A stretch of 64,000 nt of DNA, taken from the IMG/VR virus record IMGVR_UViG_3300025030_000004, positions 62,001 to 126,000 of that record. One strand, 5' to 3'. The notes under the pieces were generated by a model. The model was not told where the DNA came from. It worked only from the letters and a program-made list of their open reading frames with translations, and did no database searches. The position numbers and the translations under genes were made by a program. This DNA is from a virus. Shown piece by piece: positions 1 to 64,000 of this stretch. Numbering within the stretch: the stretch's first letter is position 1; every line of letters starts with the position of its first letter.

Positions 1-31
1 ATTTTTTAGTTGAAAAGAAAGGGGAATAGTT

Positions 32-268
32 ATGAACAAACCTTCAATTGGACTAAAAGAAAAGATTCAATCAGGGAAAAAGATTCATCCTAAACAATGT
101 CCAAAATGTAAATCAAAAAATATTATTGGTCGTGGATTGGTAATTGGTTACGCTTATATAAATCTTGAAAATATAAATGTCGATGAATTAGGAGACGATT
201 TTGAAATACTTGATGAGGAAAATTTGAGGTATAGATGTTTTAGTTGTGATCATGACTGGGATGAATAA
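32..268 (+). CDS. Small zinc-ribbon protein
   Basis: This 78-residue protein has a CPKC pair near residue 23 and a CFSC pair near residue 69, the spacing of a zinc ribbon. The C-terminus is acidic. A good ribosome site (AAAGGGG) precedes the ATG. It is followed by a convergent hydrophobic peptide and then the membrane/ATPase cassette. The role is unknown; small zinc ribbons of this kind are common in phage and plasmid accessory regions. Confidence 0.75.
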   Translation: MNKPSIGLKEKIQSGKKIHPKQCPKCKSKNIIGRGLVIGYAYINLENINVDELGDDFEILDEENLRYRCFSCDHDWDE

Positions 269-270
269 AC

Positions 271-303
271 AAAAAAAATAGACCTCCATTTTGGAAGCCT
301 ATT
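271..303 (-). terminator. Rho-independent terminator of the 28-residue peptide
   Basis: Read on the minus strand, an 11-bp stem (two G-U pairs) with an AAAAT loop is followed by a run of eight T. The stem contains the stop codon of the small minus-strand peptide, so that gene has its own compact transcript. Confidence 0.7.
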
Positions 304-385
304 TGAATAAACTAGCTAATGTTAAAAATCCTGAGTAAATCATTCCACTTCCCAAAGCAACATAAAATCCAGTGACTAATGGCAT
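299..385 (-). CDS. 28-residue hydrophobic peptide, candidate small toxin
   Basis: The ATG is preceded by AAGGAG at 8 nt spacing. The peptide MPLVTGFYVALGSGMIYSGF continues to LFK and could span the membrane once. Its stop codon lies inside a T-tailed hairpin. A tiny hydrophobic ORF with strong ribosome site and immediate terminator is the layout of type I toxins and of some phage membrane peptides. No antisense RNA could be shown. Upstream at 493-514 there is an imperfect inverted repeat (TAGGCGT/ACACCTA). Family not recognised. Confidence 0.55.
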   Translation of the reverse strand: MPLVTGFYVALGSGMIYSGFLTLASLFK

Positions 386-584
386 AATCTCATCTCCTTA
401 AACTCTCTTATGATTGTATTATTGCCAACAATCAAAGAAAATATTCAAAAGAAATGAGAATGTAAAATTAAATAGACGTATGCTAAATTTGCTAGGCGTA
501 AAGGGTTACACCTAACAATATGCTGTGAGATATCTAATTTAGAACTGTTTCATCCTATTTACTTAAAATAAGGAGTGGTAATTT

Positions 585-926
585 ATGACAAATGAAAATC
601 CTATTCTAATTCACTTTAAAAAACACGGAATCAAGTATTTACAAGGAGGATTAATAGTTGGATACATTATCCTAATTGATCCGTCTGTAGCTCTTGGCGT
701 AGCAACTATTGAACAAACGTCAACTGAATTTTATAAGAAAGTTTTAGGATTAGGGAGAGCTGTAATTCTCATAAAAGGAGGTTTAGAAATTGTTCAACAT
801 GCTCTAAGTGGAGACTTCCAACAAGTAAAGAAGACAATTTTAAATTATCTAGGTATGTATGCCCTTTTACTTTTGCTTCCTTATGGGTTAGATCAAATTG
901 ATGCCTTGATAGGAGGTTTGAAGTAA
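585..926 (+). CDS. Small membrane protein of conjugation-like cassette
   Basis: The 113-residue protein has hydrophobic segments at about residues 20-43, 52-70 and 85-107 and a short basic N-terminus. AAGGAG precedes the ATG. The next gene starts directly after its stop, and the AGGAGG for that gene lies in its last codons, so the two are co-translated. Position before an 80-residue membrane protein, a VirB4-like ATPase and an M23 hydrolase suggests a membrane or pilin-like part of a transfer channel; this is inferred from context only. Confidence 0.7.
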   Translation: MTNENPILIHFKKHGIKYLQGGLIVGYIILIDPSVALGVATIEQTSTEFYKKVLGLGRAVILIKGGLEIVQHALSGDFQQVKKTILNYLGMYALLLLLPYGLDQIDALIGGLK

Positions 927-1169
927 ATGTCAAATTATGCTGATTGGTTTACAACCGCTATAAAGACAGCATTAAAAGAAAGCGTTGCCGAAAGTTTTAA
1001 TTGGATTATGACAGGAATAATTTTAAATGTTGTATATGTATCCCATGCTGTTGCTTTAATTGGAGGTGGAATTTTAATTATTCTTTATGTAGGTGGTTAT
1101 AAATCTGGTCTCCAAAAATGTTCTATTCTAACAGTTGCTTATGGTATGATTAAATATTTACTGGGATGA
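927..1169 (+). CDS. Small membrane protein of conjugation-like cassette
   Basis: The 80-residue protein has two or three hydrophobic stretches (about residues 26-56 and 65-79) rich in glycine and isoleucine. It begins one base after the previous stop. The ribosome site of the downstream ATPase overlaps its stop codon. Size and topology resemble VirB2/VirB3-type channel components, but no motif confirms this. Confidence 0.7.
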   Translation: MSNYADWFTTAIKTALKESVAESFNWIMTGIILNVVYVSHAVALIGGGILIILYVGGYKSGLQKCSILTVAYGMIKYLLG

Positions 1170-1179
1170 GGTGATTAGA

Positions 1180-3555
1180 ATGAAAGGAATTAAATTAAGT
1201 AATTACTTTAAAATTATTAACCCCGAATATGTCTACCTAAGATTGACTCCAAACAATTCAATTGAGAACAAGAACACGGACAGAATCGCCAAATCAATCT
1301 CCACAATATTTAAAGGAGTGGCTAAACATCTAAAAGTGGAAGAAGGGAAACTAGTTAGACTATATCCATTTAAAAGACAATTCATGATTGGAACAAGATA
1401 TAGTTTCCAAACATCAGAAAAAGTATCTTATTTTATTTTTATTGAAAAGCAAAGCGTGGAATTCTATTTCATAATTCCCAAAAATCACCTTTCACTATTA
1501 AGAGAAAAGATTAGAGATTCTTGGGCTAATGTCACAATTAAGGAAGTCGATGAATTGCCTCAATTTAATGAAAAGGCAACTAAATATCAAATGATTTATT
1601 CTAAAGAAGATGCTCTTAGTTTGTCTGTAGATAAGCGCAGTAGCGAACTTTTAAGTGCAAACCTTAATGTTATTGATGTGTTAGAAAGTGGCGATAAGGT
1701 GGGAATATTTTATAATTTCATTCCTACTAATCAATTTTCATGGAAGGCTGAGTATAAAAATACGATTCAAAAAGTAAGAGATGGATTGCCTACAGATAGA
1801 GAAAAGGTAAGTATTAATTTCCTATTTAAATTCCTCATTACTATTGTTGTGGAGATTAGTGACTTATTAGGAGAAGTTACTTCTGGGAAGGCATCTAAAA
1901 AGAGGGGATTAACCACAGATAATATGGCACAGATGGAAAGAGTTATTGAGCGCATGAACAAGTCAGTAGTTAGTAAATCAACATATTCTAAAGCAACAGA
2001 TGTTATATTAAATACCCAAATTATTATATTATCAGAGTGTGTAGACAAACTAAGAGAAATCAACCATGCTAAAAGCCTATCTCAGAGCTTTGAAGTAATT
2101 AATGAAGAAGATGGAGGAAATTCTCTCAGAGCGAAATACTATAGCAAGAAATTTAATCCAAATGATTATTCAATTAATGGTGCAGAAATTAATAAGATTT
2201 CATCAGGAGAATGTCAAAACTTTATAGCATTAGCAGGAAGAAAGATTCTTGAGAGATATGATTTTATTGATAAAGTGAATACTCAAGAGACAAAAGTTCC
2301 TGAAGATTTAAGAACGGGGATAATGTGTGTAGGGACAAACACATATAGAGGTATCCAACAAGAAGCTTTTCTTAGTACGGACAGGGAATATCAACAGTTA
2401 GTTTTAGTCTTAATTGGCCCTACTAGAGCAGGCAAGAGTATATTGATTTCCAACCTTGCCAGAAATTCTATGGAGAATAATGAGTGTTGTATAATTTTTG
2501 ACTTCATAGAAAATTGTGAGTTATCAATGGAGATTGCTAGTGTATTGCCTAAAGACAAAGTTAAGGTTATTGAATGTGGGGATATAAGCAAATTGCAAGG
2601 GCTTGGTTACAATGAAGTTGGTATTAGTAAAGACACTTTTATTCAATATGACAATGCTAAAAAACAAACTACTCAATTACTCACATTGATTAATTCTGTT
2701 AATGCAGATGAAAAAACTCTAGCACCAAGGATGGAAAGATATCTTACAGCTTCATCATTAATCACATTTATTCAAGGTGGAAATATCAAGGACGTTTTTG
2801 ATATTTTAGTCAACCATCAAATAAGAGCCAAATTCATGCAGAAAATTCCATCAAATCAGAAAGAAAATTTATCAGAGTACATTTCTGCACTTGATGAATT
2901 AGATGAGGTAGACAAAAAGGAAGGATTTGTAATTGGGACTAAGCATTCATATATTAGTGGCATCTTAGATCGATTGCAAAAACTTAAAGCAAACACTTAC
3001 ATGGAATTAATGCTAAAAAAAGGAACGAAAGATAATATTAATTTGATTGACGAAATTCAGAAACCACAATTAATATGTCTAAGAATGCCCGAATCAATGT
3101 TTAATACAGATGCAGAAAGAGACGTTTATTGTACCTATTGGATGACGAAATTATGGTTAGCATTACAATTAAGAGCAGAAAAATTTAGAGACAAAGGAGA
3201 TAGAATTAAAGTTAACTTATTCATAGATGAACTTTATCAAGTAAATCATACTGAGGAATTCTTAACTGAGAAATTAAGTAGACTAGCAAAATTCAGACTG
3301 AAACCCATTATATCTTGCCATTATCTTAATCAAATAAAAGGAATTAGAGATGAATTAAGAAGTGCAAATGCAAGCTATATGCTTTTGTCTGGTTGTGATA
3401 AACAGAACTATAATGAATTAAAAGAAGAATTACAACCTTATGAAATGGAAGATTTATTAAAACTACCACGATACCATAGTTTGAATTTGATTAAATGTAA
3501 AGATGGATATGCAAAGTTTATTACGAAACTACCATCTCCTATAAAGGGAGTGTGA
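1180..3555 (+). CDS. VirB4/HerA-type secretion or conjugation ATPase
   Basis: This 791-residue protein has a Walker A motif GPTRAGKS (413-420) and a Walker B motif NLFIDE (about 679-684). The unmatched N-terminal 400 residues followed by a C-terminal motor fit the VirB4/TraE-TraG group of the HerA-FtsK superfamily, which powers DNA or protein transfer at the membrane. ATG 1180 is chosen over the GTG at 1171 because GAGGTG (1168-1173) lies 6 nt before it. The gene is tightly packed with the membrane proteins before it and the M23 hydrolase after it, whose ribosome site lies in its last codons. VirB4 and VirD4 roles cannot be told apart by eye. Confidence 0.75.
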   Translation: MKGIKLSNYFKIINPEYVYLRLTPNNSIENKNTDRIAKSISTIFKGVAKHLKVEEGKLVRLYPFKRQFMIGTRYSFQTSEKVSYFIFIEKQSVEFYFIIPKNHLSLLREKIRDSWANVTIKEVDELPQFNEKATKYQMIYSKEDALSLSVDKRSSELLSANLNVIDVLESGDKVGIFYNFIPTNQFSWKAEYKNTIQKVRDGLPTDREKVSINFLFKFLITIVVEISDLLGEVTSGKASKKRGLTTDNMAQMERVIERMNKSVVSKSTYSKATDVILNTQIIILSECVDKLREINHAKSLSQSFEVINEEDGGNSLRAKYYSKKFNPNDYSINGAEINKISSGECQNFIALAGRKILERYDFIDKVNTQETKVPEDLRTGIMCVGTNTYRGIQQEAFLSTDREYQQLVLVLIGPTRAGKSILISNLARNSMENNECCIIFDFIENCELSMEIASVLPKDKVKVIECGDISKLQGLGYNEVGISKDTFIQYDNAKKQTTQLLTLINSVNADEKTLAPRMERYLTASSLITFIQGGNIKDVFDILVNHQIRAKFMQKIPSNQKENLSEYISALDELDEVDKKEGFVIGTKHSYISGILDRLQKLKANTYMELMLKKGTKDNINLIDEIQKPQLICLRMPESMFNTDAERDVYCTYWMTKLWLALQLRAEKFRDKGDRIKVNLFIDELYQVNHTEEFLTEKLSRLAKFRLKPIISCHYLNQIKGIRDELRSANASYMLLSGCDKQNYNELKEELQPYEMEDLLKLPRYHSLNLIKCKDGYAKFITKLPSPIKGV

Positions 3556-3557
3556 TT

Positions 3558-4088
3558 ATGGATTCTTTTATTAAGGATAATAAGTTTTTGATTGTTGCGT
3601 TGGTGTTATTGGTTTATCTGACAAGTAAGAAGTATATCAGTAATTCACATGACACTTGGATTATGCCTGTAGAAGGAGTTATTACACAGGAATTTAATGT
3701 AGATGGCATAGGTCATGAACATCATGGGATTGATATTGGGTGTGAAACGACAAACATCCATGCTTCCCAAAAAGGAACTGTTTCATTTTCAGGATGGAAT
3801 GATATTTATGGTAATTGCATTATGATTTCACATGAAGAAGGAATAGCTTCACTGTATGGTCACAATAGTGAGAATTTGGTTAAAGTTGGAGATAAGATTA
3901 AGCAGGGAAGCGTGATTGCTGTAAGTGGGAATACGGGTAGAAGTTTTGGAATTCACTGTCATATGGAAATTAGAGTGAATAATATTTGTGTTAATCCTAT
4001 GGATTATTTGACAGGGGAGGTTGAGGATACGATAGGTATAAAAGAACCAGATTTTGATGCTAATTCCTATTTGCCACAAAATATCTGA
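3558..4088 (+). CDS. Membrane-anchored M23 (LytM) endopeptidase
   Basis: A transmembrane segment (about residues 9-23) is followed by an M23 peptidase domain. The zinc motifs are complete: HxxxD at H55-D59 and HxH at H133-H135, with the usual YGH motif between. M23 enzymes cut peptidoglycan cross-links. An anchored copy next to a VirB4-like ATPase is the usual cell-wall opener of Gram-positive conjugation systems. GGGAG sits 7 nt before the ATG at 3558; the GTG at 3552 is too close to it. Confidence 0.85.
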   Translation: MDSFIKDNKFLIVALVLLVYLTSKKYISNSHDTWIMPVEGVITQEFNVDGIGHEHHGIDIGCETTNIHASQKGTVSFSGWNDIYGNCIMISHEEGIASLYGHNSENLVKVGDKIKQGSVIAVSGNTGRSFGIHCHMEIRVNNICVNPMDYLTGEVEDTIGIKEPDFDANSYLPQNI

Positions 4089-4127
4089 TTATTTTCGTGA
4101 TTTATTTAAAATAAATGTATGTAATAT

Positions 4128-4156
4128 TTGGAATTAGGTTAAAATCATGTTAATAT
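4128..4156 (+). promoter_or_regulatory. SigmaA-type promoter for the DGQHR gene
   Basis: TTGGAA (4128-4133) and TAATAT (4151-4156) are separated by 17 bp, directly upstream of the DGQHR-domain gene. This separates that gene from the membrane/ATPase operon. Confidence 0.6.
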
Positions 4157-4228
4157 ATTAAGAAAGGATGATTTCCTTTGAAAATGAGACTGGTAAGAAA
4201 CAGAGAAGACATGAAGGAGGATAATGAT

Positions 4229-5563
4229 ATGGGAGTACAAAAGGAATTGAATGAACAGAAAGAACTTACTGAGGAAGAAATGGCAATACTTAAAATGAGA
4301 AACTTAGAATTTACTTCATTGAGTAATATCACAGCAAAAAAGAACAATGAAACCAATCAAACAGATGAAGAATTTAATGAGAAACAAAAGTTAAAAGAAT
4401 CAAATAGATTAAAAAAGGAAGTAAAGAAAAGATTAGAGGCATTAAACAACGCTGAAGAATGGAAATTTGAGAATGTAATAGAAGTGTTCCGCAACAATGA
4501 ATTAGTAAAATACCAAACCGTCGCCAATATTGAAGTCTTGGCTACCCTTTTTGACAGAGGTGTTTTGGAATATAATGGAAATTTACAAAGAGGATATAGA
4601 AAAAACAGTAAGAATGAGTTAATAGCCGTAAGGTCTCAAAAACAAATAAATTTGATCTATGAAAGTATTTGTAAAAATAAAATGCATGGTGGTTTTATTA
4701 CTGTAAATTGGAACCCAGAAAAAGGCGATATTAATTATGATGAGAATGAACAAACGATTTCAGGTTCAATTGATCAGAAATTAGATATCCTTGACGGGCA
4801 ACATAGATTAGCTGCATTTTCGAAAATTTTAAAGGCTTATCGACGTGACCCAAACTCAGTTCCTAATCCATCTGATTATCAAATTGGACTTGTGATTGAA
4901 CTACTAGATGATGATTCTGCAAAATCGCTTTTTAGCGAATATTGTCTAAAAGGTTTAAAAATTAATAAATCAAGAGGAGAATTTTTAAACGTAGAAGATA
5001 ATACAAACAAGCTATGCAGAGAAATCATGAAAAAGTCTGATCTTAAAGTAGAGGTCATTTCAACCTCTATTAAAGCCAATTCTGAAAATATAATTACCTT
5101 TGGTGTCCTTTCTAAGAATATAAAGGACAATTTCGCTCCTCAGACCAAACTTGAAATTGAAGAACTCAGTAATTATTTAACAATGTTTGTTGATTCTTTA
5201 ATTCAGACTTTTCCTAAATTCATGGCAAGTAAAAACCTTGAAGAAAGAGCAGATTTGAGGACTCATAACCTTGCAATGGAAGCCCTTAGTTGGAATGGTT
5301 ATTTTAAATTAAGTACCAAATTGCAAGGTAAGAGTCAAGATAAAATATTAAGTATTCTTAATAAATTCAATGATAAAGTAGAATATAATGGTTGGAGTGG
5401 AAATTTCTTAGATAAGGAGAATCCAATCTTTAGAAAAATTATGAGGGAAGGATTTAAAATTATCAATACTTCATCTTCAGCAACTTGGATCAATAAGGTT
5501 TTTGTTGAGTACGTGTTGGAAGGTAAGAGTTTGAATGAAATTGGCAGAGAAGAAGTAAAATAA
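4229..5563 (+). CDS. DGQHR-domain protein
   Basis: The DGQHR signature (residues 189-193, in LDGQHRLAAF) defines a family that includes DndB, the regulator of DNA phosphorothioation, and many phage or mobile-element proteins of unknown function. The N-terminal 60 residues are charged and probably coiled. ATG 4229 is chosen because a consensus AAGGAGG lies 8 nt before it; in-frame TTG 4178 and ATGs 4184 and 4211 are also possible. No dnd or other modification genes are visible nearby, so a DNA-modification role is not shown. Confidence 0.75.
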   Translation: MGVQKELNEQKELTEEEMAILKMRNLEFTSLSNITAKKNNETNQTDEEFNEKQKLKESNRLKKEVKKRLEALNNAEEWKFENVIEVFRNNELVKYQTVANIEVLATLFDRGVLEYNGNLQRGYRKNSKNELIAVRSQKQINLIYESICKNKMHGGFITVNWNPEKGDINYDENEQTISGSIDQKLDILDGQHRLAAFSKILKAYRRDPNSVPNPSDYQIGLVIELLDDDSAKSLFSEYCLKGLKINKSRGEFLNVEDNTNKLCREIMKKSDLKVEVISTSIKANSENIITFGVLSKNIKDNFAPQTKLEIEELSNYLTMFVDSLIQTFPKFMASKNLEERADLRTHNLAMEALSWNGYFKLSTKLQGKSQDKILSILNKFNDKVEYNGWSGNFLDKENPIFRKIMREGFKIINTSSSATWINKVFVEYVLEGKSLNEIGREEVK

Positions 5564-5576
5564 AATGGTAAAAAAA

Positions 5577-5608
5577 TAGGCATATCTACAATTAAGTAGA
5601 TATGCCTA
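5577..5608. terminator. Bidirectional terminator
   Basis: A perfect 13-bp stem (TAGGCATATCTAC and its complement) with a 6-nt loop lies between two convergent genes. On the minus strand it is followed by a T run, so it ends the endonuclease transcript and probably also the DGQHR transcript. Confidence 0.85.
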
Positions 5609-5625
5609 TAATATTATTTATAACT

Positions 5626-7128
5626 TTATAAATATATCCAAACTAATTTTGTTCCATTTTGTAATGCACCTGCTGATTTTTGCTTGTTTGTACAACATGA
5701 ATATATATTACCTACTTTGATGCTATATTTAACTCCAGCTTCTATTGCAGAGTCAAACACTTCTTCTGTAGTTATACATTTAACTTTTTTTGATCTTTCC
5801 TGATTTCTTTTAATAAACCCTACTAATCTTTTTTCTTTTTCTAATTGTGGATCATATTCGCACCAACCTAATTCAGTTCCTTGTTTTAAATATTTTCTAA
5901 TAGATTTTCTTCCTAATTTTAATATTTTTGCAATGTTTGTAACATTTTTTGTACCCTTATTCCATTCATCACATGCTAACTTAACCATGCTTTTAATTCC
6001 TGCTTCATAGCACTTCAACCAATTTATATCTTCTTCCTTAAAATTTAATAGTATAGGTAATTCACTGCTCATTATGTTATTTTTTATCCATTCCATTGTA
6101 GAATATCTACAATCAATAATAATATAATGATCTATTTTATGTTCTTTAGCTAACTGTTCTTTTTTTCTATCATTTTCTTGTGTTTCTGTTAATCTGCTCC
6201 ATTTTCTACTATTTTCTTCATAATGTTGAATTCCATGACATTCACAAATTCCATTTATATCATCTAGATAAAAATCATATCTATAATCTTTACACCATTT
6301 AAAAGTCTTTTTTGTTAATTCTGTTTGAAATATTTTATTTAATTGTTCAAATAAATTATATGTAAATTTCTGGGAGAAACTTATACCATCACTGCAACGA
6401 GAGCATCCGAACCCTTGATGGAGAAAATGAGAAATGCTTATTGGTTTTTCAAATTTACAATTAGGACATTTCATTAAAATTTTTTTATTTGAACCTGCTG
6501 ACACAGACAACGCATCTTCTTTGTTTACTAAAAATTTTACTAAATGAGGATGAGTCATTGAAATTGTATTACATTGATTGCAAGTAATACTTCCTTTATT
6601 GCCATGTGTAAAACTATTGATATTCTTTTGTTCAGATTTATGTTTAGGGTGATCTAAACATTTGAACCAATATCCTTTTTGATTTAAAGTATTAGAACTA
6701 TAACTTACATCTTGAGGTCTAATTACATTACCATATTCATCAACATTTAACTCATAATCCCATCTGGATATTATATAATCTGCTACTTCTTTTGATAAGT
6801 TTTCGTAGCACCAATCATAGAAAGATATACTGTTTTTTAATCTCGTTTTTATCATTTTTATTGTACCAAATAATTTTATAGCACATTTAAGACAATAATA
6901 TTTTCCATCATTATGTATAGACCTTTTATAATCTTTCCACCTAACATTTTTTATCTCTTCTCCACACAAATCACATTTAATATTAATCAATGACACAGAT
7001 CCTTTAGATAAATCTTCTACTTTTACTTCAAAATTATCTCCTAATTTTGTATAAATGTATTCTTTTTCTTCATACCATGCTTTGTTTCTTCCATTCCACT
7101 TAACAATTGCAGTTTTACTAATCAACAT
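5626..7128 (-). CDS. Vsr-like homing endonuclease with zinc ribbons
   Basis: The 500-residue protein has an N-terminal CxxC pair domain (C52/C55, C79/C82 region), further zinc-ribbon pairs (CNQC, CPNC, CSRC), then a PD-(D/E)XK/Vsr-type nuclease core (RYDFYLDD, CECHGIQHY, then ENDRKKEQ) and a C-terminal NUMOD-type DNA-binding repeat (CITTEEVFDSAIEAGVKY). This layout is known for free-standing phage homing endonucleases related to Vsr. AAGGAAGGGG precedes the ATG. A branched hairpin lies just upstream. Its N-terminal domain resembles that of the HNH endonuclease at 59.9 kb. Confidence 0.75.
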   Translation of the reverse strand: MLISKTAIVKWNGRNKAWYEEKEYIYTKLGDNFEVKVEDLSKGSVSLINIKCDLCGEEIKNVRWKDYKRSIHNDGKYYCLKCAIKLFGTIKMIKTRLKNSISFYDWCYENLSKEVADYIISRWDYELNVDEYGNVIRPQDVSYSSNTLNQKGYWFKCLDHPKHKSEQKNINSFTHGNKGSITCNQCNTISMTHPHLVKFLVNKEDALSVSAGSNKKILMKCPNCKFEKPISISHFLHQGFGCSRCSDGISFSQKFTYNLFEQLNKIFQTELTKKTFKWCKDYRYDFYLDDINGICECHGIQHYEENSRKWSRLTETQENDRKKEQLAKEHKIDHYIIIDCRYSTMEWIKNNIMSSELPILLNFKEEDINWLKCYEAGIKSMVKLACDEWNKGTKNVTNIAKILKLGRKSIRKYLKQGTELGWCEYDPQLEKEKRLVGFIKRNQERSKKVKCITTEEVFDSAIEAGVKYSIKVGNIYSCCTNKQKSAGALQNGTKLVWIYL

Positions 7129-7161
7129 AAATCTATCCCCTTCCTTAATAGGTCATAAAAA

Positions 7162-7232
7162 TAGGGAAAGACACTCAAACTCTAAGGAAAGTCCAAGTGT
7201 CTTAATTACACTCAATCAGGTATCGATCCCTA
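7162..7232 (-). ncRNA. Branched three-way-junction hairpin, leader of endonuclease gene
   Basis: An outer stem TAGGGA/TCCCTA encloses two hairpins that abut it directly: AAGACACT/AGTGTCTT (7168-7203) and TCAAT/ATCGA (7212-7226). On the minus strand it is followed by a T run. It lies about 35 nt upstream of the endonuclease start. It could be a branched terminator or a regulatory leader. Confidence 0.55.
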
Positions 7233-7323
7233 AAAGAGCAACCATAAAATTGTAAAAACAAAACAAAACAAAAAAAACACCTATCTCTAGATGCTTCAAA
7301 TGTGTCCGTAACGGACATAATTA

Positions 7324-9174
7324 TTAATTATCTTTTCTAACAATAATCTTAGGATAACTTCTAGCAGGACAATCAATATTATATTTCTCTTTAATGTCTT
7401 TATTAGCAGTTATCTTAACCAAACCATAACTATCCAATATTTCTTGAATACTACGTTTCCATTGAGTTTCAGAAGTATTATTAACCTTTAAATCCTTCTC
7501 TAAGACATATCCTTGTGCTTCTATGCCACTCATTATGTATGTAGCTAATATATTGCTATTATCATCAGATTTCTCAGTAGTACCTTGCTCATTTTCATAA
7601 ACATATTGAGGGAATACTCTATTAGTAAACTCCATTCCGAATGTCCTTAATAAATATTCCCTAGATAATCCCTTTAAAGATATATTATGTTCCTTTAATA
7701 CAATAGCAATTTTATTACTTTCTTCCAATGAATTAACACCATATGAGTCAATACTATAGAAGTTAGTCAATTTTTTATGCTTGTATTTAGCAGCAATATG
7801 TTTTGCTTTCTTGAGTGTATCTTCTGGTAATTTTTCATGAGGTATTTTATTCAATAAACTTAACAAAGTAAATAAAGTAACACTCTGAGATACTTTGGTT
7901 TTATCCTTTGAGTCAAATACATCCATTAAATTATTTAAAGATATAAAGAATAAAGGGTTTCCATCCACACTAAAATCTTCTTTTTTAACATTCATTTTTG
8001 CAAGATTGTTCAATGCAATAAGATTGGATTTTCTAGTTCTAATTAAAGAATATAATTGTGGATATATTTCCTTAAATTCAGCCGATAATAATAATTCAAT
8101 ATTCGTATCAAGTATTTCTATTTGTTCCTTTTGCCATTTAGTTTGTTGGAGTTCGATATTATACACTTTCTTAATAAACTCAATAGCTTTAATTCTTTTA
8201 CATTTAGCAAGTTTCTCTACTAATGATATTATTGTATATTTAGCTCCACACCCAAAACATTTATATATTTGTGTACCACTATTAGTTTCATAGATATGGG
8301 CAGAAGGAGTATCGTCTTGATGGTCTGGTAATATGCAATTTACTGTTCCATAAATATTTGTAAAATCACATAAATCAATTTTATTCATAAAATCATATAC
8401 TTCTTGTTTATTTATGCATATTATTTCCTCATCATTATCAATATTTAAAAGTGATTTCATCAAAACTATATCAAGAGATTTTATAGCTTCAATATTAGAA
8501 AAATACCCTGTAACCGTTGGGAGAGTAGCAACGTGAGCTTTCTCCATACTGATAGAAGAAGAGTTTAGTGTATTAGTATTGAGAAAGCTCAGAGTGTCCT
8601 TAGAAGTACCATTAACCTTAACTTTAATAAGAGAAGAAATTAGAGTATTTAAAACATCTTCAAATCTTACCATAATATCACCAACATTAATTCTATTTTC
8701 ATAATCACATTCAATTAAACCCTTACCTCCAAAGAATAGTCTTGTAGGATCAAATGTCACGCTGTCACTATTAGGAAATAATTCAATTAATAACTTTTGA
8801 AAATTATTTCTTATTTCAACATCAATGATTATTTCTTCGCTACAAAATACTAATCTAAATTTCTCCTTATATTCTGTATAAGAGAAAGTCTTATACCCAA
8901 ACACAGGTTTAATACCTAATTCTTTACATCTTTTTAATTCATTATTTATAGTTGTTCCTTCGTCAAAATCTAATGCAAATATCTGTTGACTTACCCAATC
9001 TTTACTTTTTGTTCCATTAAGTAATGCAGGTTTAAATGTTGCTCCATTACACAATAAATTTGCCAATTCTTCAATTTTAATTTCTGTTTGAGACATTCTT
9101 TTCTGAATTCCACCTGATTCTGCTCCACTTGGTTTCTTTGTAAATGTCTTTTTGTCTAACATACATTTAATCAT
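7324..9174 (-). CDS. Primase-like protein (AEP-type N-terminus, CHC2-type zinc finger)
   Basis: The N-terminal third has a DxD-type motif (FALDFDEG) and a DPTRLFFGG segment as in archaeo-eukaryotic primase-like domains. The middle has a CHC2-type zinc finger (C..PDHQDDTPSAH, then YKCFGCG) typical of DnaG-like and phage primases. It probably makes primers or is a replication initiator. It sits apart from other replication genes, downstream of lysis genes and an endonuclease relic, behind a structured leader. ATG 9174 is preferred (AGAGAG 9 nt upstream); ATG 9183 is possible. Confidence 0.65.
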   Translation of the reverse strand: MIKCMLDKKTFTKKPSGAESGGIQKRMSQTEIKIEELANLLCNGATFKPALLNGTKSKDWVSQQIFALDFDEGTTINNELKRCKELGIKPVFGYKTFSYTEYKEKFRLVFCSEEIIIDVEIRNNFQKLLIELFPNSDSVTFDPTRLFFGGKGLIECDYENRINVGDIMVRFEDVLNTLISSLIKVKVNGTSKDTLSFLNTNTLNSSSISMEKAHVATLPTVTGYFSNIEAIKSLDIVLMKSLLNIDNDEEIICINKQEVYDFMNKIDLCDFTNIYGTVNCILPDHQDDTPSAHIYETNSGTQIYKCFGCGAKYTIISLVEKLAKCKRIKAIEFIKKVYNIELQQTKWQKEQIEILDTNIELLLSAEFKEIYPQLYSLIRTRKSNLIALNNLAKMNVKKEDFSVDGNPLFFISLNNLMDVFDSKDKTKVSQSVTLFTLLSLLNKIPHEKLPEDTLKKAKHIAAKYKHKKLTNFYSIDSYGVNSLEESNKIAIVLKEHNISLKGLSREYLLRTFGMEFTNRVFPQYVYENEQGTTEKSDDNSNILATYIMSGIEAQGYVLEKDLKVNNTSETQWKRSIQEILDSYGLVKITANKDIKEKYNIDCPARSYPKIIVRKDN

Positions 9175-9215
9175 TTTTACCATCTCTCTTTCTTTGTTAC
9201 TCTCTAAAAAGGTAA

Positions 9216-9277
9216 ACTAGCAAGATAGGGGAGAGTACCCTTTGATGATGATTCATGAGGTCATCACTCTTGCTAGT
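9216..9277 (-). ncRNA. 62-nt structured leader element, copy 1
   Basis: The outer stem ACTAGCAAG/CTTGCTAGT (9 bp) encloses a GGG-CCC hairpin and a TGATGA/TCATCA hairpin with a 9-nt loop. It aligns without gaps to 33791-33852. Three base pairs differ between the copies, each by paired changes. It ends about 42 nt before the downstream start codon, and the same AGAAAGAGAGATG leader follows in both copies. Direction is inferred from the downstream gene. Confidence 0.7.
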
Positions 9278-9301
9278 CATATTTGTGTAATATTTCAACA
9301 C

Positions 9302-9331
9302 AAAAAATCTCATTCTTAATAAAGAATGAGA
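9302..9331 (-). terminator. Rho-independent terminator
   Basis: A perfect 11-bp stem (ATCTCATTCTT and complement) is followed on the minus strand by TTTTTTG. It lies just downstream of the endonuclease relic. Confidence 0.8.
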
Positions 9332-9352
9332 TTACTTCTATTGAAATTTAAC

Positions 9353-9615
9353 TTATGCTATTTTATATACTCCTTTAAAATTAACTAATTTATTAATGAC
9401 AGATGTTGATACTTTATACTCCTCTGCCAATTCTTTTTGCATATATTTTCCCGTGCTGAACCTCCGCACGAGCTAAAGCTCGGCAGGTTCTTATGTACTA
9501 GTATATTTTCCCTAATTTCTAATACTTGTTCAGAATTGAATTTTATTTTTGCATCAGATAACTTTTTCCGATATTCTGCTTCAATTCCTATTGAAATATT
9601 ATTTATTATTTACAT
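9353..9615 (-). pseudogene. Relic of a homing endonuclease C-terminus (NUMOD/HTH)
   Basis: The first part reads ISIGIEAEYRKKLSDAKIKF, a NUMOD3-like motif, then NSEQVLEIREN. After a frame change the second part reads QKELAEEYKVSTSVINKL then VNFKGVYKIA. Together they match the C-terminal tail of the GIY-YIG gene at 33134-33739 (ending VVNFKGTYK). A 49-bp palindromic insert with 11-bp flanking repeats separates the halves. The nuclease domain is gone, so this is a broken gene. Confidence 0.7.
9442..9512. mobile_element. Mini palindromic insert, IS200/IS605-like end
   Basis: A 49-bp segment (9453-9501) with a hairpin AACCT..GAGCT/AGCTC..AGGTT (9459-9489) and the right flank TACTAGTATA interrupts the endonuclease relic. 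It is flanked by identical 11-bp repeats TATATTTTCCC (9442-9452, 9502-9512). Subterminal palindromes of this kind are typical of IS200/IS605 ends; no transposase is present. Confidence 0.45.
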
Positions 9616-9652
9616 ATCATGAAAGCAAAGTTTCACTCTAAAAGGTTTGTGA

Positions 9653-9979
9653 TTACTTCTTTAATGCATCGTTCTGTACTCCGACCAATTCTTCAACTAT
9701 TTTAACTGCATTTTCGATAATTTCCTGAGTAGGCACAATCCCAGTATCTTTTTTATATTTAGCTACAAAAGTTGTTATGAAATAGCTTAACTTTTCATTG
9801 CCTTGAATTCCCCAAGTCTTATAGTTATCTTCAATATAACTAAATAAATCAACCGATATATCAATATATTTTTTAGAGATTAGATTTTTATTAACCAATA
9901 CTCCGATTAAAATTACTAAAACTATTGCATATAATGTTAATGCAGGGGTGGAGAGGAGAACACTTACTAATAATTCCAT
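9653..9979 (-). CDS. Holin-like membrane protein
   Basis: The 108-residue protein has one strong transmembrane segment (about residues 8-29), a short positive turn, then a soluble helical tail. This resembles LL-H/phi-type class II-III holins, which form membrane pores that release endolysin. It lies in a lysis block with another holin-like protein, an XhlA-like protein and the endolysin. GAAGGA precedes the ATG. Confidence 0.65.
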   Translation of the reverse strand: MELLVSVLLSTPALTLYAIVLVILIGVLVNKNLISKKYIDISVDLFSYIEDNYKTWGIQGNEKLSYFITTFVAKYKKDTGIVPTQEIIENAVKIVEELVGVQNDALKK

Positions 9980-10012
9980 TTAATTTTCCTTCTTTCATCA
10001 AAATACGTAGCC

Positions 10013-10058
10013 GGATACCCCTAGCTTTAGCTATGGGGTTATTGACTTTACTAGTATC
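10013..10058. mobile_element. IS200/IS605-like palindromic relic
   Basis: A hairpin ACCCC-TAGC-TTTA-GCTA-T-GGGGT (10017-10039) is followed by a spacer and TACTAGTATCC, the same right flank as the insert at 9.45 kb. It lies between the two holin-like genes, and the stop codon of the upstream gene (10051) falls at its border. No transposase is present. Confidence 0.4.
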
Positions 10059-10395
10059 CTTTCGGTATTTCATTAGTTTGACTAAAATTAGTATCCAGCT
10101 CTGTATTTTGAACAGAATTATCTTCCGCGCTCATAATTTGCGTAAATATATTCTCATTTTCTTGAGTTTGACTTTGAGCATTATAAGAATCCTTTTTAAA
10201 GTAACTCAAACCTTTCCTGAGCACAAGTAAACTACCTACCGCATATGCCAATTCATTAATTAAGGCACTTTCTACAGATTTAAATACCCACATATATAAA
10301 ATTGTGAACACAATAACCAATAATAAAAACGAAAGCAATAACTTTTCCACATCTTTTATATCAAGCCCGTCTTGATCAGACCAAAATCCCTTCAT
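10051..10395 (-). CDS. Holin-like membrane protein (BhlB-type position)
   Basis: The 114-residue protein has two hydrophobic segments (about residues 18-38 and 44-60) and a polar C-terminal tail. GGAGG lies close before the ATG. Gene order with XhlA-like protein and endolysin matches SPbeta-type lysis cassettes. The last residues and stop appear to be set by a palindromic insert, so the C-terminus may be altered. Confidence 0.6.
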   Translation of the reverse strand: MKGFWSDQDGLDIKDVEKLLLSFLLLVIVFTILYMWVFKSVESALINELAYAVGSLLVLRKGLSYFKKDSYNAQSQTQENENIFTQIMSAEDNSVQNTELDTNFSQTNEIPKGY

Positions 10396-10414
10396 ATTAT
10401 TTACCTCCTCTCGC

Positions 10415-10825
10415 TTAAAAAATAGGAATAGTAACGGTTACACCTTTCATTGCAAAATATCCTAGAATTAATACCCCAATAATTGAACCGCTAATTTTTA
10501 ATATATTAATAATAATATCCTTTTTATTTGTCGATTTGGTTTTAGTAAGCTCAGTTGAATTATTAGAGGTATTGATTACAATTTGTGACATTGTTTGCAT
10601 CATTGAATTAGCTGTTTGCAAATAATTGTTTTCAAAACGTACCAATGTGCCTTTTACATCTTTCATTGAATCTTCCAGATTATTAAGTTTTTCTTCAAAA
10701 CTTGCACTTTTAATTTGCAAATCTATAATTTTTTTATCGTGATCATCAATTTTCTTACCATGATCATCAAGAATTATTTTTACTTCATCTTCAATTCCCA
10801 CTTCTTCCAACACCTCATCTTTCAA
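10415..10825 (-). CDS. XhlA-like hemolysin/holin partner
   Basis: A long coiled-coil (heptad-rich residues from KKIDDHDKKIIDLQ onward) is followed by one C-terminal transmembrane segment (GSIIGVLILGYFAMKG). This is the form of XhlA proteins, which act with holins in PBSX-type lysis. TTG 10825 is chosen because AAGGGAGGG lies 9 nt before it; the in-frame ATG at 10903 has no ribosome site. A hairpin AACAAGGG/CCCTTGTT (10921-10952) lies in the leader between this gene and the endolysin. Confidence 0.65.
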   Translation of the reverse strand: MKDEVLEEVGIEDEVKIILDDHGKKIDDHDKKIIDLQIKSASFEEKLNNLEDSMKDVKGTLVRFENNYLQTANSMMQTMSQIVINTSNNSTELTKTKSTNKKDIIINILKISGSIIGVLILGYFAMKGVTVTIPIF

Positions 10826-10974
10826 AGATAGCTGCCCTCCCTTTAAAATAATTTGCAAATAATCTGAATCTATGGTATAATTAATTGCCAATACTATAGA
10901 CATGTTCTATAGCCAAAGGCAACAAGGGAAGCAGGGCAATGCAACCCTTGTTATTTTTGACTTTGAACTATCAA

Positions 10975-12471
10975 TTACTTCACCTTACCTATATGCTTGA
11001 GCACAGAAATCAAAGTATCGTATCGATCTACCCCAGTTAAATGTAAGGTAATATTAGAGTTGAATTTTTGTCCTCCTATTTGAATCACTTCTTCATATGT
11101 TTCCAATATATCTTGTGTCATTTCACTTGCATCAATTGCTTTAATTTTAGTAAAGTCAGACAAATACATGGCTGCTCTAGCATCGGGTTCATATAGACTA
11201 AATATTATTTTCCCTTGTTTTTTAGGAACAATTTCCTTTTTAATCAACTCATATATTTGAATGATTTCCTGTCCGTAATTATTCCCCGGAACAGCCCATC
11301 TCCCATTTAAATCCTCCCAATTTGTGGCAACCCCTCTTGCAACTAAATCAAATCTAGGATCAACTTTTGCTAAATTAGATGGTAATGATTGTTTCGAAGC
11401 GTAAGCAAATAAATGTTCTAAATGTGCTAAAACACCTTCATCCTGAGAATTAAAGAATGTTCCACTTGCACCATTTCCTATTGCCCCAATTCCTGCATAA
11501 TTATTTTGATTTGATTTGACATCTCCACCGTAACGCAAATATGAAGTTTCTTTAATCATTTGAGCTACTGCGTAACCCCATTTGATTCCAAGTAATTCAC
11601 CATATTTTTTATAGAATGGAATAATGTTTGGCGCGTTAGGATTTACTTTTTTAATAAATTGATTACATTGTTCAATTGTTACAGTTTCAGTACCTAGAAT
11701 TGGAGTTTTTGGAGTAGATGGGGGCGGAACGCTTCCACCAATCACACCTAAATCAAAAATCTTACCATCTTTAACACATTCTAGAGTTACACTTTTACCT
11801 TTGAGATTTTCATTTGAGTAATTAATGCTTTTTTGTTTTCCAGTGAGGACAATTAATTGGACGTTATTTACTTTGATTCTAAATAATTCATTTTCATAGT
11901 TAGTTGAGAGAGGTGGAGTGGGGGATGGGGGAGAGGGTTGTTGTATTTGTTCGTTCCTTCGTTTGATTTCATTATTAATAGCAACAATTAATTGTTGCCA
12001 AGTTTTACCCATTCTTTGTAAATATCCATAGGGATCTGTGTGATTAACTCCTGCGTATAAAGACCTCAATCCATTATGCGACCACACATTGTCATCAACA
12101 TTCCAACCATGACGAATACAAACATCAGCAACGAGCCAAACGGTTTTATTCCAAACAATATTAAATTGATTTTTATCATTTGTTTCTGCCATCTCTATTC
12201 CTAACCATTCTCGATTCCCCTGCCAACTGCCTGTATGCCATGCTATTTCGTTTTCGGGAACGAATTGATAAATTTCATTTCCAATCCAATCTGCAATAAA
12301 ATGAACTGAAGATTGCCTATCTGCGCTGTTCCAATAATTATAATGATTAAGAGAAGTCGCTCCAATGTTGGCTGTGGAATGAATTGTAATTCCCTTTAAT
12401 TTAACAAATGGTTCTTTAGACCTATTTTTAGATATAAATTGTTGTTTAATATACATTGCATTCATCTCCAA
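10975..12471 (-). CDS. Two-domain endolysin: amidase plus glucosaminidase-like
   Basis: Residues 1-165 form an Amidase_2 domain (TIHSTA with H31, LGIEMAE with E93, VWSH at H132 and TDPYG at D146 as likely zinc/catalytic residues) that cuts the MurNAc-L-Ala bond. After a proline-rich linker (SPPSPTPP) and a short beta segment, residues about 275-410 look like a glucosaminidase domain (MIKETSYLRYGGD, NNYAGIGAIGNG). The last 80 residues include TGVDRYDT, like cell-wall-binding repeats of the CWB2 type. It is the cell-wall hydrolase of the lysis block. Confidence 0.85.
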   Translation of the reverse strand: MEMNAMYIKQQFISKNRSKEPFVKLKGITIHSTANIGATSLNHYNYWNSADRQSSVHFIADWIGNEIYQFVPENEIAWHTGSWQGNREWLGIEMAETNDKNQFNIVWNKTVWLVADVCIRHGWNVDDNVWSHNGLRSLYAGVNHTDPYGYLQRMGKTWQQLIVAINNEIKRRNEQIQQPSPPSPTPPLSTNYENELFRIKVNNVQLIVLTGKQKSINYSNENLKGKSVTLECVKDGKIFDLGVIGGSVPPPSTPKTPILGTETVTIEQCNQFIKKVNPNAPNIIPFYKKYGELLGIKWGYAVAQMIKETSYLRYGGDVKSNQNNYAGIGAIGNGASGTFFNSQDEGVLAHLEHLFAYASKQSLPSNLAKVDPRFDLVARGVATNWEDLNGRWAVPGNNYGQEIIQIYELIKKEIVPKKQGKIIFSLYEPDARAAMYLSDFTKIKAIDASEMTQDILETYEEVIQIGGQKFNSNITLHLTGVDRYDTLISVLKHIGKVK

Positions 12472-12509
12472 AAATTATTTATATTTTATGATTTTTAAGC
12501 AAAAGAAAA

Positions 12510-12534
12510 ACACTAGATGATTTTTCCCTAGTGT
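12510..12534 (-). terminator. Rho-independent terminator after the integrase gene
   Basis: The stem ACACTAG/CTAGTGT is followed on the minus strand by TTTTTC, between the recombinase stop and the endolysin start. Confidence 0.8.
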
Positions 12535-12573
12535 CTATTTCTTGCGAAATAATTTTAAATTATTATATATTGT

Positions 12574-13563
12574 TTATTGCACAAAACATTTTTTATATGT
12601 ATGATTAACGTGATCATCTGTAACTTGACAATAAATTTGAGTGGTTTTTGGATCGCTATGCCCAAGAATATTTTGGACTGTACTTAAATCACAATTATTA
12701 TTTAGTAAAAGTGTTGCAGTTGTGCTCCGCATGACATGTGGGTGGAACTCTTTGTTTATTCCACAATTGTTTAATATTGTTTTAAATTCTCTTTGAATAC
12801 CACGTTTTGATAATCTTCTATATGGTTTTCTCTCTGTAATAAATAGAGCAGGGTCATTGTCCGTCCTAGAATTTATGTATTTTTTCATTTGAAATATTGC
12901 TTTATATCCAAAATACACATCTCTCTGTTTATCGCCTTTGCCAATTACTCTAATTTTCATATTTTGCCAATCAATATCCGTAAAACGATTAATATTATAA
13001 ATTTCTGATAACCGACACCCCGTAGCATAGAAAACTTCTATCATTGTTTTTTGGCGTGGTGTTTTACAAGACTCTCTGATCTGTTCTAATTCTTCTATTG
13101 TCAAGGCTTTAGGTAATCTCTTTTCTTTCTTTGGATTTTTTATTTTGCTAGTAGGGTCTGACAGAATTATTTCCTCATTCTTTAACCAACTTAAAAAACT
13201 TTTTAAAACAGATATTCGCCTAGACAATGAACTAGTTTTTAATTTATCCCACTTACTTAAATACATTCTAATATCATTAGTACTAATATCTTCGACTCTT
13301 TTCTGGACATGTTTTGCAAATATTGACAATTCTAATTTATAACTTTTTAATGTTAACTCACTTAACCCCTCTAATTTCTTACCTGATAAAAATAACTTAA
13401 TTTTTTCTTGTAAGTCCATACATTCATTCCTATATGGGGATATTATAGAGATATTATATTTGGTTAATATAGTATTTAGATTATGTAATTGGGACTCTGT
13501 ATTTATTAATGGAAAGTTCTCCATTATTTCTTGTTGTAATAGTTCATTGTAAATGTTTGGCAT
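12574..13563 (-). CDS. Tyrosine recombinase (phage integrase)
   Basis: The 329-residue protein has an N-terminal SAM-like core-binding domain and a complete catalytic set: R184 (ATGCRLSE), K209, H276 and R279 (HVMR), H302 (LGHSD) and Y311 (IYCQ). It probably integrates or excises the prophage. ATG 13563 is chosen because AAAGGAG lies 8 nt before it and the promoter lies further upstream. The promoter is flanked by a 20-bp motif shared with the control region at 35.7 kb. It has its own terminator. Confidence 0.9.
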   Translation of the reverse strand: MPNIYNELLQQEIMENFPLINTESQLHNLNTILTKYNISIISPYRNECMDLQEKIKLFLSGKKLEGLSELTLKSYKLELSIFAKHVQKRVEDISTNDIRMYLSKWDKLKTSSLSRRISVLKSFLSWLKNEEIILSDPTSKIKNPKKEKRLPKALTIEELEQIRESCKTPRQKTMIEVFYATGCRLSEIYNINRFTDIDWQNMKIRVIGKGDKQRDVYFGYKAIFQMKKYINSRTDNDPALFITERKPYRRLSKRGIQREFKTILNNCGINKEFHPHVMRSTTATLLLNNNCDLSTVQNILGHSDPKTTQIYCQVTDDHVNHTYKKCFVQ

Positions 13564-13587
13564 AGCACTGTCTCCTTTCTCATAAAA

Positions 13588-13616
13588 AGTATACCATACT
13601 ATGCCATCAATTACAA
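13588..13616 (-). promoter_or_regulatory. SigmaA-type promoter of the integrase gene
   Basis: On the minus strand TTGTAA and TATACT are 17 bp apart, with a TGG extension before the -10. Confidence 0.65.
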
Positions 13617-13617
13617 A

Positions 13618-13637
13618 CAAACTAAAAATAATTAATT
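13618..13637 (-). promoter_or_regulatory. Candidate operator, 20-bp motif, integrase copy
   Basis: The minus-strand sequence AATTAATTATTTTTAGTTTG is identical at 20 of 20 positions to plus-strand 35663-35682. It ends 1 bp upstream of the integrase -35 element, so a bound protein would block or affect that promoter. Confidence 0.65.
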
Positions 13638-13663
13638 ATCACTTAGTGAACTACATGCGTCTA

Positions 13664-13801
13664 TTATGCAACAATTGGATTTCCGTTATCATCAAGTCCG
13701 AGCGCCAACAAGTCCTCGTGAACCGCTGCCTGATACTTCGTTGGAATTTGAACAAAAGTTCTTCTCCCGCTTATGATTAACGCAACATATAAATCTACCA
13801 C
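13664..13801 (-). CDS. CD1375-like small phage protein
   Basis: A 45-residue protein starts at GTG 13801 with AGGAGG 7 nt upstream. It begins MVDLYVALIISGRRTFVQIP and continues TKYQAAVHEDL, the pattern of the short CD1375/XkdX-type proteins encoded after tail-fibre genes. Function unknown. A paralog lies just upstream at 13836-13937. Confidence 0.7.
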   Translation of the reverse strand: MVDLYVALIISGRRTFVQIPTKYQAAVHEDLLALGLDDNGNPIVA

Positions 13802-13835
13802 ACTAATCCCTCCTGTTAATTTTTTAATTAGCCAA

Positions 13836-13937
13836 TTAAGCATTCAGCATCGCTTGCACTTCGGCACGATACTTCTCTGGTATTTGCTCGATTGTACGCC
13901 TGTTTTCCATGACTAACCGATAATACATTTCTACCAT
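13836..13937 (-). CDS. CD1375-like small phage protein, second copy
   Basis: The 33-residue protein MVEMYYRLVMENRRTIEQIP continues EKYRAEVQAML. It shares the Y-x-L-x(4)-RRT-x(2)-QIP-x-KY pattern with the 45-residue paralog downstream. Its start is one base after the stop of the 90-residue gene. Confidence 0.7.
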   Translation of the reverse strand: MVEMYYRLVMENRRTIEQIPEKYRAEVQAMLNA

Positions 13938-13938
13938 T

Positions 13939-14211
13939 TTATACCGTCCCTTTCGCAAGCATATCTTCATACATTGTGGCGAGTACATCCATCATGATAA
14001 GATTATCCTGTTTTAATGATTCGACTTGTTCCTCTAATGTTAGTGTTGGTGTAAATGGAATAGGCTCTGGAGTGATGAAGGCTCCGTTTTCTTGCATGAT
14101 TTGTCCTACTTCTCCGAAATTGGATTGGATTTCATTTTCTTGAAAAATATAATGTTCAAGTACCTGTTTAGTTTCTGTCACTTCATTGTTAATAACTTTA
14201 ATAACTCTCAT
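13939..14211 (-). CDS. Small tail-associated protein (XkdW-like position)
   Basis: The 90-residue protein has a beta-rich N-terminus and a C-terminal helix (LTLEEQVESLKQDNLIMMDV). Proteins of this form lie between tail-fibre genes and XkdX/CD1375 genes in Bacillus phages. They may help fibre assembly; no motif proves this. Confidence 0.6.
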   Translation of the reverse strand: MRVIKVINNEVTETKQVLEHYIFQENEIQSNFGEVGQIMQENGAFITPEPIPFTPTLTLEEQVESLKQDNLIMMDVLATMYEDMLAKGTV

Positions 14212-14221
14212 GTCAACCCTC

Positions 14222-15310
14222 CTAGTAGAATTCGATTAGTTGCCATTTAACGTTTAGGTTGCTAGTAGTACCGATTACAAAAGTTAAGGTCGTTCCATTG
14301 GTAATTGTTGCCCTAAGTAATACTTCTGGGAAAGACCCGGCGGTACCTGGTATTGCAGACACAAATAACAAAGATTTTAATGGGTCAACGTTACTAACAG
14401 TTACAGTTCCCGTCAACGCTAATAAGTAGCTACCAGTTTGTAAACTTTTTACATTATAAAATTCAACAACTGTCCAATTAACTGTATGCGTATCTGATGA
14501 CGTACCAGTTTTCCTTGTAATTGTTAGGGTTGTCGAATCTGTTATTACAGCAGCATAACTTGAATCGGCCGCATCTGGAGTCGTGTTACTGGTGAAGCTA
14601 TAATTTATCATTACAACCGCTTTTGTTAAGTCTACGGCTGCAAGAGTTACCACCTGTGTCGCGGTTGCCGCGAACGCAACTGATCCCCTCTGAATGCTTT
14701 TAATGTTACTATACGTTCCTGTTACTGGATTTTTAGGATCTGTCGTGTATGCAGTTTTACCTAAAACGATGTCTGCAGCGGTTGCCGTCCCTGTTAAGGC
14801 TAAAGTACCAGTAATATCACCTGCATCCGTACTCGCTGTTTTACCAGAGAGAAGGTCGGATGCTGTGGCATTTCCACTTGCCCCTTCACCCTGTAATATA
14901 AAATTTGTACCATCGTACCTCAGCGTATAAATCCCTGCGGCTTTTAGATTCGTCGCATCAGTTCCATTTGCTTTTTTAATGCCCTTTGCGCCTTTGCCAT
15001 TCCAATTTAATGTGCTTGCCCCTGTGCTATCTAAGTTGAATTTAACACTTACTGCCATTCCTGTCGTGAGTGCTGCTATCGTTGGCGTTGCTATTGCGTA
15101 AGTGTTAGCTGCGCCAGTGGTTACCCCAGCGTAGGGTACTTGTAGCGTATAATCCGCCTTTTCTACATTAAAGTTTGTTACTATTTCTTGTAAAGCACCT
15201 TCAACATCTGTGGCAGTAATTATATTTCCTGCATCTTGAATACTTACTTTATTGGCATCAGTACCGACAACTTCCCAAACAGTACCGTTCCAATACTTTT
15301 GTTTTGCCAT
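14222..15310 (-). CDS. Tail fibre / receptor-binding protein
   Basis: The 362-residue protein starts MAKQKYWNGTVWEVVGTDA, a common fibre start. A Gly/Thr/Ala-rich middle (GKTASTDAGDITGTLALTGT and similar short repeats) is followed by two related beta domains, each ending in a W..VEFY or WQLIEFY motif (about residues 200-280 and 285-362). The start codon shares a base with the stop of the upstream endonuclease. It likely binds the host surface. Confidence 0.7.
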   Translation of the reverse strand: MAKQKYWNGTVWEVVGTDANKVSIQDAGNIITATDVEGALQEIVTNFNVEKADYTLQVPYAGVTTGAANTYAIATPTIAALTTGMAVSVKFNLDSTGASTLNWNGKGAKGIKKANGTDATNLKAAGIYTLRYDGTNFILQGEGASGNATASDLLSGKTASTDAGDITGTLALTGTATAADIVLGKTAYTTDPKNPVTGTYSNIKSIQRGSVAFAATATQVVTLAAVDLTKAVVMINYSFTSNTTPDAADSSYAAVITDSTTLTITRKTGTSSDTHTVNWTVVEFYNVKSLQTGSYLLALTGTVTVSNVDPLKSLLFVSAIPGTAGSFPEVLLRATITNGTTLTFVIGTTSNLNVKWQLIEFY

Positions 15311-16104
15311 TAGCTCGCCTCCCTAAATAAATCTATGGGAATTTTATATTTAAGAGATTCTGGTATCTCTTTTAATAAATAAAAGTAATATCCACCTGCT
15401 TGATTTAGTTGTTTTTTAAGACATTTACCAATAGTTGAACGATTTACTTTTAAATCACTAGCACAAATTACTTGGTTATTCCAGATACCTATGAATCCAC
15501 CATCTAAATCAAAAACAGCAAACTCCTTTAAAATTGTTCGCTGAATCATCGATTGTAACTTTTCGTCTGTAAATTCATCTTTAAATATTAATACTTTTCT
15601 TTTAACTGAGTTTTTCCCTTTAATCCCTAACAATACATTATTTACTGACGATATACATACCCCAATTTCTTCCGCAAACTTAGTCTGAGAAAAAGCACTC
15701 TTAATGAAATTGCATTCTAAATCAAACACCAGAAACTCTCTGCCTCCATGCATCATGGATAATCCATCTGCATTATCATTGGTTGTTTTATTGAATTGAC
15801 CACCTACAGTCATGTTATATCCATTAACACCATAGCAATTATAATAATCAATCCAATATAATTCTTTCTCATCGAGTTCTTCTTGATTTTCTGCTATATC
15901 AATTATTGCCCATTCAAATGCATCTTCACCATATTTACTAATTGCAAGATGGAAAGCATATTTACTTTCATTATTAGCTTGACTTATATGCTCTTTCTTT
16001 CTTCTATTTAATCCTCTAATTGTTTGCCCTATGTACCGTTTATCATTAACCGTATTTGTTGCACAATAAATAATTCCATATACATTACTTTTATTTACAT
16101 TCAA
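15310..16104 (-). CDS. GIY-YIG homing endonuclease
   Basis: The N-terminal nuclease domain shows YGIIYC (residues 9-14) and KRYIGQT (about 22-28), then conserved RRKKEH, FEWAIID and E-YWI segments, as in GIY-YIG enzymes. Two NUMOD1-type DNA-binding repeats follow (LVFDLECNFIKSAF.., FAVFDLDGGFIGIW..). It lies between two tail-fibre genes and its stop overlaps the next start. The start is a TTG with GAAGGGATG upstream. Confidence 0.85.
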   Translation of the reverse strand: MNVNKSNVYGIIYCATNTVNDKRYIGQTIRGLNRRKKEHISQANNESKYAFHLAISKYGEDAFEWAIIDIAENQEELDEKELYWIDYYNCYGVNGYNMTVGGQFNKTTNDNADGLSMMHGGREFLVFDLECNFIKSAFSQTKFAEEIGVCISSVNNVLLGIKGKNSVKRKVLIFKDEFTDEKLQSMIQRTILKEFAVFDLDGGFIGIWNNQVICASDLKVNRSTIGKCLKKQLNQAGGYYFYLLKEIPESLKYKIPIDLFREAS

Positions 16105-16135
16105 TACACATCACATCCCTTCAAAAATAAATTCA

Positions 16136-16161
16136 AAAAGAGTACATGAAAGTACTCTTTT
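16136..16161 (-). terminator. Rho-independent terminator before the endonuclease gene
   Basis: A perfect 10-bp stem AAAAGAGTAC/GTACTCTTTT with loop ATGAAA lies between the 2014-residue fibre gene and the endonuclease; T runs occur on both sides. Confidence 0.7.
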
Positions 16162-16190
16162 ATCCTAAAATTAATTTTAAATTGTTATTT

Positions 16191-19100
16191 TTAGTTTAGA
16201 TCAATCCAAATGTCGTTTGTAATTGGATTACTTGGAGCGACAGTCCCAACCGTAAAATCATGACCATTAATTTTTTCTGCATTGTCAACTATTCCATTTA
16301 GGTTCAGGTCATAAACTGATTTTGTCATATCTCCTGCCCCTAAGGCAGTTACAGTATTTTGCACAAAAGCAGTAGTGGCTAATTGTGTTGTATTTGTTCC
16401 CGTGGTTGCTGTTGGGGCGGTTGGAATACCAGTAAATACAGGAGAGCCTAAATCCGCTTTAAATGAATCATATGAATAAAGTCTTAACCTCCCTCCTTTA
16501 TACTCATATATGGGGTGATCGCCGATCAATCTCATTGTGGCATATGTGTCACCCATAAAACCTAAGAAAATATATACTTTCCCATTTTCTGAAGATGGTA
16601 GTGTCTGAGTTATCCATGCGGTAGAACCAGCTATCCCTGCCCCATCCAATACGAAATTACCATTGGCATTCATAGTGCCTACTAAATAAACTGGTCTATA
16701 TGCAGTAGCCCAGCCACTCGGATTATTAATCGTATAGTGAAAATTACTGTAATAATATTCGCTCCATAGATAGCCCCCTCCACCGTTGGCATTAGCGAGT
16801 AGATCTGTTGAAGTTCCGTGATATAGTATCGTGCCACCTAACTTAAATTCAGCAGATGATACAGTCTTGGTTGTAGCCGTAGTCCCTTCTAGTGTTAACG
16901 GATAGAACTTACCATCAATGCCCTCCATTACAAACTGATATCCATACATCGTTGTTCCAGCAGTAATGTTATTCTGCCAACGCATTTCATAGTCGGACGT
17001 TGAATCATAATCAGAACCCTCTGTCATGAAAGAGCCGCCATTAAGTGTTTCGGAATAAATTAACAAAAGTATAGAATTTGGTTGATAATGTGTGGTCAAT
17101 TTAGAATTTGAATACCTATAAATAGTTTTAGCACCTAATCCATTAATATCTAATGTAGTTGTTGTTGCTCCTGCAATTGGTACTTTATATAGAATAGCTA
17201 ATCCATCATAGTATGAAGTTATGACTGCTTCAGTAGCAAGCCAAGTTCCAGCTACAGTCCCAGTACCATTTATAAAATATGGCGTTACACCTACAGTTAT
17301 ATCTGCTCCAGTATGAGTATGAATAGAAGATGCTTTTCCGTCCAAAGTTGTTTGAAGATTATCAACATTTGAAATGACATGGTTATGGGAGTCATCTACT
17401 ACGGTTGCAGTTAAAGTGCCACTACCCAAATCGGTTAATGTTACACTACCAGTTAAATCCCCTCCAAGAGTAATTGTAGGATCTGGTTTGTTTGTTGCGT
17501 TATTAAAATCTAAGTAGTATGAACCCTCCTGATCATCTAGTTCGTCAGCGTTTAAGTTTGTTACTTTAGATGTTGATGTTATAGTTAGTGTATCGGTATA
17601 TGTATTTGACCAGTAATAAGAAGGATCTCCTAGAGTGTATAAACTATCTGTGTAAGGATATATATTTCCATAAACAGAAGAACCGCCTTTTGATATAAAT
17701 GTTTCTTTTAATCCCTCAGAACCATAATTTAATACTCCTATTTGTGCTATTCTAAATCCAGTTGCAGTTACCCAATCACTAAAAGTTAATCTTACTTTAT
17801 TAAATCCAGTTCCGTTGTTATGACTAAATGTTATGAAATATTCTCCTCTACCATTTCCTGTAACGGTAGCCTTATTTGTCCAATCTACTTCTCCGTTATT
17901 TGGGTTCATTACATCAACTGTAATGTTTCTTGATCTCCAAGCAGAAGCACCAAACGCAATGTATATAGTATTAGTCCATGTAAAAGTTTTGTGTAAAACT
18001 AATTCTATTGAAATTGAAGTGACACCTGTTGGATTGATTGCCCAATATGAAGGAGAACCATCAAACACATTGTTTAAATCAGTACTTTGTAATACACCAT
18101 CATAATATACTGATGCGCTACCGCCTCTTTTTAACAAAAATGCAATATCATTGTTTATGAATGGAATAATAGCTTTTCCATTTTCTGGGTGCGTGTCAAT
18201 ATATATTTGAGAATCAGTATATCCGCTACCAAAATACTCTGGATCAATATTTGTTACAGGAATAATAATATTTGATGAACCATCAAATGAAGTGGCAGTT
18301 CCAGTAGCACCACCACTCATAGCTATAGTTCTAGCGGTCGTTAATTTTGAAGCACTTAAAACATTTTTAGCTGAATCAGCAATATTGTCTGCTGATCCTA
18401 AACCAACTTGAGATTTAGTAACTGAGTGAGGATTTGATGAATTACTAGTATGAGAAGTTAATGTTGTTAGATTATCGGATATTTGTTTTTGTAATTTGCC
18501 TAAAGCACCAAGAATTGTATCAGTAGTAGTTATAATAGCATTTGTGGCTGTAGATAATCCTGTTAAAACCGTTGATAAAACTGTTGAAGCAAAATCTGAT
18601 ATTTTAGATGAAGTTGTTGTTCCTGTTAGATTACCAATATTTATATTTGACTCAACTACATCTAAAGTGGGATTTCCTGCAACTCCAGCAGGATTTGTTA
18701 TGCTTAATTTAGTAGAACCTACAGCTATATTTCTTTTTGTAAAAGTATCTGTTCCTGTTTCTACTACTAAACCTGTTGTAGTGTCTAACCCTGCAAGAGC
18801 AGTAAGGGTAGCATCACTTGTTTGTTTCCCGTTTAATTGAGTTTGAATAGCAGAAGTAACTCCACTAACATACCCTAATTCTGTTGAAGTTACTGCACTT
18901 GTAGCAACCTTACCGCTAGAATCTGAAACCAACGCTTTACTAATAGTTAAATTAGAAGAAGTTATTGAAGTTGCTCCACCTGTAATTGTATTTTGTTTGG
19001 ATGTATCAGAAGGATGAACGTGATCTGCCCTTGGAATATTACTAGAAGTCCCTACTGAAACATTTCCATCCATTTTCATATTAGTTGTGGATGTTTCAAA

Positions 19101-22100
19101 ATTTTGATTAAAAGCAGTTAGTTTTGTAATTGTAGGTTCAGCTCCAATAGAAGCAGGAGATATAGGGTCAGAACCTCCTATAGCATGTGTAGACGCATGA
19201 ATATAATCTATCACATTCATCACACTAATATAATCAACTAACACTTTATCATTTTCTTCAACTCCACCATCTAAAGTTATACTAGTGGTAGAAGTTTCAG
19301 TAAATGAAGTATTTGGTTGTCTAGTACCATTAATATACACTTGTACTCTATTAGTACCAATATTATATATACCCTGTGTAAGAGTAAATAAAGTTTGTCC
19401 TGCCGAAGCAGTAAACTCTTCAGAATGTTGAATCACAACATAATCACTACCAGTTATACCAGATAATAAATTTTGTTTTGTTATTTTTTTATATGCCAAA
19501 TTAGTAGAATCATAAATTAATATCTCATCAGTATTCACAGAAGATAATAATTCGGTTAAATTATAAAAATCATCATCAAGTGGTCTACTTACGAGAGATG
19601 TATAATTTTTTTCTGCTAAATTTGCAAGATTATGATTATGTGTAGTTGCAGATTTACTGTCTAATGCTGTCTGTAAACTATCAACATTACTAATTACATG
19701 ATTATGTGAATCATCTACAACTGCTACAGTAAGTGTTCCTGAACCTAAATCTGTAAGTGTAACACTACCTGTTGCATCTCCTGTAAGAGTAATAACTGGA
19801 TCTGGTTTGTTGGTAACATTAGTCCAATCTTGATAATATGAACCATGTTGTCCATCAAGTAAATCAGAGTCCAAACCTGATGTGGTACCGTCAACTGTTA
19901 ATAACTTTGTCAAAATTCCACTGGCAGAATCATTAATCCCGAAAGAGATATTTGAATACCATATAGTAGAACCTGCCACGTCTCTGTTGTTTAGAAATAA
20001 TAATTTTACGTATGCCGTAGCGGGGGTAAAATTATTATAATTGTCTGCATTAATCCCACCACTAACAACTCCACTAATAGTGTCGGTATAATTTGTCCAT
20101 ACTGAAGGAACAACAGAATTGACTGCGCCAATATAAATATAGGAAGATCCTGAACTACCATTACTAATCGGTGTACCTACAGGCTTAGTTACTCCACTCC
20201 AAGGCACTTTAAGAGTTATTGAATTAGTATCATAGTTAACTGCCCCATCACTCCATGTATCATACCCAGAGTAATTTCTGCTATAGGTTTCAGGTGGGTA
20301 TAAATAACCCCCTGCATTACTATAATCCCAAGTTATAAATGAGCGATTATGGGTACTTGATCCTTGAGCATTTTGCCAATTGGCAGCACTTGTTAAATAT
20401 AATACTGTGTCACCAGGTTTCAATTCTTGCGCTAACATAGTTAAAGTATTTGGGAAATACATGTAATGATAAGCGGATATAGGGTTTTTGTCCACGTCAG
20501 AACATGATATTCCTGTGTAATATTTAGCTCCAACACTGGGGTATGTTTTGGCGTAAACGCTTAGACTGTAAGACAACATTGGGTTTACGGGTATGAACTC
20601 ATCAGAATATCTTGTCGCATTGTAGGTACTATCCTTAAAAGAACCACCAGCCCCATATGCATCAGACTTGTCTAAAATAAAAGCGCTAAAATTAGTATTA
20701 TTGCCAAGTAAGGCCGTTCCGTTGGTTACTAAATTTTGCCCCCTCGATGCTACATAATCATAGATATCTGTTAATTGTTTCCCATCCAATAAATCGGAAT
20801 CTAACCCACTACCACTACCATCGACAGTTTTTATCTTAGTTAAAACATCGCTTGCGGTATAGGATGAAGAATCCAACTTGCCATTAATTGCCGTTTGTGT
20901 TGCTGTGCTGATTGGTTTATCAAGATCTGTTGTATTATCTACATTAGACAATCCAACCGCTGTTTTATCAAGCGCTTGCCAAGTTTTGTCTCCCCTCCAA
21001 TATTGAGAGGTTGTTCCTGCTGTAATTGTTGACTCTTTAGTAGAATCAGCAATCGTTACATTAGCCGTACCATCAAATGAAACTCCATTGATTGTTCTTG
21101 CTGTCGTTAATTTAGTAGCACTCAAGACACTTTTAGTAGAATCAGAAGTATTATCCGCTAAACTCAATCCTACTTGCGATTTAGTTACGCTATGGGGATT
21201 TGAACTATTAGAAGTATGATTAGTTAAAGTTGTTAGATTATCACTAATTTGTTTTTGCAATTTACCTAAAGCTGTCAAAACCGTATCGGTTGCTGTAATC
21301 ACAGCATTAGTGGTTGTCACCAATCCTGTTAAAATAGTTGCTCTAACTGTAGTGGCGAAATCTGAAATTGTAGAAGCTAACTGAGTGCCAGTGTGATTTG
21401 CTCTATCTCTATCAGTTGTGTGATAATGCCCAGAAACATCTCCGCTTAACGCACTTTGTTTGGCATTCCAAGTTGATTTCTCTGTATCGGTTACAAAACG
21501 ATTTGAGGCATCTTGGCTAATAATGGAGGGAGGATGATTGGCAGGGTGAATATACACAGTATCAGTAAATAAAGCCCCTACAGGTACGTTGGTCAAAACT
21601 TGACTATCGTCCACCTTCCCATCAAGTGCTGTTTGTAACCCATCTACATTTGATATAATGTGATTGTGAGAGTCATCATTTATAGATACATTACCGCTAA
21701 CATCTATTGTAATATCAGTGCCAGATTTAATACCTCCTAATACAATAGCCGTAGCAACAGGCAAGGAATAATTGTTAGCATTATCTTCAATTCCACTTAA
21801 TTTTGTTTGTTCGGCAGTTGTATATGAAGCAGTAGTATTGTCTAGGATTGTTTGATTTAAATGGGAATGTTTTTTAGCTACAGAATCATCAATATTGGCA
21901 GGAGTCGAAGTTGGTTTTCCTGTAATGTCAGACCAAGCAACTGATATCCCACTATTGCCATAAAAATCTTGAGTGGTATCTACGAATGCTTGAGAAAAAT
22001 CACCATTTGGTAGTTCAATATTTACGACTTCCCCGACAGTAGGGGATAGTCCTGCACGAACTTTTATATTAGAATATGTCTCGTCATTTAATACAATATC

Positions 22101-22235
22101 AACAGTACCATCAACATTTAATGTTTGTATAACTGCTTTTTTCTTTTTATTAAATTCAGCTTTATTTAATGCTGAATCAATCATTATAGACATTACATTA
22201 AACAAATCTTTAGCTTGTTTTATTTTATCTGACAA
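16191..22235 (-). CDS. Giant tail fibre / spike protein with internal repeats
   Basis: This 2014-residue protein has many fibre repeats: three copies of DSHNHxISNVDxLQTxLD, two of [13 protein letters not shown], two of the [14 protein letters not shown] block and two SDLLDGQ modules. Two carbohydrate-binding-like beta regions lie between. The C-terminus has [16 protein letters not shown], a typical collar-fibre repeat. Such proteins form long trimeric fibres for host recognition. The start is TTG 22235 with AGGAGG 9 nt upstream. Confidence 0.8.
17334..19850. repeat. Internal direct repeats of the fibre gene
   Basis: Imperfect direct repeats of about 190 bp occupy about 17334-17530 and 19654-19850, each coding for the [16 protein letters not shown] and NKPDP modules. 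They show module duplication inside the fibre gene. Confidence 0.65.
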
Positions 22236-22253
22236 TCATTTTCACCTCCTAAC

Positions 22254-23381
22254 TCAATTAATATCCCTAACTTTCCATAATCCTAAAGTCATTTTAGAAT
22301 CAAATGATAAATTATAAGATATTGATTGTATTAAATAATTACCAGAAACACCATTATTAACGTCAGTTACTTGAATTACATCATTCAAATTAGTAGAAAA
22401 GTTGGGGATCAAATTAAGCGAAACTTTTTCCTGTGCTTTAATGGCTTTGAGTAACTCATAATCACTTCTTGCTTGACACAATTCATTACTATAAAGTTCA
22501 TCTAGTTCAAAAATCTTTGGTCTTTCTCTAATCTCGTCTATACTAAATTTACTCCCTGTAGAATCTTGAGAAGTAGCCTTATATTGGAGTCCTGTAGTTT
22601 CATCATAAGCACCATAGACAACTATACTATTGCGAATATCATTCCATTTAACTTCTCTACTCGATTGAAGATATAATGCTGAAATTGTTGAATATTCGTA
22701 ACTAGTTGGCGAAGAATCGATATCTTCAATAGTTATTACCTTTTTAAATCTTAATGTGCCATTATTATCATAGAAAACTTGATAATTCCCCGCCATAGTG
22801 CATAGTTCTATGAGTATGCTGGATATTGTATCGTTTATATTTTTAGTCAAAGTATAAGGTGTAAGAGTAGTGCATTCATCTACTATGTAATTTGTTTCCC
22901 CAATAATATCTACGATTATAGATTTTACAGCTATGTCTATTTGAGTACCAACGGGTATAATATATTGATTTTTTAAAGTTCCTGATATTGTACCATCAAT
23001 CAACACATATTTATCAAGAAGTTCAAACGTTACTTCCTTCTGAGATGGGGCAGATAATAAAGAAGGATTACCTAATACGTATACTCCTTGGTTATATAAT
23101 AATTTTTGGTTATTACTATATTTATAACCACATTTTAATCTGACTTTATTATTTATCTGCATCTTATTACTTTCAAAGGGTAAATACTGTTTATTCAAAT
23201 TAGATAATGTTAAATTTACACTTCTTTTATTGTTATTGCTATCATCAAAATTGACACTACCATTTATAACGTCAATATTTACATTATCTATTACGTTTTC
23301 ATCTTGTGTTAACCAGTCAATTTCGTAGATAAAGTTTTTAATATTTGAATTAATAATATCTTGTTCAGACTGCGGAATCAT
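22254..23381 (-). CDS. Baseplate / tail-hub protein
   Basis: The 375-residue protein is beta-rich, with a YEIDWLTQDENV N-terminus and the pattern seen in XkdQ/gpD-like and DUF5048 baseplate proteins (SVNLTLSNLN, VRLKCGYK, GNYQVFYDNNGTLRFKK, then a VIQVTDVNNGVSGNYLIQSI end). It lies between the fibre and other baseplate genes and is probably the hub or its adaptor. Confidence 0.6.
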   Translation of the reverse strand: MIPQSEQDIINSNIKNFIYEIDWLTQDENVIDNVNIDVINGSVNFDDSNNNKRSVNLTLSNLNKQYLPFESNKMQINNKVRLKCGYKYSNNQKLLYNQGVYVLGNPSLLSAPSQKEVTFELLDKYVLIDGTISGTLKNQYIIPVGTQIDIAVKSIIVDIIGETNYIVDECTTLTPYTLTKNINDTISSILIELCTMAGNYQVFYDNNGTLRFKKVITIEDIDSSPTSYEYSTISALYLQSSREVKWNDIRNSIVVYGAYDETTGLQYKATSQDSTGSKFSIDEIRERPKIFELDELYSNELCQARSDYELLKAIKAQEKVSLNLIPNFSTNLNDVIQVTDVNNGVSGNYLIQSISYNLSFDSKMTLGLWKVRDIN

Positions 23382-23396
23382 TTAATTCACCACCAA

Positions 23397-24161
23397 TCAA
23401 TCCACATACTTGTTAATTTCATTCCAATCGAAGCTGTATGAAGAAATATCTTCAACTAACTGTGTGTATATATTTCTTTTTGAACTATGGGTATCAACTA
23501 ACCACACATCCCCATTAGGATTTCTTAGAGTCTTCTGTTTTTGATTATTAATAAAACTTTCAAAATTATCCCTATAATTTTTACTTGTATTTAATGAAGT
23601 ATCCATTAACATCGTAGTGATAGATCCGCTTTGATATTTTTGATTACCGTAAGACACAATTGGGTATTGATTAAAGGTATCATAGGAATACCTTTGAATG
23701 TTAGTGTTAATATCTGATACTTCAAGATTTAAAAATAAGGGATATATATCTGTATCGTCAGAAATCCACCAATAATCTAATTCACAAGTTATAGTTGTTG
23801 TAAAGGCGTTGCCCTCTATATCCCCTGACATTGGACTAACTTCGTACTCATAAATTACTTGTGATTTCCCTGTATAATCTAAATAATTTAAATCTTGTGT
23901 TGAAGTATTTATTACAGTTGCCAAATCTTTTTTGTTTAAAGTCGTAATGTCTCTGCGTCTAATTTTCCAACCTGTGATTGAGAGTCCTCCAAGTGAAATA
24001 TTTCCACCTTCGAGATTATTCATGAATTTAGCAAGTAATAAAGTATTTATATCCCAGTTTGATTTTGCAGAAGATAAATCAATTGTAGTGACATTTTTTG
24101 ATACCAATATTTCATCGGCAATACAGTTTTTAAGTTGAATTAAATTCAGGTTGCTTATCAT
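23397..24161 (-). CDS. Baseplate / distal-tail protein
   Basis: The 254-residue protein is beta-rich with a final segment (GDVWLVDTHSSKRNIYTQ) like that of distal-tail-type domains. Its start overlaps the end of the preceding gene by 4 bp. Family not firmly recognised; the call rests mostly on gene order. Confidence 0.5.
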   Translation of the reverse strand: MISNLNLIQLKNCIADEILVSKNVTTIDLSSAKSNWDINTLLLAKFMNNLEGGNISLGGLSITGWKIRRRDITTLNKKDLATVINTSTQDLNYLDYTGKSQVIYEYEVSPMSGDIEGNAFTTTITCELDYWWISDDTDIYPLFLNLEVSDINTNIQRYSYDTFNQYPIVSYGNQKYQSGSITTMLMDTSLNTSKNYRDNFESFINNQKQKTLRNPNGDVWLVDTHSSKRNIYTQLVEDISSYSFDWNEINKYVD

Positions 24162-25420
24162 ACTATAACCTCCGCATGGAGACTTAATATATTACCAATT
24201 TGTTGTAAATACAAATAATAACTAGATCCATTTACTGAAACGTTATCTATTTCTATACCATTTTCAAACAAGTGAAATGCACCATTATAATATCTAAGTA
24301 AAATTATATCACTATTACTATTTGACATTTTTAATATTTCACTTGTATCATTTGAACTATTGCTTCCAGTATCAATCCATAATTTATCTGTAGTTGGAGC
24401 TACAATATCTAATATGGGAGTTAATACTCTTGGCACAATGGTTTGATCATCTATCCATAAGTAATTTGTAGCAGGAGTAATATTACCTGCTGATATATTT
24501 AATGACAATTCTGTTGTTTGAGCAGAATTATCAAGCCATATAATAGATGTGTCAGTTAATGGTACATTATAGGACGTGATAGAAGTAGTTTGATTGATTG
24601 TGTATACATTATTATTAACACTTTCTAACCAAAGTTTTAATGTGAAATCATTTTCTATATTAAAATCACTATCAAACCAGACTCTACCATTTGTAGTATC
24701 AATCTTTTCACCATTGATGTATGAAGTATTTTCTGAATTACCGATGATTTGAACAACATTCCATTGTAAATTGATAGCTCCTTGGTCTGATATGTTTGAT
24801 GATTGAAGATCAAGTACGGATTCGGGAACGGTATATTGGATGTTGAATTTTATTTTATTCGTACTTGCCAAAATATCATCCTGTGACTTCACTTGGCACT
24901 CTATATAATAAAAATTATTATTAAAACCAGAAAATTGATATTCTATAATAGAATTAAACGTTTCTGATGTAGTTGTGATAATGGCATTGTTACTGTCATA
25001 CATTATCATTTGCCATGATTTAATTGCTACTGATTCTAATTGGCTATATTGTGCCGTAAAAAGATATTGTGAATTGTAAATAATGTCGTTTTCTATTACG
25101 TTTGTAAAAGAAATTGAGGGAGTGGAAGAACATTTAAAAAGTATCCAATTCGAAGTAGCTGATGCGTCAACTTGATTAAATGTTTGGATCTGATATTTAT
25201 AAATAGTTCCATCAATTAATGTGTTACCAGAAATAACATGAAAAGTATTAAAAGATACTACTACATTTGTATCATAAACTAAAACATTAGTCGTATTGTT
25301 ATATATTTGAATTCTATATTTATATTGTCTATCTCCTGAGTTAATCCAACTTATTGTTATTGGAAAAGTAGCATCTAAACTAATATTATTAGGAGAGATA
25401 CCACTGGGCTTCATAATCAT
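24158..25420 (-). CDS. Fibronectin/Ig-like tail protein
   Basis: The 420-residue protein contains successive beta-sandwich modules; the first (SPNNISLDATFPITISWI, YKYRIQIYNNTTN, YKYQIQTFN) fits a fibronectin type III fold. The C-terminal 80 residues (LWIDTGSNSSND, LRYYNGAFHLFENG) look like a small lectin-like module. The start overlaps the stop of the endonuclease upstream. It is likely a baseplate decoration or adhesion protein. Confidence 0.55.
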   Translation of the reverse strand: MIMKPSGISPNNISLDATFPITISWINSGDRQYKYRIQIYNNTTNVLVYDTNVVVSFNTFHVISGNTLIDGTIYKYQIQTFNQVDASATSNWILFKCSSTPSISFTNVIENDIIYNSQYLFTAQYSQLESVAIKSWQMIMYDSNNAIITTTSETFNSIIEYQFSGFNNNFYYIECQVKSQDDILASTNKIKFNIQYTVPESVLDLQSSNISDQGAINLQWNVVQIIGNSENTSYINGEKIDTTNGRVWFDSDFNIENDFTLKLWLESVNNNVYTINQTTSITSYNVPLTDTSIIWLDNSAQTTELSLNISAGNITPATNYLWIDDQTIVPRVLTPILDIVAPTTDKLWIDTGSNSSNDTSEILKMSNSNSDIILLRYYNGAFHLFENGIEIDNVSVNGSSYYLYLQQIGNILSLHAEVIV

Positions 25421-26568
25421 TTATATCCCTCCTTAGACAAAATTAAATTCTTATTTAAAAGATAACTTTCTAAAATATTTTCAATCTTATCAAAATCACA
25501 ATACCATATTTCTAAAAAATTATATTTGTTTAATAAAGTATATTCTTTTTTGCGTCTATCATGTTCAACTTGTTTTTCAAAATCTTTTTTTGACTTATGA
25601 AGACCTTTTTTATATTTCTCGTGTTGAACCCCTTGATACTCAATTAATAGACTATGTTCTGGTAAATAAAAATCATAAGAAAGTAATCCACTACCCAATC
25701 CTAATAACCCTTTAAATTCTTTTTGCGGTTCATAACAAATACTATTATTAACCAACCATTCTTTAATTCTCTTTTCGCCTTTTGACTTATTGCATTCTGG
25801 ACAACCACGACCAGAACTTCTGCTTTTTATTGTGGAATCCCATTCGTGTTCACATTCAAAACATTTCCACCAAACTTTTCGTCTATCATATTTAACTACA
25901 TTAAATGGAGTTAAATCTCCGTTTAAACTTGGATGCCATTCTTTTGCTAATTCTGGATTCTTTGTTGCCAAACAATTAGATATCCCAATTTGTCTACTAT
26001 CACATGCTCCACAACCCATTCCTTCTATGATTCTATTCCAAGTAGCTTTAAAAGTCTCTCCACATTTAGGTTTTAAACACCTCCATTCTAATTTTTTCAT
26101 AGAAGTTTCATATTTATCACTAATTAACTCAAATGGTTTACTATTCAATTCACACCAGAGTTTGATATTTTGAATTGAAAAATCATTTGATGGATATGCT
26201 ATTGGAAAACTTCCATGTTTTCGATTGTCACTCAACATTGTCCAACTCATTGAAAATAAATACCCAAGTTTATCTTTTAAAACTAACCTTGAACAACTAT
26301 TTGTATATACATTTGACAATAATTCTAAATTTATATTATTTACTATTAGATAAAGATTAATGTTTTGTATTGTATATGGATTCGAACAATGAATATATGA
26401 AGGTGGATATCCTTGATTTAAACTATCTAAACTCACTTTATAATAATACCCTATTTTATCTGATATGGTTATTGGTGTTCTTATATTATTATATTTAGTA
26501 TCAATTAAATTATATCCTAAGTCTTCAATAATCTCTTTAACTTCTTCATATTTATATTTTTTACCCAT
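25417..26568 (-). CDS. Vsr-like homing endonuclease with zinc-ribbon (DUF4379-type) modules
   Basis: The 383-residue protein has two N-terminal repeats of about 70 residues (LGYNLIDTKYNNI.., then NLELLSNVYTNSC..), zinc ribbons (CLKPKCGETF, CGAC, CFECEHEW, CPEC) and a Vsr-like nuclease (LSYDFYLPEHSLLIEYQGVQ then EHDRRKKEYTLL and FLEIWYCDFD). It is a close paralog of the gene at 40986-41942. ATG 26568 has AAAGGAGG upstream. It lies between tape measure and baseplate genes. Confidence 0.8.
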   Translation of the reverse strand: MGKKYKYEEVKEIIEDLGYNLIDTKYNNIRTPITISDKIGYYYKVSLDSLNQGYPPSYIHCSNPYTIQNINLYLIVNNINLELLSNVYTNSCSRLVLKDKLGYLFSMSWTMLSDNRKHGSFPIAYPSNDFSIQNIKLWCELNSKPFELISDKYETSMKKLEWRCLKPKCGETFKATWNRIIEGMGCGACDSRQIGISNCLATKNPELAKEWHPSLNGDLTPFNVVKYDRRKVWWKCFECEHEWDSTIKSRSSGRGCPECNKSKGEKRIKEWLVNNSICYEPQKEFKGLLGLGSGLLSYDFYLPEHSLLIEYQGVQHEKYKKGLHKSKKDFEKQVEHDRRKKEYTLLNKYNFLEIWYCDFDKIENILESYLLNKNLILSKEGYK

Positions 26569-26615
26569 TTTATCCTCCTTTATAATATCCTCATAAAAAA
26601 TAAACAAAACAAAAA

Positions 26616-26671
26616 GCAGGGAAGAGGAGGATTCTCTTATCGGTGAGTTAATTACTCTCACCTATCCCTAC
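26616..26671 (-). ncRNA. Branched three-way-junction hairpin before endonuclease gene
   Basis: On the minus strand an outer stem GTAGGGA/TCCCTGC (one G-U) encloses GGTGAG/CTCACC and AAGAG/CTCTT hairpins and is followed by TTTTTGTTTTG. It lies between the tape-measure stop and the endonuclease start, like the element at 7162-7232. Confidence 0.55.
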
Positions 26672-26706
26672 AAAATTTTAAAAATTATTTAATTAATTAT
26701 TATTTT

Positions 26707-29700
26707 TTACTTATATTGATGAACCAAAGTAGGTAATAAATCTATGAACGAACCAGCATCTTGTGTTTCGACTTTAGCGATATTGATATTATATGTATTA
26801 ATTGGAGAAGTCGGACTATTATTAATTCTACTGAAATCTGGCACTTTAAGAAGAGAAATATTGCTTAAAATATTCTGCATATAATTTAATGGATTTGCAC
26901 CTAGCGCCATAAGATTTTTAGTTATACTTGTTGGAATAATTCCATCACCTTGGTTTAATACACGAAGTTCTGCTCCTTTTTCTCCAACTAAACTCAAACC
27001 TCCTGATGCGCTTTCCGTACCATTAGCATATCTAGGTGTTGTTCCTGCTGCTATTGCATTTCCATTTGAATCGTATTCAGTCCAACCATTTGGGCCATTG
27101 TTATAGACTATTGTGTTTCCACCAGATGAACTATTAGAACTGCTACCGGAATTTAAACTATCTGGTAAATTTGTGCTACCAGCATTTATAGCTGCTAACT
27201 GAGCATTTAGTGTAATTAATTTTTCAGCTAAAATTTTTACCGCGTTATCAACATTAGAGCCAAATTGTTCTAGCATTTTAGTTGACATATCATCAATATT
27301 TTTCCATTGCTCGTCAAAGATTTCTTTTTGCTTTTCGAAGGATTCTTCGCGTTTGTCTATTAATGATTGTTGATAGTCAATTTCAGCTTGAAGTATAGCT
27401 TTTTTATGTTTTAGATCATTATCTTCTTCCCATTCTGCATAATCTTCTTGGAGATTTTTTAGATTTTCATTTGCTTCTGCAACTTTTTGAGGGTTGGCTT
27501 GCCAAGTCCAAGTGTCACCAACGAGGATTCTTGTGTCTTTTTCCTTGGAAAGGTTGTTTAGATTTTGTTTTGCTTTCTCAATGTCGAGGAGACGTTTGGC
27601 TCTTTCTTCTTGTTCATTTTCGATATCTGCTTTCTCTTCTAGTGCATCTATCTCTTCTTGGATTCCTTTGATTTTAAGTTCTTTGCGAGTGATGTAGGAT
27701 TTTAGGGATTTTTCTTCTATGTCAAGTTCTGATTGGGCTAGTTTTTTTGTTGCTTCGATTACTTCTGTGGAGAGGGTTTTGGAAAGGTCGGAGAGAGATG
27801 TTTTGAGTTCGTTTTGACTTTGGGTGAGATCTTGGATTGCTGTGGAGTTATCAGACCAAGCTTTTTTGAGCTTAGAAAGGGAATCAAAGGTGAGTTTCAT
27901 TTGGTCTTGAGTTTCTTTAGATGAGGAATTGAATTTGGAAAGGTAGGTTAGTGTTTGTTCACCATTTTGATCAAACCAGAGGGAAGTGTCGGAAAAGCCG
28001 CTGGATTGAGAGGTTCTTGCAAATTCAGATTCTAATTTTTGTTTGGCAAGACCTAGTTGTTGGATCTGGGTGGATTGGTTCGATAGCAAAGATGTCGTTA
28101 ATTCAAGTTCTTTTTGATAATTTTTTTGAGATTTTGCTTGAGAGAGGTCTGTTTCTATTGATTTTGATTTTGTGGCTGTTAGATTAGATTCGACTTGAAT
28201 CAATCTAATCGTGGCATCGGTGAGAGATTCGTAGGATGGATCGTTTTTGGATGAAGATTTGGATGAGGAACCTGATGTATTTCCTGAAACCCCACCATTT
28301 AAATTTGGGATATCAGGAGTGTCTATACTAGTCCCACCTAAACTATTTAATTGCTCTAATAATTTACTAATTTTATTGCTTTTTTGTTGATCATAAAAAG
28401 ACTCAATTTGATTTTTAATTTCGTCATAAGCTTTAGCGTTATCAGGAGTTGGATTAAGTTTATAACGAGCATAAATTAGTTTTTTTTCGATCCATAATCC
28501 ATTTTCTTGAAGTTTACCAAGAATACCATAAGCTTGCACTGCACTATCTATTTGTTTAATTTGAGTTATTATATTTCTTCTTAGATTATCTGTTTGTTGA
28601 GAAACTAATTTTGACGAATTTTCATATGCAATTTTTTCAGCATTTTGTTTTTCTTGTAAAGCTTGAATAACTATATTTGAAGCATCTTGACTAAAACCTG
28701 CTGCTTTAAGTCTATTCAATGCTTCTTGACCTATAATGTTTCCCAATTCTTGTTCTGAATTAATAATAGAAGCATTTATATCTATTTTTTTACTATCCGT
28801 ATCAGCTAATTCAGAAGAACTCTTTTCTAACTCATTCCTAGTATCTATTAATTGTTTAGTCCTTTTAATATCTTCTTCATATTGAGAAGCTAATGCTTTA
28901 TGAGTTTCTGCTTCCTTTTGAATAGATTTAATTCGCTCTTCTTCAATTTCATTTAATTCTTCGTAATCACTTTTCATATTTCCCAACATTGGTAATAAAA
29001 TATCATATGCAGAAACCAATGTTAATACGGCAACAGCAATAAAACCAAAAGGATTTGATAAAAACGCAACTTTTAAAGCATTCATACTTAAAGTCAATCC
29101 ATTTGTGGCAACTCCAGTAGAAATCATACCTGCTCTAAATCCTTGAGCAGCAATAATTGACGTTCTAAACCAATTAGTAAGATTTGTACCATTAAATATT
29201 AATATTGCAGTTGTAACGGCAATTATTATAGTTCTTAAATTACCAAAGGTATCAATAAGATATGATAATGAATTAAGTCCACCTTTAATAAAATCAGTAC
29301 TGATAGAGGACTGCCAAAAAGTCTCCCAACTAACTCTCAATCTATCCAAGGAGGCTGCACTCGATTCTTGATAGATTGCAAATTTTTCTTCTGCTGTTCC
29401 AGCAGCATTCAATGCATTTTCATAATTTTTTAAAGAATCTTGATAATTATTTAATAAAGTTATTCCCCTATTTCTTTGAAAAGTTCCGAACATAGTGGTA
29501 GCTATATATGCTTTCTCATTTTTGGAAAGACTGCCAAATTTCTCTCCGACAGTATCCATTATTATTGCGAAATCCAAGAGTTGACCTTGAGAATCCGTTG
29601 CTTTAATACCAACGTCTGAGAGAGCTTTTACTACATCATTTATTTTCGTCTCATCTTCTGAATTAAATCCAGTCTTTTTTATACTTTCATATCGGCTGAT

Positions 29701-31086
29701 AACACTATTTAAAGATCGCCCAATAGTCGAGGCAGACTCCCGTGTGATACTGGAAATTGTTGCCAGCCATGAAGCGCTTTTTTCGAGGGAAATATTGCTA
29801 TTCTCACTTGCCGATGCCACCCGTTGTAGAGCTTCTCCAATTTCATTGGCCCCAGAGGCGGTGGTATCACCAAGTAAAGCGAACACATCAATAATTTTTG
29901 TAACACTTTCTCCAGTAGCATTAGCTGTGGCAGTAATGATTTTATTACTATCTTTTAAAGAGATTGAACTTATTTTGGCATATTGTACAATTGCTTTCAT
30001 TCGATCTTCTACTTGATTATTATCTAGTCCTTGTCTAAATAAATCAGCAGCAGTAGACGTTAGTTCTCTTGTAGTAACCGACATTTCTTTTGCTAATTTA
30101 TTATAAGATACAGCTAAAGATTCTACTTCTTCTTGTGTTTGACCAGTTACAATTCTTACCTGATTTAAATTATTTTCAAGTTCATAAATATATTTAAAAC
30201 CACTAGAAATTTGTCGAATCGTCCCGAAAATCGCCGTTCCAATAATACTCCACTGAAGCATTTTGACAGCCGAAGAACCAAAGGACTGTGCAGAATCATG
30301 TGTATGACGGGCAAGGTTAGCCATTGCTGGATTTAAACTTACCACTCGACGTTCTAATTCAGTCATAGAATTAATATTTCTATTGGAATTTGTAAATAAT
30401 TGAGCGAGTGCAGAATTACTAGCAGTTATCCTGTTTGTATCTAAATTTCTAAAATTGTTAAAAGTATTGCCAATTGCTTCAGAAGTTCCGACTGTTGAAA
30501 CCCTGCTAACTCTATCAAGTTGTGTATAGTATTCTCTAAGAGCCGAATTCGATGCATTTATCCTATTTGGTGTCAACAAAAGACTATTATTTATAGCGTC
30601 AGATGTCCGTACTGTTGATACTCTACTAATTCTATCCATATTGGCATAATATTCTCTAAGAGCAGAATTACTAGCAGTTATCCTGTTTGGGTCTACAACT
30701 CCTATACCCAAAGATTGATTAAAATTATTAAACATCTGTTTATTATAAGCATTCTTTAATGCTTGTGTTTCCATTAAACTAGCATTATATAATTTATTAT
30801 TCTCTGTTAATTTTAACTGTGACACAACCATTTTGTCAGTTTCAGCGTTTAATTTTTGAACAATTTTGACTTGATTACCATAAGAGTCAGTTGCTCCAAG
30901 TATATGTTTTTGTAACTGTTGCATTCCGTTTTCGAGAATTTTAATATCTTTGACAGAAGTAGCAGTATCTAATTTCAATTGTAATGGAGCTAATTGCTTT
31001 GATAATGATTGTATTTGCTGATTAATTGCTTGCCCACTTTGAATGGCGTTCAATTTTGCCTGTATAATAATTGAAAGATTATCCAA
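26707..31086 (-). CDS. Tail tape-measure protein (TP901 family)
   Basis: The 1459-residue protein has the TP901 core around residues 290-480 (TGQTQEEVESLAVSYNKLAK, STAADLFRQGL, ASENSNISLEKSASWLATIS), two hydrophobic segments near residues 610-690 and long coiled coils. Tape-measure proteins set tail length and leave the tail during DNA entry. The N-terminal 250 residues contain three copies of a NRITASNSALREYY motif. Confidence 0.92.
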   Translation of the reverse strand: MDNLSIIIQAKLNAIQSGQAINQQIQSLSKQLAPLQLKLDTATSVKDIKILENGMQQLQKHILGATDSYGNQVKIVQKLNAETDKMVVSQLKLTENNKLYNASLMETQALKNAYNKQMFNNFNQSLGIGVVDPNRITASNSALREYYANMDRISRVSTVRTSDAINNSLLLTPNRINASNSALREYYTQLDRVSRVSTVGTSEAIGNTFNNFRNLDTNRITASNSALAQLFTNSNRNINSMTELERRVVSLNPAMANLARHTHDSAQSFGSSAVKMLQWSIIGTAIFGTIRQISSGFKYIYELENNLNQVRIVTGQTQEEVESLAVSYNKLAKEMSVTTRELTSTAADLFRQGLDNNQVEDRMKAIVQYAKISSISLKDSNKIITATANATGESVTKIIDVFALLGDTTASGANEIGEALQRVASASENSNISLEKSASWLATISSITRESASTIGRSLNSVISRYESIKKTGFNSEDETKINDVVKALSDVGIKATDSQGQLLDFAIIMDTVGEKFGSLSKNEKAYIATTMFGTFQRNRGITLLNNYQDSLKNYENALNAAGTAEEKFAIYQESSAASLDRLRVSWETFWQSSISTDFIKGGLNSLSYLIDTFGNLRTIIIAVTTAILIFNGTNLTNWFRTSIIAAQGFRAGMISTGVATNGLTLSMNALKVAFLSNPFGFIAVAVLTLVSAYDILLPMLGNMKSDYEELNEIEEERIKSIQKEAETHKALASQYEEDIKRTKQLIDTRNELEKSSSELADTDSKKIDINASIINSEQELGNIIGQEALNRLKAAGFSQDASNIVIQALQEKQNAEKIAYENSSKLVSQQTDNLRRNIITQIKQIDSAVQAYGILGKLQENGLWIEKKLIYARYKLNPTPDNAKAYDEIKNQIESFYDQQKSNKISKLLEQLNSLGGTSIDTPDIPNLNGGVSGNTSGSSSKSSSKNDPSYESLTDATIRLIQVESNLTATKSKSIETDLSQAKSQKNYQKELELTTSLLSNQSTQIQQLGLAKQKLESEFARTSQSSGFSDTSLWFDQNGEQTLTYLSKFNSSSKETQDQMKLTFDSLSKLKKAWSDNSTAIQDLTQSQNELKTSLSDLSKTLSTEVIEATKKLAQSELDIEEKSLKSYITRKELKIKGIQEEIDALEEKADIENEQEERAKRLLDIEKAKQNLNNLSKEKDTRILVGDTWTWQANPQKVAEANENLKNLQEDYAEWEEDNDLKHKKAILQAEIDYQQSLIDKREESFEKQKEIFDEQWKNIDDMSTKMLEQFGSNVDNAVKILAEKLITLNAQLAAINAGSTNLPDSLNSGSSSNSSSGGNTIVYNNGPNGWTEYDSNGNAIAAGTTPRYANGTESASGGLSLVGEKGAELRVLNQGDGIIPTSITKNLMALGANPLNYMQNILSNISLLKVPDFSRINNSPTSPINTYNINIAKVETQDAGSFIDLLPTLVHQYK

Positions 31087-31122
31087 AGAATGTTACCTCC
31101 TTCTCTTCGTGTTTCAATTAAA

Positions 31123-31145
31123 AAGAGAAGGGATAACCCTCTCTT
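31123..31145 (-). terminator. Hairpin terminator upstream of tape-measure gene
   Basis: AAGAGAGGG pairs with CCCTTCTCTT (one bulge) and is followed on the minus strand by TTTTTAATT. Confidence 0.6.
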
Positions 31146-31184
31146 AAAATGACAAATATATGTATTTATTTTCAATTTAATAAC

Positions 31185-31214
31185 TTGCATATTAATAAAC
31201 AATTAGACTATAAT
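31185..31214 (+). promoter_or_regulatory. SigmaA-type promoter of the moron gene
   Basis: TTGCAT and a perfect TATAAT are 18 bp apart, 20 bp before a GAGGTGAT ribosome site. This gives the plus-strand gene its own expression. Confidence 0.8.
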
Positions 31215-31233
31215 GTAAATGAGGTGATGAAAT

Positions 31234-31791
31234 ATGAACGCTCTATCAATAGTATTTATTATTATTTTAGCAACTATTGTTAGTCTAATTTTAGTTATGA
31301 TTCTTAGCAGTAAAGATAATAAAAGTCAAATGGAAGAATATTACCAAAATTTAAAGGAAAGAAATGTAATATGCGAATATGGAATTATTCATATTACAGG
31401 TCATCCATATTTAAAAACTAATGATTTAATAAAATTCCAAATAAAAACAAACCGTACGTTTTATTTCTTTAAAGAAAACATAGATACTGGTGATGAAATA
31501 CCATTATCACAAATTATTAGATATGAAATTAAAACAGAAACAGAAATTCATAAAGATGTGACTTTAACTAGATTATTAACTTTGGGCATATTCGCCTTCG
31601 GGGTAAAGAAAACAACAAAAATAGAAGATCAATTCTTTATACTATCATATAAACAAAATGAAATTGAAATAACTTGTATATTTAAACAAAGTTATAAACA
31701 TCAAAATCTTCATGAAATTGTTAGTACATTGAATAGAATGAGAATTGAAAGTAACAAATCTATTAATAATCAAGTAAAAGAGTGTACTTAA
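31234..31791 (+). CDS. Membrane-anchored protein, lysogenic moron
   Basis: The 185-residue protein has one N-terminal transmembrane segment (about residues 5-25), then a beta-rich domain of unknown family that may resemble a PH-like fold. It is the only plus-strand gene inside the tail operon and has a strong promoter and its own terminator, the usual layout of a moron expressed from a prophage. Function not recognised; surface modification or superinfection exclusion is possible. Confidence 0.75.
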   Translation: MNALSIVFIIILATIVSLILVMILSSKDNKSQMEEYYQNLKERNVICEYGIIHITGHPYLKTNDLIKFQIKTNRTFYFFKENIDTGDEIPLSQIIRYEIKTETEIHKDVTLTRLLTLGIFAFGVKKTTKIEDQFFILSYKQNEIEITCIFKQSYKHQNLHEIVSTLNRMRIESNKSINNQVKECT

Positions 31792-31806
31792 TTTGTACAC
31801 TCTTTT
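31776..31806. terminator. Bidirectional terminator
   Basis: A perfect 12-bp stem AAAAGAGTGTAC/GTACACTCTTTT overlaps the moron stop codon and separates it from the convergent neck gene. Confidence 0.85.
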
Positions 31807-31819
31807 CTAATGTATTTGT

Positions 31820-32296
31820 TTAAATTATATATCCATAATTACTTAATAATTCTCTCATTCTTTTCTTTATATAATCAGTGTCATTTAACCAATCTCTTGT
31901 TACACCAACGGGACGCACACCCTCATAATTAAACAACGGAGAATTATTACCATATTCAATATAATAAGGGATTGCAGCACTAACATCTTCTCCATAGACA
32001 CTTTCATGTTGTCCCCACTCACCGTTATTAGAAGGATGGGGCAATATTAAATCACTTGCAAAATATATCTCAACTTGATATCCGCTTCCAACTTTTTTTG
32101 CTTTAGAATACTGGATGGAGTTAATATACTCCATAGTTCTTGCATATTGAGTTGGAGTATAACTTCTGCCATACCAAAGTTTTTCAACATTTTCGCGGAG
32201 AATACTTTTAACTTCTTCGCCTATTTTATTAAGATTAATTGGTATATTTAATTCAATATATTTTAATAATGAATTCAAATCTTTGAATTCTGCCAT
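31820..32296 (-). CDS. Tail completion / neck protein candidate
   Basis: The 158-residue protein has an N-terminal helical part and a YGRSYTPTQYARTMEYI segment like HK97 gp10-type and minor tail proteins. It is encoded before the tape measure and shares its start base with the previous stop. The role is inferred from size and position. Confidence 0.5.
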   Translation of the reverse strand: MAEFKDLNSLLKYIELNIPINLNKIGEEVKSILRENVEKLWYGRSYTPTQYARTMEYINSIQYSKAKKVGSGYQVEIYFASDLILPHPSNNGEWGQHESVYGEDVSAAIPYYIEYGNNSPLFNYEGVRPVGVTRDWLNDTDYIKKRMRELLSNYGYII

Positions 32297-32865
32297 TATT
32301 TTAACCCATTATTAAATCTTATTGTTTCTGCAACAAATTTTAAATTATCAGGATTAATTTTATTAATCATCTTTGGTAAATCCTTAAGGAGTTTAGTTAG
32401 TTCTTTATTATTAGGAAATTTATCAATAAGTTTATTTAAATTTTTACTTATAATTGTGCTGATTCCATTATCAACGATCATGATCTGATTAATTTCTTTT
32501 TCAATTATTTCATCAATAAAATTTAATTCATCTAAAGGAATATTATTCAAAACATATTTTAAGATACCTTTTTCAGAAATAAAATCATAAACTTCAAACA
32601 TATTCATATCACTATCATTTAAATTTGTATAATTTATAAAAATGTTATAATCTCTAGCAATTTTGAGTAACGAAAAATCTATTTTTATTAGATCATTAGG
32701 AACTTCAGTTTCGTCAGAAACCATTGTAGCAATTTTAATGATATTAGCTATCATTTTCTTTTTAAACCCAAATGGGAAATATGATTTAACCTCTATAATA
32801 TTAGGATATTCTGTGTTAAAATTATTTATTAGTTCGACCACATTAATTATTTTTTGTTCTGCCAT
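32296..32865 (-). CDS. Tail assembly protein candidate
   Basis: The 189-residue all-helical protein lies where tail assembly chaperones usually lie (before the tape measure). No frameshift signal typical of gpG/gpGT was found. GAAGGA precedes the ATG. Family not recognised. Confidence 0.45.
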   Translation of the reverse strand: MAEQKIINVVELINNFNTEYPNIIEVKSYFPFGFKKKMIANIIKIATMVSDETEVPNDLIKIDFSLLKIARDYNIFINYTNLNDSDMNMFEVYDFISEKGILKYVLNNIPLDELNFIDEIIEKEINQIMIVDNGISTIISKNLNKLIDKFPNNKELTKLLKDLPKMINKINPDNLKFVAETIRFNNGLK

Positions 32866-32900
32866 TATTATTTCCTTCTTTCATTTCGTTATTCCTTGAT

Positions 32901-32984
32901 TTATTTTTTACCAGAAGATTCAAACTCTCCAACTGGCTTCTCTTTCCCACAAATCTTACAAACTTTAGTCTTGATTTCTTCCAT
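32901..32984 (-). CDS. 27-residue zinc-knuckle peptide
   Basis: ATG GAA at 32984 opens a peptide MEEIKTKVCKICGKEKPVGE then FESSGKK. The VCKICGKEKPxxEF pattern matches the first half of zinc knuckles found before HNH domains. It may be a remnant of a larger gene or a real micro-protein. Its ribosome site (GAGATGG) is modest, and a structured element lies about 50 nt upstream. Confidence 0.45.
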   Translation of the reverse strand: MEEIKTKVCKICGKEKPVGEFESSGKK

Positions 32985-33036
32985 CCACAACCATCTCGCT
33001 TTCTATTATTTATTTACTCGCCTTAAAATATTAAAA

Positions 33037-33100
33037 ACTAGCAAGAAGATGTGCGAGTTACATCTAATAACAGATGATCAGTCTGCTGTCTCTTGCTAGT
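33037..33100 (-). ncRNA. 64-nt structured element, related outer stem
   Basis: The outer stem ACTAGCAAG/CTTGCTAGT is identical to the element at 9216-9277, but the inner arms differ (AGATGT/ACATCT and CAGA/TCTG). On the minus strand a T run follows. It lies downstream of the GIY-YIG gene and upstream of the 27-residue peptide. Confidence 0.6.
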
Positions 33101-33133
33101 AAAATTTGTATTTAAATAATATATTATTATATA

Positions 33134-33739
33134 TTATTTATATGTTCCCTTGAAATTCACAACGTTCCAAATGGTTACTTGTGAAACCAAATATTTTTCT
33201 GATAATTGTGTTAGAGTAACTATCCCTGTATTGTATTTATTCCTAATTTCTGCTATTTGATTGGTGTCGAATTTTTTCTTTGCTATACTAATATTTTCTT
33301 TGTGTTCTATACTATGTAGTTTGCCTTTCTGTGCATTGCTCATATTTACTCTAACATTTTCTGATCGAGGTCCAGTCATTTTAAGCCTAGTTTCATCAGA
33401 TAAATGTATTCCAGATGTGGTTCCTCCACCAAAACAGATATTATAATAATTATTATCGTTAACCGCATTATGTAAATTAATTAATTCTATTTCTAGATCA
33501 TTTAACTCTTCCTTTGAATAAGCTATTGCAATTATTTCTCTATAAAAGTTTTCTTTCCCGTATTTATTTACTGCTCGTTTTAATAATTTCCCACTGCCAA
33601 TATATTTCTTCCATCGTTCCCTAAACATTTTTTGTCCAATGTATTTCTTTCCATTAATCATATTTGTTGTAATATAAATAAAACCATATGGATCTAAAAT
33701 TTTTACCTCATCAACTTTTTTTACCCTAACATTTTCCAT
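33134..33739 (-). CDS. GIY-YIG homing endonuclease
   Basis: The 201-residue protein has GFIYIT (19-24) and KKYIGQK (31-37) as the GIY and YIG motifs, then a conserved RAVNKYGKENFYREI helix and E-LINLHNA. The C-terminus has NUMOD3-like (ENISIAKKKFD) and helix-turn-helix (LSEKYLVSQVTIW) DNA-binding parts. It is flanked on both sides by related structured elements (33037-33100 and 33791-33852). Confidence 0.85.
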   Translation of the reverse strand: MENVRVKKVDEVKILDPYGFIYITTNMINGKKYIGQKMFRERWKKYIGSGKLLKRAVNKYGKENFYREIIAIAYSKEELNDLEIELINLHNAVNDNNYYNICFGGGTTSGIHLSDETRLKMTGPRSENVRVNMSNAQKGKLHSIEHKENISIAKKKFDTNQIAEIRNKYNTGIVTLTQLSEKYLVSQVTIWNVVNFKGTYK

Positions 33740-33790
33740 TATAAAATCATCTCTCTTTCTTATTAGCTCTCATTTTTGGGCATATAAAAT

Positions 33791-33852
33791 ACTAGTAGGA
33801 TAGGGGAGAGCACCCTTTAATGATGGGTAATTAATCCATCACTCCTACTAGT
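33791..33852 (-). ncRNA. 62-nt structured leader element, copy 2
   Basis: It has the same length and fold as 9216-9277. The outer stem is ACTAGTAGG/CCTACTAGT and the arm is TGATGG/CCATCA. The core GATAGGGGAGAGyACCCTTT (plus strand) is conserved. Differences in stems are compensatory. It lies about 50 nt before the endonuclease start. Confidence 0.7.
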
Positions 33853-33931
33853 AAAACTTTCAATATTAAATTGGATATAAAACTGTGGATGCGACAGGGT
33901 GTGTTTTGCCACCCACCTATAATTCAAACAA

Positions 33932-33959
33932 AAGAACCCACCTAAAATAGTGGATTCTT
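33932..33959 (-). terminator. Rho-independent terminator of the antirepressor operon
   Basis: A 10-bp stem AAGAATCCAC/GTGGGTTCTT (one G-U) is followed on the minus strand by TTTTG. Just beyond lies GGGTG/CACCC, a further small hairpin. Confidence 0.75.
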
Positions 33960-33995
33960 TCCCTTAAATATGCTATAATTTACTTGCACATAATT

Positions 33996-34709
33996 CTAAT
34001 TGGCTTGCTTGAGTAGCAAGTCTTTCTTTTTGCTCTTTTCTAATCTCTTAAATATATACCCCAAACCTCTAGGTGTAACCAACGTCACTGGAATATCCAC
34101 AATTTTTCCTTCAATAATTTTAGTCTTAATTACCACAACAAAATATCCATTCTCGACAAATTGTTGATAAGGCATATTATGCTTTTCTTTACCTGACATT
34201 AAAATACCTTCAGACCTTAGAAACCGAAACAACTTATTTCTACCATTCAACTTTAAGGCTTTTGAAACCATTAACATAGACATACAATTCTCTGCATTAA
34301 TAACTTGTTCATAAAGTTCTAATTTCGGTTTACTTTCTTCTAATTGTCTTTTAACTAATTCAAGTTCATTTTTGCGAATACCTTCAAGTAAGTCCCAAAC
34401 CCAATCCATAAATACATCTGCTTTTGGTTGTCTACTCCAACGACATATTTCATACACACCTTTGGCATTATATAGATATACATCTTGTTTACCACCAAAG
34501 GGTAGGTCAACTTGGGCTATCCTTGAAAACTTATCAATTCTGTCAAAGTTTCTTTCGTGAATTTTCCGTATTGCATTTGATGGATTGATATATTCTAAGG
34601 CTCTACCAATTTGCTCTCTCGTTGTAAAAATTTCATCATTTGAATTCTTCCAAAAATCACATTCAATACCTTGGAAATTTTCTGACTTGAACAATACTAA
34701 ATCACTCAT
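33996..34709 (-). CDS. BRO/antirepressor-type protein
   Basis: The 237-residue protein has an N-terminal BRO-N domain (WKNSNDEIFTTREQIGRALE, then YNAKGVYEICRWSRQPKA) and a C-terminal KilAC-like region (KALKLNGRNKLFRFLRSEG, then a GLGYIFKRL end). Such proteins bind DNA or repressors and promote lytic growth. ATG 34709 is chosen because GGTGAG precedes it; it overlaps the previous gene by 8 bp. Confidence 0.8.
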   Translation of the reverse strand: MSDLVLFKSENFQGIECDFWKNSNDEIFTTREQIGRALEYINPSNAIRKIHERNFDRIDKFSRIAQVDLPFGGKQDVYLYNAKGVYEICRWSRQPKADVFMDWVWDLLEGIRKNELELVKRQLEESKPKLELYEQVINAENCMSMLMVSKALKLNGRNKLFRFLRSEGILMSGKEKHNMPYQQFVENGYFVVVIKTKIIEGKIVDIPVTLVTPRGLGYIFKRLEKSKKKDLLLKQAN

Positions 34710-35184
34710 CTGTCTCACCATCCTCACAACCAAGGATTTCTGCGAGACAATCATCACACAAACTTAAATCAAGTTTTTCTCCGTCAAATCTGCTTAAATA
34801 ACCACCATGACCACTAACACTCCATATTTGTTCCATCGCATTCGTATTAATTACCTTCTGGCATTTACAACATCTGATTTTCTTTTCATCCAAACAAAAA
34901 TCAATACGCCCATCTTTTAACAAGATACTGAAAACAGAATCGAATATTGAATCACTTTTCATATAAAGTATTTTTTCAATATCTGCTTTAGTAATATGAA
35001 GCTCTTGTGGAATATCTTTTTCTGTATCATAAAACATAATAGTATTATCATTTCCATTCATATCAAATGAAAACTTTCGATAAGTGTTTTCTGACCATAT
35101 TGGTGAAATTCCAACCGAAACTCGTTTATAAATATAATCCTCTAATAAACTTCCCATCTCTTGATAATTGATTTCTTGATACAT
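34702..35184 (-). CDS. Unknown protein with C-terminal zinc-finger cysteines
   Basis: The 160-residue protein has CCKC near residue 105 and CDDC near residue 143, a spaced zinc-binding pair. It is the first gene of an operon with the BRO-type antirepressor and has its own promoter. The 3' end overlaps the next start. Function not recognised; a regulatory role is likely from context. Confidence 0.65.
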   Translation of the reverse strand: MYQEINYQEMGSLLEDYIYKRVSVGISPIWSENTYRKFSFDMNGNDNTIMFYDTEKDIPQELHITKADIEKILYMKSDSIFDSVFSILLKDGRIDFCLDEKKIRCCKCQKVINTNAMEQIWSVSGHGGYLSRFDGEKLDLSLCDDCLAEILGCEDGETDE

Positions 35185-35210
35185 AAAAACATCCCCTTAC
35201 TAATTTTGTT

Positions 35211-35230
35211 AAGGTAATTTCCTTTACCTT
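35211..35230. promoter_or_regulatory. Inverted repeat near +1, candidate operator
   Basis: AAGGTAA-TTTCCT-TTACCTT lies about 2-21 bp after the expected start of transcription of the 35184 promoter. It may be a repressor site or an early attenuator hairpin. Confidence 0.4.
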
Positions 35231-35238
35231 ACAATATT

Positions 35239-35267
35239 AGTATAGAAGATGTTGTAGTGATACGCAA
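35239..35267 (-). promoter_or_regulatory. SigmaA-type promoter of the antirepressor operon
   Basis: On the minus strand TTGCGT and TATACT are 17 bp apart, about 55 bp before the first start codon. Confidence 0.65.
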
Positions 35268-35314
35268 AGGTACTATAGACCAATGAGAAGTCAAATAAAG
35301 CCATATCATAGCAT

Positions 35315-35539
35315 TTAGCTATCATTATCTTGATCTTGCTCAATGATATACAATATCTCTTTGTATTCCTTTTTATTAACAAGATTCTCTAATTCTATCT
35401 TACAAAAATCTGATAGGGTTCTTTTATGATATTTTGCTAATATCTCTAATTTCTTTTTTAATTCAGCCCCAACTATGACACCTATTTGATCACTTCTCTT
35501 TTTACCTGTAGTTTGATTTACTTTATTAAACCTTGGCAT
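35315..35539 (-). CDS. Ribbon-helix-helix (CopG/Arc-type) regulator
   Basis: The 74-residue protein has a GVIVGAELKKKLEILAKYHK strand-helix followed by RTLSDFCKIELENLV, the ribbon-helix-helix pattern. It lies divergently from the plus-strand antirepressor, so it may regulate one or both control promoters. ATG 35539 (MPRFNKV) has GAAGGG upstream; the in-frame ATG at 35563 lacks a ribosome site and overlaps a -10 box. Confidence 0.7.
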   Translation of the reverse strand: MPRFNKVNQTTGKKRSDQIGVIVGAELKKKLEILAKYHKRTLSDFCKIELENLVNKKEYKEILYIIEQDQDNDS

Positions 35540-35561
35540 ACCATCATTCCCTTCTCCAACC

Positions 35562-35570
35562 ATTATACCA
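35562..35570 (-). promoter_or_regulatory. Extended -10 promoter candidate
   Basis: TGGTATAAT on the minus strand, about 25 bp before the regulator start. No good -35 is present. Confidence 0.4.
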
Positions 35571-35634
35571 GAAAATCATATGCAAGATACATATGTATTG
35601 AGATAGAAGAGAAGTCTTAACCTTTGTATTAATT

Positions 35635-35663
35635 ATATTACACTACTTACTCACATATGTCAA
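35635..35663 (-). promoter_or_regulatory. Leftward control promoter
   Basis: On the minus strand a perfect TTGACA and TAATAT are 17 bp apart. The -35 overlaps the operator-like motif at 35661-35682. It points toward the ribbon-helix-helix gene. Confidence 0.75.
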
Positions 35664-35682
35664 ATTAATTATTTTTAGTTTG
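35663..35682 (+). promoter_or_regulatory. Candidate operator, 20-bp motif, copy 2
   Basis: AATTAATTATTTTTAGTTTG is identical to the copy beside the integrase promoter and touches the -35 of the leftward promoter. Confidence 0.7.
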
Positions 35683-35720
35683 TGTAAGATAAAGAGAACT
35701 GTATTGCATCTGACACTCAC

Positions 35721-35740
35721 AATTAATTATATTCAGTTTG
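35721..35740 (+). promoter_or_regulatory. Candidate operator, copy 3 (18/20)
   Basis: AATTAATTATATTCAGTTTG differs from the other copies at two positions. Its last three bases are the TTG of the rightward -35 element. Confidence 0.7.
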
Positions 35741-35766
35741 ACTTTGAATTGAGCCTGTTATATAAT
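35738..35766 (+). promoter_or_regulatory. Rightward control promoter
   Basis: TTGACT and a perfect TATAAT are 17 bp apart. The 180-nt leader to the antirepressor gene holds short ORFs (for example MNMIRDET after GAAGGAG) and small hairpins (AGGTA/TACCT near 35848, GTGT/ACAC near 35876), so attenuation is possible. Confidence 0.8.
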
Positions 35767-35943
35767 GGTATTATCAAAATAGGGAAGGAGTGTGTGATGG
35801 AATGAATATGATAAGAGATGAGACTTAAATAGGTCGCATGAAGGTGGTGTCGAGGTAGACATTACCTTAAAGAAGTGTAAAAATTTTAACACCCTTAGTA
35901 AATAAAATATAATAAATAAACGAAAGAAGGAAATTAAACTTAT

Positions 35944-36741
35944 ATGTTAAATGAACTACAAGTCTTCAATAATGAATTATTTGGTCAAGTAAGAATAATA
36001 TCCCTTGAAGAAAAAGAATATTTTGTTGCCAAGGATATCGCAAACGCACTAGGTTACAGTAATCCAAGGGATGCTATTATTAGGCATTGTAAGGGTGTCG
36101 TGAAACACGACAGCTTTAAAGAGGGTGGAAATACGATATCTCTAATATTAGAGGGTGATGTTTATAGATTGATAGCAAGATCAAAACTTCCAAAAGCAAT
36201 CGAATTCGAATCATGGATATTTGATGAAGTTCTTCCAACAATCCGCAAACATGGTGCTTACATGTCGGAAGAAGTAATTGAGAAAACCCTTACCGATCCC
36301 GATTTTATTATCCAATTGGCAAATCAACTTAAAGACGAAAAACAAAAACGAATGATTGTTGAACAGCAACTTAAAGAAGCACAACCAAAACTAGATAAAT
36401 ATGGAGTGTTTCTTGATACTGAAGGTACATACACATTTGAACAAACCTCTAAGATGATTAGTACAAGAAGCGAAGAGGAGGGAAGTAGAATCAAAGTCAA
36501 TAAGAAATCATTAACCAGTATTCTTAGAGATTATGGAATTCTTAGTAAAAATAAGACTAATGGAAGATATAGAAATCTGCCAAATGTAGGATACGAGAAC
36601 TATTTTAATATTTGTCATGAAATTGTTGATAATAGAGACGATATTGATTCCGAGCAAACAAGAGTAAAGACGGTTGGGATTGATTATATTTATGATTTGC
36701 TGTTGGAGAGTAAGGAAAAGGGATTAGTTGTTTTTGGTTGA
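35944..36741 (+). CDS. Phage antirepressor (BRO-N plus KilAC)
   Basis: The 265-residue protein has a BRO-N domain (YFVAKDIANALGYSNPRDAI, then ARSKLPKAIEFESWIFDEVL) and a C-terminal KilAC-type domain (KKSLTSILRDYGILSKNKTN). Phage antirepressors disable a repressor and start the lytic cycle. It is driven by the rightward promoter, whose -35 is covered by a candidate operator, and ends at a strong terminator. Confidence 0.88.
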   Translation: MLNELQVFNNELFGQVRIISLEEKEYFVAKDIANALGYSNPRDAIIRHCKGVVKHDSFKEGGNTISLILEGDVYRLIARSKLPKAIEFESWIFDEVLPTIRKHGAYMSEEVIEKTLTDPDFIIQLANQLKDEKQKRMIVEQQLKEAQPKLDKYGVFLDTEGTYTFEQTSKMISTRSEEEGSRIKVNKKSLTSILRDYGILSKNKTNGRYRNLPNVGYENYFNICHEIVDNRDDIDSEQTRVKTVGIDYIYDLLLESKEKGLVVFG

Positions 36742-36790
36742 TTAGCTGTAATGAGTGAGAAATAATAAATTATAGGTCAATAATATTTTT

Positions 36791-36822
36791 AGAGACTTCA
36801 GTGGTTTGAAGTCTCTTTTTTT
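36791..36822 (+). terminator. Rho-independent terminator
   Basis: A 10-bp stem AGAGACTTCA/TGAAGTCTCT is followed by a run of seven T, downstream of the plus-strand antirepressor. Confidence 0.9.
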
Positions 36823-36844
36823 AAAATAGAATGAGATTTCTATG

Positions 36845-37894
36845 TTATTCTTCTACAATATCTTCTTCCAACTTTTGTTGCTTTTCTTTTTCTTTATCTA
36901 TCTTTAATTGTTTTAGCTCATTAATTTTATCTCTAAGCTCAGATTTAGATTTAGGTTTAACATAAATAAGCGTGGTATCTGTAGATTTATGTCCGGCATG
37001 CTGTTTTGCCAACTCAATATCATTAGACAATTGCATGATATTATTTATAGAAGTCTTTCTGAAACAATGCATATGAAAATCTTCAATGCCAACTAATTTA
37101 CCAATTTTCTTTGCCCTATCTTGTAAAGTGCCATAAGTCATTGGATGAAGTTCCCCATTAAATTTAGTCATAAATAAAGAATCAACTTCAAGATTATCTA
37201 ATTCTTTTCTCATTTCTAACCATTGTACTATATAATCTTTACATTTCTGATCGAATACTACTTCAACTCGCTTCCCACGTTTCTCTCTAATATCAGTAAA
37301 CATCATATTATCTAAATCCATAGATGATAATGTAAGTTTAGAAATAGCTCCAACACGGTTAGCACTATCAATAGCAAGATGAAATAATATTCTATCTTGT
37401 ATATCGTACTTGGGATTTTCGTCAAGTTCCTTTGAAATTTTCTCTATTTGTTCCTCTGTTAAAAAATAATCCTTAGTAATGCGTTCATCACTCGCACCTT
37501 TCATTCGCTCAATTTTATCTTTAAATGGATGATATTCTATGAGCTTCCGCTTAACTGACCACCCATAAAAAGAAGATACAGCAGAAACTTTTGTATTAAT
37601 TACTTTTTTATTATTTTGTAATGTGTCTTGGCAAAATACCATAAATCCTTCCATAATATCAATTGCATTTTCAAAGAATTCTTTGTCATATAAATTAACG
37701 TTATTCCACTCTTCGGCGAGATACACTAGGAATTGTTGCATAAAATTTTGATAAGTTTTATATGTAGTTTCTTCTACTTCTTTATTTTTAAGTATGCTTG
37801 ATTTAAGGTATTTATTATAAAGAGCAATATTCTCAGGATTTATAAGTTTGATCTTGTCTTCAGTAAAGTATTTTATACGAACTACTTTTGCCAT
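36845..37894 (-). CDS. Second tyrosine recombinase / recombinase-fold protein
   Basis: The 349-residue protein keeps the catalytic set: R180 (SANRVGA), H276 and R279 (HCFRKT), H302 (AGHKS) and Y311 (LIYVK), plus lysines near 205-208. It may be a second recombinase. In SPbeta the master repressor MrpR has this fold, so a repressor role beside the control promoters is a fair alternative, though complete active-site residues favour an enzyme. ATG 37894 is preferred to GTG 37906, which is too close to AAAGGA. Confidence 0.75.
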   Translation of the reverse strand: MAKVVRIKYFTEDKIKLINPENIALYNKYLKSSILKNKEVEETTYKTYQNFMQQFLVYLAEEWNNVNLYDKEFFENAIDIMEGFMVFCQDTLQNNKKVINTKVSAVSSFYGWSVKRKLIEYHPFKDKIERMKGASDERITKDYFLTEEQIEKISKELDENPKYDIQDRILFHLAIDSANRVGAISKLTLSSMDLDNMMFTDIREKRGKRVEVVFDQKCKDYIVQWLEMRKELDNLEVDSLFMTKFNGELHPMTYGTLQDRAKKIGKLVGIEDFHMHCFRKTSINNIMQLSNDIELAKQHAGHKSTDTTLIYVKPKSKSELRDKINELKQLKIDKEKEKQQKLEEDIVEE

Positions 37895-37920
37895 TTTTGG
37901 AATCACATCCTTTATATTAA

Positions 37921-38388
37921 TTAATTATTGCTTTTAACACTATTTTTCGCTTTCTTGCGTTCTTTCCTCAACCTTTCTAGTTCTGAGTATTCTAACCATC
38001 CTCCATCTTGGATACTTCTCCCAACCCATCTATAATCAATATCTGGATATCTGTAATGGAATAGTTTCTTTTTAAGTTTTGCTGTTGCATCTGCTTGACC
38101 CTTGACATCCCAAACAATTACTGAGTCATCTTTATATGTAAGAACATAATCAGCAATATAATTGATTGCTAATATATTTTTATCATTGTATTTAAATTTT
38201 GGTTGTAATTCGTATTTTACTTGTCTTTTATAGCCTATAATAGTACCGTCTTCTAAACCGACTTCAATTACTTCTTTAAAAAATTTTAGCTCAAGTTCAG
38301 AATCATACTGAACCCCTTTATATGTACGCTTGAGTTTTCCTGTTTCAGATAAGTCTACATGAAACTTCGAATATTTTTTCTTTGCTAT
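37921..38388 (-). CDS. DUF1064 nuclease-like protein with apparent ATA start
   Basis: A 155-residue open frame reads AKKKYSKFHVD, then YKGVQYDSELELKFFKEVIE, QVKYELQPKF, NYIADYVLTY and VIVWDVKGQAD, a full match in order to DUF1064 phage proteins, a PD-(D/E)XK-like nuclease family. No ATG, GTG or TTG is in frame near the start. The family start MAKKKY aligns to ATA GCA AAG at 38388, with GGAG 9 nt upstream. An in-frame TGA precedes it by three codons. So it either starts at ATA or has lost its start by one base change. Confidence 0.7.
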   Translation of the reverse strand: MAKKKYSKFHVDLSETGKLKRTYKGVQYDSELELKFFKEVIEVGLEDGTIIGYKRQVKYELQPKFKYNDKNILAINYIADYVLTYKDDSVIVWDVKGQADATAKLKKKLFHYRYPDIDYRWVGRSIQDGGWLEYSELERLRKERKKAKNSVKSNN

Positions 38389-38409
38389 TTCTATTCACTC
38401 CATATCACA

Positions 38410-38443
38410 AATAAGGTACGTCAAATTAATGACGCACCTTATT
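38410..38443. other. Long inverted repeat between tail and nuclease genes
   Basis: A 14-bp stem (AATAAGGTACGTCA and complement with one mismatch that is G-U on the minus strand) with a 6-nt loop lies just before the DUF1064 frame. It may be a terminator or processing hairpin. Confidence 0.6.
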
Positions 38444-38564
38444 GTTAAATTATTATTTATTTGAATAGACGTTTATGTCTATAATTTTCATTTGAAAGCT
38501 AACTTTTATTGGATTTAAGAGGGCGGGGAGAGGTAAGAAGATGAAGATATAAATTAGAAAAAAT

Positions 38565-38610
38565 AAGGAGAAGACAAGATGGATTTTTATGTCCATTCCA
38601 TCTTCTCCTT
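38565..38610 (-). terminator. Rho-independent terminator of the head/tail-tube operon
   Basis: AAGGAGAAGA pairs with TCTTCTCCTT, with an inner ATGGA/TCCAT hairpin, followed on the minus strand by TATTTTTTC. It ends the block that starts at the terminase end. Confidence 0.75.
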
Positions 38611-38628
38611 TAATTGTTTGTGGATTAA

Positions 38629-38874
38629 TTATTTCTTTTCTAATTTAATTTCTTCAACCTTAATATCTTCCTTCAACAATTCATCCCAACTACCATCAAT
38701 TGGAATAAATAATTGAATTAATACATCATACTTAATCTCTATCTTCTTTTCTCCATCATCGATATAAAATTTTTTGCCATCCAAACCAATTGTATAAATT
38801 GCATCCATTTTAATTTCAAATGGAGGAGAAGCAGGATGGAGGTATTGAATTTTTACATCTTTTAATTTATCCAC
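38629..38874 (-). CDS. Small unknown protein after tail tube
   Basis: The 81-residue protein is charged and probably beta-rich. It lies directly after the tail-tube gene and before the operon terminator. No family recognised. Confidence 0.6.
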   Translation of the reverse strand: MDKLKDVKIQYLHPASPPFEIKMDAIYTIGLDGKKFYIDDGEKKIEIKYDVLIQLFIPIDGSWDELLKEDIKVEEIKLEKK

Positions 38875-38909
38875 TCATATTACCTCAATCTATAATTATT
38901 TTATATTAA

Positions 38910-39704
38910 TTAGATACTTTCACCAAGAACTGTAGTTTCAAAGAATACCTTGTCATTTCCTACAGTTACAGGGAATAAATCATACTCAAATGGAACTTCT
39001 GTTGCTTTATCACTAGCAAATGTCCACTCAAAACTTGGTTTAACTTTAGCTTTTTTAATATCAAATTTAACTGGATATGTAAGTCCATCAGATTCATCTA
39101 CAGCCAAAGCATCTCCTGTAATACGGACATATCCGGGGAAATTATTTGCTGTGATAGTCATCTTTTTTGCTAATGCGGTTGAAGTATAATCATAAACACA
39201 AAGGAATTTAGTTCCAATAGCACCAGTTGTGGCGTTAAGAGTAACTGTAGCAGTGGCAATCGTATATTGATCTGGAGTTGTACCTGGAGTACCAACAGTT
39301 TGCTCAGTAGAAATATCTCTATTGTTCAATAATTTATAGATTTTTAGGCTTCCGGTTATAGGTGTAGATGAAAGAGTCATAGTTCCGGCAACTGTGATAG
39401 TAATTACTTCTCTTTTTGGAATTTGAGTTGCTCCTGTGGTCAACGCTTTGCCTGTCATACTAGCCAAAGCAGAAGTATCAAGCAATGGTAAAGTTGCTTT
39501 AAATGTTGCATCTTTAGTGTGATCCATACTCAAGAGTTTATAATTTCCCTGACCACCTCGGATATCAAGTCTTTCAGCACTTGTAGAAACGGCAGAATCT
39601 TTAGCATAATCGACAAAAAATTTAACTGCTCCACCAACACCCGTAGAACTATAATCTTGTACTGTAAAATTTAAAACTTCTTTAAAAGCAAAAGAATTTG
39701 ACAT
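38910..39704 (-). CDS. Major tail tube protein
   Basis: The 264-residue protein has a central Thr/Ala-rich beta domain (TITVAGTMTLSSTPITGSLK) and a C-terminal strand set (VKPSFEWTFASDKATEVPFE, then DLFPV) as in siphophage tube proteins. Position between tail terminator candidates and the tail module supports this. AGGAGG precedes the start. Confidence 0.7.
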   Translation of the reverse strand: MSNSFAFKEVLNFTVQDYSSTGVGGAVKFFVDYAKDSAVSTSAERLDIRGGQGNYKLLSMDHTKDATFKATLPLLDTSALASMTGKALTTGATQIPKREVITITVAGTMTLSSTPITGSLKIYKLLNNRDISTEQTVGTPGTTPDQYTIATATVTLNATTGAIGTKFLCVYDYTSTALAKKMTITANNFPGYVRITGDALAVDESDGLTYPVKFDIKKAKVKPSFEWTFASDKATEVPFEYDLFPVTVGNDKVFFETTVLGESI

Positions 39705-39716
39705 TTAATTACCTCC

Positions 39717-40463
39717 TTAAATTAATTTTATTTTACTAAACCAGTTTTCTAGTTTAATATCCTCTTGTTTTGCTCCATGTAGCAAACTTTGTATGTTAAT
39801 CTCAAACTTATCAATCATATTAAGTCTTTTAAACTGATCTAATGTTTGATAAACAGTTAAATTTCCGATATTTAATGGATTAATGCTATTATGTTTTGCG
39901 CTTACAGACGATAGAATATCAGAATAATCATATATCTGAACATCGTTTTTACTCTTATTATATTTTTCTCTCATCTCTTTTAATTTTTTTGCCATCTGTT
40001 CAGCAACAGAATTTGCAAATTTCTCAGGTTCTTCTGTTTGTATTCCATTTTGTTTTCTTAAGATGAATTTTATGTATTCGTAATTATCTTGGTAAATAAA
40101 TTTCTCATTTATTAAATCACCGACAAAGAAACATAATAATTGTTCAGAAAATATTATTTCTTGCTTAAAGAAAGTTGATAGTGCCTCTAGTATTAACTGC
40201 CTAGCTTGCAAATCATGATAACTTGCAGAAATTAAATATTCAAATGTAGATATTTCTTTATCTTTAAAAGAATCTTCTATCATTTGACTTATATGTTCTT
40301 TTTCTAAGCAGAGAATACTTAAATACTGGTTGTATTTACTGAATTTTATTTTTTTTATCTCTTTATTTGTAAGACAATATAACTTACCTACATTTGGTAT
40401 TTCAATATAATTGTCTAAAAATAATTCTATGTTTAAATCTAACTCACTGAGATTTTCAAGCAT
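39717..40463 (-). CDS. Unknown tail-region protein
   Basis: The 248-residue mostly helical protein is encoded directly upstream of the tail tube. No family recognised. Its place would fit a tail assembly factor. Confidence 0.5.
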   Translation of the reverse strand: MLENLSELDLNIELFLDNYIEIPNVGKLYCLTNKEIKKIKFSKYNQYLSILCLEKEHISQMIEDSFKDKEISTFEYLISASYHDLQARQLILEALSTFFKQEIIFSEQLLCFFVGDLINEKFIYQDNYEYIKFILRKQNGIQTEEPEKFANSVAEQMAKKLKEMREKYNKSKNDVQIYDYSDILSSVSAKHNSINPLNIGNLTVYQTLDQFKRLNMIDKFEINIQSLLHGAKQEDIKLENWFSKIKLI

Positions 40464-40471
40464 ATAATCAC

Positions 40472-40948
40472 CTACTGGAACTCAGTTGTTTTATAAGCAA
40501 GATATACGCCACTATAATTTTCATTAACTATAAATTCATCCATATCGTAGAATGGTAGTTTACCTAGACCGATTCCTCTTGTGGAATTAAATGATTCATC
40601 AATATAATTTAAAAGCATATCATAACGCAACGATCCATAGGAAGTAGTAAGTAATGAATTATGTGTTATAATGTAAAAATAAATAGAACCATTTTTAAAA
40701 GTCGTTCCGTCAGGTTTATACCCAAATTTCATTGTTATGAATGTTTTTGCTTCTGTTTGAACCGTGGGGACAAAGCGGTATGGAAAAATATGTGAATAGA
40801 TCAAAGATGTTGGAACAAAATCAGTTGGAATCTGCACATCTAAGAAGTTCGATTCATTATTTATAAGGCATTTAATTATTCTTTCGTCCTCAATTAATTT
40901 CATTAAAATAGTTAATTTGTTAGTGCCAAGTTCTGCGAATCTATTCAT
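40472..40948 (-). CDS. Tail terminator / neck protein candidate
   Basis: The 158-residue protein (IKCLINNESNFLDVQIP, then IFPYRFVPTVQTEAKTFITM) resembles small alpha-beta neck proteins of siphophages in size and place. No motif proves it. Confidence 0.5.
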   Translation of the reverse strand: MNRFAELGTNKLTILMKLIEDERIIKCLINNESNFLDVQIPTDFVPTSLIYSHIFPYRFVPTVQTEAKTFITMKFGYKPDGTTFKNGSIYFYIITHNSLLTTSYGSLRYDMLLNYIDESFNSTRGIGLGKLPFYDMDEFIVNENYSGVYLAYKTTEFQ

Positions 40949-40985
40949 TTAATAAATATACACCACCTCTAAACAAATTTTATTT

Positions 40986-41942
40986 TTATAAAGCAATAGA
41001 CATCACATCCTCTAAGGACTTCAAATACTCTTCAAGAATCTCCTCAATATTATCAAAATCCCAATACCATATTTCAAGAAAGTTATATCCGTTTAGTAAG
41101 ACATATTCTTTCTTACGTCTGTCGTGTTCAACCTGTCTTTCAAAATCTTTTACTGATTTATGAAAACCTTTAATATACTTTTCATGTTGTTCACCTTGAT
41201 ATTCAATAAGTAGGTTATATTTTTGTAAATAAAAATCGTAAGATAATAAACCTCCACCAAGCCCTGTAAGACTATCAAACGTTTTTTGAGATATGTAAGA
41301 AATACTTTTTAAATCAAAAACTCTTTTACATTCTTTTTCTCCTTTGCTTTTAGAACATTCAGGGCAACCACGACCTAATCCATGTCTGTTTGAGATATCT
41401 GCCTTCCACTCATGATCACATTCTCTACACTTCCACCAAACATTTTTATTACTACCACTTGTAACATCATAAGATGTTAAATCACCATTCTTTGTTGGAT
41501 GCCACTCTTTGGTTAATTCAGGATTTTTAGTTGCTAAACAGTTAGATATACCTACTCTTTCTCCTGCACAATAAGGACAATTATGACCACGATGAATGTG
41601 ATTCCAATTCATAGTAAACGTTTCTTGACATTCCTCTTTTGAACATTTAAATATTAAATCCTTATGTGCATCTATATATTTTTCACTAATTATTTCAAAA
41701 TATTTATTATTTAATTTAAGCCATAATTTAATATTTTGAATAGAGTATGGATTATTTTTATTAACAATATCTGGTTTATGATTTCTAATTAAATTAGTAA
41801 AAATAGTATAATAGTAATAACCATGATTGTCTTTTATAATTAGCTTATCCTTATTGCCATTATAAGTTTCACTTATTAATATATAACCTAAATCTTTAAT
41901 TACTTGTTTGATATAATTATAAGAATGTTTTACATAAAATAT
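40986..41942 (-). CDS. Vsr-like homing endonuclease with apparent ATA start
   Basis: Zinc ribbons (CSKEECQETF, CPYC, CRECDHEW, CPEC) precede a Vsr-like nuclease (LSYDFYLQKYNLLIEYQGEQ, EHDRRKKEYVLL, FLEIWYWDFD). It is closely similar to the gene at 25417-26568 but has one N-terminal repeat instead of two. A consensus AGGAGG lies 8 nt before ATA 41942, at the place matching the paralog start within one residue. An upstream in-frame ATG (41975) has no ribosome site and directly follows a terminator T run. Confidence 0.75.
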   Translation of the reverse strand: MFYVKHSYNYIKQVIKDLGYILISETYNGNKDKLIIKDNHGYYYYTIFTNLIRNHKPDIVNKNNPYSIQNIKLWLKLNNKYFEIISEKYIDAHKDLIFKCSKEECQETFTMNWNHIHRGHNCPYCAGERVGISNCLATKNPELTKEWHPTKNGDLTSYDVTSGSNKNVWWKCRECDHEWKADISNRHGLGRGCPECSKSKGEKECKRVFDLKSISYISQKTFDSLTGLGGGLLSYDFYLQKYNLLIEYQGEQHEKYIKGFHKSVKDFERQVEHDRRKKEYVLLNGYNFLEIWYWDFDNIEEILEEYLKSLEDVMSIAL

Positions 41943-41985
41943 TTTACTCTCCTCCTCATTTCTATATTTAGACATAGAAAAAAGA

Positions 41986-42020
41986 AGGATAGCGGTGTGT
42001 CTCACGACATGACATATCCT
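41986..42020 (-). terminator. Hairpin terminator before the endonuclease gene
   Basis: AGGATA/TATCCT encloses GTC-GTGA-GAC (a GNRA-type loop) and is followed on the minus strand by TTCTTTTTTC. Confidence 0.65.
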
Positions 42021-42043
42021 CCAAAATTATCGATTATATTTAA

Positions 42044-43246
42044 TTAAAAAATACTCTTAATCTGTACATTATGCTCGTCAAATACACTCGAATCATCACT
42101 CTTACTAGCTCTAATAACCACGAATTTATTGACATAGCTTGAATTATTCGCCGCTTTCAAAATAATATTACTGCCATCCTGACTTACAACACTTACATAC
42201 TCATTACTAGAACCGTCTTGATTGAATACGCTCCATAAAACACTCTTAGTTAAATCCACAATTCCATTATTCAGCACACTCGCCGTAAGTGTAATAGAAT
42301 TGTTTAATTTTACAGTTGTCGCTCCACTGATAGAAACAGTATAATTATCAACAACTGAGACTTCTTCAACAGTAATTGAGATAGAATCGCTAACGCTAGA
42401 ATCAGATGCTAATGAAACTGTAATGGTTGAATTGCCAATTGCTACAGGAGTTATCAACCCATTATTAACTGTTGCAACCAACTCATTACTAGACGCATAC
42501 GTTAACCGTAGATTACTTGAGAGAACTACATCATCTTTTAACGTATGTACATTTAATTGTACTGGTGTAACTATATTGGTTGACAAACTTTCACCATTCA
42601 ATATTTCAACACTAAATACGGGAAATATTTGCTCAACCTCACTGTATGACATTTTAAATATAATTAATCCAACGCTTGAAATATCATCGCCAACTCCAGA
42701 AATTGAATAATGCTGCAATCCAATTTTAAATACATCCCCAGACTTTATTTGCCGAGTTACTGAGGTATTTGGCACAGTCAATGGCACTTCATTTGATGCT
42801 GTAGAAATGTATTTATTTGAATCCACTCCAATTGTAATATCGCCAATAATACAAGGAATCTCATTTAAAACTGAGCTTTCATCGTAGAATTTTAAAATAT
42901 TATCAGCTCTTTCAACCGTACAATCATTTACCCCTACACTCAAATTATCTGTTTGAGTGCATAACCATTTACACTCTTGGAACTCAAAGACATCTCCAAT
43001 ACTGGGTTTTTGAGTTAATTCTTTAAAAATAACTTGACGATATTTATCTCTATCGCGATATAAGTTAGTTTCTAGAATTTTTGATGTAACTCTTGCTACT
43101 ATATCTATACCATTCCATTTAACAGTTAAAATATTAGGGGCATTGTCAAACTGCTCATTAACTACTGCTTGAAAATCATCTAAATATATTTGCTGTGCAG
43201 ATGATGGAGCAATAGGTAAATATGCAGAATAATACTTAAGCACCAT
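42044..43246 (-). CDS. Head completion protein fused to Ig-like domains
   Basis: The N-terminal 200 residues (beta-rich, with FKELTQKPSIGDVFEFQECK) match the place of head-closure or adaptor proteins. Residues about 215-400 are two bacterial Ig-like (BIG2-type) domains (SSNELVATVNNGLITPVAIG, STITVSLAS). Ig-like domains on virions often aid weak binding to cell or mucus glycans. Confidence 0.6.
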   Translation of the reverse strand: MVLKYYSAYLPIAPSSAQQIYLDDFQAVVNEQFDNAPNILTVKWNGIDIVARVTSKILETNLYRDRDKYRQVIFKELTQKPSIGDVFEFQECKWLCTQTDNLSVGVNDCTVERADNILKFYDESSVLNEIPCIIGDITIGVDSNKYISTASNEVPLTVPNTSVTRQIKSGDVFKIGLQHYSISGVGDDISSVGLIIFKMSYSEVEQIFPVFSVEILNGESLSTNIVTPVQLNVHTLKDDVVLSSNLRLTYASSNELVATVNNGLITPVAIGNSTITVSLASDSSVSDSISITVEEVSVVDNYTVSISGATTVKLNNSITLTASVLNNGIVDLTKSVLWSVFNQDGSSNEYVSVVSQDGSNIILKAANNSSYVNKFVVIRASKSDDSSVFDEHNVQIKSIF

Positions 43247-43275
43247 TGCCCATCATCTCCTTTTTTAATGTTGTA

Positions 43276-43737
43276 TTAAACATAATTACCACTATTCCAA
43301 GATGTCCAGTCGGTATTCTTTAAGCTATATTTTGTGATATTTTGATTTACTCTTTCGATTAGTATATTTTGAACATTTATTTTTTCTTTTAAATTATTTG
43401 CGTTGGAATACATTTTAAAATCTGCATCTGAGAGGAAATTGTTAAGTTGTGTTACATCAAGTATTTTAGTTGTCATCCATTGAATAACGGTTAAATCACT
43501 TAAAATAACTTTTTCTGACAATGTTAAAACGGATGCAAACACATTATTTATTAAGTCTACATCTTCTAAATTTTGTTTACATTCATACAAAAAATTTGGT
43601 ATACTTTTTACAACATACCCCGCCATTAAAGTTTTGAAATCTGGTATAGAAATACTATATAATTGATCAAGCTTATAATCTTTAAAAGAAATTAATGCTA
43701 AATCTATTATTTCGTCAAATGAAGTGCCAATTTCCAC
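43276..43737 (-). CDS. Head-tail connector candidate
   Basis: The 153-residue helical protein lies after the capsid gene, where gp6/gp15-type connectors lie. No motif confirmed. Confidence 0.5.
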   Translation of the reverse strand: MEIGTSFDEIIDLALISFKDYKLDQLYSISIPDFKTLMAGYVVKSIPNFLYECKQNLEDVDLINNVFASVLTLSEKVILSDLTVIQWMTTKILDVTQLNNFLSDADFKMYSNANNLKEKINVQNILIERVNQNITKYSLKNTDWTSWNSGNYV

Positions 43738-43744
43738 TCACCAC

Positions 43745-44434
43745 CTAACTTACTTGGACTTGTTTGTAATCTTCTGCCATATCTACAATATTTTTACCAT
43801 ACAATTTACTCAAAGCATTTACTTTATTTAAATCGATATCTTCTTCATTTGCTATTTTACGCGCAAGAATAGAGGCAACTTGTTCTTTTTGCATTTCAGT
43901 AGAATTTTTAAATAATTCATCCATATCTTGACGATTATAATCTAAAAGATTATCAATAATTTCCTTAGAAAGAAGTTTTTGATAAGCGTCTGTTAATCCA
44001 TGGTTTGAAACCACATTATCGTTGCAAATGTACAATAGACCCTTTTCCGCAAAACCAAATTGATAATGGAGAATTTCGGCTAAATCAGAATAGACTATAT
44101 TCTTCATTTCACCAAACTTTTCAAATCTGTATGGTTTTCCATTTCCATATGAGCCAGCAACTAGAATTAAAACACCATCAAAAAGAGAGACTACTTTAAT
44201 TCGCGTGTTAGGATGTACTTCTACGTACTCTTCAATAGGCAGAGGTTTGGTTGGGAAAGAAGGGGAGCTTACTTTTACTTCAGGTTGTTTTTGTTGTGAA
44301 GCAATAAATGATTTCATTAAAGATTTAAGTTCACTAAGTTCAAATTCCAGTTCCTCGTAAGATTTTTGTTTTGATTGTTCCTGTTCTAGTTGAGTAGTTT
44401 TTTGCACTTCTTGTTTTTTAGGTCTACCTGCCAT
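43745..44434 (-). CDS. Unknown virion-region protein with AT-hook-like start
   Basis: The 229-residue protein starts MAGRPKKQ, an AT-hook-like GRPKK motif also seen at the start of the small terminase candidate (MAGRPKN). A coiled coil (about residues 25-50) and a mixed domain follow. It lies between capsid and connector genes. Confidence 0.5.
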   Translation of the reverse strand: MAGRPKKQEVQKTTQLEQEQSKQKSYEELEFELSELKSLMKSFIASQQKQPEVKVSSPSFPTKPLPIEEYVEVHPNTRIKVVSLFDGVLILVAGSYGNGKPYRFEKFGEMKNIVYSDLAEILHYQFGFAEKGLLYICNDNVVSNHGLTDAYQKLLSKEIIDNLLDYNRQDMDELFKNSTEMQKEQVASILARKIANEEDIDLNKVNALSKLYGKNIVDMAEDYKQVQVS

Positions 44435-44526
44435 ATTTTATTTTTCCTTTCATTCTTGTGTAGGTAAAGGAGATATAGTAGTAAAACTAACCGTATCTCC
44501 TTTAAAATTATTATATTTGCTTATTA

Positions 44527-45627
44527 CTAGGACAGAGTGATCAAACCTGCAATTGAATTAGTAGCTACCGCAGCTTTCCAATTCTTTTTCAAAGTTGTGG
44601 TTTGAGTTAGGTTTGCATTAGCATAGGTGTCAGAGCTTACTGCGGTTGTGGAACCTTCGATTGCCAATTTTACAAGTTTTTGACTGGAAGGGGATAAAAC
44701 GTAGACACGAGTGTCATCCAAGAACAAAGAGAAGGGGGTTTTCCAGTCAGCAATTTGAGGTAAAACAAGTGCATCATAACCAGCAAAGTTCCTCACGTAT
44801 CCAAGTTTTACGTATTCTGAATCAAGAGTATAGCGATAATTACTGTCGGCAGGAAGCACATTTTGCAAAGCAAGCTGGGTACCCAAAATTACCGCCTTGG
44901 CACCTTGATTAAAAGCCGTCACTTTTTGGCACAAATTAACTAAAGCACTTTGAGTATATCCAGCAACTTTTAAGCCTGTGGCACCAGTGGAAAGATTTCC
45001 CATAGCAGTATTGAATGCATTATAGCAGTCATAAGTAGCTTCGGTCTCGATGGAACGTACTGCTTTTGTAACAAACTGAGCCAAGTTTTCCTCACCAGAA
45101 AGAACACGATAAAGAGAAACTTGAACAGTAACATCATGTTCTTCGGGGATGAGAGTTACTTGACCGTCAAATTGTTTATGCACTTCTGAAGTGCGCTTTC
45201 CACGTCCACCCTTAGAAACTACAAATAAATCGCGAGGTTTTACCCTAAAACTAAAAGAATCGCCATATCCACCTGTAACAATATCCGTATAAATACCAAT
45301 GCTATCAATTAAAGTATCTGGCAAGATGGTATCCACCAAAGAGTTTATTACTGCAAAAGTTGCCCATTTAAGATTCGGATTGGAAACCCAAACTTCCATA
45401 GGGAATGCAGAAAAATCGGTTACTTGAGCATGACGAGCAATTTCATTCAAAAGAGCCTTGTGTATTTTGGTACTTTTCTCGTCAAAAGAAATGGTGGTAT
45501 CAAATTGAAGATGTTTTTCAGTTAATTTATTTTCAACCCTATATTGGTTGTAATAATCGATAAATGCTTCATAAATTTCAGTTTTTCCTTGTGCAAAGTT
45601 AAGCACACTAGATGGTAATTTAATCAT
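44527..45627 (-). CDS. Major capsid protein (HK97 fold) candidate
   Basis: The 366-residue protein is encoded after the protease-scaffold and decoration candidates. Its length and pattern (a long N-arm, a GGYGDSFSFRVKPRDLFVVS domain, and a late RNFAGYDALVLPQIADW loop) fit HK97-type shells. It has the most regular codon use of the region, as expected for the most abundant protein. Confidence 0.75.
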   Translation of the reverse strand: MIKLPSSVLNFAQGKTEIYEAFIDYYNQYRVENKLTEKHLQFDTTISFDEKSTKIHKALLNEIARHAQVTDFSAFPMEVWVSNPNLKWATFAVINSLVDTILPDTLIDSIGIYTDIVTGGYGDSFSFRVKPRDLFVVSKGGRGKRTSEVHKQFDGQVTLIPEEHDVTVQVSLYRVLSGEENLAQFVTKAVRSIETEATYDCYNAFNTAMGNLSTGATGLKVAGYTQSALVNLCQKVTAFNQGAKAVILGTQLALQNVLPADSNYRYTLDSEYVKLGYVRNFAGYDALVLPQIADWKTPFSLFLDDTRVYVLSPSSQKLVKLAIEGSTTAVSSDTYANANLTQTTTLKKNWKAAVATNSIAGLITLS

Positions 45628-45661
45628 AATGTTTAAATCCTCCTTATATTATATTTATTTA

Positions 45662-46204
45662 TTAGGAATTAGCAGAAGCCGCCCATGCCAGTGTATATGC
45701 TCCATTAGTAGCAACAACAAAGGTATTAGTACTCTTAGTACCAGTTAGACCATCAGCAGTAACAGTTAAAATATCGCCATCAATGGGTTTAAAAGCACTA
45801 AATACATCACCTTGAAGATTAGTGAAATTTCTTACGTCATGGTCGATACCTTTGAATTTATTACTTCCAGAAATAGTTACAACTACTTCAGGCTCGTAAG
45901 CCATCCAAAGATTAGAACTATTGTCTACAACTTCAAATTCATATGCAGTTACGCGCTGATTGCCAATAGAACCATCAGCAATAGAAATATAAGTAGTGTT
46001 GAGTAATCTAAGAGAAAACTTCAGTGCTCCAGTGGCAGGTTGAGTAGCCAACCATACTTCACCTTCACCTGTGGCTGAAGATTTTGAAGCCAAATAAAAG
46101 ATATTACCATTGTCAATATCGGCACTTGCCGATTTAGCAAACCTATTAAGAGAATCGAGTTGAGTTGCTTGAGCAACGTTTTGGATTAATACGGCGTGAG
46201 ACAT
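45662..46204 (-). CDS. Capsid decoration protein candidate
   Basis: The 180-residue beta-rich, Ser/Thr/Ala-rich protein lies directly before the capsid gene and ends in a domain (DGDILTVTADGLTGT) like Ig-type head decoration proteins. Inferred from position. Confidence 0.5.
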   Translation of the reverse strand: MSHAVLIQNVAQATQLDSLNRFAKSASADIDNGNIFYLASKSSATGEGEVWLATQPATGALKFSLRLLNTTYISIADGSIGNQRVTAYEFEVVDNSSNLWMAYEPEVVVTISGSNKFKGIDHDVRNFTNLQGDVFSAFKPIDGDILTVTADGLTGTKSTNTFVVATNGAYTLAWAASANS

Positions 46205-46232
46205 TATTCATTACCTCCATTTTTTTATTTAT

Positions 46233-46559
46233 TTAAAATACTATAAAATTGATTATGTCCCCGGTAGTTAAGATATAGTCCGTCGAATTTGTTGCCACAA
46301 CAAGATTAGTTGTAGACGCAGATAAGGCTGCTTTATTTGTTACATCTTTGCCTGCGCGCAAAATATTGACCACAAAACCTGTCACAGTTTTCCCAACTGG
46401 AATACTAACAGTGGTAGCGGTTTGATCAGCAGACACCGCAGTATAAGTGCCAGTAATTATTGCATTTTGCAAATTCTGAATTGCATCACCTAAAGTTGCT
46501 TTATTAGCACTTATACACATATTATTTAATTGTTTTTTTTGAGCATCAGTAATAGCCAT
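46233..46559 (-). CDS. Head fibre / decoration protein candidate
   Basis: The 108-residue protein has a short helical N-terminus (MAITDAQKKQLNNM) and a beta-rich C-terminus (VSIPVGKTVTGFVVNILRAG), like head-fibre proteins of Bacillus phages. Position supports it. Confidence 0.5.
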   Translation of the reverse strand: MAITDAQKKQLNNMCISANKATLGDAIQNLQNAIITGTYTAVSADQTATTVSIPVGKTVTGFVVNILRAGKDVTNKAALSASTTNLVVATNSTDYILTTGDIINFIVF

Positions 46560-46585
46560 AATTTAATTCACCTACTTTCTAAAAG

Positions 46586-48085
46586 TTAACTACCAATCTT
46601 ATTCCAAATACTTCCTGATTGGTTCTTTTCTTCAACAAATGGTAATCCAATTCTTACAAATCCAACATCATTTGATTTACCTTTAGAAAAACTAAATGCT
46701 TCTGCTTTTACTTTATTGACCCAAATATTAAGATTATCAGCAGAGAAAGTTTTTGCTTCTTCGCGTAATTCTTCCATTTTTTCTTTTGGCATAGATTCCA
46801 TAACTTCTGAAAGTGTATATTCAATCGTAGCCATCATTTGGTTTGCCTCAATATCAGCTTTGAATTTTTTAAGATCCTCATTTTCAGCCATATAAACTGC
46901 CATTTTTTCTTCCATATGAGATTTCATTTCATCCATTTGTTTTTGCATTTCATCCATTTTGGATTTCATTTTACTCATATGGGATTTCATTTCTTCTTCT
47001 GACATCATCATGGGCATATCTTTATCTTCTGGCATTTTGTCTTCTTGCATCATCATTGGCTTGTCGTCTTTTTTCATATCATCTTCGGAATGTTCTTCCT
47101 TAGACATTTTTTCCTTGCCTTCTTCTGTAAGTTCTTGATTTTGCTCTGCTTGTTTTTCATTGAGTTCTGCCTGTGCAGTTGCAGATGTATTTTCATCAGA
47201 TGTCATATTTTCTTGTTCTATTTCAGGTTTTTTCATTTCTTTTTCAATCACTATATCTTCCTCCTTTTTCATTTCTTCTACTTGTGGATTTATAATATTT
47301 TCTGCCCATTCCAAAGACTCGAGTCCGCCCAATAAATATTGAGCAGTTTCGGTTTTTGTTTTGGCTGAAAATTTTATTATATTATGCAGTAAATCTAAAC
47401 TTGCAAATTCATTATTTATTAATTGATTTGCAATTGAAATATTTACAGCAGTAATCCCTTTAGGATTGATTTCTTTAAGAGAAATTCCTTTTTCGGCATT
47501 TTGTTTGACGATGGGCGGGATTTCATAATTAAGGAGAATAGAATCAAAATTCATAAGTTTTTTAACTTCCTCTACTACAGCAGAAAAAGATAAAACCTCA
47601 ACTCTAGCATTGGGAATTGCAGGAGTCGTTCCAATTAAAGTAATCCCACTAAATGAAAATAATTCAATAGAATCGTTTTCTCCAGATTCTAAGACGACTA
47701 TTTCCATACTTAAGTTTTTAATTTGATCTCTATCTAAAACAAAAGCAACGTCTTTTGCGTATCTGCACCATATAATTCCATCTGCACAGAGCCATCTTTT
47801 TCCTTCTTCATCTGTTTCATAAAAAATATCACTATCAGATAAAATTACTCCAACTGCAATTTCATCAAATTCATGACCCATTAAATCTTTATTATAGCGA
47901 TCATATTTTGCTACAATTGGTTTTCCTACTAAAGTTGGTCTTGCTTTTTCAATGCATTCCCATGAAATTGGCTTCTGGTGCTGATTATCACCTTCTGATA
48001 CTATCCATAGACGAACTTTCATAAGTTCGCTATTTGATACTTCCATTAAATCAAACTTGCTTATTGCAAATGATAGCTTATTCAT
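46586..48085 (-). CDS. Prohead protease fused to scaffold
   Basis: The N-terminal 180 residues look like a prohead protease (LMGHEFDEIAVGVILSD with a candidate catalytic His, and NLSMEIVVLE with a candidate Ser). The C-terminal half is a highly charged Met/Glu/Lys-rich coiled coil (residues about 285-440), typical of scaffolds that guide shell assembly and are then digested. Fusion of both functions in one chain is known in several phages. Confidence 0.75.
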   Translation of the reverse strand: MNKLSFAISKFDLMEVSNSELMKVRLWIVSEGDNQHQKPISWECIEKARPTLVGKPIVAKYDRYNKDLMGHEFDEIAVGVILSDSDIFYETDEEGKRWLCADGIIWCRYAKDVAFVLDRDQIKNLSMEIVVLESGENDSIELFSFSGITLIGTTPAIPNARVEVLSFSAVVEEVKKLMNFDSILLNYEIPPIVKQNAEKGISLKEINPKGITAVNISIANQLINNEFASLDLLHNIIKFSAKTKTETAQYLLGGLESLEWAENIINPQVEEMKKEEDIVIEKEMKKPEIEQENMTSDENTSATAQAELNEKQAEQNQELTEEGKEKMSKEEHSEDDMKKDDKPMMMQEDKMPEDKDMPMMMSEEEMKSHMSKMKSKMDEMQKQMDEMKSHMEEKMAVYMAENEDLKKFKADIEANQMMATIEYTLSEVMESMPKEKMEELREEAKTFSADNLNIWVNKVKAEAFSFSKGKSNDVGFVRIGLPFVEEKNQSGSIWNKIGS

Positions 48086-48114
48086 TTTTCACCTCCCTTC
48101 TAAAATAAAAGTGA

Positions 48115-48306
48115 TTAAACCAACCACTTAATCCAAATTGGAGCAAAATTTATCATTTGTTGAAATTCTCTAGTGTTACTAAAATAATAAAAACCACTTT
48201 CATCTTGAGATAAAAGTGGAATGTTATTTTTAATTATGTAATTTTTGAGTATAGTTGATTTTGTTTTGTATGTATTAAAGAGAGAAGAGGGATTAGTGAT
48301 AAACAA
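48115..48306 (-). CDS. Small unknown protein in head operon
   Basis: The 63-residue protein starts at TTG 48306, immediately after the previous stop, with GGGGTGAT upstream. It has FITNPSSLFNTYKTK and ends APIWIKWLV. No family recognised. Confidence 0.5.
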   Translation of the reverse strand: MFITNPSSLFNTYKTKSTILKNYIIKNNIPLLSQDESGFYYFSNTREFQQMINFAPIWIKWLV

Positions 48307-48798
48307 TTATAAATCACCCCATAAACTAAACTTAATTTTATTAATTCTAGAGAATAATTCAATGCTAAAAGATTTATTTTCTTTTAATTCTTTTCCAAAC
48401 CAATCAGGGATAATAAAATTATTCATAGATTCTTCATTTGAAAATTCTACTTCAACTATTTTGTCTCCCGTATCAAGAAAATTATCAATCTCTGCAATTA
48501 AATTGTCATCTAATTCAACAATTGTACGCTCTTTTATAATTGGTTTTTTATTAATTACTTCAAAAATCCTATCATATCTTTCTCTGCTAATACGATGCTC
48601 TAATTCTTCCCTAGTATTATCTTTAAGTTGATATTTAACTGTATGATAATAAGTATCTTTATTATCTGAATCAGTAATTTTACGAACTCTAACGTCAGGA
48701 GAAAAATTAGCATATGTCTGAGTGATTGTAAATTTATCTTTTACTTGAGAGGAAGGAGGATCTGATTTTAGTTTCCACCGTTTTTCACGTTCAATCAC
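48307..48798 (-). CDS. CYTH-domain (triphosphate tunnel) protein
   Basis: The 163-residue protein starts IEREKRW, the ExExK-type CYTH start, and continues with VRVRKI, HTVKYQ, RERYDRIFE and KIVEVEFSNEE, then FIIPDWFGKEL. CYTH enzymes act on triphosphates (for example thiamine triphosphate, inorganic triphosphate, RNA 5' ends). Its place between portal and protease genes is unusual. An active role is likely because the acidic and basic tunnel residues are kept. Confidence 0.75.
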   Translation of the reverse strand: MIEREKRWKLKSDPPSSQVKDKFTITQTYANFSPDVRVRKITDSDNKDTYYHTVKYQLKDNTREELEHRISRERYDRIFEVINKKPIIKERTIVELDDNLIAEIDNFLDTGDKIVEVEFSNEESMNNFIIPDWFGKELKENKSFSIELFSRINKIKFSLWGDL

Positions 48799-48870
48799 GC
48801 AGATAATTCACCTACTTTTTCTAAATATGACATAATAAAATCATTTAGTTTATCCATAACTCCTAGTAGA

Positions 48871-50460
48871 TTATTTTTTCATTTCATTAGATGATGCATC
48901 TCTTGTAATTACTCCTGCGTCTCCTAATTCACCATCTGGTGTCCTTGGCCTTCCATTTTCAACATCTTTGCCACTCATTTGAGATGCTTTAATGATTGGA
49001 GTTAATCCATCTACAAACCCCTTTGCTTTACTCATTTTCATTTGATTTTGGAATTCGAACGGACTCATCCCCAATGAAGCACTAATTTTCTGAGGCAAGA
49101 CTATCCCATAGTCTGCCAATTTTAGAGCGTTATCTAGTCTTTCTTTTCTGCTTGAAGGCATCTCGGTTCCTTCGAATTTCACGGAAAACTTAAATTTGCG
49201 TGTCTTTCTATTTATAAAATAATTCATAAAGTCTTCAAAATATGGATACATAAAAGTAACAACTTGTTCATCAATGGATAGACTGTTACGACTTTCTTCT
49301 GCGTTAGTACGATCTGTAGTATACAACAAACGTGAGTTATTTCCACTACTTGCAACTGCTACTTTATTATATTGATCTAATATATTATTATCAGAACCTT
49401 TAAACTCAAATGATTTAACATCCTCAAAGGGAGCGATAGCAAAATTTATCTCTTTAGCCAATCCTTGTCTAACTAAAGAGGCAAATTTTCCAGCCGTTTC
49501 AGGACTTAATTGCAAAGCATCTTTTACTGAGCCGCCTTTTGTATCTTTGTTAAATCCAATTAAACCAATCAACACTTTACTTGCTTCAATAATATATTTT
49601 GACGTTTGAAGTTTTCTGACTATTGGTCTAATTACCAATTCTGAAAACAACGGCGCGAAGAATGGAACATTTGTAGCCAGTTCAGGGTTGAACTTAAAAC
49701 ACCAGAATCCGTCTGCGGGGCTAGTTTGTCTCCAATAAATATAAGAAGAATTACGATTATTAATCGAGTTATGAGGAATATATTTATTAGTATTATTTTT
49801 TAACATTCCTAAATACTGTTTTTGCATTGACTTAGGATACATTTGTATATCCACTCCGGGTTGAGACAAAAAATAAATGTAATCAAAATCCCATAAAAAC
49901 CCATAGTCCCATCTTCCTGTAATTTTACAATAATCAGCATTTAATTCCTGTAATAAATATTGATCTCCATCTTCACGAAAAACACAAAACATAGTTTCTC
50001 TACGAATAAGTTGGCGTAGAATAGATTTGAATTCTTTTTTATAATTAAATTTTTGCAAGAAATCTTCTAATATTTTTTCGTCTTTTTTATAAGCAGGGGT
50101 TGTGTAATCCTTTTTATCTGCATTTGTACAAGTATATGTTAAATCCCACGAAAGTAAATTTCCCAAAAATTGAATTTGCCGTTTATAAAGCATATCAATC
50201 ATCTCAAAATATTCAGAAAGACCTCTTAATTCTTTTTCATTTTCTTTGGGATTTAATAAAGCTTTATCAATGATATCTTGGGTTCCTGCGATAGGGTTAA
50301 GATTTATATCTCTCATACGAGCATTTACTAGATCTGGAGTATAGATGTTGTTATATATATTTGACATTTGTTTTGCAAAAGATACTACATCCCATGTTTC
50401 TTGTTCTGTAAGAGGGGATGGGGGAGAGGTATCTGTGTTTGAAGTTTTCTTTCTTGTCAT
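48871..50460 (-). CDS. Portal protein
   Basis: The 529-residue protein lies just after the large terminase, with portal-like segments (IDMLYKRQIQFLGNLLSWDL, then a stretch NAEESRNSLSIDEQVVTFMY in the C-terminal half, and a final DAGVITRDASS). Portals form the dodecamer through which DNA is packed. It matches the place of SPbeta YonE. Confidence 0.8.
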   Translation of the reverse strand: MTRKKTSNTDTSPPSPLTEQETWDVVSFAKQMSNIYNNIYTPDLVNARMRDINLNPIAGTQDIIDKALLNPKENEKELRGLSEYFEMIDMLYKRQIQFLGNLLSWDLTYTCTNADKKDYTTPAYKKDEKILEDFLQKFNYKKEFKSILRQLIRRETMFCVFREDGDQYLLQELNADYCKITGRWDYGFLWDFDYIYFLSQPGVDIQMYPKSMQKQYLGMLKNNTNKYIPHNSINNRNSSYIYWRQTSPADGFWCFKFNPELATNVPFFAPLFSELVIRPIVRKLQTSKYIIEASKVLIGLIGFNKDTKGGSVKDALQLSPETAGKFASLVRQGLAKEINFAIAPFEDVKSFEFKGSDNNILDQYNKVAVASSGNNSRLLYTTDRTNAEESRNSLSIDEQVVTFMYPYFEDFMNYFINRKTRKFKFSVKFEGTEMPSSRKERLDNALKLADYGIVLPQKISASLGMSPFEFQNQMKMSKAKGFVDGLTPIIKASQMSGKDVENGRPRTPDGELGDAGVITRDASSNEMKK

Positions 50461-50493
50461 TGTTTAAAGTTGCCTCCTTTCTTTGTTTTAGGT

Positions 50494-52233
50494 TTAGAGG
50501 AACATTGTATATTGTGAGAGAATATCAAAATCATCCCTTGTTTCGGTAATATTATCTTCAAATGTTTTAATATACCAAGCACAATATGAAACGCTAGAAT
50601 ATCTGTCTTTATTGATTTTTCTAACCACTCTCTTAACCTTAAGTCTCCCATTATTAATATGTTCCAGTTGTAAGTTGACAATTTCCTCAATTAAAAAATC
50701 AGTTTGGACAAAGGGTACTATATTTGTCAAATAATCATTTTTATCATTCAAATCGTAGTCTATGTCTTTTTTTTTCTCAAGCAAACGTAACTTACCACTG
50801 TCAACAATATCAATAAAATTAACAATTACTTCTGTATTATTTGATTGCGCTTTTAGATCATATAAGCAATTTTCAAAAACTTCTTCATCAGGATTCGCAT
50901 CAGTGTTTATTGTATTCCAACATCCTAATACTTCGCCATCAGCAGGATTAACTTGTGATTTCATTAATTCATCAATTATCCCCGATCCGAGACCATTACC
51001 GTCTGCAACGACCATTTTTGCATTATATTGTTTCTTTATTAATTTTACTTTAATAGCTTGAGCACTAAAACTTAAAGCATTAGAAATATTAATAAGATTT
51101 ACTAGGTTCATACTTTTTACTTTTCCATTAGCAAGTCGTTCTACTTCAATAACTGCTACTGATGTTTGGTTATTTGAAGTATCTTGACTACGAGCTACAT
51201 CTACTCCTAAAAAATAGCTACATTTATCGTTTGGAATAAAAACAGGTGATGTTAAATTTCGTATTTTTAATAAGTTATTTACATCTACCAAACAATTTTC
51301 AACTGACCCAACCCAATGACTCATATAGTTCATTGCGAACGCTATTGGTGAAGTATTCTTTTTTTTATTCTGCATTTGTTTTTTTGTAGAACCTCTTCCA
51401 TACCAACATCCCAAATGCCAATCAGAACCTAAAACAATAACTCCTTTAAGTTCTATCATATCATCTACCATTCTTAGACTTCTTTGATATTCGTCACTAC
51501 CTCTAAAACCAGATGTCGTGAAGAAATTTATTTGTTGATTTAATTCTTCCGGATTTGTCATACCAAGTTTTCCAACTGTCATTCGACCAACTTCGACGAT
51601 AGGTTCAAGTGCATCTTCATAAACGACAGAATTCAACAGCGCACTTTCTTCAATATTCACTCTATTTCGACGTTGACCTTTACTTGTTTGAGCATTTGCA
51701 AGGATATCTATTCTGCTATTATTTACAAAAGTTATTTCTGCATCATTTTTTGAAAACTTTTTATCATAAATTTCATTATGAAACCAAGGATAATATTTCA
51801 CTATTTCAAGATATTTATCTTTTAATAATTCTGCTGCATTTTCTTTTGTTTGAGCCGTTAGTGATAAATTTATTGACGGAAAGAGAATAGAAATTACAAA
51901 CATTGCTAAAACTTCATTAAATGTTTTTCCAAATCCTCTAGGGAATACCCCATAAAAACTCATAAACCTAACAGTTGCCCTAAGAAAGGTTCTTTGGTCT
52001 GGATGTAGATTGATTCCTCCTGTTTTAGGTTTTAATAAATCTAAAAGGAGATCGGGGTAAAACCTAGCCCATGAAAGAAATTCAATATATTTATTTAAAT
52101 TTTCATTAAATGCGTCCGATTCTTTTTTCCCTTTTGAATCTACAGTACTATTAAATTCTGGATTATAATTTGTTCTACTTTCTTTTTGAGTATATTTTGC
52201 GTTATCGCTTTGAAATTTACCATATGAAGGCAT
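50494..52233 (-). CDS. terL: Terminase large subunit
   Basis: The 579-residue protein has Walker A PRGFGKT (98-104), Walker B RVNIEES with E195/E196, a motif III-like NFFTTSGFRGSDEY, and a nuclease domain starting at D345 (FLGVDVARSQD). It cuts and pumps DNA into the prohead. It matches the place of SPbeta YonF. Confidence 0.92.
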   Translation of the reverse strand: MPSYGKFQSDNAKYTQKESRTNYNPEFNSTVDSKGKKESDAFNENLNKYIEFLSWARFYPDLLLDLLKPKTGGINLHPDQRTFLRATVRFMSFYGVFPRGFGKTFNEVLAMFVISILFPSINLSLTAQTKENAAELLKDKYLEIVKYYPWFHNEIYDKKFSKNDAEITFVNNSRIDILANAQTSKGQRRNRVNIEESALLNSVVYEDALEPIVEVGRMTVGKLGMTNPEELNQQINFFTTSGFRGSDEYQRSLRMVDDMIELKGVIVLGSDWHLGCWYGRGSTKKQMQNKKKNTSPIAFAMNYMSHWVGSVENCLVDVNNLLKIRNLTSPVFIPNDKCSYFLGVDVARSQDTSNNQTSVAVIEVERLANGKVKSMNLVNLINISNALSFSAQAIKVKLIKKQYNAKMVVADGNGLGSGIIDELMKSQVNPADGEVLGCWNTINTDANPDEEVFENCLYDLKAQSNNTEVIVNFIDIVDSGKLRLLEKKKDIDYDLNDKNDYLTNIVPFVQTDFLIEEIVNLQLEHINNGRLKVKRVVRKINKDRYSSVSYCAWYIKTFEDNITETRDDFDILSQYTMFL

Positions 52234-52245
52234 TAATCATCACCT

Positions 52246-53316
52246 TCAAATCCCTTCATCATCTTCTATTGATATATTACATACTGTTTCCTTTTCATCA
52301 TCGGTAATAAATTTTAATATGTTTTCTCTATTCCCTTCAGTTGGGTCATTTTCGAATATCCCATAAGGATCACCATATTGTTTTATGTAATCTGCTTTTC
52401 TTTCATCATAAAATTTATATATATCCCCATATTCCACAAGAGGCATTCCTTTTAAATGCCTTTCATAATTTACATAGCACCATATATTAAAATCTAAAGC
52501 ATCATTTGGTCTAAATTTAAATCTTGGTAAAATGGGGATTATATCAACTTCTCTTTCGATAGCTTGAGATAATTCACTTATTGTATTTAATCCTTCTGTC
52601 AAATCTGCTTTACTTAATTGACTAGGATTTATTTTTGCGCTTGTTGCAGCATCTTTAGCCATACCAGCCCAATTTTTTGATTCTGCCACATCACCTTTTG
52701 CGGTAGCTATTTCTTCTTTAACTCTATATCTAATATAATTTAATAATGCTTCGGTATGCATAGCTGTCTTTTCAGAATAATTATTTTTAAGCTGATTATA
52801 TTTCTTTTCGAAATAATAATATTCTTCATTTGTATATCCATAATTCCACTTATCAATTATTTCATTAGTTACAACGAATCCATCCATATGTGAATTAGCA
52901 CCTTGTTTGTTTGCAAAATTATTAGCACTATCATAATTTAATTCTTGTTCTATCTCTGGCAACATTTTAGAATCTTTCCATCCTAGTTTACGGTATTGAG
53001 ACATGGCTGTGTTTTTCATATAGACACCCATGACCTCTCCACCTTCTTCAAGTGAAGATTTCCATAAATTATATAAAAATGGTCTATCAAATAATTGTAA
53101 TGTACTTTTAACTTTGTCTAAAACTACATTTCCTTGTTCGTCACTAATCATATCTTTAATGCATTTTTTGCAATATAAAATCCGACCCATTTTATGAATC
53201 GGATTGTAACTAACATAGTATTCAGATTCCTTTTTTAAATCTCCACAATTTTGACATGAATATTCTTTTTGAATTCTTTTTGGTTTTTTAGTTGTATTTT
53301 TAGGTCTCCCTGCCAT
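52246..53316 (-). CDS. Small terminase or packaging partner with zinc finger
   Basis: The 356-residue protein starts MAGRPKNTTKKPKR, then a CQNC...CKKC zinc finger (about residues 20-50) and a long helical part. Position directly before the large terminase suggests the DNA-recognition subunit. ATG 53316 has AAGGAG 8 nt upstream. Confidence 0.6.
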   Translation of the reverse strand: MAGRPKNTTKKPKRIQKEYSCQNCGDLKKESEYYVSYNPIHKMGRILYCKKCIKDMISDEQGNVVLDKVKSTLQLFDRPFLYNLWKSSLEEGGEVMGVYMKNTAMSQYRKLGWKDSKMLPEIEQELNYDSANNFANKQGANSHMDGFVVTNEIIDKWNYGYTNEEYYYFEKKYNQLKNNYSEKTAMHTEALLNYIRYRVKEEIATAKGDVAESKNWAGMAKDAATSAKINPSQLSKADLTEGLNTISELSQAIEREVDIIPILPRFKFRPNDALDFNIWCYVNYERHLKGMPLVEYGDIYKFYDERKADYIKQYGDPYGIFENDPTEGNRENILKFITDDEKETVCNISIEDDEGI

Positions 53317-53354
53317 AAACACTTCTCCTTAAATTAATAAAAAGAAATTATAAT

Positions 53355-53417
53355 TCAAATAACCTCTTCTAAATCTTTATATTTTCCACTATAATAATTA
53401 TCTAAAAACTCATAAAA
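53355..53417 (-). pseudogene. Cut-off C-terminal remnant after the endonuclease insertion
   Basis: After the endonuclease stop a short frame reads FYEFLDNYYSGKYKDLEEVI and stops. The gene upstream of the endonuclease ends MMEFLDS. The shared EFLD codons (about 15 of 17 bases) suggest the endonuclease went into the 3' end of that gene and left its old tail here. Confidence 0.45.
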
Positions 53418-53439
53418 TTACTCTTCGGTATATGAAATA

Positions 53440-54558
53440 CTAACAATTATTTAATTGATAATATTCATCCCTATAAAACCAAATATATCCTTTAAATTGT
53501 TTATATTTATGCTTGCAACATAACATTATACTGTTGGCATTATACCCTAACTGTCTAGTTACCTCTCTTAAACTTCTAAATTCGTTTATATAATTACCGT
53601 CCATATCACATTGGACAACTTCCCTTTTGTTTTTATTATTATTTCTTAATTTTTCCCTAGTTTCAAAAGAAACCTCTAACCCTAAAGGACTTCCTGCTGT
53701 TGGGCACAAATTATATCCAATATTTCTTTCAAAACAATTTGTATTATCAATCCAATATTGTTCCCTCTCAATGAGTTTACTTTTATCGTCAACCAACTCG
53801 ATTATTTCAAACTTGAAATTATCTTGACCATATTTAATCCACGATCTTTGTAGGTATTCATTTTCATGATTTTGTTTGTTTAATTTACTTATATGTGCTT
53901 TCTTTCTATCTATTAAATCTACCGCACTACCTATATATATTTTACCATTAAATAAATTAGTTATCCTATATATTCCTGACGCATATTCCGTATATTCAAT
54001 TTTTGAAAAAGTATCATCATTTATATCAACAATCAAACATTTCTTGCATGTATTTTTATAACCACTAGGAGTATTATCTTTCCAAAAATTATTGTCATTC
54101 ATTTCAATAAGACAATCGCACTCTTTACATTTTTTAAACATAACTCCATTAATGTTTTTGTAAATACTTGAATTATGAAGATATAGGAGACTCATATTTT
54201 GAGAAATATTCATTCTAAAAGCTTTTCTTCTTATACTGTCCTCACTCCTACTTGGAAGTAATTTTAATAAATCATCAATATATGTATTTTCATAATTCAT
54301 TTTTAAAATTGATTCCTCTTCATTAGACCAAGTTTTGAATGATAATCTTTCTTTATTTTTTTTAATGCCTAAACTACTAGTAATATAAACTACGCTTTTG
54401 TATTTAGATTCTGATCCAAATTTTTCTATTAATTCATTTTTGCTTGATTCAATATAGTTTTTACAAATCCATAGAACATCTTCTAAACTCCAATTGTCTT
54501 TAAAGCGTGTTGACCTAGCATTATGCCAATTAATTACTTCTGTTTTTGTTTTACTCAT
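53440..54558 (-). CDS. GIY-YIG homing endonuclease with N-terminal DNA-binding and zinc modules
   Basis: The 372-residue protein has an N-terminal Myb/SANT-like region (TWSNEEESILKMNYENTYID then LLPSRSEDSIRRKAFRM), a zinc finger (CKECDC..CKKC, about residues 140-175), a GIY-YIG nuclease (SGIYRIT, KIYIGSA, RKKAHI, EREQYWID) and a C-terminal NUMOD1 repeat (VVQCDMDGNYINEFRSLREV). It lies between an acidic zinc protein gene and the small terminase. Confidence 0.85.
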   Translation of the reverse strand: MSKTKTEVINWHNARSTRFKDNWSLEDVLWICKNYIESSKNELIEKFGSESKYKSVVYITSSLGIKKNKERLSFKTWSNEEESILKMNYENTYIDDLLKLLPSRSEDSIRRKAFRMNISQNMSLLYLHNSSIYKNINGVMFKKCKECDCLIEMNDNNFWKDNTPSGYKNTCKKCLIVDINDDTFSKIEYTEYASGIYRITNLFNGKIYIGSAVDLIDRKKAHISKLNKQNHENEYLQRSWIKYGQDNFKFEIIELVDDKSKLIEREQYWIDNTNCFERNIGYNLCPTAGSPLGLEVSFETREKLRNNNKNKREVVQCDMDGNYINEFRSLREVTRQLGYNANSIMLCCKHKYKQFKGYIWFYRDEYYQLNNC

Positions 54559-54616
54559 CTCTAATTCCTTCTTTCCGTATATTTTTTATTTCCGTACTAA
54601 TCATTAAAAATAAATA

Positions 54617-54663
54617 GAAGAGAGGGTACGGAAATGGGTCATGACTCCCAAAAACCTCTCTTC
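54617..54663 (-). other. Long hairpin with inner loop before the endonuclease gene
   Basis: GAAGAGAGG pairs with CCTCTCTTC and encloses a TGGG/CCCA hairpin; a T-rich stretch follows on the minus strand. It belongs with the other leader hairpins found before endonuclease genes. Confidence 0.55.
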
Positions 54664-54694
54664 CTTCTTCACAGTATTTTTGTGAATATTAAAA

Positions 54695-54717
54695 GACACT
54701 TACATTACGCAAGTGTC
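54695..54717 (-). terminator. Rho-independent terminator
   Basis: GACACTT/AAGTGTC is followed on the minus strand by TTTTAAT; a second small hairpin TTCACA/TGTGAA lies next to it. Confidence 0.65.
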
Positions 54718-54787
54718 CTCTCAAAACACAAAACTTTATTATTTATAACTCAAAACCAAACCCATAAATTTTCAAATTGATTGGATA

Positions 54788-55435
54788 TTAACTATCCAAA
54801 AACTCCATCATATTATATTTAACATTTTCTTTGCCCATTTCTAAGCACTTATATGCCAGTTTTACCACTCCGTCTACAATACAATCTGTACAAGCGTCAT
54901 TAAAAATCTTATCTAAACATTCCCCGATAGAATCCTTAATCTCATCCTCTAAACATTCATTGCAACAACATAATGCATCAACTTCACTTTTCGCTTCACA
55001 GATAGGGCATTCATACTCATCTTCCAAATCATTTTCCTCACAATCTTCAATATCATTAACATCCTCGACCATCTCACACCAAGACCACGTTCCATCACCA
55101 TTTAGATACTTATCAACTTCCTCTTTGGTCATATTAGTATCTGTAAAAATAAAATAATCGACAAATTGATCAAAAGGATCGACGAATTTATAGTGGTCAT
55201 ACCCTTTTGCAGATTCACAATAAAACCTAATACCACCTTCATCAAACCACATGTTCACATAAAACTCATCATTGTCCAAATCTTCATCTTCGTCAACAAT
55301 ATCATATTCTTCATCAAGGTATTCTGAAATATAGATTGCTAGAGGTTTATTTACTACCATAAGAAAATTTCTTGATTCTTCAATATGGATATTGATAACA
55401 TTTTTAATATCTGACAAGGTTAATTTATTGCTCAT
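54788..55435 (-). CDS. Acidic protein with zinc ribbon
   Basis: The 215-residue protein is very acidic (EEYDIVDEDEDLDNDEF) and has a zinc ribbon (YECPICEAKSEVDA, CCCNEC, residues about 140-160). Its C-terminus may be truncated by the downstream endonuclease. Function not recognised. Confidence 0.6.
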   Translation of the reverse strand: MSNKLTLSDIKNVINIHIEESRNFLMVVNKPLAIYISEYLDEEYDIVDEDEDLDNDEFYVNMWFDEGGIRFYCESAKGYDHYKFVDPFDQFVDYFIFTDTNMTKEEVDKYLNGDGTWSWCEMVEDVNDIEDCEENDLEDEYECPICEAKSEVDALCCCNECLEDEIKDSIGECLDKIFNDACTDCIVDGVVKLAYKCLEMGKENVKYNMMEFLDS

Positions 55436-55469
55436 TAAATGTTCCTACCTTTTAATTATTTATTATTGG

Positions 55470-56069
55470 TTAGATAATCTCATCCACCAAACCATATTCC
55501 AACATTTCTTCACTAGTCATACACCACTCATAGCGACTCATTTTCTCATACTGATCTTCAGTTATTTTAGTATGAGACAGGATAAAATCCTTAATTTTTG
55601 TTTCATACTTCTCACTAAATTTAAAATAATCCTTAACCTGAGTAGCAGTGCCTTCTAAATATGTGCTTCCACTATGAATTAATGCCGTACTAAACGGATA
55701 GCACTTTACATTTACATTAGGATTATTAAATCCTGCCATTACAATAAGACTACCCATTGAGTAAGCATAAGCCATAATAGTAATAGTAGTTTTTGTTTTA
55801 AGTTTGGTTATTAAATCGCATAGAAATAGACCATTATGTACTTGACCACCATTTGTATTTAAAAGGATATTAATTTCATCTCCTGTACCATCATTATCCA
55901 TTTCCATTAAAGGTAAACAAACACATTCTATTGTTGCTTCTGAAATTGTATCATTAATAATAATTGTTCTGTTTCTGATTCCTTTGAAATACTGGTACAT
56001 AATAGGATCTGATGTTTCAGATAATTGTGATACAAGTTCATTTATATCAAGACTTCCTAGTTCTGACAT
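55470..56069 (-). CDS. ClpP-like serine protease
   Basis: The 199-residue protein follows the ClpP fold: INILLNTNGGQVHNGLFLCD, catalytic S104 in AYSMGSL, H132 in ALIHSG, and the EYGLVDEI end. The position of the ClpP triad Asp is Glu (E181 in YEWCMTSEE). It may process virion or host proteins. It is flanked by a GIY-YIG gene and the zinc protein gene. Confidence 0.85.
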   Translation of the reverse strand: MSELGSLDINELVSQLSETSDPIMYQYFKGIRNRTIIINDTISEATIECVCLPLMEMDNDGTGDEINILLNTNGGQVHNGLFLCDLITKLKTKTTITIMAYAYSMGSLIVMAGFNNPNVNVKCYPFSTALIHSGSTYLEGTATQVKDYFKFSEKYETKIKDFILSHTKITEDQYEKMSRYEWCMTSEEMLEYGLVDEII

Positions 56070-56101
56070 AAAAATACCTCATTATTCTTTCAATTTATTT
56101 A

Positions 56102-56944
56102 TTATTTTAATTTGCAATCATAAGCAGATTTTACCCAAACATAACCTCCTGCTGTTTTACCTTTTCCATTAATGCACTGTCTAATATTTTGTTTTTTGAT
56201 TCCAGTACATTTTTCAGCATTATAAATAGAAGGGAATTCCATAACTAATTCTCCGCTTAATGTATATTGGAATATGGATATTGGTTTACCAGCATTTAAA
56301 GTACGTGGCAAATGCTCCTTAATATCAAAGCTATTAGACGAATAATTATCTAGATATAGCCAGATATACCCGTATGCTGTTTTTCTATTCTTATTAGTCC
56401 CTTCGCAACATTCTCTTATAGATTTCGTTTCAAAACCTTCAATTCTGTTTATCTGATTCATGTAATCGTAAATTATTATTATATTACCATTCATATCCAT
56501 CTTAATAACTTTCTTTGAAAACATATTTCCTTTATTATATTTTGAATCAGACATCTTCTTACGTGTTTCAAGTGAAAGCTTTCTTCCTTTTATTTTTTTA
56601 CTCATTGTAATCTTTATTTTGCCATTATATTTGTAGTTATTCAATCCACCACTTGTTGAATTATATCCATTGATAAAAGAATCGTACTTTTGTATATAGT
56701 AGATTTCTTTATTTGATAAATCGTCTTTATTACAAATTTCTAGTATTTCAAAAATAAAGTTATCTTGACCATATTTATTCCATGACCTTTGTAAATATCT
56801 ATTTGTATGGGTATTAAGAATTAATAGCCTCTTATGTTCGTAGAATCTTTTATTTAAATTACTTGATAAACCGATATAAACCTTATTATTAGCTAAGTTT
56901 TCAATCTTGTATATCCCAATATTTCCTATTGTTTTCTCTTCCAC
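56102..56944 (-). CDS. GIY-YIG homing endonuclease
   Basis: The 280-residue protein has IGIYKIE and KVYIGLSS, KRFYEHKRLL, SWNKYGQDNFIFEI and NKEIYYIQKYD as nuclease motifs, a NUMOD3-like SLETRKKMSDSKYNKGN segment and NUMOD1 repeats (IKMDMNGNIIIIYDYM; FQYTLSGELVMEFPS). GTG 56944 is chosen because AAAGGAG lies 8 nt upstream. A T-tailed terminator lies just before it. Confidence 0.85.
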   Translation of the reverse strand: MEEKTIGNIGIYKIENLANNKVYIGLSSNLNKRFYEHKRLLILNTHTNRYLQRSWNKYGQDNFIFEILEICNKDDLSNKEIYYIQKYDSFINGYNSTSGGLNNYKYNGKIKITMSKKIKGRKLSLETRKKMSDSKYNKGNMFSKKVIKMDMNGNIIIIYDYMNQINRIEGFETKSIRECCEGTNKNRKTAYGYIWLYLDNYSSNSFDIKEHLPRTLNAGKPISIFQYTLSGELVMEFPSIYNAEKCTGIKKQNIRQCINGKGKTAGGYVWVKSAYDCKLK

Positions 56945-56977
56945 ATCCCCATCTCCTTTATTTTTGCAAACAAAAAA

Positions 56978-57002
56978 GATGGTAGAAAAACACTCTACCA
57001 TC
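56978..57002 (-). terminator. Rho-independent terminator before the endonuclease gene
   Basis: A perfect 9-bp stem GATGGTAGA/TCTACCATC is followed on the minus strand by TTTTTTG. It directly abuts a 35-bp repeat shared with 60924-60958. Confidence 0.85.
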
Positions 57003-57036
57003 AACTCCACACAGAAAAACAGTCTGAGGGAGTAAT
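57002..57036 (-). repeat. 35-bp element shared by two endonuclease loci (copy 1)
   Basis: It matches 60924-60958 at 34 of 35 bases. It begins CAACTCCACACAG on the plus strand and can fold as ACTCC/GGAGT with an inner CAGA/TCTG. It lies 12 bp after the phosphoesterase stop. Confidence 0.75.
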
Positions 57037-57048
57037 AATTTTATATAA

Positions 57049-58272
57049 TTATTTTAAATTACAATCATATGCAGATATAAAACCTTTATCACCTACTATT
57101 GTTACTGTTTGACTAGTTTCTCCAGAATAGCGGTGGTTAGTACAATATTCATCATGTGTGACCCATACTCCGCTAGTGATTACTTTACATTTGTCTATGG
57201 TGAGTATTTCAAATATGTGACGATGGCCTAAAAATATTAGTTTTGGTTTCTTATCTAATAATGCTAACATTTGATTTGGAGCATTCTTAACATTTCCATA
57301 ATCGCCATGATACAAAGCACAATAATGACCTTTTACATAGAATTCTGCAATTGTATTTTCTAATATGGATTTTTCAAACTTCACATTCTTCAAATTAGCA
57401 GTCCGTATTTCCATAAATTCCAATACAAAATTCTCATATCTATCTTTATTTTCTGAACGTTCTTTTATATCATTACGCGAGTGATTTCCGGTTACAAAAT
57501 GAATTACAACATATTCAAAATGGTTGCTCATTTTTTCAATAAACTTAGACATATATTCAGAAAATCTTTTTGTTTGTTCGACTATTCCGTATTGATTATT
57601 CCTTATGATGGTTTCATGAATTACACCACTCAGGGCATCGCCACTAAAACATAAATGACATTTATTAATCTTTTCTTTCTTTTTGATATCTAAAATTTGT
57701 AAAGTGTAATTTGCCAATCTTTCAAGAAAAACTTCTTCATTATATTTTTCAAATTCATTATCTACGGTTAGGCCAAAATGAGGATCTGAAATCTGAATTA
57801 CCATTTCATTTTCTTCACTATATAAATGTTCGGGTTGCTTGAAGACGATAGGGGAGAGGTCTTTGATACTCTCCTTAATTAAATCGGCCATTGTTTCTTT
57901 TCTTGCAAGTATTCTTATATCCTTATTTATAGAAGTTCTTAAATCTTGAAGTTTGATTCTTTCTTTTTTAAGATTAATTTCCTTCATATCTAAGTCGGAT
58001 ATTTTCTTATCGATAATAGGAGAGGTTAGATTATCTTTAGACATATCTAATTTTCTTAAAGTCCCATCTCGATCTTGTCTTTTTTTTACAAACTGTCTAT
58101 AGTGTTCACCAGATTTAAATTGATTTCCTTGATGTTTATTTAAATCATTCCACGAAGGATTATTTGTATTGAATATTTGTTTATATTTATCTCTATTATT
58201 CTTGAAGTCTACACCTATAGAGTATAATTGATCTCTATCCATTAATAACCTCAAATCTAAATTTATTTTCAA
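57049..58272 (-). CDS. Calcineurin-like metallophosphoesterase
   Basis: The 407-residue protein has the full metal-binding series: SDPHFG, FSGDALSG, TGNHSR, YHGDYG and LGHRH (about residues 165-380). A charged helical N-terminus (about 1-130) may be a DNA or partner-binding part. SPbeta carries a similar gene (YonJ) near the HU and polymerase genes. It is likely a nuclease or nucleotide phosphatase. The start is TTG with GGGGATT upstream. Confidence 0.85.
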   Translation of the reverse strand: MKINLDLRLLMDRDQLYSIGVDFKNNRDKYKQIFNTNNPSWNDLNKHQGNQFKSGEHYRQFVKKRQDRDGTLRKLDMSKDNLTSPIIDKKISDLDMKEINLKKERIKLQDLRTSINKDIRILARKETMADLIKESIKDLSPIVFKQPEHLYSEENEMVIQISDPHFGLTVDNEFEKYNEEVFLERLANYTLQILDIKKKEKINKCHLCFSGDALSGVIHETIIRNNQYGIVEQTKRFSEYMSKFIEKMSNHFEYVVIHFVTGNHSRNDIKERSENKDRYENFVLEFMEIRTANLKNVKFEKSILENTIAEFYVKGHYCALYHGDYGNVKNAPNQMLALLDKKPKLIFLGHRHIFEILTIDKCKVITSGVWVTHDEYCTNHRYSGETSQTVTIVGDKGFISAYDCNLK

Positions 58273-58329
58273 ATTAAAATAATCCCCTTATCGACCAAAC
58301 AGGGGAGTAGTAAACTTAAATATCCTTTA

Positions 58330-58467
58330 TTAAATAGGTACACTATACCAACAATCCTGACACAAAAATATTTCTTGTTCACAATAATATTTATACCAGA
58401 AACGGAATTTTCCGCATACTGGGCATTGAGTATCTGCATTTTCAATATTCAATTTTAAATTTTCCAT
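58330..58467 (-). CDS. Small zinc-ribbon protein
   Basis: The 45-residue protein has CPVC and CQDC pairs (MENLKLNIENADTQCPVCGK then EIFLCQDCWYSVPI). ATG 58467 is preferred; a longer frame from ATG 58515 has no ribosome site. It follows a 0.7 kb structured non-coding stretch. Confidence 0.55.
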   Translation of the reverse strand: MENLKLNIENADTQCPVCGKFRFWYKYYCEQEIFLCQDCWYSVPI

Positions 58468-58715
58468 AGCAAAATAATCCGTTACTAAAAACTTATAAGA
58501 AGTTATAAAATACATACATAATTTATAACTCTATGTTTTATTCCTTATTCATCGTATTACTACTCAAGTTGCTTAACACTCCAAAGGCTTAAATTCCCTG
58601 CTAACGAACAGGTATATAGGAACCTTGATTCAATCAACTAACTTTAAATATCTTATAATTCTCAGTATCCTCCTTTTAAAGAAGAATAGGGTGAGGTATT
58701 GATAAAATTAAAATG

Positions 58716-58763
58716 ACCCACCGTGGTACGCGATTACAAATGAGTAAACTAAGCGTGGTGGGT
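58716..58763 (-). ncRNA. Structured element D (48 nt)
   Basis: ACCCACC pairs with GGTGGGT and encloses ACGC/GCGT and TTAC/GTAA pairs. A T-rich stretch follows on the minus strand. Confidence 0.5.
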
Positions 58764-58848
58764 TCTGTTCGGGCGAAAATACCCATCCATTGTAACAGAT
58801 ATTTTTATTAAAAATTCTTCTTTGTTAGAGTAATTAACTCAATTCTTG

Positions 58849-58911
58849 ATAATAAGGCAGGGTGATTAAAAACTCTAGATATTTCTAATCACCACTAACG
58901 CTCCCTATTAT
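58849..58911 (-). ncRNA. Structured element C (63 nt)
   Basis: ATAATA...GG/CC...TATTAT encloses a perfect 8-bp hairpin GGTGATTA/TAATCACC. Confidence 0.5.
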
Positions 58912-58966
58912 TTATACAACTTGTTATAAGTGTAATAAATATAAGTTTTAGATTATTGAATAATAG

Positions 58967-59017
58967 GGGAGAGGCAAGGAGAATAATAAATTATGATAAC
59001 TTTATCCATCCTCTCCC
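58967..59017 (-). ncRNA. Structured element B (51 nt)
   Basis: A perfect 8-bp stem GGGAGAGG/CCTCTCCC encloses an AT-rich region with possible GAT/ATC pairing. Confidence 0.5.
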
Positions 59018-59046
59018 AAGGTACTACTGGCACAACAATATGAATT

Positions 59047-59180
59047 AACCACAATAGCAGGGTGACGCTCAGTTCACTTCTAAACTCTATATCCGCTTTC
59101 GATATAGTTCCTGCATCTCTAATCCATTATGTAAAACACATAATGGAGCGAAGGATGCCCCTTCCTTCCTTATTGTGGTT
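59047..59180 (-). ncRNA. Structured element A (134 nt, multi-branched)
   Basis: A perfect 10-bp outer stem AACCACAATA/TATTGTGGTT encloses GCAGG/CCTGC with an inner CTATATC/GATATAG hairpin, and GCATC/GATGC with an inner CCATTATG/CATAATGG hairpin. No coding frame of note is present. Nested stems of this number in 134 nt suggest a structured RNA. Confidence 0.6.
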
Positions 59181-59240
59181 AGGTATGATTAACGCTAGTG
59201 TCTCCTTAGACCTAGCTGAATGAATTAATCACCATCCATA

Positions 59241-59468
59241 TTATTCATCATCCTCTTCAAATTCATCAGAAACAACATCTTCAATTTCTTCTTCTGTGAA
59301 AGAAAATTTAACATACTTCCCTGAGAAATTCTTCAATAGTTCAATCAGATTTTTAACACCTTCGTCTGGAATATTTACAACTGCTATGTTATTTTCAATT
59401 GTCAACTCACCTTCGGACGCAAGTTTATGTGTAATTTTCTTTGTTTCAGTAAGTTTAGATTTTGCCAT
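59241..59468 (-). CDS. YonK-like small protein
   Basis: The 75-residue protein (GELTIENNIAVVNIPDEGVK then IELLKNFSGKYVKFSFTEEE) resembles SPbeta YonK in length, beta-helix layout and the FxGKxVxxxxxEE end. It lies beside the HU gene as in SPbeta. Function unknown. Confidence 0.6.
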   Translation of the reverse strand: MAKSKLTETKKITHKLASEGELTIENNIAVVNIPDEGVKNLIELLKNFSGKYVKFSFTEEEIEDVVSDEFEEDDE

Positions 59469-59514
59469 TATTTCATTTATTCCTCACTTTATTTATTATT
59501 TTATATTCAAATTT

Positions 59515-59545
59515 TGAACCTCACACGACTGAAGTCACGGGTGTT
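59515..59545. mobile_element. IS200/IS605-like end relic
   Basis: The minus strand reads CACCCGTGACTTCAGTCGTG, a hairpin typical of IS200/IS605-family ends, in the 88-bp gap between the HU and YonK-like genes. No transposase is present. Confidence 0.5.
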
Positions 59546-59556
59546 CTTGTTGACGT

Positions 59557-59838
59557 TTATAAATTACACTTATCCTTAAACCCTTTTCCAGCAGAGAATG
59601 CAGGTTTCTTAGATGCTTCTGTTGACCATTCTTTTTCAACTCCACTTAATTTAGAAACTCCACTTTTAGCAGGAATATTTTTTAATTCATAATTGCCGTG
59701 TCCGATAACCTTGATTGCTTCACCCGATGCGACAGTATCTTCAATTAATTCGAAGAAATTAGTAATTAAACGTTCAGCTTCTTTTTTAGTGATTTCCATT
59801 TTCTCTGCATAAGCGTCAATAAGTTCTTTCTTGTTCAC
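59557..59838 (-). CDS. Divergent HU-family DNA-binding protein
   Basis: The 93-residue protein has the HU start (MNKKELIDAYAEKMEITKKE) and core (FFELIEDTVASGEAIKVIGH), but the arm lacks the usual RNP motif and reads KSGVSKLSGVEKEWSTEASK before PAFSAGKGFKDK. It matches the place of SPbeta YonN. It likely bends or coats phage DNA. The start is GTG with AAAGGGG upstream. Confidence 0.85.
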   Translation of the reverse strand: MNKKELIDAYAEKMEITKKEAERLITNFFELIEDTVASGEAIKVIGHGNYELKNIPAKSGVSKLSGVEKEWSTEASKKPAFSAGKGFKDKCNL

Positions 59839-59873
59839 GATTGTTTTATTCCCCTTTAATTTTAAATTAATTA

Positions 59874-60872
59874 TTATTTATTCAATAGACTGAACTCACC
59901 CAGTTGATATCGTTTTGTAAATTCTTCAAATTGTTCAGGAGTATTGTCATTTCCGTACAAATTATGATATAAGTCATGGATATTCTTTGTTAAACAAACT
60001 CCTAATGGATATTTATTATGTATTAAAATAAACTGTTGCTCTATTAATTCTAATTCCTCATTTGTATAATCTAAAACTGTTAGTTTTAATTCAATATTAA
60101 TGTCTTCTAAAACCTCTAAAACAATCTTATTGAAACTATATAAGTGATGTACTGCACTAAATTTTTGTTTTGTTAAGATACATTTATAGTCACACTGTTT
60201 CATTGATTCGCGTTTCCATTCTAATATTTTTGCGCGAAGAAATTCGTAGATAGGTGTTAAACCGCCTTTCCAAAAAGGTGAATTCTCTCCACTAATCTTT
60301 TCATTCCCACATAATCTACATCCCTTATTAGAGTAAACATTAGCATAACTTACTTTAATTATACCTTGTTCTGGATGTGTCAAGCAGATACATAGTAATT
60401 TTTTATGTGCAGAAACATAATCCTCTGCCGAAAATAAAGGTTTAAATCCATGTTTAATAAATATATCTACTACAATATTGCCATCGAGAAACGCTTTTTT
60501 ATATCCATTTTTTACACGAACCTTACCTAGACTATCTTCACCATATTTTAATTGAAATGATTCTCTTGTTTTTATTTGTTTGCATTTATCGCAACAATCT
60601 TTTTCAATTATTACCCTACTTTTATTATATTTTTGATAAGTCGCAAACAATAAAGTTTTGTCTTTGTAATCTAAACAATAATCACAAAAATATAAAATAT
60701 TTACCTGCGAACTTTTTGGTAAGTCTAAAACTTTAACTAATATAGTAGTTCCTTTTTTAACACTCATTCTTCCATCTTTATCTTTATAGCGAGGAATAAT
60801 ATAGTTTAATTTTTCATAATATGAAATAGTATTACTATGAAGACTAACTCTTATATATTCTGTTACAAGCAT
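59874..60872 (-). CDS. HNH homing endonuclease
   Basis: The 332-residue protein has N-terminal zinc pairs (CDYC, CDKC), a middle CRLCG, and an HNH nuclease (CDYKCILTKQKFSAVHHLYS, then CLTKNIHDLYHNLYGNDNT). The N-terminal domain resembles that of the endonuclease at 5.6-7.1 kb. AAAGGAGG precedes the ATG. It lies between PhoH and HU genes, with a 35-bp repeat upstream shared with another endonuclease locus. Confidence 0.8.
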   Translation of the reverse strand: MLVTEYIRVSLHSNTISYYEKLNYIIPRYKDKDGRMSVKKGTTILVKVLDLPKSSQVNILYFCDYCLDYKDKTLLFATYQKYNKSRVIIEKDCCDKCKQIKTRESFQLKYGEDSLGKVRVKNGYKKAFLDGNIVVDIFIKHGFKPLFSAEDYVSAHKKLLCICLTHPEQGIIKVSYANVYSNKGCRLCGNEKISGENSPFWKGGLTPIYEFLRAKILEWKRESMKQCDYKCILTKQKFSAVHHLYSFNKIVLEVLEDINIELKLTVLDYTNEELELIEQQFILIHNKYPLGVCLTKNIHDLYHNLYGNDNTPEQFEEFTKRYQLGEFSLLNK

Positions 60873-60923
60873 TCTATCCTCCTTTAATTAAATTAAAGAC
60901 GGAACAGAAATACAGTCTGTACC

Positions 60924-60958
60924 CAACTCCACACAGAAAAACAGTCTGAAGGAGTAAT
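60924..60958 (-). repeat. 35-bp element shared by two endonuclease loci (copy 2)
   Basis: It matches 57002-57036 at 34 of 35 bases. It lies 21 bp after the PhoH stop and upstream of the HNH gene. A second hairpin ACAGA/TCTGT follows on the minus strand. Confidence 0.75.
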
Positions 60959-60979
60959 TATTATATTTGTTTTTATCAA

Positions 60980-62212
60980 TTACATCTTATCAGACAAATC
61001 TGCAATTTTACTTCTCCAAACATTTGGAAGATGTACACATCCGAACATGTCCTCATTTTTAAAAACTTCTATTGCTCTCAACAATCCATTATTCTTACCT
61101 ACATATTCAACCTTGTCTACTTGTTGATATGGATCACCTTCGATAATTATCTTAGCATCTTTACTACATCTAGAAAGAGCAAGTTTCATTAAATCAGGTG
61201 TTGTATTTTGTGCTTCAGTTATGTATAAAATCTGATTATCAGTAATTTCCATACCTCTACTATCAGCCATAGGTATTAATCTAATTTTATCCTGTGTAAT
61301 TAAATTATTTACAATTGACTTATCACCAAATTTAGTAATAAGCATGTTGCCAATGAACTGTTGCATACCCTTCTCGACAGAATTACCACTGTAATACCCC
61401 ATATCAACTGCACCACGGACTTTTGTTGGGTTATACATTATTACACATGAATCGTATTTTTGATATTGTAATGCCCACATAATATACATTAAACTGCAAA
61501 GACTCTTACCACTTCCTGGTTTGCCTGTAATGGCAGTAAATTGATTATTATGTAAACTGTCAATACACAATTCTTGAAATATATCCTTTGGTTTCAAATT
61601 ACCAAACATCATACTTTTAAAATCTTTTTTAACAATACTTTTAAACCCATTTTGTGTCCATCTATATTTATCTACGATTGAATTATTGACTTGTATGAGT
61701 AAATATTCATTTATGTTTAGGTTCCATAAATTTGATTTAGCTTCTGATTCATACCAATTAGCTAATTCATATTCTGACATATCTACAATACTATAACCCG
61801 TGTATGTATCATCATTGGAATCCAATGGTTCAAACTTCTCACAAGGGATATTAAGTGATTTACACTTAGCTCTAAATAATAGGTCATTACTAAAAGCAAC
61901 AAAAGTATTATCTTTATCATGTTGTTCTTTTAGCAATGATATAATTTTGTTATCCATAATGTCTTTATCATAGCAAGATGGAAGATTATTATAATCTGTT
62001 TCATCAATTATATATGTAATCTTATCTTTATTTGCTTCAATATTGCGAGTAGCCCTACGAGCTTGATATTTTACTTCTTCTGTATTGCCAAACTTTTTTA
62101 ATTTGTCCAGTTCGCCAAGTACAAATCCTGAAAGTTGAACATCTAAATATTTATCAAATACTTCTTTGGAATATAGGAGTAGGACGTTAGTATCTATATA
62201 TTTAGGAGCCAA
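60980..62212 (-). CDS. PIN-PhoH ATPase
   Basis: An N-terminal PIN domain (MAPKYIDTNVLLLYS, then a SNDLLFRAK acidic site) is fused to a PhoH-type ATPase with Walker A GKPGSGKS and Walker B LYITEAQN, then IIEGDPYQQ. PIN-PhoH (PhoH2) proteins are RNA-unwinding ribonucleases. Phages often carry phoH genes. The start is TTG 62212 with AAAGGGATGG upstream. Confidence 0.85.
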   Translation of the reverse strand: MAPKYIDTNVLLLYSKEVFDKYLDVQLSGFVLGELDKLKKFGNTEEVKYQARRATRNIEANKDKITYIIDETDYNNLPSCYDKDIMDNKIISLLKEQHDKDNTFVAFSNDLLFRAKCKSLNIPCEKFEPLDSNDDTYTGYSIVDMSEYELANWYESEAKSNLWNLNINEYLLIQVNNSIVDKYRWTQNGFKSIVKKDFKSMMFGNLKPKDIFQELCIDSLHNNQFTAITGKPGSGKSLCSLMYIMWALQYQKYDSCVIMYNPTKVRGAVDMGYYSGNSVEKGMQQFIGNMLITKFGDKSIVNNLITQDKIRLIPMADSRGMEITDNQILYITEAQNTTPDLMKLALSRCSKDAKIIIEGDPYQQVDKVEYVGKNNGLLRAIEVFKNEDMFGCVHLPNVWRSKIADLSDKM

Positions 62213-62245
62213 TAAAGACCATCCCTTTATTATTTATTTTATTCA

Positions 62246-62500
62246 TTATAAGACACTATCACTAAACAAATATCTTTGATTGGGTCTAACTTTATCTAAA
62301 TCAACTAATTCTTGTTTATCTTTTTCTTGTAGTTTTAATAGATAATTATAAGTAGAAGGGGTTACGTAACGTTGCTTACCACGACCACTACCAAATTTAC
62401 CAGTGACTACTAATTGATCACCATAGTTACCTTGTTTATTTAGGATGATTATTTTCTTTTCGATAAGATAATCCATTTCATTTTTTGAGATTGGTTGCAA
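62246..62500 (-). CDS. Small unknown protein
   Basis: The 84-residue basic protein (GKFGSGRGKQRYVTPSTYNY) starts at TTG 62500 with AAAGGAG 15 nt upstream, longer than usual, so the start is uncertain. It lies between the polymerase and PhoH genes. No family recognised. Confidence 0.5.
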   Translation of the reverse strand: MQPISKNEMDYLIEKKIIILNKQGNYGDQLVVTGKFGSGRGKQRYVTPSTYNYLLKLQEKDKQELVDLDKVRPNQRYLFSDSVL

Positions 62501-62647
62501 ATTGTTATATTGATTCTCCTTTGGAGTTTAATTTTATTGTTCGTTCACACATATAAGGTACATCGACCAATACCTTAATAGAAGGGGTGTTCCACATCTC
62601 TTAAATTTGTATATTAGCCTATGTTTCCCTTATTGGCAATTTAACTA

Positions 62648-62740
62648 AAAACCCTGTAAGCGTTGGTATAGCTAGGTTTATGCGAGTTATTTAAATTGCT
62701 ATTCTTAAAACCCCTTGCTACAAGCACGTTTCAGGGTTTT
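62648..62740 (-). ncRNA. Branched hairpin downstream of the polymerase gene
   Basis: A 9-bp outer stem AAAACCCTG/CAGGGTTTT, starting right after the polymerase stop, encloses AAAC..CTTG-TAG-CAAG..GTTT and ATAGC/GCTAT arms and is followed by TTTTTAG on the minus strand. A further hairpin TAAGGTA/TACCTTA lies at 62554-62577. Confidence 0.6.
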
Positions 62741-64000
62741 CTATTTAGTCAAGTCATCTAAATTTTTGTTTTTATGGTATGACCTTAATGCAACTTCCCT
62801 GTGTTGTTCTTTCCATATTTCTTTTGCACAAGTTGGGCAGTATTTTGATTTGTTGTTATATTTCTCAATTAAATCTCCGCATTTTTCACAATACAAATTA
62901 CATCTATCTACATTTCTTTTTAAATTTTTAACAATAATATCTCCAAAACATTCCCATAAAGTAGTTTTATAATTTGATTTTTTGAATTCATATAGATATT
63001 TAATTAAAACATCTGTTACATAATTTATATCGTTATTAACATTTAACATTTTTTCTCGTATTTCTTGATATAAAAATGTCATATTACCCATATTGTCATC
63101 GTCTTTTCTATTAATAATGAAATGTTTCTTTAAATCTAGTTCTTTGTAATTTTTCACAACTTCATCATCTATTTTTACAGTATTGTCTTTCATTAACATT
63201 TTATAGTCAAATTTACCTAAATTAGTTGCATTAAAATTTATATTTGGATTTGGAATTAATTTATTTAATTTATTTACAACACTATTATTGATTTTTTCAA
63301 CTTTATTTTTTTCTTTATCTTTTGCATAAATAAAAAAATGAGGAGTTTTTGATTTTGTGTATCCATTTATCAATTTTTTTATTTCACTAGGTCTTTTAGG
63401 TTTATATAATGTTTTAGCGTAATCAATAGTAAAGTTGTTTTCCATACAAAGTAATTTAACTACATCTAAGTTTACATTCTCACTATTCCATATTTTTGTA
63501 ATATCATTGCTTATTATTCCTATATTTCCACCAGTATAAGCTGTTTTTAATCCACTATATATACTTTGATTATTAATAATCTCTGCTCCAGCTTTACGCA
63601 TATTATAATAAAGTGGATTAATGTTTTTCATATTTCTTTCTGCTACTAAAATTATTGTCTTATCGGCACAGACTAAAGATTTGTCTCCGTCAACATCAAA
63701 CTGAAGTATTTTAGATATTAAATCATGACAGGAAGTATATAATCCATTGGTAATAAACCAATCGTCCTTATCTTTGTCTATTACATTATTTCTAATTGCG
63801 TGTTCACGGAATAGATGAGGCGAGCGTAAACAATCTAGTTTAGAATAATCTTCATACAATTTGCAATATACATCCCCCTCCTTAAGAAGTCCTTTGGGAT
63901 TCTTATCACCAAGAAATAGGAATTCGCAGAATGAATATAAATCAGGTATGATAAAAGTATATTTTCCCAATATATCTAATTTTGCTGATCTTGCTTCTTT
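62741..64000 (-). CDS. yonO: YonO-like single-chain RNA polymerase, partial
   Basis: The frame is open to the window edge, so only the C-terminal 419 residues are seen. It holds the DxDGD catalytic motif (LQFDVDGDKSLV), the LRSPHLFREHA segment and GGNIGIISNDITKIWNSE, as expected of YonO-type RNA polymerases, which match the core of multi-subunit polymerases and transcribe late genes in SPbeta. A C-terminal zinc ribbon (YCEKCGDLI..YCPTCAKEI) follows. It is the best link to SPbeta-like phages. Confidence 0.75.
   Translation of the reverse strand, partial: KEARSAKLDILGKYTFIIPDLYSFCEFLFLGDKNPKGLLKEGDVYCKLYEDYSKLDCLRSPHLFREHAIRNNVIDKDKDDWFITNGLYTSCHDLISKILQFDVDGDKSLVCADKTIILVAERNMKNINPLYYNMRKAGAEIINNQSIYSGLKTAYTGGNIGIISNDITKIWNSENVNLDVVKLLCMENNFTIDYAKTLYKPKRPSEIKKLINGYTKSKTPHFFIYAKDKEKNKVEKINNSVVNKLNKLIPNPNINFNATNLGKFDYKMLMKDNTVKIDDEVVKNYKELDLKKHFIINRKDDDNMGNMTFLYQEIREKMLNVNNDINYVTDVLIKYLYEFKKSNYKTTLWECFGDIIVKNLKRNVDRCNLYCEKCGDLIEKYNNKSKYCPTCAKEIWKEQHREVALRSYHKNKNLDDLTK

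Follow-up and report, generated by a model that had tools for sequence, protein, structure and literature searches.

A candidate family of three-way junction RNA leaders with a palindromic loop and SD-matching sites before phage homing endonuclease and other genes

A compact RNA of about 62 nt, folding as a three-way junction and read from the minus strand, is present in three copies in the window, i.e. in the whole 64,000-nucleotide stretch of viral DNA analysed here. We consider it likely to be a leader controlling translation in cis, able to occlude the SD of the gene behind it, with homotypic kissing dimerisation predicted for one of its loops. The leader family, counting about 35 relatives from phage contigs of Bacillota type and from a single sequenced isolate, Geobacillus virus E3, appears to be new, its pairing model having strong comparative support; searches of the literature (open-licence papers) found no description of it. 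Most of the elements precede genes of free-standing homing endonucleases, which, as selfish genes, need to keep their expression in check; by what means most of them achieve this is, as stated for T4, an open question (PMC2988022). As a recurring unit, the module accompanies endonuclease families unrelated to one another (GIY-YIG and HNH among them); the base pairs predicted by the pairing model are specific and testable to the level of single-base swaps at three sites.

Copies in the window and their anatomy

The original prediction described two elements, at 9216-9277 and 33791-33852, of equal length and alignable without gaps, which was confirmed (both 62 nt, 49 of the 62 positions identical). 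Their number has, however, to be raised to three, a search of the full 166,652-base virus record containing the window having revealed a diverged copy at 33037-33100, with P1 as in copies 1 and 2 but a different P2 and P3 (type C). All three lie on the minus strand, as do all their parts given below. The order from 5′ to 3′ is a P1 arm, the P2 hairpin, the P3 hairpin, the second P1 arm, a U-rich spacer, the decoy, a second spacer and the SD block; P1 is the long closing stem, P2 a hairpin with a palindromic loop and P3 a hairpin with a loop complementary to the SD as well as to a copy of it located upstream, the decoy.

In copy 1, P1 is formed by 9277-9268 with 9225-9216 (ACUAGCAAGA/UCUUGCUAGU), P2 by 9267-9261 with 9251-9245 (GUGAUGA-CCUCAUGAA-UCAUCAU) and P3 by 9241-9238 with 9230-9227 (AGGG-UACUCUC-CCCU). 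The P2 loop, of the layout 2+6+1, holds the palindrome UCAUGA (9253-9258) as a predicted kissing site, and the P3 loop UACUCUC (9231-9237) is antisense to two sites: it matches the decoy GAGAGUA (9198-9204) over 7 bp and, over 5 nt, the GAGAG (9188-9184) of the SD block GAAAGAGAG (9184-9192), which lies inside AGAAAGAGAGAUG and is close to the extended SD AGAAAGGAGGUGAU. Copy 2 has the palindrome UAAUUA (33828-33833), the P3 loop UGCUCUC (33806-33812), the decoy GAGAGCU (33765-33771)—six of its bases pair, the C matching the G of the loop—and again the SD block GAAAGAGAG (33751-33759). In copy 3, the palindrome is UGAUCA (33075-33080), whereas the P3 loop AACUCGC (33053-33059), the decoy GCGAGUA (33015-33021) and the SD block GAAAGCGAG (32995-33003) have all changed in step with one another as compared with copy 1. 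Each of the three copies is followed by the SD motif AAAGNGAGATG, of which the whole virus record has no other occurrence.

The paired stem changes noticed originally between copies 1 and 2 are real: in the outer stem, C-G is replaced by U-A at one position and A-U by G-C at another, and in the P2 arm an A-U pair has become G-C. That outer stem has 10-11 bp rather than the 9 bp given. A core of 20 nt had been called conserved and single-stranded; its conservation holds (0 chance matches expected), but it is largely folded into the hairpin P3 (AGGG-loop-CCCU). The two downstream partner sites and the palindrome of the P2 loop had been overlooked. Both copies fold far better than shuffled sequences (z −4.5 for copy 1 and −4.4 for copy 2, 0/200), and both are covered by the covariation of the family.

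The common leader AGAAAGAGAGATG stands before the start codon at both copies, and the genes that follow do differ, as originally noted: copy 1 is succeeded by a primase-like gene (7324-9183, minus strand; Pfam Zn_ribbon_DnaG) and copy 2 by a GIY-YIG homing endonuclease gene (33134-33739, minus strand; Pfam SegE_GIY-YIG). Copy 3 precedes a short homing-endonuclease-like remnant ORF (32901-32984, minus strand), the 27 residues of which resemble the N-terminus of the HNH-type endonucleases behind two of the homologous leaders (L021 and L044), its own leader being intact.

Concerning the transcript signals, terminator-like hairpins are found on the minus strand close upstream of copy 1 (9306-9333) and copy 2 (33930-33961), which suggests that a separate transcript begins with the leader; near the window copies, scanning for the sigma-70 consensus gave no more promoter sites than shuffled sequences did. 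A short inverted repeat, GTGTTGWAAAT..ACACAA, occurs directly 5′ of P1 in the window (9277-9300) and at L043, L008, L061, L080, L095, L106 and L104; it belongs to the group with primase, helicase and 404-aa genes, located behind a terminator-like hairpin, most endonuclease leaders being devoid of it. It should also be mentioned that a homing-endonuclease-like gene at 5626-7128 has a structured leader of its own (7129-7260, minus strand; z −4.7), a long hairpin whose loop UUUCCUUA is complementary to the SD region UUAAGGAA; without a clear decoy or P2 palindrome, it is possibly a variant or a degenerate relative of the three-way junction leader.

Covariation, loop matching and the palindrome among close homologues

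Scans with the conserved core, with P1 and the SD leader only, without constraint on P1 and with three type-specific patterns gave 24 distinct close members, the three window copies included. Further homologues with covariation, on which the original prediction had made its case depend, thus exist: in the alignment of the 24, 93.8% of the cells are paired and 16 of the 22 pairs have changed on both sides, values reached by none of 500 shuffles, and sliding the helix partners along the alignment makes the pairing fall clearly. On the minus strand, which is also that of the downstream genes, the same 24 sequences contain G·U in 46 cells versus A·C in 16, counts by which the plus strand was rejected as the RNA. 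A role at the level of DNA—as a transposon end, a recombination site or the target of a restriction enzyme or endonuclease—would be in line with the adjoining homing endonuclease genes and with palindromic tetramers that resemble restriction sites, but the same G·U and A·C counts on the mRNA strand, the constant orientation, the regular location ahead of start codons and the matching to the SD make it highly improbable.

A known RNA family was rejected as well, none reaching the gathering threshold of Rfam 15: the window gave no match, eight homologous loci gave tRNAs only and a permissive search yielded matches at chance level only. Originally, a new RNA with a function in regulation or processing had been considered; regulation accords with covarying homologues lacking an Rfam match, whereas processing gained no support here.

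The P3 loop, the decoy and the SD agree with each other in all 24 close homologues (types A, C and T), whereas after reshuffling the decoys and SDs among the 24 sequences a mean of 4.8 and, in 200,000 trials, a maximum of 15 agree, it being understood that such shuffles ignore relatedness and that recombination can shift the loop-decoy-SD block as a unit, so that the covariation events are fewer than the sequences. In two scans that did not require this agreement, one with both the loop and the decoy unconstrained and the other with the three N left free, every junction-bearing sequence agreed at all three places. Chance origin was rejected, since the hits of the P1-free scan that have no junction matched in all three places just once. 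The orthologues of the primase-like gene represent internally matched types A (window), T (L104) and C (L061), and so do those of a 404-aa gene, with types A (L304), C (L080) and T (L490); only five decoy bases pair in L304, L090 and L106.

Apart from one extra base, N, the SD block AGAAAGNGAGAUG looks like the extended SD of Bacillota, AGAAAGGAGGUGAU. If the block pairs with the ribosome like AGAAAGGAGGUGAU, N is a bulge, and the covariation of N with the loop therefore argues for pairing between the loop and the SD: the ribosome should be indifferent to N, while the loop should not. Within a genome, the loops fit their own sites better than those of the other elements, near-identical pairs excepted, which shows the action to be in cis. 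For the loop-decoy and loop-SD pairings, much the same energies are predicted (about −6 to −13 kcal/mol in either case), and prediction favours neither as the resting state. The decoy as the SD of a leader peptide was also considered and rejected, inspection having found no consistent AUG at SD distance past the decoy.

As for the second loop, its central tetramer is palindromic in 24/24 aligned members, with six different tetramers, even though these members were found without regard to P2. When the tetramer halves were re-paired at random, on average 6 and at most 15 were palindromic; with the seven distinct hexamers taken as units, the observed palindromicity is attained in 2 of 5040 permutations. 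The hexamers are perfect palindromes in 19 of the 24 sequences, always at the same position; two palindromes, AGGCCA and UGAUCC, have an imperfect outer pair. The commonest palindrome, UAAUUA, would form a weak plain duplex (−0.4 kcal/mol); kissing complexes are usually stabler than plain duplexes. Seven loci returned by a P2-blind scan for the UUGAGG type have a near-invariant leader in which the palindrome alone is swapped (UUAUAA, UCGCGA, UCAUGA). These observations lend moderate support to homotypic kissing dimerisation through the P2 loop. Orthogonality of the palindromes inside one genome is suggested by the fact that most of those occurring together differ, although L013 and L034, present in one contig, both have UAAUUA.

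The palindrome also bears on a simpler possibility, namely a monomeric pseudoknot sequestering the SD, in which the loop-SD pairing alone would matter, the decoy would be a folding trap or kinetic buffer and no dimer would form. Its merits are the complete covariation of loop and SD and the fact that sequestration of the RBS is the known mode of T4-type homing endonucleases (PMC2988022); since it fails to explain 24 palindromic tetramers of six sequences, or the palindrome swaps in a near-invariant leader, we regard it as unlikely. Taken together, comparison of the homologues shows selection acting on the junction, on the palindrome and on the match between the loop and its two sites.

Distant members, downstream genes and the phages

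Confinement of the element to the phage of the window was rejected, relatives being present in other phage contigs. With the covariance model R2, a virus contig of 178 kb (G015, IMG record 2833096052) proved to contain a second element; its loop, CCUACAC, has two matching GUGUAGG sites downstream, the second of which lies within GAAAGUGUAGG. Then there is a descriptor free of letters, consisting of P1, P2 with a palindrome and a P3 loop antisense to two downstream sites, with upstream sites as the control; it covered about 6 Mb in all. In 4.8 Mb, the loci of the known members included, it gave 44 palindrome matches downstream versus 10 upstream, the former including further distant types: UUGGAGG (L041), AAGCGAGU (L397), UGUCGG (L550) and UUGAGG (L552). 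A further member is probable at L551 + 257, with the P2 loop UUCGAA and the loop AUUCCGAU, complementary over 4-5 nt to the decoy and the SD. In another 0.8 Mb, the descriptor located an element in Geobacillus virus E3 (KP144388.1, about 27248-27317), directly before GP35, with the loop CAACUCCC, both the decoy and the SD being GGGAGUUG, and the P2 loop AC-UGAUCA-C; E3 is one described phage suited to studying the leader. The distant members have kept the triple complementarity despite a complete change of letters. On the minus strand of another contig (L609 in G009, index about 29), a leader-like structure was seen with the P2 loop AGUAGCUA and the SD AAAGAAGG, its P3 and sites not being clear.

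In the cultured phages Twort, SPO1, vB_BcoS-136, KKP_3916 and MSShimriz1 (0.69 Mb) there was no convincing member, the palindrome matches being 3 downstream versus 5 in the upstream control, which indicates that the descriptor does not invent members. The cultured phages Perkons, SPR and FADO likewise gave no convincing member, and 93 pattern matches in genome contigs left zero elements after filtering. Model R2 found none in 399 genomes of the phylum of a Bacillus genome (G023), a weak negative in view of the strict filters. Nucleotide searches of INPHARED for the ACTAG type were empty or at chance level, phage and plasmid searches for the E3 type returned E3 itself only, and a protein search for relatives of the primase one fragment. 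Weak matches of model R1 in related contigs (L149-L156) were read as chance.

The decision between decoy and SD might instead be taken by a metabolite, or by a phage or host protein, binding the junction as in a riboswitch or a protein-responsive leader, the palindrome being incidental or a protein contact. Such a reading could account for conserved junction positions outside the helices of the close members and a conserved G·U or A-U pair closing P2, as well as for several kinds of phage genes downstream; the distant members (E3, D2, D4 and D5), however, share almost no junction letters, unlike ligand pockets, and a ligand would leave unexplained why the loop is hypervariable and nevertheless a palindrome in every case. 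We therefore find it improbable and prefer SD occlusion in cis with predicted kissing.

All distant members precede genes of the homing endonuclease family (GIY-YIG, HNH, HNH_repeat and related PHROGs). Among the close ones, GIY-YIG genes follow the elements in the window (33134-33739), L013, L034, L111 and L375, HNH or homing endonuclease genes L021, L044, L430 and L378, and an HNH_repeat gene L090; primase-like genes are found behind those in the window (7324-9183), L104 and L061 and helicase-like ones behind L008 and L043, the remaining members preceding the 404-aa gene of no assigned function or a few broken or very short ORFs. The genes at L104-3581 and L439 have weak or function-unknown matches only.

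The phage of the window is a Bacillota-type siphovirus with a terminase 44% identical to that of Psychrobacillus phage Perkons and about 40% identical to those of SPbeta-like phages. It looks temperate, given its two integrases and two Ant-type antirepressors (12574-13620, 36845-37906, 33996-34757 and 35944-36741). In the same phage record, a TnpB/OrfB-like reading frame was seen by eye (L005, record positions 25883-28911 of G000).

Proposed mechanism and comparison with known systems

The mRNA would fold at its 5′ end as the three-way junction, its P3 loop being antisense to both the SD and the decoy. With the loop on the SD, the ribosome site would be occluded (OFF), whereas with the loop on the decoy the SD would be free (ON); a single molecule can form only one of the two pairings at a time. 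Through the self-complementary P2 loops, a transcript could kiss a second copy of itself, or the full mRNA a short leader RNA. The kissed complex would have two P3 loops and, where the partner is a leader-only RNA, the mRNA would supply exactly two sites, the decoy and the SD, so that two loops would face two sites, which would account at once for the palindrome and for the doubling of the site. At slightly less than an even chance, the palindrome restricts pairing to the same transcript or its released leader, this pairing sets whether P3 sits on the SD or on the decoy, the endonuclease mRNA senses its own concentration without a protein and palindrome swaps create orthogonal specificities. 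Were the palindrome indeed a kissing site, the leader would constitute a self-titration circuit made of RNA only and a source of ready-made orthogonal RNA parts.

A variant of this best explanation is a small RNA derived from the leader: a stop or cut in the U-rich stretch would free an RNA of 62-70 nt, which would kiss the leader of a read-through mRNA and cover its SD in trans with its own P3 loop, the loop of the mRNA being placed on the decoy. The balance of two loops and two sites would suit it, with the palindrome enabling the leader RNA and its own mRNA to recognise each other. The U-rich stretch past P1 would also be appropriate for release by termination or cleavage, the T fraction in the 12 nt past P1 having a mean raw value of 0.60 and TTTT being present in 22/32 cases. 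The stretch is, however, not uniform, the P1 of the ACTAG group being A+U-rich and the U run absent in several members (L104a, L304 and L013), and we consider this variant somewhat unlikely.

Among the closest known systems are those of the T4-type homing endonucleases, in which hairpins sequester the RBS and late promoters release it; these hairpins (I-TevI/II/III, segB and Aeh1 mobE) have in common with the phage leader the class of genes, the SD/RBS as the target, for the leader a proposed one, and an expected restriction of translation (PMC2988022). There, a single hairpin holds the RBS in one strand with the late promoter within it, whereas here the junction is separate, with an antisense loop, a decoy and a palindromic second loop; the SD does not lie in the stem of a local hairpin but about 20-60 nt past the closed junction, matching the loop. 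A homing endonuclease downstream applies to most of the elements and all the distant ones, not to the primase, helicase and 404-aa cases, and no sequence relation to the T4-type hairpins was found.

The DIS of HIV-1 has a 9-nt loop with a central 6-nt palindrome in the 2+6+1 layout. The phage leader is like it in the 9-nt loop, the layout and the location in a hairpin of a 5′ leader, and a central self-complementary 6-mer was found here in 19/24 hexamers, with tetramers in 24/24. DIS forms a kissing-loop hairpin (PMC7357161), and the two differ in context; moreover, the palindrome of the phage leader is hypervariable between genes and often A+U-rich, its dimer being a prediction. The pRNA of phi29 contains a three-way junction. 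Like the leader, it is a phage RNA with loop-loop self-association, seen in its kissing dimers (PMC7357161) and predicted in the leader. In pRNA, nevertheless, two different complementary loops build head-to-tail rings in the packaging motor, whereas here an mRNA leader has a loop antisense to the SD.

SAM-II and preQ1 are translational riboswitches with SD-sequestering pseudoknots. They share with the leader a loop that pairs with or near the SD, from which the leader differs in having no conserved ligand pocket or Rfam match and in having a decoy and phage endonuclease genes. GOLLD and ROOL have been linked to phages. Together with OLE, they are natural RNA homo-oligomers, large and free-standing (PMC12286853), in contrast to an mRNA leader of ~62 nt. 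Against this background, the architecture of a decoy combined with a palindrome appears new to us, the proposed SD occlusion itself resembling the known RBS hairpins of T4.
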